DNA of 64,000 bases from Thozetella sp. PMI_491 (taxonomy: Eukaryota; Ascomycota; Sordariomycetes; Chaetosphaeriales; Chaetosphaeriaceae): NCBI GenBank assembly GCA_021432635.1, contig MU270053.1:465743-529742 (forward strand), given 5' to 3'. Positions 1 to 64,000 of the stretch are shown one piece after another; the stretch's first letter is position 1, and each line of letters begins with the position of its first letter. Made by a program: the position numbers and the translations under genes. Under the pieces are notes generated by a model. It saw nothing but the letters and a program-made list of their open reading frames with translations. It did no database searches and was not told the origin of the DNA.

Positions 1-222
1 TAGATTACAGCAGATGCAGCCGTTGAGCAGCTCCTGCACACCGGAGATGGCGCTCGACGCTGCCAGCTGCGAGTCGACAGCTAGATCACCAAACTCGTTC
101 TTGAGAAGCGCGAGCTTGTACTCCGGGTTTGCGGCGCGCAGCTGCGGGATCAGATTCAGAATCAACGTCGTCTTGCCCGAGCCGAGGAAGCCGGTGATGA
201 TAGTGATTGGGATTGGCGCCAT
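1..222 (-). CDS. ZNG1: Zinc-regulated GTPase metalloprotein activator (CobW/ZNG1 family), 5' part only
   Basis: The first 74 codons are present and the gene runs off the left edge. The ATG lies at 220-222, followed at once by a beta-strand and the Walker A loop GFLGSGKTT (residues about 11-19), so this start is firm. At residues about 69-72 the frame reads CICC, the CxCC metal-binding motif of the COG0523 (CobW/CBWD/ZNG1) GTPases. ZNG1 is known to hand zinc to methionine aminopeptidase 1 at the cost of GTP. The closeness of Walker A to the N terminus and the CxCC at this spacing are typical of the family. The C-terminal CobW_C domain is outside the window, so ZNG1 cannot be separated from other COG0523 paralogues here. 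Confidence 0.88.
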   Translation of the reverse strand, partial: MAPIPITIITGFLGSGKTTLILNLIPQLRAANPEYKLALLKNEFGDLAVDSQLAASSAISGVQELLNGCICCNL

Positions 223-925
223 GGTGTGGAATGCCGTCGTGGCAGGGGAAGGGTAGGGGATGTGGAACGGGGCCCGCGTTGAGATCCGCGAACGCGAGAA
301 GTGTTGGGACTGGAATTTTTAATAGCGCCAGGGAGCCGCGCCGGCGAAACGGTGTGCCAAAAATGTCGCGGTCGGCCGCAGCACGGAGAAAGGAACGGGG
401 AGCGGCTTGTCTTGAGTGGAGGGGCACATTTTGTGCCATACCACTCCGCCTTCCTCTTTAGGATTGATAAGATTCGATAAACCCTGATAACAGGGTTGAT
501 AAAGGCTTGATCCAGGGGTGGAGGAGCATTTGTTTAGTGGCCGCTAAGGGGTCTGTTGACGAAGCGCTTCCAAGTTTGTGCAGCCAGCCGAACTGACAAA
601 CTGGACAAGGGCCAGCCATCTTCCCATATGGAGGATCCAGTTGGGGTCATTGGAGATCGCAGTGATATCTGGCCGGATGGACGTCAATCGGCGATAAACA
701 GCCGGCCAAGGTAGGTTGTTGCCATGATATTGCCATCGTGACGTCATTGGGTGGGTGGGATAACGGCCGTCCATATCAGGACTGTAAAACAACAAACGTC
801 GCTATGCCCCTGAATCGCGGGTCGCAACGACTGCCTATTTCTGAGCGTCAGTAACAATCGCACCGGCCGTTAGCTCTGCGTGCCAGTCTATTTGCGCGCT
901 ATTGTTCTTTTTGGGATTTAACACT
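223..925. other. Intergenic, divergent promoter region
   Basis: This 0.7 kb lies between the divergent ZNG1-like gene and the small orphan gene. Short open frames on both strands show no recognisable protein features. No RNA gene or repeat was seen. Confidence 0.5.
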
Positions 926-1349
926 ATGTCGTCCTCTTCGCCTCTTTCTTCAGAAGAGACGCTCCGAGACAGCCTCGCCAGAACAGAGGCGGCTGCTGCA
1001 CCGGTGGACTATAAAGCAATGCTTGACGAAGCAGCAGAGAAGGACAAAATGAAAGACACGCCGAAACCGCCACAAGATTCGTCGGGGGCGTCGCCCATTG
1101 TTGAGACCGGTAAGTCGAGCTGGAGCACGCAAAGATGTCCGGCAGACGACTTATACAGCCACAGTATCACGATATGTCCAGACCCTTGGCAAGATCCTGG
1201 GGCAAACGGAACCTGAGAAGGCGGCCGTCCCAACTGCGAGTGGCCCAGCCCCGGGACCTCCACACCGTCCGGATCACGACCCCCAAATCGAAGAGTTCGT
1301 TCGCGATCAGCACCGCAGCAGCCCAGTACGAGTGGCGACGAGCGAGTAA
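926..1349 (+). CDS. Small hypothetical protein, two exons
   Basis: Exons 926-1109 and 1165-1349 join in phase across an intron with a GTAAGT donor and give 122 residues. An acceptor six bases earlier (exon 2 from 1159) is also in frame and would add two residues. The protein is hydrophilic. It has a Ser-rich start, an acidic/basic helical stretch (about residues 25-45), a short region around SRYVQTLGKILGQ, a Pro-rich linker, and an ending around PDHDPQIEEFVRDQHRSS. There is no signal peptide or membrane segment. I believe related short proteins occur in other ascomycetes, but I cannot name a function. The two blocks of non-repetitive sequence and the clean intron support a real gene. Confidence 0.6.
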
Positions 1350-1703
1350 GGGCCACTGGGAACTGGAAGAGCAAGAATAGAACATATTTCAGGGCAAAAC
1401 AGGCGTCCAAGATTTATTTGGCGCGTTCCTAAACTAAATTACATGCCGCAACTCCGTTTCATATGTCAACCCCTGCTTTTGCGATCTCTTGGAGCCCGAG
1501 GGCCCCAACGAAGACAGACAGCGACCTGGGCGGCGAACATGATCCCAAATTCTATTACTCAAGCAGGCGGAAGAATCAGACCTTCATAAGCCCTCAAAGT
1601 GACATGATGCGTGAAGAATATCCCGTGAAGAATAACAGCCTGCGTCGCATAATCCATTATACCCCCGTTACGTCGTGAATGAATAGGCAGCAAGAGACGC
1701 AAC
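1350..1703. other. Intergenic, between convergent genes
   Basis: About 350 bp shared as 3' flank by the orphan gene and the GPI protein gene. Nothing distinctive was seen. Confidence 0.5.
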
Positions 1704-2393
1704 TTATGCCAAGAGGAACTGGCCGGCAGCGAGGGCGATGGCGCCGGCGACAAGAATGCTCTTCTTGAGCGATGCGGGTGCGCCGGCGGTAACGTACGTC
1801 TTGAGAGGGCCGTTGCCGGGAGTGCCGGGAGGAGAGGGAGGCATGCCGCCCATGCCGCCCATGCCACCAGTAGGAGCAGCAACCCCAGGGACACCACCAC
1901 CAGGGCAGTTCGGGCCGCCTGGGCAGCCAGCGGGCATAGCACCACCACCACCCAGGGGAACGACAGGGCCGGTAGGGCGGGCGGCGAGGTCGGGGTGAAC
2001 CGTGGCAGTAACACCGTTGTTTCCGAGGACCTTGATGTTGGTATCCGTGGCGAGGGCGTTGGGGCAGGTGATGACTTGCTGCTTGTTCTGGCAGGCATCG
2101 CAAGCCACGGTCGACACAACGAAGTTGGAAGGGCAGGCGGGCGTCGTCCAATCGGCAGGGTTACCAGTGCAGACCTCAGCAACGGTGTAAGTGGCAAGCC
2201 ATGATGACGTGGGGCACGCGGCCGGGAGAGTGACGCAGTAGGTCTTGGTAAAGACGCTGGTCACGGTGTTGGTCACGGTCGCCGGGGTGGCGCAGACCAG
2301 GAAGCTGGAGGAGGTGAGGGCCGGAGCGGAGCTATTCCGAGAGCACGGTTAGGCACTGTTGCACATGCATTGGAAGAGGGCATCTCACCTCAT
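1704..2393 (-). CDS. Probable GPI-anchored cell-surface protein, Cys-module plus Gly/Pro/Met repeats
   Basis: The main exon is 1704-2331. It opens only through an upstream intron (2332-2388, donor GTGAGA, CCTAAC branch site) preceded by a 5-base coding exon, ATGAG (2389-2393), giving 210 residues. The N-terminal half has evenly spaced cysteines (YCVTLPAACP, EVCTGN, CDACQNKQQVITCP), resembling modules of fungal adhesins of the Mad1 kind. Next come GGGGAMPAG and GGMGGMGGM low-complexity repeats. The last about 20 residues are hydrophobic (SILVAGAIALAAGQFLLA), as in a GPI-attachment signal. A clear signal peptide is missing in this model, so an extra upstream exon is possible. A later in-frame acceptor in exon 2 would shorten the N terminus. 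A TATA-like TTATATAG lies near 2623-2630. Confidence 0.6.
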
Positions 2394-3076
2394 TTTGGAG
2401 GATGTGGTGTTGAGAATTAAATTTTAAAGATCAAAAAAGGTGCTTTTTCAAACTGGAGGCGACGCGAGCGCAACTTTGAGAAAAGGAGCGACTTGAAGAT
2501 GGCTGAAGAATGCTGTGGGAAACGAGTGTAGGGGTACCTTTAAACGAAGGACTGGCAACTTAACACGCCTGAGTGGATGAGGAAGGAAGGAAGACTGATG
2601 GCAACTAGACATCGTCGAGCTTCTATATAACGAACACAGACACGCAGCGGAGCTTCGTGGCTGATTCCAGCGGGCCAAATTAGATCGCGAAAATGCCTCT
2701 TCGGCCACATTCCTCAGGGCTGAATCTACATGCACATGTTGTGGTGGCATAGGCCTGCGATGGGCATCCGTGGCTGGGAGCAGGATGCCAGTCGGTGAGA
2801 CACGCAAACATCACCAGCGCTTGCCGGGGTCCGTCCCACACCAGGGACAGGAATTCAGTCCTGCTCCCCAACCCAGCAACGGAAGCGACCTACGGGCAGA
2901 AGGGAAACGGCCGAGTTGGGAGCATCCAATGGCAGGTTTCAGCCGTCGTGAGGCGCGCAGGCACGTCGCCTGCGGGCAGCCGTACGGACTTGGACGCACA
3001 CATTCAGGGCGGATCTTAAGCCACGCGAGGACGTGGAACCATTTGGGAACGGAGCCTTTGCCGGTAATGGACCACA

Positions 3077-3091
3077 CCCCCCCCCCCCCCC
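3077..3091. repeat. Poly-C tract (15)
   Basis: Fifteen consecutive C on the + strand in the FAM32A/GPI gene intergenic region; a likely length-variable site. Confidence 0.9.
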
Positions 3092-3552
3092 ATTGACGCG
3101 CGGATGAACGCACGTCGAGCACAAAGGGCGAGCTTCTTCTTTTTTTTACGGGTTACGAACGGGCCGAGCGGCACGCGCGTCGCGCAAGAATATTGATGCG
3201 GCTGCCAGCAGCGCAAGACGGATCCGCATCACGGCCAAGGGCTGGCCATGGATGGGATCCGGATGTCTCCATTCTATCAGCATCTCGATCCCACATATAT
3301 TCAAGAACCGAGACTTCCTATCCTGGATTTCAATCTGCAGAGAAAACCCTCAATTGAGGATGGCAACTCGGCACCGTGGGAATCTGGGTGACGGTCGTGG
3401 CGACTCTGGGTAAACTTTTTGATCTGAAGAAAAAAAGAAGAAAAGAGATTTCAAATTCCGGCCGCTTCGCGTCGAGGTTATGCAGGCCTGCCGGGAGCGG
3501 TGAGCCATAATTCTGCCCGCGCTAATCCGCTTTCTACCACTGCCACGACCTT

Positions 3553-3595
3553 ACCCTCAAGTTATGTGGCTCGAGAACCCACATAACTTGAGGGT
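3553..3595. repeat. Perfect 17-bp inverted repeat (hairpin)
   Basis: The left arm 3553-3569 (ACCCTCAAGTTATGTGG) and the right arm 3579-3595 are exact reverse complements around a 9-base loop. The right arm runs into a TTAGGG unit. Confidence 0.85.
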
Positions 3596-3601
3596 TAGGG
3601 T
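3591..3601 (+). promoter_or_regulatory. TTAGGG-type motif upstream of FAM32A
   Basis: The 11-mer AGGGTTAGGGT lies about 330 bp before the FAM32A start. The same 11-mer, on one strand or the other, recurs upstream of bL36m and IMO32. TTAGGG is the core bound by Tbf1-type factors in yeasts; its use here is inference. Confidence 0.4.
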
Positions 3602-3922
3602 GATCACCCCATGAGCCGCAGCCTCGCCACGCTGCCCGGCCTTGTTCGCGGCACCAGGCGACGTTCTCAGCCCGCATGTCGCCAAGACGTGTGGCAGAAG
3701 CTTCTATATTGTATATCCTCTCTCATAGTTGAAAGCGGTGACATTTTACCTGCCACATTCTTGAGGAATGCTATCTGCCGCCGCCGGGGCATCACAGGAA
3801 GCTTGATGTGCTTACCTAAGCGGCTGCTACCATTTTCCTGACGCCCACTCACGCTGCTGCTTTCAGTCCCCATCCCAGCACCCGCCTTGATCGCAATCCA
3901 GTGCCGTCTCTGCCCAGTCACC

Positions 3923-4411
3923 ATGCCGGCCGACGAGTACGCGTTCTCGGGTGGTGGGGGGGCTCTTAGGCTCAAGGGGGCTAAGGTCAAGAAGCACAAG
4001 AAGAAGAAGGACAAGGGCTCCGACCTGGAGAGGAACCTCTCGACCAGCGGCAACTCATCCTCGGCGCTCGAGAAGCGAGGCCGGCACGACGGCGAAAATG
4101 ACGGGCCCACGAATACAGAGGCCGGGCAGGCGGCGGATGAGGAAGATAGTGCGCCCAAAGTGCACAAGACTGAGGCTGAGAGGCGGCTAGAGGAAGCCAA
4201 GCAGAAGAAGGTAAGGATACCGGGTCCCCCCTTCTGCCTCTCAATTCGTCTCAGACAATGACTGACCACTATCCTCCCACAGCTCAAGGAACTGAGCGAA
4301 TCTGGCCGCCCGGAGCTTCTCAAGACGCACAAGGAGCGAGTCGAGCAGCTCAACACGTACCTCTCGAAGCTGAGTGAGCATCATGACATGCCCAAGATCG
4401 GGCCAGGATAG
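3923..4411 (+). CDS. FAM32A family protein (DUF1754)
   Basis: Exons 3923-4210 and 4283-4411 join in phase 0 to give 138 residues. The N terminus ends in a Lys-rich block ([19 protein letters not shown], about residues 14-32). A disordered acidic middle follows, and then a C-terminal helix ending [14 protein letters not shown]. These two end blocks are the hallmark of FAM32A, whose human member is a small nuclear protein that enters the active site of the C* spliceosome and promotes exon ligation. The length is close to the family's usual 110-140 residues. The intron falls just before the conserved C-terminal block, with a GTAAGG donor. A spliceosomal role for the fungal protein is inferred from the family. 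Confidence 0.85.
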
Positions 4412-4945
4412 GGGTTGTCCAAGAGGACGATATCATGGTTGTATTTTTTGCATGGGAGGGGGCTGGCGTATGGCGCATGTTCGTCCAAAGTGGTGTTATA
4501 CCCTTCCTCTACGGTGGCCCCAGATGCCTACCCAAAAAAAAAAAAAAAAAAAAAAAAGGCACACATAACATGTAACAGCTATGTGAGCGTCCACCTAAGA
4601 AATTGTCCCTGCAACGGCTTTGCAATCCTGTGGTGAAGCTGGGCCTAGCCGATCTCTATTTCTTGCTGAAGGTCATCACAGCTAAGTACATGAATTCATG
4701 CTTTCGTTTCCCGCCTCCCGTCATGCCAATCGAGCTTGACTCTCTCGTCTATGCTGGTCCCGGTAGTGAAACCTCTCCCATGGAATGAAGCAAGATGCAG
4801 GTGGGTTCTTTGTACCCTGTTCCCAATGCCCCCAACGCCAGTTTGCCAAAGGAATGTAGATAGACACCATACTGTGGAGCTGGGTCCATGAATTTCCGGA
4901 CAGGCCTCTCCCAAAGCGATTAGCCCCTTGCCCGGATGCCTCTAA
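4412..4945. other. Intergenic, between convergent genes
   Basis: Holds a 24-base poly-A run and otherwise unremarkable sequence; 3' flanks of FAM32A and the Ser/Thr-rich GPI gene. Confidence 0.5.
4534..4557 (+). repeat. Poly-A tract (24)
   Basis: Twenty-four A in a row about 120 bp past the FAM32A stop codon. It could be a simple homopolymer or the tail of an old retroposed sequence; no flanking target duplication was recognised. Confidence 0.9.
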
Positions 4946-5972
4946 CTACGCCAGGAGCGCGCCTCCCACCATCAGCCCTACCATCACCTCGAGCCCAGCG
5001 ACGCGTCCGATTGCGCTCGGTGCGGAATTGGTCTGGAGACCGTCTGTCGCTTTCGCTGTGCTGCCCGTCGTCGACTGTCTGACTCCTACCCCGACGTATG
5101 TGGTGCCCGTCACAATAACCACGCTTCCGTTCGAGTCTGTCGACGTAGAGGTGTAGGTGGTTAGCGCAGACGACTCGGAGCTCTGCGACGCCTTCGTCTC
5201 GGATTTGGTGGTCGTCATAGTCGATCCTGCAGACTAGTTAGTATCCTCAAATCCAAAGCATCCTGCAGAAGAGAGCACTATGAGGGGACAGAGCAACATC
5301 GCAACGCTGGGCCGACCTACCTCCAGTTGAGGAGGCTTGGCTCGAGCTCGATGACCCGGACTTAGAGAGTGAAGAAGAAGAAGTCCCACTTTGACTTGTG
5401 GACATACCGGTGCTGGAGGAGGGTTTCGAAGTAGGGGTGGTGATGGTGGAACTAGCGGGGGTTGAAGTTGCTGAAGTCCCGGGAGAAGAGGTCGCCGTCG
5501 AGCTGGGGGTGGAAGAGGGCATGGTGGTGGTGGATGTTCCTGGTTGACTCTCTCCGGGGGACGACGTCGACGACTGAGAGGGAGCCGACGAGCTCGGAGT
5601 TGAGGCGGGAGGGTCCGACGTGGTCGAGTTCGCGCCATCGCGGCGGGCGATCTGCAGCAGGCCTATGGCAACCTCGTCGTCCGACTCGGAGCTTACGCCA
5701 GACTCCGTCTCTGGCTTACCAGACGAGAGCACGTCGTGCGGGAACTTCTCCGGGAAGAACTTGCGAAGAAGGTCGTCGAGTGATGGAGAGTCCCCGCCGA
5801 GTGAGGTTAGGAACGATGCATGTTTCGACTCTGGCAAGCTGTCTTGCTCGCCTGCTATATCCCGGTGGCAGGGCCAACGCCAGGCCTTCCTCGGGCCGAC
5901 CGCCGAGGCCATGCCGACAGCAGCCAGCAGGCACAAGGTGAGTGCAAACACCATCCGGGTTCTCGACGGCAT
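4946..5972 (-). CDS. Ser/Thr-rich GPI-anchored surface protein
   Basis: Exons 5972-5321 and 5226-4946 join with a perfect TACTAAC branch site before the acceptor, giving 310 residues. The start at 5972 puts a signal peptide (hydrophobic FALTLCLLAAVGMASA) at the N terminus; the open frame extends further upstream but would bury this signal. A short unique domain follows (about residues 25-115, including DDLLRKFFPEKFP). After it comes a long Ser/Thr/Pro mucin-like stretch (about 120-260) likely to be heavily O-glycosylated. The C terminus is hydrophobic (EVMVGLMVGGALLA) with a small-residue cleavage zone before it, as in GPI anchoring. No catalytic motif is seen. A cell-wall or surface stalk role is inferred from composition only. 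Confidence 0.72.
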
Positions 5973-6840
5973 CTTCCTGGAATTCTGAGGTCGCTGGTCT
6001 TCGATGCCTGTGCTTTGCGGGAGAGACTTGATACCGGCCTTCTCAGCTGCCTCGAGAAGGGGGGCATCGATCCCAGACCGTGGGGATGCCATAGCTATGA
6101 GTGCTTCTATTCGATTGCCCAGCGGCTCCGTCCGCAGCCAAAGTGTGAAGCTAGCAGAGCCTTGCAGGCCGACGACGAAATGGGGTCCCTTGGCGACACT
6201 GGTGGGACAGCCCGACGAAGACCAGATACTGGGTCCGACACGGCCCCAAGAAGGATCTAGCAGGACAAGGTCAGCTTAGTGCCTCGCTATGCATGCCGAT
6301 GGGTGGTCTGGCAGATGGGTGATTCGGCCGTCGGAGAGCGGGGGAGGCGACAAGTTGTCGCACTTATGCTGCCGTACGTGGTGGAAGCAAGCCGCGAAAC
6401 CTTCAGCTGAGGCAGGTTGCCCCACCAATGCGAAGAGGTGAGGTGCTAGACAGGCTGGTGCGGGAGACACCTCCACGGACGAGAACATACAGATGGGGCA
6501 GCAACACGAGAGTTTCCTCTTTGTGAACCGGCAATGGCGCCGGTAGCCAGGCCGCCAGAAGTTTTCCAGGCGGCGGGGTTTGAGCCAAAGGGGAGGTATT
6601 GTGAAAAGGGGGGGGCAAAGAGCTAACGCAAGCTTTCGTGTAGACCAACCTACCTTTGTGCACTTATCGACCCGGGGGCTGACTCGACAAGTGGTGGTTC
6701 TGCTTCCACCGGTTCCCTTCCCCGAATTGCGTGTTAAAACGAAAGAGGGAGAAAGCTAGCGGTCTCGACCGAGCTTTTTTGCAAGGTCCCCCTCCGGTAC
6801 GTGTTTCGCCGTGCGCCCGAGATGGTGGCCTCGATGGTGG
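5973..6840. other. Intergenic, left flank of the transposon pair
   Basis: Upstream region of the Ser/Thr-rich GPI gene, ending at the TA next to the left terminal repeat. GC-rich and RIP-free. No gene recognised. Confidence 0.5.
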
Positions 6841-9800
6841 TAACTCCTTGGGCCCGACATATGGCCCGGGAAGTGGGTCACCAATCAGAGCTTGGCTTGG
6901 CATGTTGAGGTACCTCGAGTGACCTGCAATTTCTCATACTAAAAACGGGTAAGCGAGCATCCCTGGCCAAGGGGGCTTGGTCAGTCAGCTGGAAAGCAAG
7001 TGATTAATTTACTTAAAAACACTACTAAAGGCAAAACGAATGGCTGCTGGCAGCTGTATTATATAGTATAAGGCTGGCTGGCTAGCTGGTGCCAGCGTAT
7101 AAAATAGGGGCCTTTGGGGCATAGTAGCGTATCACAGCTAGTATAACTCTAACGCGTCTTCTTATGAGGGGCTAGCTTATACCTATCTAGCTGGTCTGGA
7201 TCTAGCTAGTGGATCTGTATAGCAGGCGAGCAGCTAGTATAGCGTTTAGCGTATGGCTAGTCTTAATGGGCTAGTTAATAGTTGTATGGTCGTGGGTTGG
7301 TGGGAGATTAGGTGGGTTAAGTATTTACTAGCATGTGGGATCCCTGGCTGGTTAAGGGCTGGCTTTGTCTGGGTGGCGATTTCTTATGTGGGTATCGACT
7401 AGAAACGCTATATTTTTTCGTGAGCTTAGTATAAATCTGGTGCTAGAACTAGCTCTAGCTATGGCTAGTGACGTGGTTTTTACTTAGTTGTGTATGGAGA
7501 GGTTAAGATTCTTTCTAGAGGATAAAGGAGTTAATAAGAATAATATCTACTAGTATAATTTATTAGTAAACTAGTTTATATAACTAGACTAGGGGCTGTA
7601 TAATATTAAGGAAGTAATTATATATTATTACTTAGTATACTTTATAGTAGATATAGTGGTAAAGACTATAATCAGTATGTAGTTAATCTACCTAATCTAC
7701 CTTATTTATATAGTGATTATACTAATCTATAATCTAAGGTATAGGTAAAACTACTATAGGCTAGCTAGCAAATATAGCTAGTTATATATAATCTTTAGCT
7801 AGCTTATGAGTTACCTTTCTAAGGTACTTTTAGATTTGATATACCTAGGTATTAATACTATTAAAGCTAGTTGTTAGTATTAATATTATTGTATTATCTT
7901 TTTATAGGATCTATATAACCTGCTATATTAAATTAACTATAAAATAATACTGGTATAATCTAGAGGTAATAGCTTAATAACTAGCTAGATAGCTTACCTT
8001 TTTATCGCTGGTTAGCTAGTAGAAAAGGGTCCTTTAAATAAGCTTTTTACCCTTTTTTTTAAGGGCTATAATCACTAGATTAATCTCCTTTATTTTTAGC
8101 TAAGATTTTCTGTTTTTAGTCCTTATAATAATCTAGCCTATATATTAAAAAAGTTAAAAGAGTTATATAGAGTTAAAGTAATTATCTATAAAGAGATAGT
8201 AAGGTATATTAGTAGCTAGTAGTTAGCTTATTAAATAAATTATAAGCGACTAAGTCTTACTAAAATCCTTACTATATAGTTATAAATCCTTATTAATAAA
8301 CTATTTTACCAGCTAGATTAATAGGTAAAATACTTCTTAACTAGTCTAAAAGTATTATACTAGTATATAGCTAGCTTTAGCTAATACTTAGATCTTAAGC
8401 CTTTATTTAATTAGCTTTTCTTTTATAAAATACTTTTTACTTATATAGCTAGTATATCTAACTATAGCTTTATTAATTACTACTTAAAAACCAGCTATAA
8501 AAAATTAGCAGTAGACTAATTATAAGTAGTAGCTAAGATAATCTAGTTAATACTAAAGTATTAAAAATAAGCTAGGGGTTAGTAAAAATAGATTAAATAT
8601 AGTCAGCTAATAATATAAAAAGAAAAAATAATCCCTAGTTATCTAGTGTTAAGCTTTATATATTAAGCTATAAAAAAAGTCTATATTCTAATAAGAATTA
8701 AACTATATAGCTTAATAAATATTAAAATATACTAGTAAAATAAGAAAGGTATAAAGCTTATTAGTTATAATAGAAAAGCTTATTACTAGTATAAAAGGGT
8801 TAAAACTAGGGTCTATTAAGCGCCCTAGACTAAAATAATAGTAGAAAATACATTAAATAGTCTAGCTAGCCTACTAAGCTATTAGCTAGTATAGAAAAAA
8901 GTAAAGAAAGATATTTATTAGGTTAGTTATATAATTAACATAAATTATAAGGAGAAAATCTAGCCCCTTAAGCTTTTTAAATATATTAAGCTTTATTATA
9001 ACTTTAGAATTATAATATACCTTTTAACTATAGATTTATACTATTAATATAAGGTACTTACTAGGTCTATACTATTTTAAAGCTTAAAAGGTATTATTAA
9101 TTAGTAAGATAGGAGGGTTGGCTAGGGGGAGAGGTTTAAGCTTATAGTTAATCTCTAGCTAGCTTAAGGGTAGTAAAAATAGCTTGAGCTTATAGTTACT
9201 CTTAGGGTTAGATTCTTATTTTAAAAATAAGTTAGTGGTTAATCTATAGTAAATAAAGCTAGCTTACTAGACTAGTATTAGAGGGCTTAATAACTGGCTT
9301 ATAAGAAGGTTTTATAAGCTAGGGCAGTTACTGTTTAACAGCCTTATAGAGAAGTATAAGGAGTTGTTTAGCCTTAGCTAACTATAATAATTTACTATAG
9401 ATATTAGGCTAGTTAGTTAACTAGCCCTTAAAGGGGGGTTTATAGTGTTTTAAGGTCCATAGCTATTAAATTAAATTAGCTAAAAGTAAAGCTAGTATAG
9501 CTTAACAGTTATAAGTAGTTGGTAGAGCTAGTCAGCTAGGGGCTATTTTAAGGGCTTAAAACGTCGATTTTATAGTTGTTTTTATAGTTAAAAAAAGTAA
9601 AAATTACTAGCTGGCTAGATCGTATAGATCTAGTTAACTAGATTTTATAGCTAAAAAGTATTTAAATACTGGTTAAGGGTAAAAAATTATATGTAAAAAG
9701 TAATGGTTTTATTGATTTAAAAGGGCTAGAAAGCATTAGATTAATAGGTAAAATCAGCTATCCACTAGTAACCCCACCGAAACTGTACGCCTTATTTTTA

Positions 9801-10081
9801 CAGCGATTTTTTTTTTAAAAAAATCGTAAAAAAATCACGAAAAAAGCTGGATCACTTAAATCAATAAGCTTATAAGGGTATTATGAGATATATATAAAGA
9901 TTACATTAAATCCCATCAAGAGGGTTAGAATAACTGTAAAACTTAGTGATTTTAAGGTCTTAGAATAGTAAAAGTAGTGGTTTAATAACCCTATCTATAA
10001 CTACCCTAAAATAAGTGATGTACTCGATTATACTAGTGGGGCGGTCCACTTCCCAGGCTATATGTCGGGCCCAAGGAGTTA
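6841..10081. mobile_element. RIP-mutated TIR DNA transposon, copy 1 (left arm)
   Basis: A 3,237-bp element (6843-10079) bounded by TA on each side. Its 33-bp terminal inverted repeats lie at 6844-6876 (starting CTCCTTGGGCCCGACATATG) and 10046-10078; the inner one differs only by transitions. The interior is extremely rich in TA and CTAG steps and has no open frame over 60 codons, as expected after C-to-T RIP mutation. The TA target suggests a cut-and-paste element of the Tc1/mariner kind, but no transposase motif survives and the family is unassigned. The outermost few hundred bases keep normal GC. It is the reverse complement of copy 2. Confidence 0.82.
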
Positions 10082-10439
10082 GGCAAAGCAAGCCAAGTGA
10101 GCCACCATAGTGGCAGGCCACAGCACATCCATCCCCTGCCGCCCATTGGGAGCACTAGTCGATCCCTGCTGCTTCACTCGTCATGGACCCTCTCTGGCGG
10201 GCGCCCTGCTTCGCGCTTGCCCGGAGAGCCATGCAGAGCTGAAGGGAAAGGGCGAGAGAGCTCCGCGGCAAGCCTCCCTCTCCACCACCGACCGCCTACC
10301 GCTGCCTGGGCCCTGCACCTGCCCCTCCACCACCACAGGGATGCAGCCATGGACACCGCAGCCCGGGGCAGGGACGCTGGGGAGCTTATATGCACAATTG
10401 CCGCCCTTGCCCAACTAGCACCTGTATCTCGCTTGTTCT
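10082..10439. other. GC-rich spacer between the two transposon arms
   Basis: A 358-bp island with normal GC between two AT-rich arms. Frames of 70-117 codons cross it on both strands, but their translations are low in complexity and run into the terminal repeats, so I do not call a gene. It is probably host target sequence caught between two insertions. Confidence 0.6.
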
Positions 10440-13400
10440 TACCTCTTTAGGCTTGATATATAGCCTGGGAAGTGGACCACCCCACTAGTATAATCGAGTA
10501 TATCACTTATTTTAGGGTGGTTATAGACAGGGTTATTAAACCACTACTTTTACTATTTTAAGACCTTAAAATCACTAAGTTTTACAGCTATTCTAACCCT
10601 TTCGATAGGATTTAACATAATCTTTATATGTATCTTATAATACCCTTATAGGCTTATTAATTTAAGTGATCCAGCTTTTTTTATGATTTTTTTATGATTT
10701 TTTTAAAAAAAAAATCGCTGTAAAAGTAGGGTGTATAGTCTCGATAGGGCTATTAGTAAATAATTAATTTTACCTACTGATCTAATACTTTCTAGCCCTT
10801 TTAAATTAATAAAACTACTACTTTTTACATACGATTTTTTACCCTTAACTAGTGTTTAAATACTTTCCAGTTATAAAATCCAGTCAACTAGATCTATATA
10901 ATCCAGCCAGCCAGCGATTTTTACTCTTTTCAACTATAAAAACAACTATAAAATCAACGTTTTAAGCCCTTAAAATAGCCCCTAGCTAACCAACTCTACT
11001 AATTACTTATAGCTACTAAGCTATACTAGCTTTACTTTTAGCTAACTTAATTTAATAGTTATAAACCCTAAAATACTATAAACCCCTCTTTAAGGATTAA
11101 TCAACTAGCCAGTCTAATATCTATAATAAACTATTATAGTTAGCTAAGGTTAAACAACCCCTTATACCTTTTTATAAGGCTATTAAATAGTAACTACCCT
11201 AGCTTATAAAACCTCTTTATAAGCTAGCTATTAAGCCCTTTAATACTAGTTTAACAAGCTAGCTTTATTTGCTATAGATTAACTACTAACCTATTTTTAA
11301 AGTAGGAATCTAACCCTAAGAGTAACTATAAGCTTAAGTTATTTCTACTACCCTTAAGCTAGCTAGAGATTAACTATAAGCTTAAGCCTCCCCCCCTAGC
11401 CAACCCTCCTATCTTACTAATTAATAATATTTTCTAGGCTTTAAAATAATATAGACCTAGTAAATACCTTATATTAATAGTATAAATCTATAGTTAAAAG
11501 GTATATTATAACCCTAAAGCTATAGTAAAGCTTAGTATATTTAAAAAGCTTAAGGGGCTAGATTTCCTCTCTATAATCTACGTTAACTATATAGCTAGCT
11601 TAATAGATATCTTCCTTTACTTCTTTTTATATCAGCTAGTAGCTTAATAGGCTAGCTGGACTACTTAACGCGTTTTCTACTGTTATTTTAGTTTAAGGCG
11701 CCTAATAGACCTTAGTTTTAACCCTTTTATACTAGTAATAAGCTTTTCTACTATAACTGATAAGTTTTATATCTTTTTTACTTTACTAATATATTTTAGT
11801 ATTTATTAAGCTATATAGTTTAATTCTTATTAAAATATAGACTTTTTTTATAGCTTAGTATATAAAGCTTAATACTAGATAACTAAGGATTGTTTTTTCT
11901 TTTTATATTATTAGCTGACTATATTTAACCTACTTTTACTAACCCCTAGCCTATTTTTAATACTTTAGTACTGACTAGACTATCTTAGCTACTACTTATA
12001 ATTAGTCTACTACTAGCTTTTTACAGCTGGTTTTTAAGTAGTAATTAATAAAGCTATAGTTAGATATATTAGCTATATAAGTAAAAAGTATTTTATAAAA
12101 AAAAAGCTAATTAAATAAGGGCTTAAGATCTAAGTATTAGTTAAAGCTAGTTATATACTAGTATAATACTTTTAGATTAGTTAAGAAGTATTTTATCTAT
12201 TAATCTAGCTAGTAAAACAGCTTATTAATAAGGATTTATAACTGTATAATAAGGATCTTAGTAAGACTTAGTTATTTATAATTTATTTAATAAGCTAATT
12301 GTTAGCTATTAATATACCTTATTATCTCTTTATAAATAATTACTTTAACTTTATATAGCTCTTTTAACTTCTTTAGTATATAGGCTAGATTATTATAAGG
12401 ACTAAAAGTAGAAAATCTTAGCTAAAAGTAAAGGGGATTAATTTAGTAATTATAGCCCTTAAAAAAAAGGGTAAAAAGCTTATTTAGAGGATCCTTCTCT
12501 GCTAGTTAATTAGTAATAAAAAGGTAAGCTATCTAGCTAGTTATTAAGCTATTACCTTTAGACTATACTAGTATTGTTTTATAGCTAATTTAATATAGTA
12601 GGTTATATAGATCCTATAAAAAGACAATATAATAATACTAATACTAATAACTAGCTTTAATAGTATTAATACCTAGGTATATTAAATCTAAAAGTACCCT
12701 AGAAAAGTAACTTATAAGCCAGCTAGAGATTATATATAGCTAGCTATATTTACTAGCTAGCCTATAGTAGTTTTACCTATACCTTAGATTATAGATTAGT
12801 ATAACTACTATATAAATAAGGTAGATTAGGTAGATTAACTATATACTAATTATAGTCTTTATCACTATATCTACTGTAGAGTATACTAAGTAATAATATA
12901 CGATTACTTCCTTAGTATTATATAGCCCCTAGTCTAGCTATATAGACTAGTTTACTAATAAATTATACTAGTAGATATTATTCTTATTAACTCCTTCATC
13001 CTCTAAAAAGAATCTCAACCTCTTTATATACAACTAAGTAAAAACTACGTCACTAGCTATAGCTAGAGCTAGTTCCAGCACCAGATTTATACCAAGCTCA
13101 TAAAAAAATATAGCGTTTCTAGTCAATACCCACATAAGAAATCGCCACCCAGACAAAGCTAGCCCTTAACCAGCCAGGGATCCCATATACTAGTAAATAC
13201 TTAACCCACCTAATCTCCTACCAACCTACGACCACACAACCATCAACTAGCCCATCAAGACTAGCCATATATTAAACGCTATGCTAGCTGCTCGCCTGCT
13301 ATACAGATCCACTAGCTAGATCCAGACCAGCTAGATAGGTATAAGCTAGCCCCTCACAAAAAGACGCGTTAGAGCTATACTAGCTGTGATACACTACTAT

Positions 13401-13680
13401 ACCCCAAAGGCCCCTATTTTATACGCTGGCACCAGCTAGCCAGCCAGCCTTATACTATATAATACAGCTGCCAGCAGCCATTCGTTTTGCCTTTAGTAGT
13501 GTTTTTAAGTAAATTAATCACTTGCTTTCCAGCTGACTAACCAAGCCCCCTTGGCCAGGGATGCTCGCTTACCCGTTTTTAGTATGAGAAATTGCAGGTC
13601 ACTCGAGGTACCTCAACATGCCAAGCCAAGCTCTGATTGGTGACCCACTTCCCGGGCCATATGTCGGGCCCAAGGAGCTA
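10440..13680. mobile_element. RIP-mutated TIR DNA transposon, copy 2 (right arm, inverted)
   Basis: Element 10442-13678, again 3,237 bp, flanked by TA (10440-10441 and 13679-13680). Its terminal repeats are at 10443-10475 and 13645-13677. The inner one reads CTCTTTAGGCTTGATATATA where the outer ones read CTCCTTGGGCCCGACATATG: nearly all differences are C-to-T or G-to-A. Reverse-complemented, the whole arm follows copy 1 without visible length change. No open frame remains. The equal length and transition-only differences in the parts I compared point to one ancestral element duplicated and then mutated independently in each copy. Confidence 0.82.
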
Positions 13681-16242
13681 AGGAACCCCCTTGTAAGTGC
13701 GACGGCTGGGCCAAGGTTCGTCGCAGTGGTTCAGCGGTCCACTCGGGGCCACCCCCCAAGCACCCGCCGTCGAACGGAGCGACGGCACCCACGACTGTTT
13801 CGACGGGGATCCACCAGGCCCCAGAAGCTTGGATATCCTCAAGCCATTTGCGCTCCGGCCAACCTTCTCCCTGCTACGGCAACCTGCTGCCCTGCCCATG
13901 CGCATCCCTGTCGGAACCCCGTGTCCTCTCGTATTCCCCAGCGGCGACGTCGTCACGACCTTTTATCGGATGGATCGCACCCCTATGGGCCGGCCATCGC
14001 GTGTGCATGTCCTTTTGTCTTCCTCCCTCCGGAGCGGCCGCGGACCCGGGCTTTGAGACTGACCTACTAGGGATCGTGGATCTGCGGCGGCCGTGCGGCA
14101 ATTTTTCGCCCTATCGTCCTCGGAGCTCGTGTAAGCTGTGTCCCAGCCCGCCGGCTTACGCAGTCCTTTCCAGCCATTCGCTTTCTCTGACCAGCCTTGC
14201 GTCTCGTATTCACCACGCAGCACCAGCAAGGGCCAGCTTCTGACACACCGGACGCGACTGCTGTAGACAAGCCTCTAGTATCTGTGTATTTTCTGGGGCA
14301 TCCCCCCCCCCCTTCTCCGGCCTTATTTGCTTTCTTCTAAGAACTTGCTTGGCCGCACCGTCTTGGTGGTGCAAGTGGAGATCTCGGAAGGAGCATCGCA
14401 TCCCATGGCCCGTGTTGAGACGACAGGCTGTCATTACGAACATGGCTCGGGAACCTGTTACTCGTTTTCCCACGTGCCGCTGTGTTCTTCGTCATTCTCT
14501 TATCATACCCAAGCACAATGGTGGCCGCAATTGCTAGACCCCGCGCCTGTGCGATGTGCTCTGCTTCTTGGTTGCGAGACGGGACTTTTCGGCTGTTCTT
14601 TCCAAGATTGAGTAGTCTATCTCCCGGTTCCAAGCCGACAAAAGCCTTGATTTTTCTTCACAACCGGACTCTACCCTGGGTCCCCCAGCCAATGTCAATA
14701 AGAGCTGGCTGCCAGCCGCCCACATCGAGATTCTGAAGCATGAATCCCGGGGCTTAGGGCTCAATTCCACACTTGGTTCCGGGGTGTGGTCCGGACCGCT
14801 TCCCAGTATTTTCTCGTGCGGGTTTCGCTAGCCCAGGAGTCGTCAACGTCACCACTCGTAACCAAACCCCCCATCGATACGACACTAGCATCGACCCTCG
14901 TGTTAATGGCCGCTGGCTGCGCGATTAGACCGTGCCGCAAGGAGGTCAAGGTCCGTGAGGGTTCTCAGCGTCCGGCGCAACCCCGCCCACGGCAGTATCA
15001 ATGTACTTTAGTGCTCCGCGCCTGCAGTCTATAGTGTGCTGCAGCTAACGGCGACGTTATCAGTCGGGGTTGGCTATGGTGGTCGACGTGTACAGTAAGC
15101 TTGCAGAGCTTCGTTGTGATGGTGTGCAGGGGCGGCAAATCAATTGACGCCTGCTATTTTTGGCCCTAAGTCGAGAGTTGCCAGCGCAGCACACACTAGC
15201 CATCTACTCATCTAATCTCATCCCTACATCGACCTCCGATCCGGCGGGCTCGACGCCTGAAATGTCCCATTGCGCCGGATGCGGGCCGGGTGTCCTTCGT
15301 TCGCCGGTGTTCTCCCGCCAGCAGCAGAGCTCCCGTATAGAGATCGCGGGGGACCCCCGAGAGTGGCTAGCAGCTGCCACAAGCTGTTACCAGTCTGTGG
15401 CACGCCGCTGGAACGAGGAGATTTTCAAGACTGGAGGAGCATGTATACCGACCGGCCGCCTAGAAGTCGTTGGGAGCGTCACGGCCCATTTCTTCTGTCT
15501 CCCATGTCTCACGCCCCTTTTCTCAAGCCGGTTCCCTGTGCTGAGAGCGGCAGACCTGTAATCCGTAGCGGCCAAAGGCGAAGAGGGCGAATTGAGCAAC
15601 ATTTGGTCTCGGACAAAGTTGGGATCCCTGGCGCCTGCTCAGCCAAAGAACCGCGAAGGTTGCCGTCTCCTCTTTGCCCTTCGCCGGCGCAAAGCCAATA
15701 ATTCGATAAGCATCGGCTTCCCATTGGCCATCTTGCGACCAAACTGCGTGCAGCAAAGCTCAGCCCTGCTATCACTAGCACCCCGGTCTGACAGACCCCC
15801 CAGTCCGAGCGGCTCAAGACTAAAGCGGGCGGATCTCAGCGCTAAGGGCCGAACGCGCCACAGCTGGAGGGGAATCTGGCAGCCACAGGTGGCGTGGACT
15901 CTAGTACAGAGTAGTAAATTCGCGTTCCTGACGACACATGAAGACACGCAGCTCCAAAGTGGATCGATTTTATCGAAGATGCCGGCCGTCTTCATGTGAT
16001 GGTGCAGGGGTCAACTTTCGGCCGCTGCGTTAGCAACCTCATTTTCCTTCCCCCTTATGCCCTGCCCGACCAGCCCGCTTCTCCGACATGCGCCTACCGC
16101 TGCTGCACTCCAGAGCAAGCAACCGTTGAGGGCCGCCCTGGTCCCCGAATCGATAGCGGCAACGGCCGCTGCGGCGCTCCCTAGCACCTGAACCCCTTCC
16201 GATGTTGCGCCAGCTCCAGAGCTGCCACCATTGAGACTCAAC
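13681..16242. other. Gene-empty 2.6 kb between transposon pair and SEC59
   Basis: GC-normal sequence with many short open frames on both strands (the longest about 140 codons). None shows recognisable domains, conserved blocks or convincing intron structure. A short C run lies near 14303-14312. The last few hundred bases are presumably the SEC59 promoter. I see no RNA gene. Confidence 0.5.
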
Positions 16243-18927
16243 ATGGGCGAACCCGACCATCTCAACCCACCGACACCTCCCGCGCTCGAACTAGACGCCG
16301 CGTCCCCCGAGGAACTGAGGATCCTCAGCCGGTCCCCTCACCCCTATCACCGCCAGCAGTTCGAACTCCTCGAGCCCTCGGATCGCCTGGTTTACAAACC
16401 AACTACTACCAGCATACTCGCGCCCGCCGGCGCACGGGAACGGCGCCCCAGGACCTTCTCCAAGGACTCCTCCCCGCACAGCGATAGCGGCACCGAGGCA
16501 GATGACGAGCACTTCTTGAAGGGGCTGCCTGCCCCGAGAGCAAAGCCTCGCAAAGGACTGCGGGGCAAGAACGAGGTGTTCTCGGGCTCCTCCACACCCC
16601 TGCCCTCGCCGGCTGGCTTCGAGGAAGAAGGCCGCCAGACACCTCTCGTCTTGAAGCGCGAGGCTTTCGAGAGGGACAAGCGCGTCGTCGCTGAGAAGAC
16701 AAGGAGGCAGAAGGAGGTCATTCGACGGTTCACCGAGCTCGTGCTCCTCGCATGTCAGGGTGGGCTCGTGCTGTCCAACACAGAGGCCCAGGCCCTAGCC
16801 CGGCGGTATGCAAGGGAGCTTATTGCAACGTGGTCCACCGTCCCCTTGCTTGCCGCTCTCTATCCCTTGCGGGTAGTAGCATGGGAATATTGGCGGGGCA
16901 AGCCGTCGAGAGTAATTCCCCTCTCCATCCCAGCGTCCTTCGATCCGGCGCCAATACTGTACCCCCCAGTCACGCCCGTTCTTGTGGCCTTCCTCGTGGC
17001 AGCCAATGTCCCGGCCGCCATTCTTCCCAACTTGGTCCTCAGCATCTGCAGTATCCCCGGCCCGCTGGTTCCCTCCGCGGTGTCTGGTGAATCTCATAAT
17101 GCGCTCCACTGGTTGCTCACTTTTGTACCGCTGGCCGTCTACACGACAGGGCCATCACATACCGAGGTCCAGCTCCCATCAGAGTGTCTTGCACTCCTCT
17201 ATCCCTTGCATCAAACGCTGTGCGGGGTCCTCTATTACCTTACCACCACCAGTCTTCTCAATGCAGAGCTCCAGCTGCTCTCCATCTCCCTCATCAACGT
17301 TCTCCTCCTTGCAAGCTCCCCCCAGGTCCTCATCCTGAAGGCTCTCCTGTGGGGAGGCGGCATCAGTCTCATCATATTCTCAGGCCCGGTGATCAGGCGA
17401 GGCATCACCCTCGCCAGAGTACCCAAATGGCGCTTTAAGCGAGCTCCCCCCTCTTCAAAACAATCCGCCCTGAAGCTACTCCAGAATGCCTTGGCTTTTC
17501 GACAGCACAAGTCGAGCTTTCTTGTCCCCGACTCTGACGACGACGGGACGGACCCAAACTCGTCCGATATGGATTACGACTCGCAAGTATCCGGGTCACC
17601 AGCACCCCTTCACTCCAAACGCAGAGGCAGCATTGGCGCTGCGGAAACTATCCCGACCCTGCCCAGTAGCAGACCTGGGGTGTTAGGAGGCCTACAGGGC
17701 CTCTCGAGAAAATTCGGCCGCAGGCACACCTTGCCCTCAATGGCTCGCAACGACTCCGAGAGGACGCACACTCCTTCTGGGCGCCGGAAGCGCTCGGCAT
17801 CATCCACCGTACGGCCCTTCTTTTCCTTGACGTATCAGCAAGCCCAAGTCCGAAGGTGGCTATACACCGGCTACCTGTATGTCTGCATCCTGACGATCAT
17901 TCTGGTCGCCATACGCTGGTACGTCGAGAAGGCTGTGCTTTCAGGCAATGAGCCCATCGGGTGGGCATTGGGCTATCTCTTTGGAGATCTACCTTGGTTC
18001 CGATTCCAGGTCGTCAAGGCGAACCTAGAGCGCTGGATTTGCCTTCCGTCTCTGGAGGGCAACGAGCATGCCGAGTCGTGCTACATGGGATGGGTTCAGC
18101 ACGTCCGACATGCTTCCTTTGGCGAAGCTAATACGCGGTTGCTTCTAAGCGCATATTTCTTCGCCGTGATCATCGTGGGGCTGGCGGTGGTGTTCCAGCT
18201 GTCTCCCATCTATGAAGTCGACACCCGGCGGAAAGTGTTCCACTTCATGATGGTGGCCATGTTCCTGCCATCAGTATTTATCGACCCTGCTTTCGTCGCG
18301 CTGGCCTTGTCGCTCATGCTCGCCATCTTCCTGCTTCTCGATCTGCTGCGCGCTAGCCAGCTGCCACCTCTGTCCAAACCGATCGCCGCCTTCTTGACCC
18401 CATACGTCGACGGTCGCGACCTTAGGGGCCCAGTCGTCATTTCTCATATCTTCCTTCTCATCGGTTGCGCGATCCCCCTCTGGCTCAGCCTCGCCGCGGT
18501 ACCACGCATAGGGGCGGGTTACCTGACCGGTTGGGAGACCCCAACTCGCGATGTCAGTATGGTGTCGGGAATAGTGTGTGTGGGGCTAGGTGATGCTGCT
18601 GCGTCCCTGATCGGCCGCCGCTGGGGCCACCGGAAGTGGCTCTGGGGCGGCGGCAAGAGCTTGGAGGGAAGCGTGGCCTTTGGAACCGCCGCCTTCGTTG
18701 GCCTATTCGCAGCTAGCGTCTGGTTGAAGTTTGGCGGCTGGCCGGCCACGTCCGCTGCAACAGACCAGGCCAGTATCTGGTCGTTCTGGTACTGGACCAC
18801 CACGGCGAAGAAGACAGGAATTTGTGCATCCATGGCATCGCTGACAGAGGCGGTCCTGACGGGCGGAAATGACAATGTCGTTGTCCCGGTGGTGCTCTGG
18901 ACTTGTGTCAAGGGCTTGGCCATCTAA
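16243..18927 (+). CDS. SEC59: Dolichol kinase
   Basis: One intron-free frame of 894 residues. The ATG at 16243 (context CAACATGGGC) is the first in frame. Dolichol kinase phosphorylates dolichol with CTP at the ER membrane, supplying dolichyl phosphate for N-glycosylation, O-mannosylation and GPI synthesis. A disordered Ser/Pro-rich cytosolic N terminus (about 1-150) precedes many hydrophobic segments. The C-terminal third carries the family's CTP-binding region: GDAAASLIGRRWG followed by KWLWGGGKSLEGS and then AFG (about residues 780-815). A Ser-rich insert sits near residues 430-520. Yeast Sec59 is about 520 residues; the extra length here is the N-terminal tail and this insert, common in filamentous fungi. 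Confidence 0.92.
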   Translation: MGEPDHLNPPTPPALELDAASPEELRILSRSPHPYHRQQFELLEPSDRLVYKPTTTSILAPAGARERRPRTFSKDSSPHSDSGTEADDEHFLKGLPAPRAKPRKGLRGKNEVFSGSSTPLPSPAGFEEEGRQTPLVLKREAFERDKRVVAEKTRRQKEVIRRFTELVLLACQGGLVLSNTEAQALARRYARELIATWSTVPLLAALYPLRVVAWEYWRGKPSRVIPLSIPASFDPAPILYPPVTPVLVAFLVAANVPAAILPNLVLSICSIPGPLVPSAVSGESHNALHWLLTFVPLAVYTTGPSHTEVQLPSECLALLYPLHQTLCGVLYYLTTTSLLNAELQLLSISLINVLLLASSPQVLILKALLWGGGISLIIFSGPVIRRGITLARVPKWRFKRAPPSSKQSALKLLQNALAFRQHKSSFLVPDSDDDGTDPNSSDMDYDSQVSGSPAPLHSKRRGSIGAAETIPTLPSSRPGVLGGLQGLSRKFGRRHTLPSMARNDSERTHTPSGRRKRSASSTVRPFFSLTYQQAQVRRWLYTGYLYVCILTIILVAIRWYVEKAVLSGNEPIGWALGYLFGDLPWFRFQVVKANLERWICLPSLEGNEHAESCYMGWVQHVRHASFGEANTRLLLSAYFFAVIIVGLAVVFQLSPIYEVDTRRKVFHFMMVAMFLPSVFIDPAFVALALSLMLAIFLLLDLLRASQLPPLSKPIAAFLTPYVDGRDLRGPVVISHIFLLIGCAIPLWLSLAAVPRIGAGYLTGWETPTRDVSMVSGIVCVGLGDAAASLIGRRWGHRKWLWGGGKSLEGSVAFGTAAFVGLFAASVWLKFGGWPATSAATDQASIWSFWYWTTTAKKTGICASMASLTEAVLTGGNDNVVVPVVLWTCVKGLAI

Positions 18928-19528
18928 ACCATGGTCTGATGCTATCTTTTCACTTCGAGATCCGCTTAGGGTTGGGGCTGGGGCTGGGCTGGGGCTGAGG
19001 GAAAACAAAAATTGGGAGGTCGCTTCTCTTCAATGAACACGAGGGACGCAGACTGTCTGCCGGTATATATGACTGCATTGGGCGGAGTTTGCGCGGGTCT
19101 TTCTAGAGCTTGATAGACAGCACTACCACATGCAATGAAAAACCCCCTCAAGCAACGCCAGATTGCTGATCCCATGCCTATTTCCCGACGAATGTTGTCT
19201 TGGTTGTTCTACCACATGGGTTTTACTCACATATTCCACCCTGATATTAATCCACCGGCATTGCGTATCTGAACAGGTGTTGGGTGGATTAAATAAATTC
19301 GGAGAAAAGGATGGCAATATCTAAAAACTAAGACTCCAGACAGGTCTAGTAATATTCTAGACGATATATGATGACTAAAAAACACCAATGTATCTCAACG
19401 AGGCTATCCTGCTCCCAGCCCAAGCCATCTAAAAATGCGACAGCCCACTGCCGAGCCCTACCTAAGCCTACGCAGCCCAAACTGCGAAAACTGCGATGAA
19501 ATTCTGAGCCATATCTCGCTCTCGCTCT
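18928..19528. other. Intergenic, between convergent genes
   Basis: 3' flanks of SEC59 and the oxidoreductase gene. A GGGGCT-type short repeat lies just after SEC59 (about 18970-18998). Nothing else was seen. Confidence 0.5.
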
Positions 19529-20919
19529 CTACGCCCAAGACCTCGCCGTAATCGTCCTTGTTCCGGCCACGAAAGCAGGTGCATAATCTAAGGAAATGTC
19601 AGCTATTTGTCAATATTGTAGGGATGTCGCAGGAGGTCTGCGTCACGTCTTAAAAGCAGAACTCATGCCAAAAGCAATCCCCGGCATACAATCCCCGGCA
19701 TACAAGCTTGTCCCCAAGACGTCTCAGAAATGTAGTGGAGAGCACAGGAAGTACTTACCGGTACCAAGATAGCGAGACTTCATGTACGCAATTAGGAAGC
19801 CCCAAGGACGCCAGTTGCCCATCTGACCCGTGCCCTTGCTCTTGCCTAGACTCAGGCCGAACATGATCTTAGGGTCGACTTGGTACTCGGGGATGGCTTC
19901 GCCTGTCAAGTAGGCGCCCAGGATCTTGACCAGGTGTATGGCCTGCTTGTCGGCTACTACGCCCTGCGGCGCTTCGAGATTGCCTGCATCGCCGACCACA
20001 AAGATGTTGTCGTAGCCGAGCGCTCGAAGTTCCTTCGTCTGATTCACATAGCCGTTGGCATCGAGCATGCTATCCGGAAGATATTGAGTGTTCGGGGAGA
20101 CACCGAACGTAGGGAGGTAGAGGTCAGCCTCGAGCGTCTCCTTCTTGCCGCCGTTCTTCGTGAGTTCGAGCGTGACGGGCCCATCCGGCGCGGTGGGAGA
20201 GACGGCAGTGACCCGGGCGTTCGTTACAAGCTTGACATTGAGTTTCTGGAGGTCCTTGCGAGCTACCTCCCGGACGTCGGTCTTGTACTTCTCGAGCAGA
20301 GGCAGGTCCTTGTCCATGATGAGGGTGATCTGCTTCTTGCTGCCGTGCTCCGTCCCCAGCTCTCCAGCGAGCTCTACGCCCGTGAAGCCCGCGCCGGCAA
20401 CTACGATAGATTTGGCGCTTGCGACTCGCTTACGGTATTCGTGTAGCCGGGCTTTGGTCTCCTCCATGCTGGACAGCATCTTGAACGGCATACCCTCCTT
20501 GAATGTAGACCCCGTGGCAATGATCACAGCATCGTACTTGATGGTTCGGTGTTCGCCCTCATTTGTCGCCACCTCGACCGAGTTGTTGTTGGGATCGAGC
20601 TTCTTGGCCTTGCCCAGCACAAGTTCGTACTGCTCGGAACGGTACTTGGCGAAGGTCGGCGCGATCGGTAGGAATATTTTGTCGTCTGGCAGCATATCGG
20701 GCAAGATTGCACGCACGGTGGCAAGATGCCAATAGCTAGCACTCGTGTCAATGTCTCCTCACTGAATGTCAAGAATACATGGGTCACCCACAAATGGGTG
20801 CTGGGTGACACGACGATGACCTTGAGATCCTTCACCTTCTGCGAGGTGCGGGAAAGGAGGTAGTGGGCGACTGGTAAGCCGGAAAAATTGGCGCCGAGGA
20901 CAACAATGGTCTTCGCCAT
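19529..20919 (-). CDS. AIF/FSP1-like FAD-dependent NAD(P)H oxidoreductase
   Basis: Exons 20919-20792, 20735-19759 and 19587-19529 join in phase to give 387 residues. The N terminus is a Rossmann strand with an FAD loop (VVLGANFSGLPVAHYL). After intron 1 comes the family block FYWHLATVRAILPDM. A second Rossmann loop for NAD(P)H reads VVAGAGFTGVELAGEL (about residue 150), and the FAD ribityl-binding strand reads NIFVVGDAGN (about 285). This order is that of class-II pyridine nucleotide-disulfide oxidoreductases of the AIFM2/FSP1 and yeast Aif1/Ndi group. Members pass electrons from NAD(P)H to quinones. There is no mitochondrial presequence, so a soluble or membrane-peripheral place is likely. 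The GTGGGT donor was chosen for intron 1 because it restores the conserved FYW. Confidence 0.85.
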
Positions 20920-22083
20920 TGCGAGTAACTGAGGCTTGGTGGATTAGTTGGCACTGCTTGCTGGCACCTTTAAGACGTGGATAAGGTGTTGAGAGTTGAT
21001 GGAGGCGGTCGGCGGGGGGGAACTGGTTGCAGGACAAGAGTCTCGGCAGCCTTGTTCGAATCCAAGCGGTGAATTGTATCTATTAGATTCACGTATATAT
21101 GCTTGCCCTAGCTGGAGCACTTGGGTGCATTGAGGATATATACATGTAACGCCTATGGCTCCGACTAGACGGTAGTCTTTGAAAGCATGCCATATTCCCT
21201 GCTCATGACAAAGCAAGCAAACATTCCTAATCCTAAAAGCCACGATGGTTATTACTCTAGCAGATTCACGGAGGCAGAAACGCTCCGTGGAGGAGCCGAC
21301 TGTAGCTCTGGATGTCTCCGAGAAGGGGGTTGAACGTCCGTCCGCCGGCCGTAGCGGCGCCTCTTGGTGGTATCCAAGGAGGCTGAAAGTGGACTTAATA
21401 ATAGTTAATAATCATAGGCGCGCGGGATGTGGACTCTGCTACTACACAGAGCCTAAAAACTTGCCTTATTGGGACAGGAGCTCGGCGACGCGCGGGCGCG
21501 AAGACCACAGACGGGTAGCCTCGGGCGGCTAGGCAGGGCGAGCCGAGCATAGGTTGAGAATGGGAAAGTCGAGACGAGAGTGGATCCAACAACGACCCAG
21601 AAGCCAATCGGAGACGAGGGTCTGCGACTTATACGCGCGGAACCGCATTAGCCGTGCGAAGAGCAACATAAAGCAGGCCATCCGATCCTCAGCAGTGATT
21701 AAGCCTGGACCCTGGTATGCCCGTGCAGTTCCTGGCCATGTATCAACTTTGTTTTGTGGATAGTCACGGAGCGTCCATGGCGGTGTCACGCATCAACTAC
21801 CAGCCCATCTACGGCCTCGCACAGAGGAATTTGGCCACCAGATACCTTCACTTTTATAGAGGAACTAGTGATGTGTCGTTATATACAGCTTGCAGCACGG
21901 TCGACACCGGTGCTGCGATATTTGTTCTAATAAGGTCGGTATTGAGGCGTACATATCCTCGCACGAGCCGGGCGGTCTAGAGGAGACGCCCAAGAAGCCC
22001 GGATGGAATGATCCCAAGGTATCATTCTCTCCATACTGTCTCTCTTCCTAACACACAGCCAAAAAAATCGCCAAGAGGTGCGA
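20920..22083. other. Intergenic, 1.2 kb
   Basis: Upstream of the oxidoreductase gene and downstream of the PEBP-like gene. Short frames on both strands carry no recognised motif. Possible promoter; no RNA gene found. Confidence 0.5.
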
Positions 22084-22884
22084 TTACAGGGTCATGAACA
22101 GCCCGGCAGCGGCGACAAGGCCGAAAACCAAACCGGATGAGGCGCTCACAAGGTTGGCACCCGCACGTACGCCGGCGCCCGCGACACCGGCCGCACCGTC
22201 CTGGGCCGGACCCGGGTTCGTGACGTTGAACGAGTTGCCAGCAACCACCTTGTCCTGGAGGGAGGCGCTGGAGAGTACCTTCTCGGTGTCGAAGCCTTGT
22301 CGGTTCATCGCAGCCTGGATAAGCGCCGCCATCTGTGGCTGGCCCGCGTTGCTGGTGTCGATGAGCACCTGGGTGTAGCGGTGGCTCAGGGGGGTCCGCG
22401 CCGGGGGGCTAGGGCCGAAGTACTCGGCGGCGGGGGCAGTGTTCTGGGTGTTCTGGAGGAGGAACACCTCTTGCTTGCCGTTGGTGGTGTTAAGGTTCAT
22501 CGCAGTCGTTGCCGGCGTCAAGCCTGTCTGCATCCAGTGGAGCAGCGTGCTCGTCTGGGCGCTATTGGTCGGGATGTCAATGTCAACCATGAGCACGGCG
22601 TATGAAGTTCCCGTGAGCTTCTGCGTGGTCCCAACCTGCGGCTGGCTGGCAGTTGCTGCATCTCCGTGTCAGACATATCTGCTATCCTGGTACGAGAGCC
22701 CGGCCTTCGACGGGGAGGAACAAGGACACATACTTCCCTTAGCCACAACCGCCCCATTGCCGGCCGAGATGCCGCTGAAGACGACCACCAAGTCAGAGGT
22801 GCTCTGCGGGGCGAAACCGTTGGGGGTCTTGCCCAGCGCGAGAGTGGCTGCCGCCACCAGGACGGCTAGAGACTGCGACAACAT
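22084..22884 (-). CDS. PEBP-like GPI-anchored protein
   Basis: Exons 22884-22734 and 22655-22084 give 240 residues. The protein starts with a signal peptide (LAVLVAAATLALG). The body carries SYAVLMVDIDIP, LLHWMQTGL and, further on, the segment HRYTQVLIDT. These match the strand order of the phosphatidylethanolamine-binding protein fold, in which a D-x-D-x-P motif and a following HW line the anion-binding pocket. The end (SGLVFGLVAAAGLFMTL) is hydrophobic after a small-residue region, as in GPI attachment. So it is a secreted, membrane-anchored PEBP-type protein; its ligand is not known. The acceptor TGCAG at 22656 was chosen because its branch site is well spaced; an alternative six bases upstream is also in frame. 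Confidence 0.78.
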
Positions 22885-24422
22885 TATGATAGAAACGACC
22901 CGAAGATTATAAGGATAATAGGTAAATATCGATCTTGTCTTGAAGAGGGAAAAAAAAATCTGAGAAGCAGAAAAAAAGAGAAGGCCGCGTGAACGTCGTT
23001 CCGTCAAGGATCCCCCACCGGTACTTATTAGAAGGGAATAGATGAGATCTACCCAAGGGGGGGGAGGGAAGTGCCCTCTTTTGATGTCGTAGGGCTTGCT
23101 CACCACATCCCTAGCCATCTTCACCCATCTTCGCGAAGGCAGTCTGAGCGATCCCCATCCACCGGAAACAAGGTTGTGGGCTGAAACAGCAAACGTTCGG
23201 TGGCCTGTAACGCCCGAGCAATAGGCATAGACTATGATCGCCCGGCCGGCGATTTTTGGCGCCGTCCAATTGGGCACTGCACATCAGACGAAGAAGGCCG
23301 ATCTCCCGCGAGCACGAACGGGGTTGGAACAAAGTTGACGGACGCAGGCACCACCACACAGGGCTGGTCGATCAGTGCCGTATCCTTGGTGCCAGGCCTG
23401 CACCGGAAGCCGGAAGACCTTTTTTCTTCTGGCTCCTCCCCCTCAACGCTCGGTACCTCCCATTTCCCGTGCGAGCCACCACAAACCCGGGATCCTTCCA
23501 GTGTTCCTGGAACTGACGTAGCTTGCGCGCACGCTTGATGCTTGACGAAGGGCCTATTTAGCCAGAATAACAAACGGTATGCGCCTTCTTAGCATTCCTC
23601 TGATCGATATGCCACCGAGCTCTAAATCTTGGGGCTGCCATCACAGGGAGCGCCGTTTTCAAGGGACTATCAACCCCCTCCCTACTTTCGTCCCCCTTTT
23701 CGATACACGCCAAGACTGGGTGTGTCGGTACCCGGGCGGCCTCTATCACGCTCCCTCAGCTGTGATATGGGACGATGGGATGAAGAGGTCTACGGCAACT
23801 CTGTGCCTACCAAGCCCGGCGAGTCGGCGCTTGGAGTTCCCGCACGCTCCACCACGTTCCCCCGTGAACTCTCGAGGTGCAAGACGGAAAAGACCAAGCG
23901 TTCTGCCGGTCGTTAGAACAAATGAGTACTGTGACGTGCAGGTTCAGCGTCCGCTTGTCGAGATACAAAATTTTCTCGGTAGGTTCTAAATACAGTTAGA
24001 GACGAGCCAAGCCGCGATAGAAGACAGGCAAATGAGTGTATTGAGAGGTATTATCTGGCCAAAGAAAGGGAGAGTACCAGAGGTACTGGCGAGCAGTCGG
24101 CATCTCTTTCTAGACGTAGAAAATGGCTTGGCCGGAAGACCCTTGGATATGTTCCAGACCCGGACGAAGATCTAGTGTGAAGATGCAGACACTGAACCTG
24201 CACGCTTCAGTATATATATATCATTCTGAAGGTTGCGGCGGCAAGACGGCGCCATTGTGTAGGGGGCCGCGCCCAGGCTTGACTCTACGCGACCGAGACA
24301 GCTAGATACATCGCCTAGGACCCCCGCATCGACCGAATCTACTGGATAGTGGTCTGTTCCATGCATCAACCGGAGGAAATGATGGAAGCCTTCGGCTCCC
24401 TGCCCGAGCTTCTTCCCTAAAC
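22885..24422. other. Intergenic, 1.5 kb
   Basis: Promoter side of the PEBP-like gene and 3' side of the Ser-rich gene. It contains an open frame of 136 codons (23579-23989, +) with no recognised features, and A/G-rich tracts near 22940-22985. Confidence 0.45.
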
Positions 24423-25359
24423 TCACTCCCCACTTCTTCTCCTGAACAAACCCCAAAATCGCTTCTCCTTGACCTCCGGCTGGGGAGGATAGTATGGGCG
24501 CAAGGGATACACGGCAGTGATATTGTATTCTTCCGAGCTGGAGTCCGTCGCCATGTACCGTAGTCGTCGCTTCCCCTCGGGCACCTCTCCCAGTCTAGTA
24601 CTATCGCTTGATATTGTGGCCATCGATAGCCGATTCTGCGCCCGAGATGTCGATGCACCGCTTGTCGATCGGGAATGCGTTCTGCGGTCCGACTTTGGGG
24701 ATCCCAATGGCTTGCTTTCCCCCTTGGTGAGTTTTTGGCTGCTCTTGGGCTTTCCTTCTTTACTGGTCTCCCGCGACGATTTTCTTAAACGGGCTTCGCT
24801 GCCCTTCGAGGAGGCCACGGAGCTTGAGGAATGGTGGCGCTTATGGCGCGAAGGGGACGACCCCTTCGAGGCCACCGAGGCAACAGAGCTTCGGGAGCTT
24901 CCTAGGCGCTGTGACAGCTGATCGATGGTGCTGATGGCATCGATCCTTGACGAGTTGGAAAGAGCCATTAAGGACTCGAAATCCAGATGTTGGTTGCTAG
25001 AGCTGCTATGCAGGAGGTTGTGGATCGCCGCCTTTAACTTCTTCAAGATCCGCCCCAGAGCAGACTTTGCATGTGCTTTTCGCCAGACACAACATCAGCG
25101 GCTTCGTTTAACCCAAAACGGAGGAGCAGCAAGGCCTACCATCTCCCTTTGCTAGCTTAGCCCCCCTTTCTGACAGCCTTGAGGAATATGATCGCTCGAT
25201 CTTGGCCCGGTCCGAACGCAAAGACCGGCGAAGAAGAGACTGGCGATCCCCATCCTCGTCACGGGACGTCCGCTCATTCTTCCGCTTGAAGATCTTTAAG
25301 AGGTTGAGACATTGGGAGTAGGTATCGAGGAGAGCGGCGACACTCGTACCGAACCCCAT
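24423..25359 (-). CDS. Conserved fungal protein with N-terminal helical domain and Ser-rich tail
   Basis: Exons 25359-25140 and 25075-24423 join in phase to give 290 residues. The N-terminal about 130 residues are helical and look conserved: TSVAALLDTYSQCLNLLKIF, LRRSLRSDRAKIERSYSSRL and, across the intron, SALGRILKKLKAAIHNLL. The middle (about 135-230) is a basic, Ser-rich disordered tail likely to be phosphorylated. The C terminus ends in a short aromatic block (VYPLRPYYPPQP, then RFWGLFRR). There is no signal peptide or membrane span. I recognise this layout from other filamentous ascomycetes, where such proteins are uncharacterised; I assign no function. The coiled-coil-like spacing of the N-terminal half suggests a structural or adaptor role, which is a guess. 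Confidence 0.7.
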
Positions 25360-26133
25360 CCTCGCCGGTCACCTGAAGATCACAAGGGCTGCGCCTCAGA
25401 ACCTTGACACCAAATAGTCCATGCAACAAGGAGGGTAGGAAAGAGAATTGAGGAATGCGAAAGGAGACAATCCACGTTCTTTTAGAAAGACACTTCGCTT
25501 TGCGTAGAACGTGAACTGAAGGTGCAGCGTTGCGGGGCGACTCCGGGCACACTGCGTAGCCGCCCAGCTCTCCCGCAAGCCGCATATGGGAGCAGCGTTG
25601 TGAACCAATGGATCACAAAAACCCTTGCTACTGGTAGCCCCGAAGCAACTCTGCGCAGTACTGGTCGGGTTTCGTTGCCACTTCCTGCGCGACAGTGGAG
25701 GAGGCATCCATAGCCTCGGTATCCATGTCTTGAATGTGCATGATAAGGGAGACGGACGAGCAGAATCGGGAGAGCCCGATGAGCGAGCCGTCAGTCATTC
25801 AAGCAACGTTCGGCGTGGAATCAAATTGGGAGGAAGCCCTTCTCAAGGAAAAGCTGCAAAAGCCGATATCGAAAGGTCGCGTGGGCCTTTGGCAGGCCTG
25901 AAATCGGAGTGCAAAATCCAATCGAATGCGAGTTGCCGTTTGCGGGGCTCTGGCAGTTGACCGAAACAGGCCTCCTGCCACCCGCCGGCCCGGCCAGGCA
26001 GCTGTGCCGACACTCCCCTCCCCCCCACACCCGCCTCGTCGTCTTTCCTCTACCCCAAAGTGTAGTGGACTGGGAAATCGCGAGCCTCTAGCGGCGCATC
26101 CGACAACCAGGCCTCGAGACGGAAGAAGAAAAA
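25360..26133. other. Intergenic, divergent promoters
   Basis: 0.77 kb between the Ser-rich protein gene and ECM14. No distinct element was recognised. Confidence 0.5.
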
Positions 26134-27927
26134 ATGCGATCACGGCTCTCCAGCATCCTCCCTATCGTCGCCGTCGTCCTCATTTCCCTCGCCCTCCCGA
26201 TCGCCCATGCCGCTGGGCTTCAGGATTTGCACGAGCGCCGGCACGACGGCCATGTCTTTCCATTCCTAAAATGGCTCCGCGATAGCACGGTCGAGTTGAT
26301 TTTTGGTCGCCCCGCGAGTCGAGCGAAGAGCAAACCCGCGCTGCCCAACGGAGCGCTACCGACTAAGTATCGGAACAGCGTGGTTGTGCGCTTCAATGTG
26401 ACCAATTCGGAGGAAGAGGGCGCCCTGTCGGAAGCCGCCGACCGGCTGTTCCTCGACGTGTGGGCGTTCACCCCCAATTTCGTCGACGTTAGGATCCATC
26501 AAGACGACATCGCGCCGCTGCTCACCCTATTGCCGGACTCTCTTCAGCCAGCTGTCTTGATTCCCGACCTGGCGGGCGCAGTAGCCGCGACGTACCCTTC
26601 TGCATCCGTCGCTGTGAAACCCCTCAACCCCGTGAGGATCGATCCCGCCACTGTTCGTCCTTCTATTCGAGGCGTGGACAATATCTTTTTTAGCGACTAT
26701 CAGCCATTATCGGTTGGTACCCTCCCGTCCCCCCGGCGCCTTTGTCTCCCGAGACAATTCGATAGAGTAGGAGGAAATGAAAACGTAGACTGATGGTGTC
26801 TCTCTAGGTCATCGTGAGTTGGATACGGCTTCTCGAGGCCATGTTCCCGTCGTACGTCGAGATAGTCAGCATCGGAACGTCATACGAAGGCCGCGACATC
26901 CCTGCAGTACGGCTTGGAGATCGTAATGAAGAAACTAGGAGCAGGCCCTCCCGCAAGACGATCTTAGTCACCGGAGGTCTACATGGGAGGGAGTGGATTT
27001 CCACGAGCACAGTGAACTACCTCATCTGGTCTTTCATCACAGCCCGCGGTAAGGATTCGATAATCACCAAGCTCCTCGAGACCTTCGATGTTGTCTTCGT
27101 GCCGACTCTCAACCCGGATGGGTATGAATATACATGGGACAACGACCGCCTCTGGCGCAAGTCCAGGCAGACCACCAAGATGCGATACTGTCGTGGTCTG
27201 GATCTCGATCACGCGTTTGGATACGAGTGGCAGAACTCGAAGGTACAGACAGATCCTTGCTCTGAAAGCTACGGCGGCGACCAGCCTTTCCAGGCTGTCG
27301 AGGCATCGCAGCTGGCGGCCTGGGCGAAGAACGAGACGCTCTACAATGCTACCTTTGTGGGCTTCCTAGACCTACATTCGTATTCGCAGCAGATCCTCTT
27401 CCCTTACACGCACACGTGTGCGATCGACCCACCCAACCTCGAGAACCTCGAGGAGCTAGCGGTTGGGCTCGCGAAAGCAATTCGATTGGCGAGCGGAGAG
27501 TCTTACAGTGTGGCATCAGCCTGCGAGGGTGCGGTCGCGCGGGTTTTCAGCGCCAGCAATTCCCTGCCGCGGATCGAATCCGGTGGCGGCTCAGCTATTG
27601 ATTGGTTTTACCGTAAGTCAACGCGCCATCCCACCTTTCAATCTCACCTGGCGAGCGCATGCTGACGGTAGAAACGCCCGCTTAGATGAGCTAAACACGC
27701 GGTACGCGTATCAAATCAAGCTGAGAGACACGGGAAGCTACGGCTTCCTGTTGCCTAGCGACGAGATCGTCCCGACCGGCGAGGAAATGTTCAACGCCAT
27801 GAAGTACTTTGGCGACTACCTCCTGGGCAACAATGGCATCGAAAAGAGCCTGTTCCGCGAGCCCGAAGAGGCCCCTACGGACGAAGAAGAACAGTGGAGC
27901 GAGCTGCGGAAGAGGAGGCGGCGGTAG
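26134..27927 (+). CDS. ECM14: ECM14-type inactive M14 metallocarboxypeptidase
   Basis: Exons 26134-26712, 26808-27612 and 27686-27927 give 541 residues. A signal peptide ([13 protein letters not shown]) leads into a propeptide-like region (about 25-185) and then an M14 carboxypeptidase domain. The zinc ligands are intact: HGRE (H252, E255) and H383 in DLHSYSQ. The catalytic glutamate of active M14 enzymes, normally in an ELRDTG motif, is here a lysine (K473 in IKLRDTG). This exchange is the known mark of Ecm14, a secreted pseudo-protease linked to cell-wall assembly in yeast. So it probably binds but does not cleave substrate. The C terminus is an acidic/basic tail ([15 protein letters not shown]). 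Length is near that of other fungal ECM14 proteins. Confidence 0.92.
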
Positions 27928-29250
27928 ACAACGCCGCCTTGCGTGTCTCCTTTTTTATTGCGACTGACTCACTATGCGACTCGTAGAGCGCCTAGAGATT
28001 GAAAGAAGGGGAGGAAATTTTACTATGGGCAGGATTCATGGGTTTGGTGCCCAAGCATGGGAAGCTCACGTACTGATTTGGCAGAGCAGCGGGATATCAT
28101 TGTCTTTATTTGGCGTTGAAAGGAGGTGAGTGTGGGGAACGGGTGGAGGACTACATGAGGTCGGATCGCTGGTGGTTACATGACTCTATTCGGCAGCGGA
28201 ACAGCATTTCGGTAGGCTGAGTAGGTAAAAGCGACTTGGGTAACAAAAGGCTTTCCAAGTGCCGCATCGTGACGACGTTGAAACAGCCCTAGTCTTAGAT
28301 ATTAGAGACAAGTCTGGAGGTCTCGTGGGACGATTGGCTTTGTTTCCAGGATGTCGGGCTAGCGAGAGTGGAGACGACAAAACTAGTCGTTGGACCCAGC
28401 CGAACCCAGCCGGACATGCCCAAGAAGGCACTAGCAGGCTGCTAGCTCAACATGGTTTAAAAAAAAAAACGCAACAGGTGCGAGAACCGCAAAAGCATGT
28501 CTCGACAGCCGCAGCGGGAAGGAGAGCTTAAAGTCTTTTGGCTAGCTAGGTTCACGCCGCCATCGTACTCCGTACTCCGTAATGGTGGGTAGGCCAGCCT
28601 GGCCCCTACTCCGTAGGTAAACTAGAACCGTAGTAGTACAGTACCTAGTAGCCGCCTGGCTGGGTCCCCCGGCTGAGTGCCCATCTTGAATGCCTGGGTG
28701 CTCCACGTAAGACCCAATGGCTATTGAGGCCGCAGTCAATGATTTCAATGATTTCTTCAGCTGGCTGGGGGTGCGGACTTGGGTGCGTAGGTGGGGCAGT
28801 CTTTCCCGCCCGTAGGACTTGGTAAGCTCGGCCGGAATGCGCGGAGTACAACAAGTATCCGTAGGCCGTCAATTGTAATAGCTGCCTCTGTACCAGGGAA
28901 ATAAAAGGGGGCTGTGGGCTGTACTCATGTATTGCATGCATGACGATATTGCCCAAACGGTGTACTGGATGGGAGCAATGGCTGCTCAGCGCGCTTGACG
29001 AGGCGAGCCAAGAATAGCGATGCGGTGGTATTTGGGGATTGGGGACGAAATGGCCTTCATGCTGCTCTTTGAACGAGGGTGAGTCCGTGTCTCGCATGCC
29101 GAAGCGTACGCGTTCTTTACGATCAAAGATGCAGACGCCGTGTTCTGGCTGGCGGAGAGTTTCGGTGACCACCCCACCTTCCTTCTCCCCCCTTCTCCCC
29201 CCCTCCCCACCCCCCTCCACCCCTGTAAGCCCGCCCAGCACCCAGTCCCG
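27928..29250. other. Intergenic, 1.3 kb before the truncated MITE
   Basis: Downstream of ECM14. It has overlapping TACTCCGTA units (28566-28581, again about 28608) and a C-rich low-complexity tract at about 29168-29223. No gene recognised. Confidence 0.45.
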
Positions 29251-29649
29251 TAGTGGACAAAAAAAACGACCCTTAGCTAAGACCCCCCCAAATCATCACC
29301 ATAAAGGCCAAAAGACATCATTTCTCAGGATAAATATCAGCGCTGTAAAATAATATTAATAAGAAAAGAAAAACATAGGAATATATAAAATTAAGATATA
29401 AGTATCTCATAATTTTTTCAGATTTTACTTTAGAATTTTGTGAAAGAATTAACTAGGTTTAGAAGAGTGTAAGAGTAACATGCCGTTGTCATATAGATTT
29501 TAGTAAGAAATCCATCTAGTACTTTTACTCTTTCGTTTATCAATCTACCACTACACCATTTTAACTTAGAAATACAAAAAATTTAATGCAAATATATTTT
29601 AAGCATTTCTTATTTCTTTCTTATTTTTCTTTTATTTTTAATTAATAAA
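29251..29649. mobile_element. Truncated copy of the GTGGAC-type MITE
   Basis: 29249-29649 is identical, base for base, to 34299-34699. The left terminal repeat (from 29253) is whole, but the right one is missing. At 29650 the sequence turns into an A/T homopolymer pair and then TTTTGGTGA, which may be a remnant of the right end. It is AT-rich, non-coding, and in the same orientation as the complete copy 5,050 bp away. Confidence 0.85.
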
Positions 29650-29957
29650 AAAAAAAATTTTTTTTTTTTGGTGAGGACAGCTCTTCGAGTGTTGTGGGAT
29701 AGCTACTCGATATATGAAAGACGACCTAATAATTATCATAAGTACTGAGCGCTCATTTGGAGCAATTGCCTAGTTGCCGTAAATTCTGTATTCAGCACAG
29801 CACTGTCTCCAAGGCATACATCAGGGTTAGGGTCAGAGTGGACTGATCGGACCCACTCCGCTAGCGAAGGGTGGGAATTCTTTCGCGACGCCTTCAACAT
29901 CGAGGCGGCATAGCTCTTTTACCAATTCAAGCCCAAACCCAGCTCCGATCCATCGCG
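29650..29957. other. Upstream region of the bL36m gene
   Basis: Begins with an A11/T13 homopolymer pair and ends at the bL36m start. A TTAGGG-type motif lies at 29823-29833. Confidence 0.5.
29823..29833 (+). promoter_or_regulatory. TTAGGG-type motif upstream of bL36m
   Basis: AGGGTTAGGGT, 135 bp before the bL36m ATG; identical to the 11-mer upstream of FAM32A and, reversed, to that upstream of IMO32. Confidence 0.42.
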
Positions 29958-30477
29958 ATGGCGTCGCTCGCGAGCAAAGGCTCGCTGTCAGCCATGTCGC
30001 TGGCTTCTTCGATGCGTGCGCTGTCCCTCGCGTCCTCCACCCAATCGCTCCGAACCACCGCCCGGTCGACCCTCCCGACCCAGCAGGCTCGTTGCCTCTC
30101 CCAGACACTTCTTGCCTCTCCAGCAAGCAGGCAATCGCTGGCTCCGCTTACGAAATTCCGGCCCAACATCTCTGCCGACTCGGCTCTGAAGGCCGGACTC
30201 TCCGCCACCCAGCAACAGCAGACGAGGGGGATGAAGGTGCACAGCTCGATCAAGAAGCGTTGCGAGCATTGCAAGGTGAGCATGGACTCCTAGGACAATA
30301 AAAAAAGCTTTCGAGCGCCGGCCATTCTGGGGAAAATACAACTACGGTGGTCGCGAGAAGCGCATGGCTGACCCTCCTGCGTGACAGGTCGTCCGTCGCA
30401 AGGCCGGCAAGCGCCACCGGGGATACCTCTACATCATCTGCCCAGCGAACCCGAGGCACAAGCAGCGGCAAGGATAA
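29958..30477 (+). CDS. RTC6: Mitochondrial large-subunit ribosomal protein bL36m
   Basis: Exons 29958-30275 and 30388-30477 join in phase 0 to give 135 residues. The first about 90 residues are a Ser/Ala/Arg-rich, acid-free mitochondrial targeting region. The last about 40 are the bL36 ribosomal protein: MKVHSSIKKRCEHCK, then VVRRKAGKRHRGYLYIICP and NPRHKQRQG. It has the C-x2-C ... C-x4-H zinc ribbon. bL36m stabilises the peptidyl-transferase region of the mitoribosome. The intron splits the protein exactly after the first CxxCK. The ATG at 29958 (GCGATGGCG) is the best start. The gene converges on the LYR gene, leaving about 265 bp between the two stop codons. Confidence 0.93.
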
Positions 30478-30742
30478 TTGACTCTCTGGGGTGAGCGTGG
30501 TTCTCGGTCCTCGGAAATGCCCACCGGCCTTCTGACTACGAGCTCGATATTGGACGACCCGGGGTGACCGGGAACGAGGGAATGATGAAGATGAGTTGCT
30601 CATGTACGATACTATGTATACAATGCCAAGGGAGGAGGCATCTATAAAGTTGCGTGCACCGGTATGGTTGGCGCAACGGCGGCTTGATTCCGCTGCATCA
30701 TGAGCGGCTCGCCTTTGATACAGGCGAACCCAGTCCTTGTCA

Positions 30743-31190
30743 CTATAGACCATCAATATACCTCTCCATCGTCTCCCACTCCGTCTTGCCTGTTGAGAGC
30801 AGGTATCGAATGTGGTCCTATTGCACGTGTCAGCGCCGAAGCCGCTAGAGAGGGCACAGAGATTCGTGGGGCAGACGAACGATATCTGTGACGCCCCGAT
30901 GTCTCTCGAACTCGTCTCGCGCAAACTTTCTGGTCTCGCGCTGCGTGGTCGGGTCGGGGATGCGACGGGTGGCACGGATGATTGTTCGGTAGAGTGACAA
31001 GACGCGACCCCTCTGGAGGAACTTAGAAGAGCATTGTCAGCAGTGAGTCTTCATATGACAGCTTGCTTGCGCTGTGCGTGGAGAGGTAACGTACGTGGTC
31101 CAAACTCAAGGTCGCCCCCAGGCGCGACCGAGGCGAGCTTGTGGCATATCTGCGGAGAGACGCCCACGCGCTCCGGCGAAGAAATGGCAT
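30743..31190 (-). CDS. Mitochondrial LYR-motif protein, LYRM2-like
   Basis: Three short exons (31190-31095, 31021-30881, 30817-30743) join in phase 0 at both junctions and give 103 residues. The N terminus MPFLRRSAWASLRRYA is a basic, acid-free mitochondrial presequence. It is followed by LSLDHFLQRGRVLSLYRTII, which carries the L-Y-R signature of the Complex1_LYR family. The next block, ETRKFARDEFERHRGVTDI, ends in the conserved Phe-bearing helix. The last exon reads DHIRYLLSTGKTEWETMERY. This three-block order matches LYRM2. LYR proteins act with acyl carrier protein in building respiratory complexes or Fe-S proteins; LYRM2 has been tied to complex I. Each exon alone is too short to stand out, but the CTGAC branch site and clean phase make the model firm. 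Confidence 0.82.
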
Positions 31191-31530
31191 GGAGGCAGGT
31201 AAGCCGTCTGACTACGGAATCATTGACGCTGATTGCCTCCGCTGCTGCCTTCTACCTGTCGAGTCGGTATCGGCCGTGGCGATTCGCGTGCCAAAGATTT
31301 TGGCCGAGCTTGACGCCAGGGCTTACCGGTAGAAAACGGAGCCGTCGGACGGTGGGCGAACGGGCGGAGCGGAGCCGTCCGTTTTGAACTACCGCTAACT
31401 AACGTTACGTGCTCCACGGGACTGGACGCGCCTTGTTCACAGACCGCGTCTCGCATCTCCCACTTACACCGTACGGACGGCCACATTTGCCCAAGGAAAA
31501 GGCACTGACTTCCCCGGCGATGCTTGATAG
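31191..31530. other. Divergent promoter of the LYR gene and NAT4
   Basis: 340 bp between two divergent starts. An inverted CGGACGG/CCGTCCG pair lies near 31343-31380. No clear TATA box. Confidence 0.45.
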
Positions 31531-32495
31531 ATGACGTCTGCTCACAGCGCCCGAATTGACCAGTCCAGGATGAAGCGAAGGCGTGCGCCCACCAACCCGC
31601 TAGAGGCGGCCAACCGTAAGACGGACGACCAGTTCGTCGCCGATTACCTCCGGCCCAAGTAAGTGGCCTGGGTTGCAATTTCTTTAATTCCACCAGCCGG
31701 CATCGGCCTCGGCCCGAGAGACAGGGTGCCGCCCGCGAGGATTGCTTGATCCCTCCGACCAACCGCTGACAGCATGTGCGAAAAGCGAAGAAAAATCACC
31801 ATGGGTCACGAAGTGGGAGCACCCCAAAACCGGTGCCGCCTACACCATTGGCCTCTTCCAGACGGGGAAGCTCTCCGATGCGGAGCTCACTGCCTGCCTG
31901 GGCCTCGTCGAGGAGACCAGCCGGCCGGACTACGAGAACTCGGTGGTCAAGTGGCACCCGCGCAAGAAGCGCAAGGAGATGGAGACCCCCGAGCTGCGCT
32001 ACGTCCTCGTCAAGGATGAGACGGGAGCGATCCGCGGCTTCACCTCTCTGGTCCCGACGTACGAGGACGGCGAGCCGGTGATATACTGTTACGAGGTGCA
32101 CCTAAAGAAGGACCTGCAGGGGTGAGCACAAAAATAAGCCCGCAGGCCCCACTTCCTATACTCAAGCCGAGATCATCGGGAGGAGGGCTGAAAGGGACGA
32201 TGGATTGCTGATTAGTCGCGACAGGACGGGGCTCGGGAGGTTGCTGATGAGCTTCCTCGTTGCTGTTGCGGAGAACCTGCCGCCGGTCGAAAAAGTAATG
32301 CTCACCTGCTTTCTGGCCAACGAGCGGGGCCTGGCGTTCTACAAGAAGCTGGGGTTTGAGGAGGACGAAATCTCTCCGCAGCCGCGCAAGCTGCGCTTTG
32401 GCAAGATGTTCAACCCGGACTACGTTATCTTGAGCAAGACAATCGCCCGGGGCGCAGGGCTAGAGCCTCAGGTGGTAGAGAAGGTAGAGACGTAG
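31531..32495 (+). CDS. NAT4: Histone-specific N-alpha-acetyltransferase (NatD)
   Basis: Exons 31531-31658, 31786-32121 and 32225-32495 give 244 residues. The product carries a GNAT fold: the strand ELRYVLVKDETGAIRGFTSL, then YEVHLKKDLQG, and across intron 2 the acetyl-CoA loop QGTGLGRLLM (the Q/RxxGxG/A motif). After this come VMLTCFLANERGLAFYKKLG and the end block FNPDYVILSK. NAT4 acetylates the N-terminal serine of histones H4 and H2A. The lead NPLEAANRKTDDQFV is the usual N-terminal region of fungal NAT4. A second in-frame ATG 13 codons on (31570) could be the true start. The exon 2 acceptor (AAAAG, 31785) is the only nearby AG that keeps frame. Confidence 0.86.
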
Positions 32496-33237
32496 CGATA
32501 GGCACCCGGGTACCGGCAAAGGAGCCACACGGCACGCAGGGGGGCGGAGCAGGCAGTTCGTACACGTTGTGCAATGGGAGCTGCTTCCCCTTTTGTACGC
32601 TAGTCGAGAGGATAGGCAATTGGGCCACGACCAGGTAGCTATGCCCCGCAGGCTTGCCGAAAGCTCACCAATGGACGAGCTGGATATACGCCGTCGGGGC
32701 TAGGGGGCCAAACTATGCCATGGTCGGGAATGTGCGCTGCAGAGACGGGCTAAGCCTCGCTGCAGCATCCCCTCAGCTCGCATCAATAATCACCCCCAAG
32801 GAGCTCTGGACATGCCACCTCCAGGGCGTGCCCGCTACATTGTTTCCCGGCACGTGTACGCAGCACAAATGAAGTCAATTGGGTTGTGGGTATTGTCTCA
32901 AAAAAAAGAAAGCAGGCTCAAAGAGAGTAGAACCTGCTCGTGATTGAGGTCGAGCCTGCTGCGGCTTCTGACCGCTTTCCTCCCCGCGTGTGCCTATCCA
33001 TTCTAAAGCGTGATTAAGGTGCCATGGGCAGAAGGGGATCAGTAATATCAACACTACAATGGGCCTGGCTTCCCATTGTAAGACCGTCTCGCTAGGCCTG
33101 CACACTCAGGACATCGCGATTGTGTCCTCGGCCGCCGCATGCCACCGTCCAGATATATAACATCGCGCGTGACAGTCACCCACCGGCCCGGGAAGCTGTC
33201 GAGTTAAACCGAACTAGATGGCGCTTCCGTACAGCCT
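32496..33237. other. Intergenic, between convergent genes
   Basis: 0.74 kb of 3' flank of NAT4 and the PLAC8 gene. Nothing recognised. Confidence 0.5.
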
Positions 33238-33876
33238 CTACTGCTGGTGGTACTGGGGCTGCTGCTGCTGCTGCTGCTGATACTGGGGCTGCTGCTGGTA
33301 CTGGATCTGTCCCTGCTGGTGGTACTCGCCCGGCGGCGCGTAGCCCTGGGGAGCTGCCTGCGGCTGCTGGCCGGGGACGGTCATGCCCTTCTCGCTCTGG
33401 TAGCCCTGGACAATCGGGCCAGCCGCAGAGCGCATCTGGACCTCCTTGTCCTGCTGGATGAGGGCACAGCATGGGCACCAGTAAGTGGCACAGCAGTCGC
33501 CCATCCCATCGCCCTTGAGGCCATAGCGCTCGCGGATCTCACCACGCTTGATCAGGGCGTAGATCCAGCCGCATCCAGTGAAGTACATAATACCGCACAT
33601 AAGCATACAGTCGGTGTTAACCAGCTCGGGGCTCGGGTTGGTAGGGTCCCTCATGCGCTCCGAGGTCTTGCCCAGCACTGCAGGTGCGGTCAGTGTTTGC
33701 TTGCGAGGGAGTCACGGCCTGGAGGGGCAGGACCACATACAAACGCAGGGCAAGCAAGTGCCAAGCAGGCAGGTATCACATGGCGAGCAGTCGAAGAGGC
33801 TGCTGCTCCAGTCCTGGCTGGTCACGTTCTGCCCCTGGGCGTAGTTGGGCTGGTGCTCGTGCTGAGGGTACGCCAT
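33238..33876 (-). CDS. PLAC8-family Cys-rich protein with Gln-rich tail
   Basis: Exons 33876-33741 and 33677-33238 give 191 residues. The PLAC8 domain spans about residues 20-120: DWSSSLFDCSPCDTCLLGTC, then LPCVLLGKTSERMRDP across the intron, a hydrophobic stretch (MLMCGIMYFTGCGWIYAL), and the key DCCATYWCPCCALIQQDKEV with the CCxxxxCPC signature. Family members (plant PCR1/CNR, mammalian PLAC8) sit at the plasma membrane and are linked to divalent cation and cadmium handling and to cell-size control. The last about 60 residues are Gln/Tyr/Pro-rich and encoded in part by a CAG/CAA run, a region likely to vary in length. The gene is divergent from the Sec7 gene, with a MITE between them. Confidence 0.88.
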
Positions 33877-34300
33877 TTTGGCTGTGTAGGTAAGAGGTTT
33901 CGCGAACGAGTGGGTCACGACCAAGTTGCTCGAGTTAGTCGTCTGCTTCGACGGTGCAGAGGAGAAGCTGGAGTGGAAGGGCCGAAAGGGACCGTTTCTG
34001 GTTCACTCAAGGGGAAGTTTTGCGCGGGGAGACGAAGGGAAGGAGCAAAGAAGCGAAAGAAACCAACGAGAGCAGCCGCCTGGGGGGGGACTTGGTTCAG
34101 CCCTTTCTTTATACATAAATTTGGGCGATATTATTTCTTCAGCACCGGAGACTTGCAGGGGTCCCTCAGCCACACGTCTCAGTCTGACTAGGCGCCCATC
34201 AGGGAAAAAGTCAGCCGCCGGTCCTTGGCCGAGCCAGTGTGGGACGAGAGGCACAGGCCCAATCGCAGGGCCTAACAGCGACAATGACTGGCTTGGCCCG
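33877..34300. other. PLAC8 promoter side, left of the MITE
   Basis: 424 bp between the PLAC8 start and the complete MITE. No clear promoter element recognised. Confidence 0.45.
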
Positions 34301-34786
34301 TAGTGGACAAAAAAAACGACCCTTAGCTAAGACCCCCCCAAATCATCACCATAAAGGCCAAAAGACATCATTTCTCAGGATAAATATCAGCGCTGTAAAA
34401 TAATATTAATAAGAAAAGAAAAACATAGGAATATATAAAATTAAGATATAAGTATCTCATAATTTTTTCAGATTTTACTTTAGAATTTTGTGAAAGAATT
34501 AACTAGGTTTAGAAGAGTGTAAGAGTAACATGCCGTTGTCATATAGATTTTAGTAAGAAATCCATCTAGTACTTTTACTCTTTCGTTTATCAATCTACCA
34601 CTACACCATTTTAACTTAGAAATACAAAAAATTTAATGCAAATATATTTTAAGCATTTCTTATTTCTTTCTTATTTTTCTTTTATTTTTAATTAATAAAT
34701 TGTAGCTGATATTTATCCTTAGAGAAGGTGTCTTTTGGTGATGATTTGGGGGGGTCTTAGCTAAGGGTCGTTTTTTTTGTCCACTA
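34301..34786. mobile_element. Complete MITE with 48-bp perfect terminal inverted repeats
   Basis: A 482-bp AT-rich element (34303-34784) lies between two TA dinucleotides. Terminal repeats of 48 bp (34303-34350 and 34737-34784) are perfect reverse complements starting GTGGACAAAAAAAACGACCC. A looser second repeat zone with AAAAGACA and GGATAAATATCAGC continues inward on both sides. The interior has no open frame. TA target and short non-coding body suggest a Tc1/mariner- or pogo-driven MITE; the partner transposase is not in this window. It sits in the promoter shared by the PLAC8 and Sec7 genes. Confidence 0.88.
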
Positions 34787-35049
34787 CGTGCCAGTGTAGA
34801 AGGTCGAGCTCCACTTGCAGACTCGCCGCCCACTCAGCTTGGGTAATCGGCCTGGCGCCCAGAGCACCGCGTGGGCCCCCGTCGTTTGGACGTCGCTCTC
34901 CCTGATTCCTACAACCACCCTACGTCGACGTCAATGTCGATCGCAAAACCCTCTTCCCCCATCTCGATTCTTTGACGCCGTCCGACACCAAACCCTTTGG
35001 AACTCGGGACCTCGTCGATGCGATTCGTGTTCCGGGAAGATACGACGCG
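34787..35049. promoter_or_regulatory. 5' region of the Sec7 gene with upstream open frame
   Basis: The Sec7 reading frame stays open upstream from 35050 to 34906 and reads like coding sequence (for example KPFGTRDLVDAIRVPGRYDA). It has no ATG there, and no AG acceptor occurs between 34906 and 35027. A separate short frame starts with ATG at 34934 and stops at 34975. Confidence 0.5.
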
Positions 35050-38000
35050 ATGCTGAGGTTCCGCAACGCCTCCGACTCGCAGCTTGCTGCCAAGGCGAAG
35101 CAGCAAGCTGCGGCCGAAAAACCACCTCCCGTACCTCGACCGCCCGATATCATCACCACCGCACCCACCATGGACATGAACGTGCCTCGGAAGAAGCCCT
35201 CTAGGCTGAGGCTTTCGCGCTTCAGGAAGTCTGGAGAGATGGAACGCGTGCCCCAGGACGAATCCGCTCTCGAGCCGACCAAGAAGGACAGGAGAAAGAC
35301 CTTGCTGCTTGGGTTGGGAGGGACGTCGGGCACCAGCAAGCAGTCCGTCCACTTTGAGGAGCCCCGCCGCCCGAGCTCCTCTCAGCACTCGCCGCCGGCC
35401 TACGGCGACGACAACGGGTCGAGCTTGGCCTTGCCTGTCAACAGGCTGTCCGAGTCCTCACGATCGGACGCAAGCTCGGGAGACCGAGTGTATGGCAGCA
35501 CGACCACAACCACACATACAGTCCACACTACGACCACTTTCTTTAGGTTACCGCGGAGGAAACACAAGCAGCCCGAGCCTCTATTTCCCATCTCCCACCT
35601 GCAGAGAGGCCCATCTGCCGGGGAGGATTCTAACGCCTCCGTCTCGTCCCTCGCCCCGTCCACTGCCGACTCTTCGAGGCCATCTCCGTCTCGAATTGGC
35701 CCCGCAGCTGCCGGCGGACAGCAGACGCCGACGCCCTCACGCCCATCTACCGGCAATGAGGTATCGACACCATCTGCCCCGTCGCCCGCGCTGGCCCTGT
35801 TTACCAAATCCAATCCTTCGCCCGCGACGGCCCTCTTCCGGCCTAGCTCGAGAAATTCCGGGCAATCGTCGCCGACAAGGGCCGCCCTTCATCTGAGGGG
35901 CCGATCGTCGACTATGAGCTCAGTGGGGAGGGGTTCTCCAAGGCCTTCCGTAGACGAGCACCCGACTATGTCAACCACGAGAACCTCAACCTCGGCTGGA
36001 AGGAAGAGCTTTGGTGATCTACTGGGCCTGAGCCGACTCCGTCAGCCATCTGAACCACCCGGCCGGGGAGGCTCCCTGACTCCGGCGACGCCTGGCTCCA
36101 GTGCCAGCAAGAATAACTCTCTCCAGCTGACCCGGGACTCGGTGGTTCTCCCAGAGCGCCGGGACGACGACACTCCAGCCAAGTATCTTGAGCGACTGTT
36201 GGAAGTTGTCAGCCGAAGCGTGATCGCGGCAGCCGTCTCTAAAGGCACGGATACTTTCTCGCAGTCGGTCCTCCGGAGCTACATGCGTGGGTTCAAGTTC
36301 TTCGGCGACCCGATGGATATGGCCATTCGAAAACTCCTCATGGAGGCCGAGTTGCCCAAGGAAACTCAGCAGATAGATCGTTGCCTGCAGGCATTTGCGA
36401 ACCGCTATCATGAGTGCAACCCGGGCGTCTACTCGAGCCCCGACCAAGCATATTTTATCGCCTTTTCCCTCCTAATCCTGCACACAGATGTTTTCAATAA
36501 GAACAACAAGCACAAGATGCAGAAGACGGACTACCTCAAGAACACACGAGGGGAGGGTATTTTTGACGAGATCCTGGAAGTCTTCTACGACAATATCTCG
36601 TATACTCCTTTCATCCACGTCGAAGACGACTTGGACATCAACGGCGAACGCATCATTGCCCACAAGGCGAAGAAGAAGTCTATCTTCAACGGAGCAGCCC
36701 CTGACCCGGCCAAGAGGGCTCATAAGGAGCCCATTGACCCTTATACCTTGATCATTGACAACAAGCTCGACATATTGCGGCCGAACCTGGGCGATGTAAT
36801 GCACCTGGAGGACCATTACAGCTACATGGGAACGGCGAATGGCCTAAATTTGAAGGAACTTCAGAAGACATTCTTCAAGACCGGCGTTTTGCAGATCGTC
36901 TCAGCTCGGTCCCGCCCTGACGCTTTCATGACAGAAAAGACGGCTACCAACCCGGAGGAGGCCCATCCCGGCATTGTAGACATTAAGATCACGAAGGTGG
37001 GCATACTGTGGCGCAAAGACGCAAAGAAGAAGAAGACGAGGTCGCCGTGGCAGGAATGGGGCGCCATCCTGACCGGTGCCCAGCTGTACTTCTTCCGCAA
37101 TACCGCCTGGATCAAGAACCTAATGCACCAGTATGACGAACATGTGAGAAAAGGCCACGACGCGGATCCTTGTACCTTCAAGCCGCCCCTGGATCAGTTT
37201 AAGCCCGATGCGCTGATTTCAACCGATGGAGCCGTCGCCCTGCTAGACTCGACATACAAGAGACATAAGCACGCTTTTGTCTATGTCAGGCACGGCGGGT
37301 TCGAAGAAGTACTCCTCGCCGAGGACGAGCAGGAGATGAACGACTGGCTTGCCAAGCTGAACTATGCTGCTGCATTTCGGTCCTCTGGCGTTCGCATGAG
37401 AGGCGTGGTTGGGGGTGGCTACGATGGCCAGGGACGGCGAGCAATCAGGAGTGCCGACAACGGACAGTCGGTCCAGACGCCCTCTGGCGAGGTCAAGATC
37501 TCTCGAAGCAAGATCGACCACAAGATGGTGCAGGACATCCTAGCGGCGCGCCGGGACATCATGCTGCAGAAGGTGTCGGATGCCAACGAAAAACTGCAGG
37601 AGGCGGAGAAGAGCCTGGAGTCCCAGCTGCGGAATTCTAGGCATCTCCAGATACTCGCCCCGATCCAGCCCAAGACCCGGGAGCAGATGCTCCTGTCGGC
37701 CGCTAGGATGGCTGCCCAGCTGAAGTGGACCCGTATGGAGATATGGAGGCTCAAGTGCCACCGAGACATCCTCCTGATGGACCTCGAGGAGGAGCGCCAG
37801 CTTCTCGGCGGCGACGAAAGCATCCTTGAGGGAACACCTATCGAGAGACTCACGGCCAGGGATGAGTCGAATGCAGGTGTTGCCACGGCCCCGAAGAGCC
37901 CACGGTCGCCGGCTACTTTCTTAACCTTTCCGTCCACAGCTGGCGGTGCCAGGTCGGACACCGAGGACTCGCCCGTCACCGAGGTCTTCCAGACTCCACC

Positions 38001-39150
38001 GACCAGCGCCACTGCCCCCAGCTTCCACAGACATCAGAACTCGTGGGAGCTTCCTAACCTCGCCTTCGACGACATCAACCTCAGGAAAACGTCTGTCTCC
38101 AGCGGGGTGTCCTCTCACCACTCTGCGACCGCTACGTCTTCGAGGAACATCGCAAGCTCGAGCTCCGCTCCCGAGAAGTCGAAGGTTGAGGAAGGGGAAG
38201 ACATTGATGCTAACGAGCGAGATATGTTGGAGCAGGCCGGCATCGACGCGCATGCTCTGTCGCGCAGCCCTGATAGTAAGGCTGCCTCGTCAGCGCTGGA
38301 GTCAGAGGACGTAACGGAGACGCGGAGTCGCGGACTCAACGGGTCTTCTGTTGACCGGCATGATCGGAACAAGATTCGTCGCAGCCTACAACGGACTCTT
38401 AGAGAGAGTGCGGGTCACCTTCATCATCACCGCAGCCGGAGGGGCAGAGATGCTGGTCCTAATGGCGTCTTGGCAGACGAGCCTACCAAGGACGAAGTGC
38501 TAGCTCGAGGCACCGGATCATTCACAGTCCACGGCAAGAAGGCTTCCGTGATCATGTTCGGAAACGAGCTACAGATGCAAAACTTATCGCCCGACGAACG
38601 CATTCGCCAACGCAAGCAGCGAGACGAAGCGAACTCGCCGGCCAGCGCCACAGGCGAGGCAAGCAACGAGCCAGCGCCCGACTTCCGCGCCATCCTCACG
38701 CAGGCATCTGAGCCCACCAAGGACCGAGAGCACCGCGACTCGGCTGCCAGCGCGAGCACCGCGACGGCGCGAAGCTTTAGGGAGCTGCACCGGAAGTACT
38801 CTTCAGCGCAAGCAGCCCGGGCCATGACCTCAAATCCCAGTCTGGTCGTGCCGTCTGATGAGGATAGTGACGCGGCAATTAGCTTCTCTGACGGCCGCCG
38901 CACCCCACTGCCACCCATTGACGGCGAGTCGGAGCCAGAACCTGCAGATGATACAGACGACGATGCTCGGAGTGAACTGAGCCCACCCCCGAGCCGTGAT
39001 GGCCGCCAGGCGCAGTTCTTCACGCCGGAGCCTCCGTCGTCTCCGATGCTAGAAGTCTCGGTAGACGATGTCGACAAAGCCCAAGAGCTCGAGCCTGTCC
39101 ACGGTATCGAGCGCTTGCCGAGCCCGTCAGTGCAGGTTGTCGGTGCCTAA
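35050..39150 (+). CDS. Sec7-domain Arf guanine nucleotide exchange factor with PH domain (Syt1-like)
   Basis: From the first in-frame ATG the frame gives 1,366 residues without introns; conserved-looking sequence upstream makes the true start uncertain. A long disordered Ser/Pro-rich region (about 40-370) precedes the Sec7 domain (about 377-540). Here motif 1 reads ELPKETQQIDRCLQAFANRY, with the glutamate finger at about E438, and motif 2 reads AFSLLILHTDVFNKN. Sec7 domains expel GDP from Arf GTPases. A PH domain (about 645-787) runs from VGILWRKDAKKK to DWLAKLNYAAAF. A coiled-coil segment (about 840-920) and a long acidic/Ser tail follow. The Sec7-then-PH order with long tails matches yeast Syt1, which acts at the Golgi downstream of Arl1. 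Confidence 0.87.
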   Translation: MLRFRNASDSQLAAKAKQQAAAEKPPPVPRPPDIITTAPTMDMNVPRKKPSRLRLSRFRKSGEMERVPQDESALEPTKKDRRKTLLLGLGGTSGTSKQSVHFEEPRRPSSSQHSPPAYGDDNGSSLALPVNRLSESSRSDASSGDRVYGSTTTTTHTVHTTTTFFRLPRRKHKQPEPLFPISHLQRGPSAGEDSNASVSSLAPSTADSSRPSPSRIGPAAAGGQQTPTPSRPSTGNEVSTPSAPSPALALFTKSNPSPATALFRPSSRNSGQSSPTRAALHLRGRSSTMSSVGRGSPRPSVDEHPTMSTTRTSTSAGRKSFGDLLGLSRLRQPSEPPGRGGSLTPATPGSSASKNNSLQLTRDSVVLPERRDDDTPAKYLERLLEVVSRSVIAAAVSKGTDTFSQSVLRSYMRGFKFFGDPMDMAIRKLLMEAELPKETQQIDRCLQAFANRYHECNPGVYSSPDQAYFIAFSLLILHTDVFNKNNKHKMQKTDYLKNTRGEGIFDEILEVFYDNISYTPFIHVEDDLDINGERIIAHKAKKKSIFNGAAPDPAKRAHKEPIDPYTLIIDNKLDILRPNLGDVMHLEDHYSYMGTANGLNLKELQKTFFKTGVLQIVSARSRPDAFMTEKTATNPEEAHPGIVDIKITKVGILWRKDAKKKKTRSPWQEWGAILTGAQLYFFRNTAWIKNLMHQYDEHVRKGHDADPCTFKPPLDQFKPDALISTDGAVALLDSTYKRHKHAFVYVRHGGFEEVLLAEDEQEMNDWLAKLNYAAAFRSSGVRMRGVVGGGYDGQGRRAIRSADNGQSVQTPSGEVKISRSKIDHKMVQDILAARRDIMLQKVSDANEKLQEAEKSLESQLRNSRHLQILAPIQPKTREQMLLSAARMAAQLKWTRMEIWRLKCHRDILLMDLEEERQLLGGDESILEGTPIERLTARDESNAGVATAPKSPRSPATFLTFPSTAGGARSDTEDSPVTEVFQTPPTSATAPSFHRHQNSWELPNLAFDDINLRKTSVSSGVSSHHSATATSSRNIASSSSAPEKSKVEEGEDIDANERDMLEQAGIDAHALSRSPDSKAASSALESEDVTETRSRGLNGSSVDRHDRNKIRRSLQRTLRESAGHLHHHRSRRGRDAGPNGVLADEPTKDEVLARGTGSFTVHGKKASVIMFGNELQMQNLSPDERIRQRKQRDEANSPASATGEASNEPAPDFRAILTQASEPTKDREHRDSAASASTATARSFRELHRKYSSAQAARAMTSNPSLVVPSDEDSDAAISFSDGRRTPLPPIDGESEPEPADDTDDDARSELSPPPSRDGRQAQFFTPEPPSSPMLEVSVDDVDKAQELEPVHGIERLPSPSVQVVGA

Positions 39151-39989
39151 GAGACATATGGACATATTGTCTGCTGAAGTTTCTGCTGTCTTGCCAGCGA
39201 TGGCAAGTTACGGGGTTTACCGAACGATGATGGAACGATGATGAAAAAGAAAAAGAGACAGCCCAATAATTGGGCCAAGAAGGCGACCGCGAGACGGTGC
39301 GCCTCACATTTTGCTGGGATATTTGTCCTTTGCCCTCCCCTGAAACTCTCTATTTGGGTCCCAAAAGAAAACGAAACGGAGCGAAAAAAAGAAGGCTCTT
39401 CACATCGAAACAGCCCATTCGGCATACTACTGTATATTCTTGTGTACAACTAGGAAGCACGGCCGCGGAAAGATATCAAAGACGGCTCTTGTTTCCACGA
39501 CCGTCTTGTCGCAACACATTCATTGTAGGGAAGGGCTGCGGATCATGGTAGAGGATGGTTCGGCTGGAAGGAATGGTCACTCCATGGAAGGGAACAGGGA
39601 ATCTTCTACACAAAAGCAAAGGTCTATAGATCATGGTTGCGCGTGCTACCCATACATAGCATAATGGAATGTGGTATCAAACAATGCGTCAGCATCGGGC
39701 TGTCTAGATGATTCGCCATACAACGCGGCTATCAACTTCCCTTACACCGGGATGGCCCAACCTGCACTGGTCCCCTGCATAACTTGGCCTAGGTAAATCT
39801 GCACGAATTTACACACCTGGGTTAGGCTTAGGTGAGGAGAATAGGTGCGGTAGCGGTCACAAGTGGTAGGGCGGCCCATAGATACGAGATGGAATGAATC
39901 CATGAATAGGAATGCATTGAGCCCACGTCTCCCCTGATGCAGCGTTGATGAATGCCTCCCTCTCCTGGCTATACATACCGATGGCCCAC
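39151..39989. other. Intergenic, between convergent genes
   Basis: 0.84 kb of 3' flanks of the Sec7 gene and SRP72. Nothing recognised beyond short A-rich tracts. Confidence 0.5.
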
Positions 39990-42058
39990 TTATTTCTTGC
40001 CCTTCTTCTTCTTCTTTGCGCCGCCGCCGCCGCCGCCGCCACCGCCTGTTGGCGCCTTCTCAACCTTGACCGAGCCGGCGCCGCCAGCAAGCTCGAGTGT
40101 CTCCTCCTCGCGCACGACGCCGCCCTGGGTTGCCTCAGCGGCGCGCTTCTTGCCCTTGCGGCCCTTGGGCCGGTAGCTGCTGCGGTCTCGTAGCGGCAGC
40201 CATCGCTCCGGGTCGGGCGTCTTGCCTTCCTCGTAGTTCTTGGGGAGCTTGCGCTTCCGCCGCTTCTTGGCGGCCGGCTGCTGTTGCTGCTTCTTGGCGT
40301 CTGTCGCCGCATCTTCCTCGAGGGCGCGCTTTTTGCCCTTGGCGGCGGCCGAGGCCAGCGCGAGGGTGGCAACGCCGCCGTCGAGCAGCGCCTGGACGTC
40401 GATACCCGCGGTGAGCTTCTCGATCGGGGTTAGATCGTCAATGTGAGGTTCAACTTTGTCAAAGTCGCTAGTGGCAAAGGACGCGACTAGCCCAGCGGTA
40501 ATGGCCCGGTCGTCAGGGTGTTTGGACATAAGTTGGTCAAAGGCCTTGCCAGCGGCAGTGATGTCAGACGGCTTAGAGGAGTGGAGAAGCTCGATGCCAG
40601 CCTCCCGGAGGAGGGAGTCGGCGGATCCGCTAGACTGCGAGTCTTTCTGCCAGTAGGCGACGGCCTTGGCCAGCTCGGTGCGGATAGCGGCCTGCCGTCC
40701 CTGGAGGCGGTAGAGAGCAACAGCCAGCGCCACTAAACCCGGCGAGAAGCGCACATCAGTATAGTCTGGCGTCGTCGCAGTCTCGAGCCGCTTGAAGAAG
40801 GCCTCGAGAAGAGTGAGTGCCGGGGCAGGGTTGTGAAGCTGAACGTAGAGCTGGACGATAGTCAGGAGGAGGCCGACATCGTGTGGCCTTGATTCCAGGA
40901 GAGGTAGCAGGGTCTTCAGGGCATCCTTGCCCGTCTGAAGCCTAGTGGCCCCAGCAGCATTAAGCACGCCTAGATACGCACTGTCTACTGAAATAGCGGG
41001 AGCAGCGTCCTTGGGAAGTTTCTTGGTGGTAGATCGCTGTACACCGGCGAACTTTTGCGCCTGGAGCTCAACGACGTATCTGTTTTTCTTGAGCAATGAT
41101 GCATGGTACTGGAACAGCCGGTCGCGTCCTGAAACATCTGATATGGACTCAAAAAGCCTCTGCGCCAAGAAAGGGTTGCTCTCGGCGCCGACGGCGTTGT
41201 TCTGTGCGATGGCCTTGGTCGAGGCATCCGGAATCCTACAGTAACAGGTTAGCCCTGTATAGGTGCACATAGCGGGAGCACGACTAACTCGGAGAGGGGA
41301 ACCTCGCTGCGGAGGTCTGCCGCTTCCGTCTCCTTCCCCAGCTTCGCAGCAACATAAGCCTGCTGCACAATGATGGGCACCAGCTCGATCCTCTTATCCT
41401 CGTCGCTAAGTTCTTCCGAAGCTTCACACAGGGACCTGGCACGCTTGAGCAGCACAGCGGCCTTGGCGAAGTCTCCTCGCGCCAGGCACCCACAAGCCGC
41501 ATTGTATGCCGTCTCGAAGGCCTCGAGGTCCTCTCGACCGGGTTGCTTCTGTGCCTCAGGGATGGCCCAGCCCTGGCCCTGCCATTCAAGCTGCGCATTC
41601 GTAGCCAGGAGGTTGATCCTCAGGTCGTTCTCCTCGCCTTCATGCCCGCCATCTTCCGTAAAGAGGGTGCGGTAGATCTTGGCGGCAGCTTCGAACTTGT
41701 CGTTCCGATATGCCACCTGGGCTGCAACGTGCTGGATGCCTCTCTCTCCGGAGTCCCCGGCTTGAAGAGCTGCCTCTGCCTCCTCCAGTTGGCCCGTTTT
41801 GTATAGTCCGTACGCCTTTTCAAGGATGCACAGCGGCGCGAGGCTATCGCCGCCCTCGGCGATGGCGCGAAGGGCGTCGTCGTAGCGGTCGAGCTTGAGG
41901 AGGGCGACGGCGCGGGTGCGCTGGGCGGTCAAGAGGTCGGCGCCGCTGCCTTTGGCGGCCTTGATAGCTGCGCTAGCTAGTTTGAGGGCCTCCTCGTGGT
42001 CCTCAATGCTGGCCCTCCGCAGTAGCGAGTTCAGCGCCGCGACAGCGGGGTCGGCCAT
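39990..42058 (-). CDS. SRP72: Signal recognition particle subunit SRP72
   Basis: Exons 42058-41289 and 41235-39990 join across a 53-nt intron (donor GTTAGT, CTAAC branch) to give 671 residues. The N-terminal two thirds are TPR-like helical repeats (for example ALLKLDRYDDALRAIAEGG and AYGLYKTGQLEEAEAAL), which bind SRP68. Near residue 600 is the SRP72 RNA-binding block PDPERWLPLRDRSSYRPKG, the family hallmark, which contacts SRP RNA. It lies in a Lys/Arg-rich tail that ends in a nine-glycine run and KKKKKGKK. SRP targets ribosomes making secretory proteins to the ER. Length matches the family (about 640-670). Confidence 0.93.
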
Positions 42059-43249
42059 TGCGTGGGATGCGGTCGAGGTCGTAGTGGGGGAAGGGGGGAG
42101 GGGAGGAGCTTCAGTTGCCCGTGGTCATCCTCTGGGTTCGCTTTGACCAGGTATGGCGATGCGCTGTCCGCTAGAATGCCCTCGACGCGACTAAACCGTA
42201 CCTGTGGCTCGGTGCTTGCGTGGAGACCGGCAAAGGCAGGTCGTCCTGGCTGTGTGCAGTGCAAAGATGTTGGACCGATGTTGGACCTGGCCTGATGAGG
42301 GGCTCTGGGGTAGCGGGGCAAATATTTTTTGTCGATTTCAAGTGTTTTGTGGGGTTTTCGAGGAACAGCATCTTCGAATCGAGTCAACCAGCACGTGCTG
42401 TCTCTACTTGACATGATCTCAAGAGCAAATCCGCGCTTCCGCCATGAAAGACTTACATATTCCTGGGAGAGGGGACAAACGGAGGGCTACTCGAGGCCGA
42501 CGGGGTTTCCATAGGAATTGGCAATTTCTATCGAGTGAGAGCCCCAGGTCGACTGGGTAGCATTACTCTCCTTTGGCTTGCAAGGCCCTCCCTCACCTTG
42601 AGCTCTGTATTCTAAGTACCTAAGTTGTCGACCTCGACCCAACGCTGCAACCTACCCTCCCCTCCAGAATCAATCTTTTGAGAGTGCGGGGGGTCTCTGC
42701 CGGCGTAGAGCTGCGATTTGCGATCGTACGTCCCTCGTTTGCTCGATTGGGCCGGCGGTCTTGTCGGATTGCGTCGTCGGGCATTTGAAATATCGGCGAG
42801 GTACAGTATAGGCGCTTGGCCTGCTCTAGGGTATATATATCCCTTCCACATGTCGAGGCGATCCGGATCAGGAGCGGCAATGGCACCCGACCTGTGTGCC
42901 CTGCGGAAAGAGCCAAGCGGGCAATGCCTCGCTCACTGGTACTTTCCCCACTACCTAATGTAGGTAGTAGGCGCTGTACAGTGTGCCATGTTAGTTAATA
43001 AATGTAGTTTAACCGAGGGGACGACACTGCGGTTCCAGGAGAGACGAACTCCGTAGCCTTTTATTACGGAAGCGGAATTCTGCCAGATGCCGGCCGAACC
43101 CCCCTCCCCATCTTTGGCAACGAGGGACAGGAAGAGGTGGGCAATGGCCCTCCTCGGCCTCGTTATTATAGGTGCTGCCTGACCCGGCAGTGCCTGGGGG
43201 TCCTCGCCTATTGTCTATCCAGCAAGGAGACTTCCCAAGCAAGAGATCC
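42059..43249. other. Intergenic, divergent promoters
   Basis: 1.2 kb between SRP72 and the GH115 gene. Contains a short dyad CCTAATG/TAGGTAG near 42953-42968. No gene recognised. Confidence 0.5.
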
Positions 43250-46200
43250 ATGGCGTTCCTTCGTTTCTTAAGTCTCAGCTTGGCTGCCCTCTCTCTGCAG
43301 CCCTTGGGCCAGGTCTCAGCCCAGGACTCAGGCATCTTCTCCTTCTCTGCCGACGGCCCCGGGCTGCAGCTTGGAGCTTCCGGCGTTGCCCCCGAGATCC
43401 GGGTGGATCCGAATGACCTTCCGGGGGTCCTCCGGGTCGCCGATGACCTGGCCACCGACTTCGGCCGTGTTCTAGGAACGAATGGCACGGTAGTCAAGGC
43501 AGACTGGTCTTCGACTAGTTCCACCAAGAGCAACAACCCCATAATCGTCATCGGCACCATCGGGCATTCCAGCCTCATCGATGGCCTGGTATCGGCCCGT
43601 AAAATCGACACCAGTTCAGTTGCGAACAAGTGGGAGACATTCTCGTACCAAGTGGTCACGGCACCATGGCCCAGCCAAGACGCTGCTTTCGTCATCGCAG
43701 GGTCCGACATGCAAGGCACGATATTCGGCGCCTATGACGTCTCTGAGCAGATTGGTGTGTCGCCCTGGCACTGGTGGGGAGATGTGCCGCCGACAAAGCG
43801 GGAGCACGTCTGGGTTCAAAGCAAATCCTACGTGGCCGGGCCGCCATCTGTCAAGTTCAGGGGTATCTTTCTGAACGACGAGTCGCCCGGGCTGACGGGG
43901 TGGGGCCATGGCAAGTACAAGGACAGCCAGTACGGAAGCCCCTTCATCACGGACTTCTACAAGAACGTCTTCGAGCTGATCCTACGGCTCAAAGGGAACT
44001 ATCTCTGGCCGGCCATGTGGTCTAGCATGTTCTATCTAGATGACCCCAAGAACGGACCCACGGCCACCGAGTACGGCGTCTATATGGGAACAAGCCATCA
44101 TGAGCCTATGGCGAGGGCAGACAAGGAGCAGAATCGCTTTCTCAAGGGTTCTTGGGACTGGGGTAGCAACAAGGCCGGGGTGCAGTCGTTCATGCAGGAA
44201 GGCGTGACAAGGTCTAAGAACTGGAGCACCATATACACCCTGGGGATGCGAGGATCGGGTGATGCCGCGTCCGCCACCCTGACATCCAAGGCACTGGAAG
44301 ATGTTATCCATTGGCAGCAATCGGTCTTGAAGAGCGTTATAGGCAAGCCATTGTCTGAAATACCCCAGGCCTGGGTGATGTACAAGGTATGACGGAAGCA
44401 CTGGTGCTCAATCGATGACTAATTTTCGGCTATAGGAAGTTCCGGGCTACTGGCAGAAGGGGATGGATGTCTCTGACGACGTAACTCTTCTTTGGAGTGA
44501 CGACAATCGAGGCAACATTCGCCGGGTTCCGATCGCGAATGAGACCGCCCGGGCGGGTGGCTCCGGGATCTACTATCACTTCGACTGCAAGTACTCTCCG
44601 TGTTCTACATCCCCCTGATAAGAGCTCCCAGGAGTAGGTGTATACACCTTTTGTTGAGATGCGACTAGATCTCCAAGGACTCTTGCAAAGGCTGATCAAC
44701 AGCTGACAAGCTCCTAGATGTTGGCGACCCGAGGAACTATAAGTGGATCAACACAATCCAGCTACAGAAGACTTGGGAGCAGATGACACTGGCACACGAC
44801 CGAGGGATCCGCAATATTTGGATTGCTAATGTGGGCGATCTGAAAGGTCTGGTACGTTGCCGCCCTTGCGTATGCGTTTATTGTGTTTGAGAAATTGTCT
44901 CGTTGAACTGAGTGTACTCTAGGAACTGCCGATTGCTCATTTTATGGCCCTGGCATGGGATCGTACGAGCTTCAACGACCCAGCAAGGACGACTCAGTGG
45001 CTCACTAAATGGAGCGGCCGACAGTTCGGAGATGCTGCTGCGGCAAACGTATCCTCGATCATGAACACCTACGGCCGGCTGATCTCGCGCATGAAGTACG
45101 AGGACTTGAGCCGAACGCCTTTCGCCTTCAACACTGTGAACTACGACGAGGCCGAAAACAACTTCCATGAGTGGGAGAACCTAGCCGCCAAAGCGCAGGC
45201 GACGTACGACAGCATCCCTAGCGCAGCGCAGAACGCCTTCTTCGCGATCGTTCTCCATCCGGTAGTAGCAGGCAAGGGCGTGTATGAGATATACACTAAG
45301 GCGGCACTGGGGCCTAAGTATGCGAATCAGCATCGGGCGAGCACCAACGACCTCGCCAAGGACGTGCAGACGGCGTTCGCCCAGGACAAAGACCTCACCA
45401 AGCGGTTCCATACCATCCTGAATGGAAAATGGAATCACATCATGGATCAGATTCATATTGGATACAATAACTGGCAAGATCCAGGCTCGGCGAGCCTGCC
45501 GAAGCTGACATACGCTTCTAGCAGCGGCAGCACCAGCAGCAGCGGGAAGGGAGCGCTCATGGGCCTAGCTGTTCAAGGGAGCAATAATGCATTCCCCTCA
45601 GCCGCTAGCCTCGCCCTACCAACTCTTACTCCTTACACGAGCGCCCCTCGGTGGCTAGACGTCTTCGCCCGGGATAACGGCACTTTCTCGTATCAAATCA
45701 CCTCGAGCGTTCCCTATGTGACTGTCACCAACGACAAGTCCACCGTGTCGTCACCGGGAACACCTGACGTGCGCACTGTCGTGTCAGTCGACTGGGATGC
45801 GGCCCCAGCTGGCTCAAGCATTGCGTCCCTCAGCATCAAGAGCTCTGACGGGACCACAGCTACGGTGACCGTGCCTCTAGACAAGACCCCCGTGCCGGTC
45901 GGCTTTAAGGGACACGTGGAATCGAGCGGGGTGGTGTCCATCGAGGCAGAACAGTTTGACACTTTGACCTCGGGCAAGGAGTATGTGGTGATTCCGTACT
46001 ACGGACGGACGCTGTCAGGCGTACGTCTTCCTCCCACCACCGCCTCGCAGGGCCCGGCCAAGGGGCCGGCACTGGTGTATCCCTTCTACACATTTTCTAG
46101 TGCCACAGCGGCCAGTGTGACTGTGTACCTCTCGCCGTCCGAGAATTCAAATCCAACATCGCCCAACCGCTACTCGTTCAGCGTCGATGGCGGAACCGTC

Positions 46201-46437
46201 ACGACAGTCCAGCCCGTCCCGCTGGGCGACGCCGGCAATGAACCCGCCGGCTGGTCCGACGCGGTCATCGTGAATGCATACGTCAAGAACAGCAAGATCG
46301 GGAGCCTCGCCGCTGGGAAGCATGAACTACGTTTTTACCTGCTAGAACCTACCATGGTAGTCACCAAGATAGTGATTGATGTGGGCGGCTTGCAGTCAAG
46401 CCTGATGGGGCCTCCCGAGAGCAAGAGAGTGTCGTGA
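43250..46437 (+). CDS. GH115 xylan alpha-1,2-glucuronidase, secreted
   Basis: Four exons (43250-44386, 44436-44586, 44718-44851, 44923-46437) give 978 residues. The start at 43250 gives a signal peptide (FLSLSLAALSLQPLGQVSA). Family 115 blocks appear in order: SPWHWWGDVPP, FRGIFLNDESPGLTGWG, LKGNYLWPAMW, MGTSHHEPMARA, VTLLWSDDNRGNIRR, GGSGIYYHFDY, VGDPRNYKWINT, IWIANVGDLKG and ELPIAHFMALAWD. GH115 enzymes remove 4-O-methyl-glucuronic acid from xylan, on internal and terminal xylose units. A C-terminal beta-rich domain (about 750-978) follows. Intron 2 has a GC donor (GCAAGT), chosen because it alone restores HFDYVGDP. The gene marks a plant-biomass-degrading lifestyle. Confidence 0.93.
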
Positions 46438-47203
46438 TCGGGACCCGGCGTCGAGATAGCGAAACTGCGAGGAATTTGAAGGAATTTTAACTATTCTATT
46501 TAATCGGGAGTTGTCAAGGGTGAGAAGCAGATATGTTACCCCCCTCCGGCATCCTGTGCTAGTACACACGGGCAAGATGAGACAAGCTAGCCGGTAAGTG
46601 GGGCCACCTGTATCGGATCCGGGCACCGGTTCTACAAAGAGTGGGGCCGATTTACGCCGCGCCGGTGGTAATTGAAAGACGTCCAAAAGACTTGATCTTC
46701 GAATGAAAATTAAGTGAGATAGCAAAGGCTAAGCTACGACTGAAATAACCCTTCCTCAGTTTCGACTCGTGGGCCCCTCTTGCCCGGGTGGGCTGCCGGG
46801 AAGTGGCGAGGGGATGAGGATATAGAGTTTTGCCAGTCGGTCCCCCTCTCCCTCCTCCGTCTCCTTTATTTCTTTTATCAACACACTAAGAGAGCCTTTA
46901 AACGACCCTGAACTAGACATCTTTGTAACTGTGATGTGATCCTGCCGCATTGGTTATGCGTCCCTCCCTGGCATTACATACAGTCTGGAGTATACAAGCG
47001 CAGGGACCCTAACCCTACCCGAGCCAGCAAGGTTTGACGTCGGCAATCCTTTGGGACTATTTTTTTAACTAAAAAAGCGGCCTTCTCTCGCCGGGGTTGC
47101 AAGCCGTTCCCGGAGCGCGTGAGCCAACCCTGAAAACTGTCATCCTAGAGTTTAGGCGACCTAGACCGACCGCCATTGCTTGCCAGCTGGACGCCGAGGG
47201 AGT
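46438..47203. other. Intergenic, IMO32 promoter region
   Basis: Downstream of the GH115 gene and upstream of IMO32. Holds a TTAGGG-type motif at 47006-47016. Nothing else recognised. Confidence 0.5.
47006..47016 (-). promoter_or_regulatory. TTAGGG-type motif upstream of IMO32
   Basis: ACCCTAACCCT on the + strand, the exact reverse complement of the motif upstream of FAM32A and bL36m, about 190 bp before the IMO32 start. Confidence 0.42.
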
Positions 47204-48395
47204 ATGATTTCGACTCGGGCTAGGCTCGTGGCCTCCCGCGTCTGGACCAGCGCGGCCCGGGTGGCCGCTCCAGTCGAGCTTCGGCCTCGATGGTACTCGA
47301 CGCGACCGGGGACGGTGCCGCTCGTCTATGATCTGCACGAGCCGGCCAAGCCGGTAACCGACCAGAAGACATCGCCCATCTTGTTCATGCACGGCCTGTT
47401 TGGCTCCAAGAAGAACAATAGGAGCATAAGTAAGTGAGTGATGCTCGCCTCCCTTTACTGCACCGCCGGCTTTCGCTGACCAGCCTGGCGGCCAACAGAG
47501 CCCTAGCGAGAGATCTAGGGAGATATGTATATGCCTTGGTAAGCTTGTCTGGGTAGCGGCCTGTCCTTGAAGGAAAAACGAACCCCAAGCCAACGATCAT
47601 CCCGTAGGACCTTCGTAACCATGGAGAGTCACCGCACAGCCACCTACACAACTACACGGCCATGGCTGCCGACGTTGCCCAGTTCATCCACCAACACGGA
47701 CTGAAGGAAGCCACACTCATTGGGCATTCCATGTATGCATCGCTGCCAGACCCCGCGGTCCGGGTAATCCAACTAACGCCGCTCACAGGGGCGCCAAAAC
47801 GGCCATGGCCCTGGCCCTGAGCGAGCCCGACCTAGTCGCCAACCTGATCTCAGTTGACAATGCTCCTATTGACGCGCGCCTGGAGAGCGACTTTTCTCGC
47901 TACATCCGAGGCATGAAGCAGATCGACGAGGCCGGCGTGAAGCGGCAGGCCGAGGCCGATAAAATCCTCGAGCCGTTCGAGAAGTCCCTGACCATCCGGC
48001 AGTTCCTGTTGGGAAATCTGCACCGACCTGAGGGGAGCACCGCTCAGAAATTCCGAGTGCCGCTCGATATTCTAGCCAAGGCTCTAGACCACCTAGGCGA
48101 TTTCCCCTACAAGGACCCCAATGCCGTGCGTTTCGAGAAGCCGGCACTGTTCATCCGCGGCACCAAGAGCAAGTACGTGCCCGACGAGGTCATTCCAGCC
48201 ATTGGCCAGTTCTTCCCCCGCTTCGAGCTCGTAGATGTCGACGCCGGCCACTGGCTCATCTCGGAGAATCCAGAAGAGTTCCGACAAGGTAAGAGAAACA
48301 CCATAATACCCCCCCCCCCCCCCCCGGCCCAAGTCTACGGGCCCGCGCTGACCCTATGCCTAGCTGTGCTCAGGTTCCTCGGGCCCAAGGAATAG
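47204..48395 (+). CDS. IMO32: Mitochondrial alpha/beta hydrolase, IMO32/ABHD11 homologue
   Basis: Five exons (47204-47433, 47499-47538, 47608-47732, 47789-48288, 48364-48395) give 308 residues. The start is an arginine-rich, acid-free mitochondrial presequence (about 1-35). The hydrolase domain shows the oxyanion loop HGLFGSKKNNRS, the strand DLRNHGESPHS, the nucleophile elbow GHSMGAKTA, and near the C terminus DAGHWLISENP with the catalytic histidine. This set is that of ABHD11 and yeast Imo32, mitochondrial hydrolases; ABHD11 protects the lipoylated 2-oxoglutarate dehydrogenase complex. The donor GTGAGT at 47434 rather than the overlapping GTAAGT at 47430 was chosen because it alone restores SISKALARDL. 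The last intron holds a 17-C run. Confidence 0.9.
48309..48325. repeat. Poly-C tract (17) inside IMO32 intron 4
   Basis: Seventeen C within the last intron of IMO32 (48289-48363), about 20 nt after the donor site; a likely length-variable site. Confidence 0.88.
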
Positions 48396-48691
48396 ACGAG
48401 TGTACGCGATGTGTATTTCTATATTTGTATACAACGATAGACAAGTCCTTCAAGGGTCACACTGTACCTACATCATAGACTAGACGTTACCTGGCTTGGG
48501 CCAAGTCGACATCCTGCTGAGGCACCGTGCTGTGTGATGTGGAGAGGGTATCAGTCAGTTCCTTCGTCAAGCATCCGTCCCCATCGTCGTGCATCGTTTC
48601 GTTTCATCTCATAGCTCACCCCCCTCCCCGCCTGTGCCCGCGCACATACGCATCGGAAGCGTATGGCCGCCAGGTGAGTTCCTGTCGGGAG

Positions 48692-49609
48692 CTAGCAATA
48701 GCACCCGGATGCGCCGTTATCTCCAGCGCCTCCAACCACCACAGACCCCGGCGTGCGACCAGTCCGGGCCGCTGCCAGCAACTCTGGGCTGCCCACAATT
48801 TGATCCACCAGCTCGACAAATGGCTTCCGCACGTTTTCCCGTGTCTTGGCGCTGACCTCGCAGAACCGAGCTCCGTGGGCCACGGCTAGCCGCTCGCCCT
48901 CCTCCTCCGAGACCGCCCTTCCGTGCTCTGCCCTGTCGAGCTTCGATCCGACCTAATGGCTGTGTTAGCCCGAGGGTGGACATTGGGCAGCAGGGAGGGG
49001 GACCCAACCAAGTACAAAGCCACGCTCTCGACTGTGTTCATCTCAGCCTCTTCAAACCACCTCTCCATCGTGAGGTAGCTTGCTCGGCTGGAGATGTCAT
49101 ACACCAGCATGACACCATGGGCCCCACGATAAAAGCTCGTAGAGAGCGTGCGGAAGCGCTCCTGTCCGGCCTAGGGATACCCCGTCAGGGTCTCCTAGAA
49201 CACGGTAGACTCCAAAGACCCGTTACTTACCGTGTCGAATAGCGTCAGGCTGTATGGTTTGCCACGAACCGCGAGCTTCTTAGTCTGCAGAACGATATCA
49301 CATTTCTCAGTAAGTCAAATGCGGCGCACGGGCATAGCGGAAAGCAAGGAAGCACGGCAAAGATCGGGCCCCGGGCTGGAGCTTACTAACCTTGAAGTCG
49401 ACCCCGATCGTTGCCGTAGCCGACTCGGGCTCAAATTCGTCATCGCAGTACCGAGTGAGCACTGTATCGCAACGGTTAGCTTGGTGACTATAGAGCAGTG
49501 GTGGAAAGTTCGCTTAGGGAGAGAGAAACTCACATGCCGATTTGCCTGCTCCTGAAGGCCCTATCAAGAGGATCTTGAGGGTTGGGAGCGACTCGTCCGA
49601 AGATGGCAT
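48692..49609 (-). CDS. Rab-family small GTPase, Rab18-like
   Basis: Five exons (49609-49534, 49461-49391, 49284-49231, 49170-49009, 48952-48692) give 207 residues. The G motifs are GPSGAGKSA (G1), ATATIGVDFK (G2 with the switch I threonine), DTAGQERFRTL (G3, split by an intron) and SAKTRENV (G5). The G4 position reads SKLD instead of NKxD. The sequence GARFCEVSAKT and the effector region TIGVDFKTKKL resemble Rab18, a GTPase of the ER and lipid droplets. The protein ends CYC, a CxC-type double geranylgeranylation signal. Every junction keeps phase, so the G4 change is not a modelling error. Assignment to Rab18 rather than another Rab is by general resemblance. Confidence 0.85.
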
Positions 49610-50670
49610 ATCGCGGAGGGATGCACTGGGCTCAAATGAGAAGAGAGCAGGGTAGTAACCACGAAAAAGCAATAATAGTTAATGAAGCAAGAGGTGTACC
49701 GCGGAGCTGTACGGCTGTATGCGAATCGTGCTGGTTCGATGATGTTCTAGACTTTTAGTTGAACTGTCGCTAGCGCTCTGTTTCACCCCCCGGCGCTGTT
49801 GGTATGCTCACGACTCAACAAAAGGCAGGACAAGGGCAATCTAAGAGGGGTCACACCTGTTGAGGATGATTAAAGATGGGCTAGAAGGGGCTTGGAACGA
49901 AGTGATGCTTTGCTGCAAGAAGAGGTGAGGTGGCAGAGCAGGAGAGCTAAGGCATCCGAGGTACCGAATCTGGTATTGGCTGAGAATTGGCCACCCGCGA
50001 AGCCGCCGAACTGTGATGCCTGTCTTATGACCACGACTTAAGTTCGCCCTCGATGACGTTGATCAGGAGCAACCTTCTTGCAGCACGCCAGAGAGGAAGG
50101 CTCTATACACCACTCGGTTTTGTTTCTGTCAATTTATTTTAAGGGACGCGATTGCTAGAATTTTTTTTTTTAAAAAAAAAGGACGGAAGGAGATAGGTAG
50201 CCAACTAATTGGGCCGGCTACAGGGCCTCACCAGCAACCTGGTGTACCTGCATAGTGCACACTCCTTTGCAGGTGCCAGAAATGCATATCCTAGATGCAT
50301 ATATACTACTTACCCAAGGTACCCTAAGTTATTCCATACGTAAGGTAGCCTTATAGTCTAGGACAATCGTCTCATCTGGCACTAAAGGGACGTCGCTGGC
50401 GTGTAGCATCACATCGTCTTGGTTCATTCAACCTCCGCTGGCAAAGGCACTGCGGAAGACTATGAGGCTGGTGGCTGTCACTGCCGAAGGTGGTTCTTTT
50501 GCAATTCTTTTTGATTCCCGTCTTTAGGACAGATCGTTACCCTTGAGTTTGACCATCCCGCGCCAAATGCAACAAGGACCAACGAGAAAGCAATACCCTT
50601 TGCCCCTGGAGAGGTATTGTTGTATGAAAACCGTGCCCAATGCCGTTCCCCTTTCAACAGATACTCCCCT
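49610..50670. other. Intergenic, Rab promoter and eS1 3' flank
   Basis: 1.06 kb. Has a T11/A10 homopolymer pair near 50160-50181. No gene or RNA recognised. Confidence 0.5.
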
Positions 50671-51747
50671 TTACACAGACTCCAGAACCTGCTCCTTGAA
50701 CTCGCGCTCAATCTTCTGGCCCTGCTCGTCCGTGGTCGACTCGCCGTGGAGGGCCAGGAGGCCACCGAGGTCGAACTTGGGCGACTTGAGAAGCTTCACC
50801 TTGCGGATGTGGACCTGTTGTGTCTCTGTCAGTTTCTCCTTCTGATGCCAGCCTCACCGGGGCCGCGGCAGATTTGAGAGCCGAGAAGGAGGGAAAACGC
50901 ACGTTCTGGAGAGGGTAGATGCCCTGGGTGGCCTTCTCGATCTCGCGGCCAATCACCTCAGGGATGAGCTTGGAGGTGAGCTGAGTGAGGGTGCAGCTCG
51001 TGGCCTCGCGCTGGATGATCTCGGTCATCTTCCTCCGAATGGCACGGATCTGCGAAGAAGCGGCATAGGTGGTCTTCTTGATCTGGTTGGGGCGCTTCTT
51101 GGTGAAGGCGATGGCGAAAAGGCGGAGGAGGTAGTCGTCGGTGGTCTTGACGGTCACGTTGGCCTCGATCAGGGTCTGCCACTTGCGCACGAGCGACCGC
51201 AGCTTGTCCGAGGTGAAGTCAAGGCCGTGGAAGTTGGTCAGGCAGTTCTTGCCCTGAACCTCGTCGACCCTGAGCTTGACCTTGCGGAAAGCGTGGTCCT
51301 CGTCCTTCTGGAGGTCGGCGAGCGAGACCTCGAAGATACGGCCCTTCAGGTTGTCGTTCGCGTTCTTGAGACCAGTGGTCCGGTTGACGAGGGTCTTGCC
51401 GACACTGCAGTTCCGTCGTTAGAACATTTGTCCTCGTGCTCAACTCTCTTCATGCCGGGGATTCGTTATTCGGGGCTGGGCTTACTCTCGGACGTTGAAG
51501 GGAGCGGGAGCCTAGCAGCGAGCGGCGTCAGTGTGTCTGTCGTGCGGTCGGTGGGATTGGCGATGCATCATACCTTCAGGGCATACCAGTCCTTGCGGGC
51601 GAAGGGGTCCTGGGTCTTCTTCTTAAGACCCTTCTTGCCCTTGGAAAGCCTCTTGTTCCTTCACACAACACTCGGGTTAGCAACAGCACCGGGTCGAAGA
51701 TTGTCGGGCAAGGCATTCCGGGGCCAAACATACTTGCCAACAGCCAT
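50671..51747 (-). CDS. RPS1: 40S ribosomal protein eS1
   Basis: Five exons (51747-51734, 51658-51574, 51511-51486, 51404-50903, 50814-50671) give 256 residues, matching the family's 255. The first exon has only 14 coding bases and the third only 26, as is common in fungal ribosomal protein genes. The product begins [19 protein letters not shown], and goes on with [40 protein letters not shown] and [20 protein letters not shown], all conserved in eS1 (Rps1/S3a). eS1 sits on the 40S platform near the mRNA exit channel. The C-terminal exon ends in a helical [17 protein letters not shown]. The introns (62-88 nt) are too short to hold a snoRNA with clear boxes. Confidence 0.96.
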
Positions 51748-53185
51748 CTTGACGAGCACTGGTCGTTAAGATGTGGGATTGTGCTGGGTGTTGATCGATA
51801 GGGGATCGTGAAAGAAAAAAGGTTTTGCGAATTTCGTGAGAAATCCCTAACTTGTGTGGGCTTGCGCGGTGTTTGGCGGGCTAGATTGGTGGGGGTAGTT
51901 CTGGGAAATTTGATTGGCTGTGGTTGCTTAGGGCTCGAGAGCCGCCACGCATAGCTGCATTTTCTTGCTAGTCGCCTCGATTATTGCAATACTGCGCCGC
52001 ATAGTATGGTAAACTCGGCTGTATCGACTTGTGCGATCCCAAGCCACTCGTCTTTCTCTGTTCGCCACCCCTCTTCACTGGACCACACTCTGCGCTAAAG
52101 CTGCTTTGAGAAGATATCTGGACCGCAACAGTGCGTGACATGTCAAACCCGGTGGCTGCTGTGTTCCCCGTGAAGATAGTTTGTCCATCCTTCGCGAACG
52201 AGAACCACGGCAATCGCGTCGATTGGCTCTGCCTTCGTGAGGTGGTGCAAGTATAGTTATCGTCTACTCGGACCTCCGCACAGTGGCCGAAGGGCCACTC
52301 TGGTTTGGCCGTCTATACCAATTATGGGTTCTGAGGTAAGATAACAACGCATCGTCTCTGATCTGATAGATATCACAATCTTAAGCGACCTCCTGCTCCG
52401 GATCTCGATGCCGCTAGTGTTCTCTCTCGGATGGCCCAGTCCGCTCTCGCAGCCGAGCTGCGCCAACTGCCACGAACCCACTTGAGGGATCGACAGGTTG
52501 CGTCCGGTTCTTGCAGCATCTCATCAACACAAGGCAAGCCCGCACCCGCGCAACTTCGCTCGACCTTCTCCTAAAAGCAAGACCGGTTCCCCCCCGGCAG
52601 GCACCCCTGTTACAGGAGCGGGCATGTGTCACGGTTTGATTGTGTCCAAAGCACTTGGAAGGAGTTGGCGTCTTCCGCTGAATGTAGGCGGTCAAGGCGG
52701 TCAGGCCCAAGGGTGGGTATTATTCTCTGACTTTTCCTCTTCGCGTCTCTCTGCCTCCTGTTACTCGGCGGAGAAAGACTAATGCTAGTCGCTGCTGCCA
52801 ACACTTAGCTGCATGTGAATGTTGTGTCTCATTTCCGTTCCCAAACACCTTGGCCCTGCCTCCCATATTCCCGTCCATGTACGACCAAATTCCATGTTAT
52901 GTACGGATATCACCAACGCCATGTACTCCTACGCCTGTGCAATCCTTCCCTTTCATTGGTTCCCGTCATGTCGGTCATGGCAACAACAAGGAGTTGTGCC
53001 TTGGTAAGGTGTGTTTCGGTGGTCATCATACGTCATCCTCCGATTGGACGCTCTCCTTGAGCAGGGGTGCGCGCTCGAGACCGCCCTTTGGCGGACTCGA
53101 TCGACCAGCACGTCATGGGCCTTTTGGTATGGCCTCTCTCATCATCGTACAGTTCATCAGCATCTAATTAGCTGTATGATGGGCT
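51748..53185. other. Intergenic, RPS1 promoter region
   Basis: 1.4 kb upstream of the eS1 gene and downstream of the next minus-strand gene. Short frames look random and no RNA gene was found. Confidence 0.5.
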
Positions 53186-53680
53186 TCAGGGGTTCTTGGA
53201 GTCCCCTTCCTTTTCGTCTTGCTGCAGCACTTCATAGATGTCGAAGCTAGGGAAGCTTATGTATCGATCCGAGTCTGCCGGCACGGTTAGTCATGGCTGC
53301 TGCAAGCGAATCGGCTCGCATGCACACGTACATGGGTTGAAGTCATCGAACGAGCCCGGAGAGCTGGTGGGAGATGAGGACAGACCGCCCTGTTGGTCCA
53401 TGCTCTCGTACATGGGTGTTCGCGCCGACATGGGAGAAGATGCCCGGATGATAGAGTCGGGTGGGGATCCCGAGATGATAGCAACTCGGCTCAAGAGGTC
53501 GGTTGCTCGCCGGCTGGACTGTGAACTGGCGAGGGCGTTGCGGCTGGCGCATGATGTGGTGATGGACGGCTCAGTGGCGGAAGCCCGAAGCAACCTGGGT
53601 CTCCTCTTGCTCGAGCTCCTTGGTGATGAGTCCCTCCTTTGCATCTGCGAGCGTCTGACGTCTGAGGATGGTGAGGCCAT
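53186..53680 (-). CDS. Small conserved fungal protein, Ser/Arg-rich
   Basis: Exons 53680-53332 and 53274-53186 join in phase to give 145 residues. The ATG at 53680 has a strong context (ACAAACATGGCC); the frame is open further upstream but has no ATG there. The first 50 residues are basic and Ser-rich (SSPRSSSKRRPRLLR). A helical centre follows (RNALASSQSSRRATDLLSRV). The best-kept part seems to be IRASSPMSARTPMYESMDQ with a SPGSFDDFNP strand, then after the intron SDRYISFPSFDIYEVLQQ. There is no signal peptide or membrane span. I take it to be a conserved uncharacterised protein of filamentous ascomycetes, on the grounds that the intron exactly joins two non-repetitive blocks. The dense Ser-Pro sites suggest phosphorylation. 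Confidence 0.66.
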
Positions 53681-56588
53681 GTTTGTTGTTCGCAATGTTC
53701 TCGAGAGGACCGTTGCTGTTTGTGGTGTGATTTTTGCGAGTCGTTTCTGTGAGCGACGAGAGCTGAAGTAACCGCAAGCACGCACGCCAGTTGGGCTTGG
53801 CGTCGGGATTAGAGGCGATACCGTGTCAAGTCTCAGCGTTGTCTCGAAACGGGACAAGAAACTAAGTATGGTCAAGAAGGAAAAATAAATAAAGTGAAAC
53901 TAAGGATGAAGTGAAAACAACATCGAAGGGGAGTGGGCACAAGGACCAGGAGCGCAGGCGACTATAAACCCACCAGCTTGGGCTGAAAGGCTTGACCCCG
54001 GCGGCGTTGACCCCCGCAGGGGCGGTTACGACCCATCCCCCCCAGCTCTCGGCACTCCTTGGGGGCATTGCCACTTGGCAGTCGTTGGTTTGGGAGGACG
54101 AGGCTAAGGCTACCCGCCCGCCGGCTAGCTACCCGTTGGGTGATGTGTGGGTGGGCAGACTGTGCGTGTGTGCCTGCCCTGTGCTCAAGAGTGAAGGGTG
54201 CGGCCTTGTGTGCCGGCCTGCCCGCCCGCCGCCCAGCCCATGCCTGCCTGCTTGCCTGCCCACCCGGCTTATGGGAGAGAGAGGGAGGAGGGGGAAGGGG
54301 CCTTCGTCCACACCCACACCCACCCCCTCTTCTCTAGGCCCTCTGGGATGGCCCTAGTTTGGCCCTCGTCAACCAGACCGGGAGCAGTCGGTCAACATGC
54401 GAAGATGCGAGGTAATTACTGTTGACTGGTCATTGATGAATTGGAGACACACCCCGCTCCGCCCGGGTTGACCTGCCGCTGTGAATTCTGTGAATTCTAT
54501 CCTCCGCTCTCCGCTCTCCTCGGGAGGCGACGAGTGGCGTGAGCGCTTTGGACACGAGGCCTACGCCAAACGCGAGAGGAGCGAAAGGACAGGACCAGGG
54601 CCCGGGGCCAGGAGGGCAAACCAGGTGCCGAGAAACTCATCATCGTTGAACACCGGGGGTGGCCGGCGCAGCAGTGGGCAGACGGGGGTGAGGGGAGCAG
54701 GATAGAGGATAGCGTTCTCTTGGGCACAATTCTAGATGCCCCCCTTGTCTCATGCAGGCCGGTCCAACTCCTCCATCGTCCTGCACCAGAGCCATGAGTG
54801 GGCCTGGCCATCGCTGGACGAAGGGGAGGTTACCAAGGGAAACGCTATTGTTGTGGTGGGTGTGATGAGAGCGCGCGGGGCGGGCGTGGACCGTGGCAAG
54901 CGTGAACTGTGGACCGCGGACCGTGTAGCGTAGCGTGTGGCCGCTTCCAGCTTGGGATGGGCGAGTGGGGAAGGGGAGGGGGGGGAAACGAAGTCCAATG
55001 TAGGCTGGGTCTTACGGCAACCTCCTAGCGGACGCCTGGCAGCCATTCAAACGGCGATGCTGGCAAAAACTCGAACCTGCACCTGCACGGTCGTGCTGCA
55101 TCTTATCGAGCCGAACTGGGCGCCCGGACATTAGCAACGAGCCCGAAAGCGGGAGCAGCAGGGCACACGCGCCCTCGCGCCTCGCTCCTGCTTACAGACT
55201 ATACGCGAGAACGGCGAGAGGAGGAGACAGAAGGCGGCGAGCTTGGAGCTCTAGGAAGCGTCGAGAATCCATGACAACGACCTCGGGGGCGACTTGCTCG
55301 TGCCTAGGCCCCCTCCTTATGCAAGATGAGCCTCTGTCGACGTACATGCTGTACTTCGTACAGTGTGCATGGAGGGGGGGAAGGGGAACCATCAAGACAT
55401 GCATTCTCGTAAGACTTGACAACCGAAGCCACCCGAAGCAGGACCCTTTTTTCCCCAAGCCCGGCTCATTCTCTAGTCTCTCGAGGACACGAGGAGAAGG
55501 GAAGAGAGAGCGAAAGAGAAAAAAAAAACTCTGTCTGCAAACTGCTCCTCTGGGATCGAATGACAGTTGGCTGACGCTCCCACTGAGGTAATAAGTAAGC
55601 CCGCATGGGCAGACAGGTAATACTCGTGGAGGTGAATTGGCAGGCGTTGGGAAGGAATATCGAGCTTAAGCTCCGTGGACCCGACGCGAACGTGCAACGC
55701 CAGCTTTAGGAAGCTCCAACACCCGCCACCGATCTGGCCAGTCCGAACCCGCATTTGCACAACGCACCTCGTGCTTTTTCCCGGAGGCGAAAGCCCCCAT
55801 GTCTCGAACGTTCTACTATGTACATCCATCTTGTAAATCTCGTAATGCTTCGCAGTGCGGAGAACGACAAAGGGTGCTAGATGATTCTGCCATGCAGCGA
55901 TTCAATATGGATTTCGGCAGACACTTTGTATTTTCTCTCCGGGGGCTGTCCGACTAAGCTAAGCACTATACGGTATTCAAGAAGCCGAAGCATACAAAGT
56001 AGTCATGATGTCAGGGGAAGCAGCCCCCTCCCCCGTCCTTCCCGTCCAGGGGTAGACGGGAGCTTAGGCTCACGATGGATCACTCCAGCCCCAGGCACGG
56101 GTAGCGCCCCTGCAAAGCTCGAGCCACTCAGCACACCCACGCCCGCCCACGCGGTGTGCAGCGAACCCCCAACCCGCGTTCCGGGGGCCTTGTATTATCT
56201 CGAGGGAGCACGCATGGAAAATCCTTTAAGAGCGCGTGACACGATGTGGAAAATCCGGGAGCTCGCCCGTGGGGGACAAAGCGCGGCCGCCGCCGTAGCA
56301 GTCTACAGAGTAACATGATGAAAAAGGAAAGCCAATCTGAGGGTTTTGCGCCAGGGTGTCTAAGACGGAATAGTGCCCTTGGGGCCCAAAAGCGTATTGG
56401 GCGACAAGAACGAAAACTGCAGGCCCGCGACGCCAACGTGACGAGCAGAGACGCACGCTTCCAAGCTCTGAGCTCTGAGCTGGCACGTATTAGCTGTCTC
56501 TACAGGCCTCGGGAGAGAGCTCAGTGGTCGATGCTATCGTTACGTCAGCTCTGTTACTCGCAATTCGCCGGTTAGCAGTGCGGAACGC
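53681..56588. other. Gene-empty 2.9 kb
   Basis: The longest stretch outside the transposon block without a supported gene. It has a G/C-rich low-complexity tract with CCTGCC/CTTGCC units (about 54170-54330) and purine-rich tracts near 55495-55530. Frames up to about 145 codons occur on both strands with no recognisable features. It could hold a long 5' region of the small minus-strand gene or a non-coding RNA; I cannot show either. Confidence 0.45.
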
Positions 56589-58757
56589 TTACTCCTCCCA
56601 CATGCGGCCCTGCACAGCCTTCAGTTCATCCGCTGTCATGCGGTGACCAGTTGTGAAGTAGCCTTGGTTGAAAACACCTGTTGTTAGCATCTCCTCTCTT
56701 TCAGGGCGGACGCAATCTAGTGGCCATACCAGCGGTGATCTTTGCGTCGATCTCCACTCTTGAGTCCTCGGGGATCCATTCTTCGGGAAGCTCGACACGC
56801 TCGTGGATGGGAATACTGCGTGAAGGCATTAGCAACAACCCTCGGATCAGTGAAAGCACTCATGGCCGCTGCTGAGCTGGTGCCTACCCTTGGCCGACAA
56901 TGGCATCGTGCTTCATGCTAGAGGATGGCACGTTAGCTTGAGTCGAAGAGCCGTGAGCGGATGAAAAAGGGGCCGCGGGGGTGGGAGGGGGCGAGGCTTG
57001 GGGGGCGTCCACTCACTTGCTCATGGAGAGCATCCTGTCGATCTTGGTGATGCCAAGCCAATGGAGAATATCCGGCATCAGAGCCTGGAACCGCATGTCC
57101 TTGACGCCGGCAATGTTTTCTGTGCGCTTGAAGTAGTCCGAAGCCCGGTCTTCGCCGCGCTTTCGGGCATTGTATACAACTGCGCCATTTGTTAGACTAG
57201 CCACTCCCGGCGCGCTCCGAGAAGAGGTATATCAACACTACTCGGGGGTGAGGGGTCAACGAGGGGGTGCTCGACGTACGGTACTGGCGTGTGTTAGCTA
57301 AACGAATCTCGCCTCCGCCCCAGTCCTCGATCTACGAAATACATACCTTGGTGACCTCGCCTAGGGCCCTACCTTCCTTCCGGAAGTAAATAACGACACC
57401 GGAGCCGCCATTCTGGGCCTCCTTGACGGCCTCCTCGATGCCGAAGATGAGATATGGCCTGCACGTGCAGATATCAGACCCAAACACGTCGCTTCCGTTG
57501 CACTAGCCAAGGTCAGCCCGAAGAGTCCCGACTGCCAACAAATAGCTCATGGGGGCGGGGGAGTTACCTCGTCGTGGATTCGCAGAGCAAGTCTCTTTGA
57601 CGGGTCAGACATATTGGCAGGGTCCCCAAAGCAATACACCGTCAAGCCACCTAGCCGTTGTCAGACCACAAAGAAGGAGGGGTGCAGCTGGGAAGAGTGG
57701 GAGCCTCTTACCAATCGGCGGCATGAAGACCTTGATATCTCCCCGAGTGATCAACTGGACATCCACGTCAGTCACATGCAGCACACCATCTCATGTTGGG
57801 GGCGTAGGCGTACCTCTGGATACATGCCGCCGGTGTGCTCGAAGAGAGATCTCCGCAGGGTACCTTCGTCAATACCGAATCGCTCGGCCACTCCAGGCAG
57901 GTACCAAACGGGCTCGACGGCAAACTTGGTCACAGCCAGCTCGCCTGATGCATTGAGACACACTTTGCCATCCGGAACTAGCCGGCCGCTCCGGACGCTT
58001 TCCTCAAGCTCCGGGAGCTTCATGTGGGCTTTGGTGATGGCAATAGTGGGCCGCAAGTCCACTGGGAATGTGTCAACGTCGCCACTTTCACGCAACAAAC
58101 ATATAACAGAGAGGTCGGGTGCTCACCATTCTCGGCATCCATGATGTCCTTGAAGGTCCAAGGAACTGAGTGGCCCCACGGATCCATAGCCACGATTTTC
58201 TTCTTATCTCCCCATTGGGGAAAGGGCCCGATATTGACCGCCGGCTCCGTGTTGGTGAAGTCGGGCTTGTGGTCCACCGACAGCTCCTTACTGGCCAGGG
58301 CCAGGGCATAGTAGATCGAGTAGGAGCCGCCGTGGGCCCCAATGGCATTGCGCCTCCGGATCGTGGACGGAGCCCTGGAAACGGTGACCGGGCCGCGCTG
58401 GCGGGGATCCGCGGCACCCCACTCCATCGGCAAGGGCTTGATCCCGATCTGCTTCGGATAGGTGGTGAGGATGATACGAGATGTGAATCCCGACTTGATG
58501 TCCGGGGAGGCGGAGATCACCGGAGACTGACTGCCGGCATCGGCCGGTAGCAGGGGTGGGGTCTGGCTGAGGCCGGTCGACAGTGCCGATCCGAAAGCCG
58601 GGGAGGACGACAGGCCTCCGTCCCCCGAGGCTGTCGTGCGTTTCTCAATGTCGGAAACCCGGTGAGAAACTGACTGAACCTCAGATAGCAGCTGAGCCTG
58701 GCTTTGGGCTAGGTCCTTCAGCCCTGCCATGAGGTCCTTCAAGCTTGGTTCGGCCAT
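56589..58757 (-). CDS. URC1: Uracil catabolism protein 1, GTP cyclohydrolase II-like
   Basis: Ten exons (58757-58127, 58061-57814, 57754-57712, 57650-57568, 57502-57347, 57283-57280, 57179-57017, 56917-56888, 56815-56730, 56662-56589) give 505 residues. Exon 6 is only 4 nt; with it the protein reads GEVTKYLVYNARKRG. The GTP cyclohydrolase II core shows the zinc triad C-x10-C-x-C in DECNGSDVFGSDICTCRPY and the loop YFRKEGRALGEVTK. The N-terminal half is the extra domain seen in fungal Urc1 (ITKAHMKLPELEESVRSGRL). Urc1 is needed to use uracil as nitrogen source in Lachancea kluyveri; it is not the riboflavin enzyme. The last acceptor is uncertain: one 15 bases earlier is also in frame. Confidence 0.88.
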
Positions 58758-59875
58758 GATGAGGGCTGCGGCTTGGGCTAGGACGAGGACTGCTGGAGGT
58801 GAGATGAGATGAGGGGGCGGGGCGCGGTTCAGGAATGAACAAGAAATCCAACAAAGCGGACAAAAAGAAGGATTGCCTCTGAAGTTCAGTCAGTTCATGG
58901 CTCGGCGCTGTGCTCTCCAAGTGAGGAGGAGAAGGAGAGGCACGAATCTGTGGACAAAGGAGATACCCGAGGCTGCTTATCAGCAGACTGGCGTGTACAA
59001 CACTGACCGGAGGGGCCGTCCGAAAGTGGAGGAGAAGCTTCGGGCGCTAGACACTGGAGAATCGGGAGCTGCGGGGAGAGAACAAGAGGTCAAATCTCAA
59101 AAACTCGGGGAGAGGAAAGGATATGACTTGGGAGCGAAACAAGGGAGGAGCGGTCACGATGCTCGAACCCCCTGTGGTTGGGCTGAGTGTTTACCTAAAC
59201 TCGGGCAAGAGGGCAGGTGACCGATAACAGCAGGGGCCCTCAGTGATGTCAAGCCCCTGTGGTGATAGCGAATTGCCCCACAAGCAACTGGCAGCGGGGT
59301 TGTAAGTCGGCGGGCTCCGGCTCGTGTGCCGGTTGGTCGGGGACGGCGAGGACGATGAGGATGATAATTTCTAGGTGAAAGAATTGGTGGTGACGCCGTT
59401 GCAAGATCTCCAAATTGGCTTGGAAGGGTTTCTTGTCTCTTCCGCCCACTCCGGCGGCTCCCAGCGAGAGCTCCTTCTTCCTGATAGACAGAGCTCGATC
59501 CAGTCTGTCTTGTCTCATATGGAGGCTTTCCCCACAGAAACGCCCTCCTCACCAATAGAGCGGTGCCAGGAGGGCTTGGCTAGCTCCATTCACGGCCCGG
59601 AATCTTGGAAGCGTACAGTAAAATGACGCGCACAGACCATCCCAAGCTATACAGCGGCGCTGACCGGCGCACTCTCCCAAGCCCAGTTAAGCACTTTCTT
59701 TTGATCGCGCGACCAGCAGGAGGCTCGACTTGACGCGCCCCCATTTTGCGCACCTCCCTGCCTGAGCATCAAATGCGCCGGCAGCGACCGCCAAGCCAAG
59801 CAACGCCAGACCCCTCCGGGTCTCCTATCAGCTGAATAACCCTCTCCCAAAACCAAATTCTCGTTCGCGGTCGCC
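58758..59875. other. Intergenic, divergent promoters of URC1 and ELF1
   Basis: 1.1 kb between two divergent starts. No clear element was recognised. Confidence 0.5.
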
Positions 59876-60381
59876 ATGGGCAAGCGCAAGAAGAGCTCGA
59901 GGAAGCCTCAGGGTCCTAAGAGGGTATGGCAGCATCCGAAGGCCTTGCGCACCCCGGCGCGCATTCTGACTACTGACATGTGCTCTAGTCGGATCCGCTC
60001 CCGACGGTCTTTACATGCCTGTTCTGCAACCACGAGCGCGCGGTGACGGTCAAGGTCGAAAAGAAGGAGGGCGTGGGCTACCTGGAGTGCAAGATTTGCG
60101 GGCAGAAGTTTCAATGCGCTATCAACTGTGAGCCCGCACCTTTCGGAACAGCCTTTGTTTGCCTCCTGCTTATCAAGTATCTAGACTTGTCGGCCCCCGT
60201 CGACGTCTACAGCGAGTGGGTTGATGCTGCCGATGCCGTTGCCCAGCAGAACAGCGGCGGCGCACACCCCATCTCGGCCAGCAGCAAACCCGACCGACCG
60301 GGGAAGCAAGTGGATGATGACGAAGACGACAGGAGATATACGGGAGATGGGGTCGTGGACGATGACGATGAATACGACTAG
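59876..60381 (+). CDS. ELF1: Transcription elongation factor Elf1
   Basis: Exons 59876-59923, 59989-60127 and 60185-60381 give 127 residues. The N terminus [16 protein letters not shown] is the basic tail that contacts DNA. The zinc ribbon follows with [12 protein letters not shown] and [11 protein letters not shown] (two CxxC pairs, about residues 26-29 and 50-53). Next comes [19 protein letters not shown], the Elf1 signature block, and an acidic tail ([14 protein letters not shown]). Elf1 rides on RNA polymerase II and helps it through nucleosomes with Spt4/5. The second intron's acceptor (CTAG at 60184) was chosen because it restores [13 protein letters not shown]. It is the only gene between URC1 and the uracil phosphoribosyltransferase and lies on the opposite strand. 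Confidence 0.94.
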
Positions 60382-60686
60382 GCCAGCAGAGGCTTTCGCG
60401 GGCGATGCACTTTCTTTCTGGCACTGGGTTTTCAGGGGACAATGCCATGGTTCGGCAAGGCTAGGGGGAGTATCGGACGCGCCATACAAAGAGTCCGTCT
60501 GGCTATTTTCTCTTTCCCACCTGCCTTTTTCTCTCTCTCTCTCTTTTCCCTTCCTCGAGGAGACGTCAAAGGCGGTGCAAAAGAGCTGCCGGGATATCTG
60601 GGTATTGTGGCTACGGCTATGGCAAGGCGAATGCATGCATGACCCTTTTCCAACCTGTCCAAGATGTCAGGATCGTGACTGCCTCT
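60382..60686. other. Intergenic, between convergent genes
   Basis: 305 bp with a CT microsatellite near 60529-60544. 3' flanks of ELF1 and the uracil phosphoribosyltransferase gene. Confidence 0.5.
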
Positions 60687-62415
<1,729 letters not shown>

Positions 62416-64000
62416 TTACAGTCGTTCCAGCTGCTGGACCATCTTCTCCAGCCGCTCGGTCGCACCGCTCTCGTGCCTCGACTGGCCCTCTCCCTCCATG
62501 GCCTTCGCTGCCATCTTCTGGAACATGATAAATTCCTTGATCGCGCTGACCAAGGGTTTGAGGTTTCCTTGAGGGCATCTAGCCAAGAACCTCTCCCGGA
62601 TCGAGTCGTGCAGGCACAAGCACCCGAGCAGGATCGAGAGGTATGCGAACGCAACATTGAATTGCGTCTTCTCCATAGAGTCGGCCTGTGACATATTAGC
62701 ACGGAAGCAGGGGTACGGATGCCGTTTGCTGATTGTGAGACACTTACGTCGGATGTGGTCGAGCAGTGGTCCAGGAAAGACCTAATAAGCCGATTCAGGG
62801 GAGACCCGTCGCCGACGTTGTTCAAGCTCTGCGCCGCAGGGGGATAATGTTCACAGAAGTTTATCATGACTCCGAGCATGATAATGAGCGACTCGAGGGT
62901 CTGAGAGAGAAACTTGCCATCCTTCATGGATGCCGAGAGCACATCGAAGGTGCTGCAGGCCGTCTCCGCTAGGGACCCTAAGAGTCCATGGTTGACGAAG
63001 ATGCCAGCCGCATCTGGGTTGTTATTGGTTGTGTTTAGTGTAAGCCGCAGAGTCAGGGTCTCAAGCTGGTCAAACTTGTCGGCAGGGCGGCGCAGCGCCG
63101 TCTCCAAGACATCTGCCACGACTGGCACATACTGGCTCGTCCACTTGAAGCCTAGCTGCGACTGTACCGCGTTGATCGAGTGGCCCTCGAGAAGAGAAAG
63201 CGTGTAGTAGAGGTCAGTTGATTCTTGCTGCTCGGGGAACTCCCAATAGACTCCTTCTGACATGCTAGCCGAGAGGATCGAGAACAACATATCAGTTACA
63301 GCGGGCGCAAAAATGTCGTCCTCTGTTGCCGGGTCCGTTGAGTGCCGCAAGATCAAATCGAGGCACTTTAGGGCCATGGTCCTAGGCGGAAGGCTCTTCG
63401 GAGCTGTAGGCTCCCAGATCGGAAGCTTGAGGATCGACGATTTCACTGCCGCCAGAGTGTTCTGCCCATTCCTCGAGACGTTGCTCTTCCTGTCTCGTGC
63501 GATCACGGTAATATCTGAGGTTTCCCCAAGAAACCGGGCTAGCAATGCCGTGATGCCTTGGTCGCGCAGCTGGGGGACAAGGTGAGCTGAGGTCGACGAG
63601 GCAAAGAGCGTAACGAGAGACGAAAGTATAGCAAAGCCACCAATCAAGTCTGTCTCTTGGCCGACATTCTTGAAGAGGCTCCCCTCTCCATGGTTGCGGA
63701 ACTGTCGTCGGAAGTCCTTCTCCTGCACCTTCTGCGCTAGTTCGAGCAAGGCGCCCCTACGAAGAGACGAGGGCTTCGCTGTGGGGGCGCTGATCCTGTC
63801 CATGATATCATCCATCTCGTCTCCGAACCGACTGTTAGCCCCGGCCTGTCTCAGCTCATGGATAGTGCGGACAGCGCCGGAATTGGTGGTCTCGTCATCC
63901 TCGTCCATGAAGGAAAATGCGGCGGCGGTCGTGGTGCTCGCCAAGCTCGCAAAGTCGAAGAGCGGCGCTTTCGACACGCCATCATCCGGGAGCCCTAGGC
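62416..64000 (-). CDS. Wings apart-like (WAPL/Rad61) cohesin release factor, C-terminal part
   Basis: Exons 64000-62748 (still open at the window edge) and 62685-62416 join in phase 0. The visible 507 or so codons are a helical-repeat WAPL domain: IHELRQAGANSRFGDEMDDI, RRGALLELAQKVQEKDFRRQ, the middle block RTMALKCLDLILRHSTDPAT, and the end helix ADSMEKTQFNVAFAYLSILL. WAPL, with Pds5, opens the cohesin ring and removes it from chromosomes. The tail FMDEDDETTNSGAVRTIHEL is at the domain's usual N-terminal edge, so the missing part is the long disordered N terminus outside the window. The final helix ends ATERLEKMVQQLERL. The intron has a GTAAGT donor and is 62 nt long. Confidence 0.84.

What the first reader, a model, noticed from the sequence alone, without database searches (positions are those of the whole stretch)
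6841..13680. A 6.8 kb inverted pair of RIP-mutated transposons, each exactly 3,237 bp
Two TIR elements lie head-to-head around a 358-bp spacer. Both are bounded by TA, have the same 33-bp terminal repeats, and are equal in length. In the parts I compared they differ only by C/T and G/A transitions. Such a near-palindrome could fold into a cruciform and make double-stranded RNA, and it offers the duplicate that RIP needs. The element itself is not one I can name.
Basis: partly seen in the sequence, partly recalled or inferred. Interest (0 to 1): 0.72.

Follow-up and report, generated by a model that had tools for sequence, protein, structure and literature searches.

The report
Inverted pair of RIP-killed fungal transposons
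Two copies of one DNA transposon sit face to face in a fungal-type genome and both look disabled by the fungal defence that mutates duplicated DNA, a clean but ordinary example of that defence.

Summary
6843-10079 and the reverse complement of 10442-13678 are both 3237 nt and align without an indel; 277 of 278 differences are transitions. The one transversion is an outermost base, which varies in other copies too. The pattern is RIP (repeat-induced point mutation): discordance is 94 of 178 sites at CpA, 123 of 598 at CpT, 10 of 50 at CpG and 15 of 201 at CpC. From 649 to 2592 only 5 of 51 remaining CpA sites are intact in both arms. The genome has a RID-like methylase ORF, and 26 of 27 DDE_1 transposase matches carry stops. 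Both elements are bounded by TA; the 358-bp spacer is single-copy and unmutated. The genome search showed no other long copy, but short internally deleted, MITE-like ones. Best reading: two insertions 358 bp apart, probably a local hop, then RIP of both. The transposase superfamily could not be named. Cruciform and dsRNA ideas are untested. Ordinary in kind. Mildly interesting: the clean spacer, whereas N. crassa mutates such linkers, and the spared outer ends.

The parts
6843..10079 (+). Arm 1: full-length 3237-nt TIR element, RIP-mutated; no ORF of 60 aa or more lies wholly inside it
10442..13678 (-). Arm 2: second 3237-nt copy in inverted orientation, RIP-mutated; no ORF of 60 aa or more lies wholly inside it
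6841..6842 (.). TA at outer end of arm 1
   Evidence: (2-bp direct repeat)
10080..10081 (.). TA at inner end of arm 1
10440..10441 (.). TA at inner end of arm 2
13679..13680 (.). TA at outer end of arm 2
6843..6876 (+). Outer terminal inverted repeat of arm 1
   Evidence: I4
10046..10079 (-). Inner terminal inverted repeat of arm 1
   Evidence: I4
10442..10475 (+). Inner terminal repeat of arm 2, carrying transition changes
13645..13678 (-). Outer terminal repeat of arm 2, as arm 1 outer apart from the outermost base
   Evidence: (D4)
10082..10439 (.). 358-bp spacer, single-copy in the genome search, GC 0.645, no RIP sign
7518..9517 (+). RIP plateau of arm 1 (element 676-2675): TA/(TA+CA+TG) 0.84 or more in every bin
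11004..13003 (-). RIP plateau of arm 2 (element 676-2675): TA/(TA+CA+TG) 0.89 or more in every bin
6843..6992 (+). Outer 150 bp of arm 1, near background (TA share 0.14 and 0.21)
13529..13678 (-). Outer 150 bp of arm 2, near background (TA share 0.14 and 0.29)

Best explanation
A cut-and-paste transposon with TA target sites inserted twice within 358 bp in opposite orientation, most likely by a short local hop, and left two identical 3237-bp copies. RIP then saw the pair as duplicated DNA and converted C to T on both strands of both copies, nearly exhausting CpA sites in the middle 2 kb and also taking CpT sites. Both copies are dead. Shown: the structure, the transition-only divergence, CpA hit hardest and CpC least, the clean single-copy spacer, a RID-like gene. 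Inferred: a local hop rather than two chance insertions, that the arms served as each other's RIP partner, and that RIP followed rather than preceded the duplication.
For: 0 indels, 277 of 278 differences transitions. Discordant share CpA 94/178, CpT 123/598, CpG 10/50, CpC 15/201 (sites with equal neighbours in both arms); composite RIP index 1.31 and 1.39 in the arms, -0.49 in the rest of the window, -1.69 in the spacer. Arm-specific changes are balanced, 133 in arm 1 and 144 in arm 2. 46 of 51 remaining interior CpA sites are discordant, as expected when both arms are near saturation (p about 0.82 under independence). TA abuts 9 of the 10 element ends that could be read in the arms and four short copies. 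Flanks outside the TA share no extended homology (6 of 40 outer, 12 of 40 inner). A second copy landing by chance within 358 bp has odds of about 1e-5 in a 72.3-Mb genome. RID-like 831-aa ORF with a DNA_methylase domain.
Against: With L016 as reference the arms share more converted sites than independence within dinucleotide contexts predicts (58 observed, 37.2 expected, stratified odds ratio 10.9), which could mean that some RIP came before the arms separated. The old short copy L015 is almost as strongly associated with arm 1 (odds ratio 10.6, worked out by hand; 3.9 with arm 2; 11.9 for arm 1 with arm 2 on the same sites), so site preference or old substitutions may explain it. Arm-specific changes are not strand-clustered (same strand 140 of 276 neighbour pairs, shuffle mean 146.6), whereas single-cross RIP clusters in N. 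crassa are mostly strand-biased (PMC7296669, passage); several cycles would be needed. No transposase could be recognised, so that this is a transposon rests on its ends and its copies.
Confidence: 0.8

Rival explanations
1. Inverted segmental duplication (fold-back replication or repair) copied one element, rather than a second transposition.
For: The arms are the same length and free of indels; palindromes can arise this way (general knowledge).
Against: Homology stops at TA on all four ends, and outer and inner flanks share no extended sequence (6 of 40 and 12 of 40). A segmental event would have no reason to stop at the element ends.
Confidence: 0.08
2. The element was already heavily RIP-mutated when it was copied, moved in trans by an intact copy now lost, and the arms were RIPed a second time.
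For: 58 shared converted sites against 37.2 expected by context in the part that L016 covers.
Against: No intact long copy seen in the assembly (lower bounds only); the association of arm 1 with the old copy L015 is nearly as strong; near-saturation of CpA explains much of the sharing.
Confidence: 0.2
3. Assembly or library hairpin artefact.
For: Length-matched inverted arms are a known sign of read chimeras (general knowledge).
Against: Arms differ at 278 sites with a biological context bias, have distinct flanks and TA borders, and enclose a unique spacer. A hairpin chimera would be near-identical.
Confidence: 0.02
4. Plain AT-biased decay or methylcytosine deamination, not RIP.
For: CpG sites are also depleted, and CpT changes are the most numerous in absolute count.
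Against: CpA is hit hardest per site, no transversion or indel accompanies 276 internal transitions, and the spacer beside the arms is untouched.
Confidence: 0.03
5. The palindrome is kept because its read-through transcript forms a hairpin that feeds small-RNA silencing of the family.
For: 3.2-kb stem with 91% complementarity; 141 of 278 differences would be G.U pairs.
Against: No transcription or small-RNA data; I tested nothing that would show selection for it.
Confidence: 0.04

Closest known systems
RIP in Ascomycota (Neurospora crassa RID/DIM-2 system)
   Same: C to T on both strands of duplicated DNA, CpA preferred, RID-like and DIM-2-like methylase ORFs in the genome (the two names are my reading)
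   Different: The spacer between close repeats is clean here, whereas the linker of N. crassa repeat-linker-repeat constructs has a mutation rate that falls to nearly zero only without dim-2 (PMC11969663, passages)
CpA plus CpT signatures of Botrytis, Sclerotinia and Magnaporthe transposons (PMC4352252, passages)
   Same: CpA and CpT both hit, RID/Masc1-like gene present
Tc1/mariner-pogo (IS630) TIR elements of fungi
   Same: TA borders, short TIRs, MITE-like deletion derivatives
   Different: 3.2 kb is long for the group (recalled); no Pfam match in the arms and no robust similarity to the 27 DDE_1 and 8 DDE_3 loci of this genome
Fungal Mutator-like elements such as Hop (recalled)
   Same: Similar total length (recalled)
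   Different: 2-bp TA and not 9-bp duplications; no robust signal against the 12 of 40 MULE matches that were compared

Membership tests
RIP-mutated repeat | C:G to T:A transitions with few transversions or indels | tested here: met
   277 of 278 differences, no indel
RIP-mutated repeat | CpA (or CpT) context bias and raised RIP indices | tested here: met
RIP-mutated repeat | Confined to duplicated DNA | tested here: met
   Spacer single-copy and clean; flanks near background TA share, though 6593-6842 has a high composite index
RIP-mutated repeat | Depends on a RID-type methylase in the sexual phase | not testable with these tools
   A RID-like ORF is present; the name RID rests on recalled motifs and length
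TIR DNA transposon | Terminal inverted repeats and a target duplication | tested here: met
   34-nt TIR; TA at 9 of 10 readable ends
TIR DNA transposon | A transposase gene in the full-length copy | tested here: inconclusive
   0 Pfam families in 12 frames with X at stops
Tc1/mariner-pogo (IS630) | TA target duplication | tested here: met
   2-bp direct repeat for both arms
Tc1/mariner-pogo (IS630) | DDE_1 or DDE_3 type transposase | tested here: inconclusive
   RIP-tolerant comparison: best 120.3 against 107.0 reversed; above 20 codon shuffles for two DDE_1 loci, but level with reversed controls at stricter gap costs
Mutator-like (MULE) | About 9-bp target duplication | tested here: not met
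   Only a 2-bp direct repeat
PIF/Harbinger | 3-bp TWA target duplication | tested here: not met
   Direct repeat is 2 bp, not 3
PIF/Harbinger | DDE_Tnp_4 transposase | tested here: inconclusive
   No PF13359 match at E 0.001 in the genome, but heavily mutated copies could be missed
MITE derivatives of this element | Short copies sharing both ends, interior deleted | tested here: met
   L015 457 bp, L016 643 bp, L019 about 370 bp

The most novel reading that the evidence does not exclude
This is a natural inverted repeat-linker-repeat in which RIP stayed strictly inside the homology: the 358-bp linker shows no trace although both arms are nearly saturated and a DIM-2-like methylase gene is present, and the outer 150 to 650 bp of both arms were spared while the inner ends were hit almost to the tip. 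It would mean that in this fungus RIP of close inverted repeats spreads outward from the centre and that linker mutation is absent.
Probability: 0.15. Interest if true: 0.45.

Novelty: new member of a known kind. Interest (0 to 1): 0.25.

Why it matters
It is a clean natural pair for measuring RIP: two equal arms, no indels and a unique linker. It opens no large question unless the clean linker and spared outer ends prove general in this species, in which case they would bear on how RIP recognises and spreads from close inverted repeats.

Tried and rejected
Pfam on six frames of each arm with X at stops: 0 families at E up to 5. Family searches of the own genome for an intact relative: DDE_1 27 matches, DDE_3 8, DDE_Tnp_4 0, Plavaka 0 (nothing rang in its controls, so uninformative), MULE 40, hAT dimerisation 24; no listed match lies at the arms. 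Purine/pyrimidine alignment: too loose, scores like those of reversed controls. RIP-tolerant codon-to-protein comparison: arm 1 against 40 loci (27 DDE_1, 8 DDE_3 and, as unrelated loci, 5 methylase loci) reached 120.3 against 107.0 reversed; a methylase locus reached 114.1 against 107.7. Against 12 of 40 MULE loci it reached 131.8 against 88.3 (L076, but 84.1 with arm 2), 127.1 against 88.7 (L073) and 124.4 against 96.5 (L071). Known relatives scored 1710.6, 1455.8, 336.0 and 168.3 against reversed 62.7-108.1 (DDE_1 with DDE_1), and 3201.2, 279.6 and 126.7 against 67.6-89.5 (MULE with MULE), while DDE_1 or MULE against a DDE_3 locus stayed near control, so the test does not reach across superfamilies. 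These alignments are long and gap-rich, use both strands of one locus, and at stricter gap costs the 8 loci then tested fall to about reversed-control level (best 79.4 against 66.8). I count this as inconclusive. hAT loci could not be cut out and were not compared. Reading phase from purine periodicity: weak. Tracts of RIP: none by strand, marginal by arm (153 of 276 against 137.9, P 0.04). That 29247-29546 and 34297-34596 are LTRs was dropped: the stretch between matches ordinary host gene families. The TIR string was found only in two papers on human genes by title (listing).

Full report
What is there. The window lies at C39:465743-529742 of a 72.3-Mb assembly of 157 contigs. Its species is not given; I take it to be a filamentous fungus from the RIP pattern, the methylase genes and the host gene families. 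The two arms 6843-10079 (+) and 10442-13678 (-) are both 3237 nt and align end to end without a gap, 91.4% identical, with 277 transitions and one transversion. The transversion is the last base, beside TA. That outermost base also varies among the short copies, so the conserved end begins one base further in. Inside there are 276 transitions and no transversion in 3235 positions, 8.5%. No ORF of 60 aa or more lies wholly inside either arm.

RIP. Of sites where at least one arm keeps the C and the neighbour is the same in both, discordance is 94 of 178 at CpA, 123 of 598 at CpT, 10 of 50 at CpG and 15 of 201 at CpC. GC falls to 0.16-0.34 per 100 bp from 701 to 3100 of the element, against 0.57 in the rest of the window. 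In 649-2592 only 5 of 51 CpA sites that still hold a C are intact in both arms. Under independence that means about 82% of CpA sites converted in each arm, and about 106 of 157 in both. CpA and CpT signatures together are reported for ascomycetes that have a RID/Masc1 gene (PMC4352252, passages). This genome has an 831-aa ORF with a DNA_methylase domain and RID-like motifs, and another ORF with DNA_methylase and a sub-threshold BAH match that looks DIM-2-like; both names are my reading from recalled motifs. Stops lie inside 26 of 27 DDE_1 matches, 37 of 40 MULE matches, 20 of 24 hAT matches and 4 of 8 DDE_3 matches of the genome, so broken transposases are widespread but not universal.

Where RIP acted. 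TA/(TA+CA+TG) is 0.14-0.29 in the outer 150 bp of both arms, 0.35-0.75 from 151 to 675, 0.84 or more from 676 to 2675, 0.60-0.93 from 2676 to 3200, and 0.33-0.57 in the last 37 bp. The outer ends are therefore spared further in than the inner ends. There is no unmutated reference for positions 136-2695, so part of this profile could be original composition. Central regions being hit hardest is known from other repeats (PMC2621366, passage on rDNA). The spacer gave one match, itself, in the genome; its GC is 0.645 and its TA share 0.108, below that of 93.7% of 1130 same-size windows around. In N. crassa test constructs the linker is mutated, and this depends on DIM-2 (PMC11969663, passages). 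The clean spacer is a departure from that model, seen at one locus. The 250 bp left of the pair has a high composite index (1.02, reached by 1.1% of windows) but a near-ordinary TA share (0.26 against a mean of 0.206), so I do not read it as leakage.

Relatives. The own-genome search shows no other long copy (it reports lower bounds). Short copies exist: L015 (C8, 457 bp), L016 (C47, 643 bp, ends 1-135 plus 2696-3236), L019 (C31, about 370 bp), a partial one without terminal repeats (L017, C20) and a single end (L018, C20). Three of them differ from arm 1 by 7-11% transversions in the shared right part (L016 34 of 499, L015 26 of 348, L017 33 of 295), so they are far older than the split of the arms; L015 has itself lost C/G relative to L016. 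TA abuts 9 of the 10 ends that I could read; the exception is the right end of L016.

How it came about. All four ends stop at TA, both insertions have a 2-bp direct repeat, and no flank is duplicated. That favours two insertions over an inverted segmental copy. A second insertion within 358 bp by chance is unlikely (about 1e-5), so a local hop is the best guess. Whether some RIP came before the split is open: with L016 as reference 58 sites are converted in both arms, 21 in arm 1 only, 26 in arm 2 only and 104 in neither, with 28 further sites set aside; 37.2 shared would be expected within contexts. The old copy L015 shows nearly the same association with arm 1, so the excess need not mean common history. 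RIP is said to need duplicates longer than 400 bp and more than 80% alike (PMC3441728, passage), which only the two arms clearly offer each other here.

What it is called. No Pfam family was found in 12 frames. A RIP-tolerant comparison that recovers close and moderate relatives inside DDE_1 and inside MULE gives nothing robust for the arms: several loci beat 20 codon shuffles, but not reversed controls at stricter gap costs, and the test does not reach across superfamilies. hAT loci could not be compared. I leave the superfamily open; TA ends point to the Tc1/mariner-pogo side, protein evidence does not confirm it.

Literature. Six searches were run. I saw passages of PMC12543289, PMC3441728, PMC11969663, PMC7296669, PMC4858203, PMC4352252 and PMC2621366, and listings of the rest. 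Nothing that I saw describes this element; the search for a RIPed palindrome, inverted duplication or local hop listed 7 papers, none on that subject by title.

Verdict. A confirmed, clean and ordinary case of RIP on a transposon pair; new member of a known kind.

Noticed in passing
29247-29546 and 34297-34596, with inverted partial copies near 34705-34797: Identical 300-nt direct repeats 5,050 bp apart in GC-poor stretches; the DNA between matches ordinary host families (PLAC8, LYR, ribosomal L36), so not LTRs. In the own genome all 5 matches lie on C39, two of them at its very first bases (1-237 and 287-415), which suggests that the contig breaks in this repeat.
   Followed up: partly
L016:1653-1719: Just after the 643-bp deleted copy comes a second, partial left end of the same family (matches arm positions 17-83), as if two short copies were nested or adjacent.
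   Followed up: no
L066:469-2964: 831-aa ORF with a cytosine methylase domain and RID-like motifs; L067 holds a second, DIM-2-like one, and L068 a third, diverged methylase-like ORF.
   Followed up: partly
6593-6842: Composite RIP index 1.02, in the top 1.1% of 250-bp windows, but near-ordinary TA share.
   Followed up: partly
43172-46437: Two ORFs match the front and the C-terminal part of glycosyl hydrolase family 115, probably one intron-split gene.
   Followed up: no
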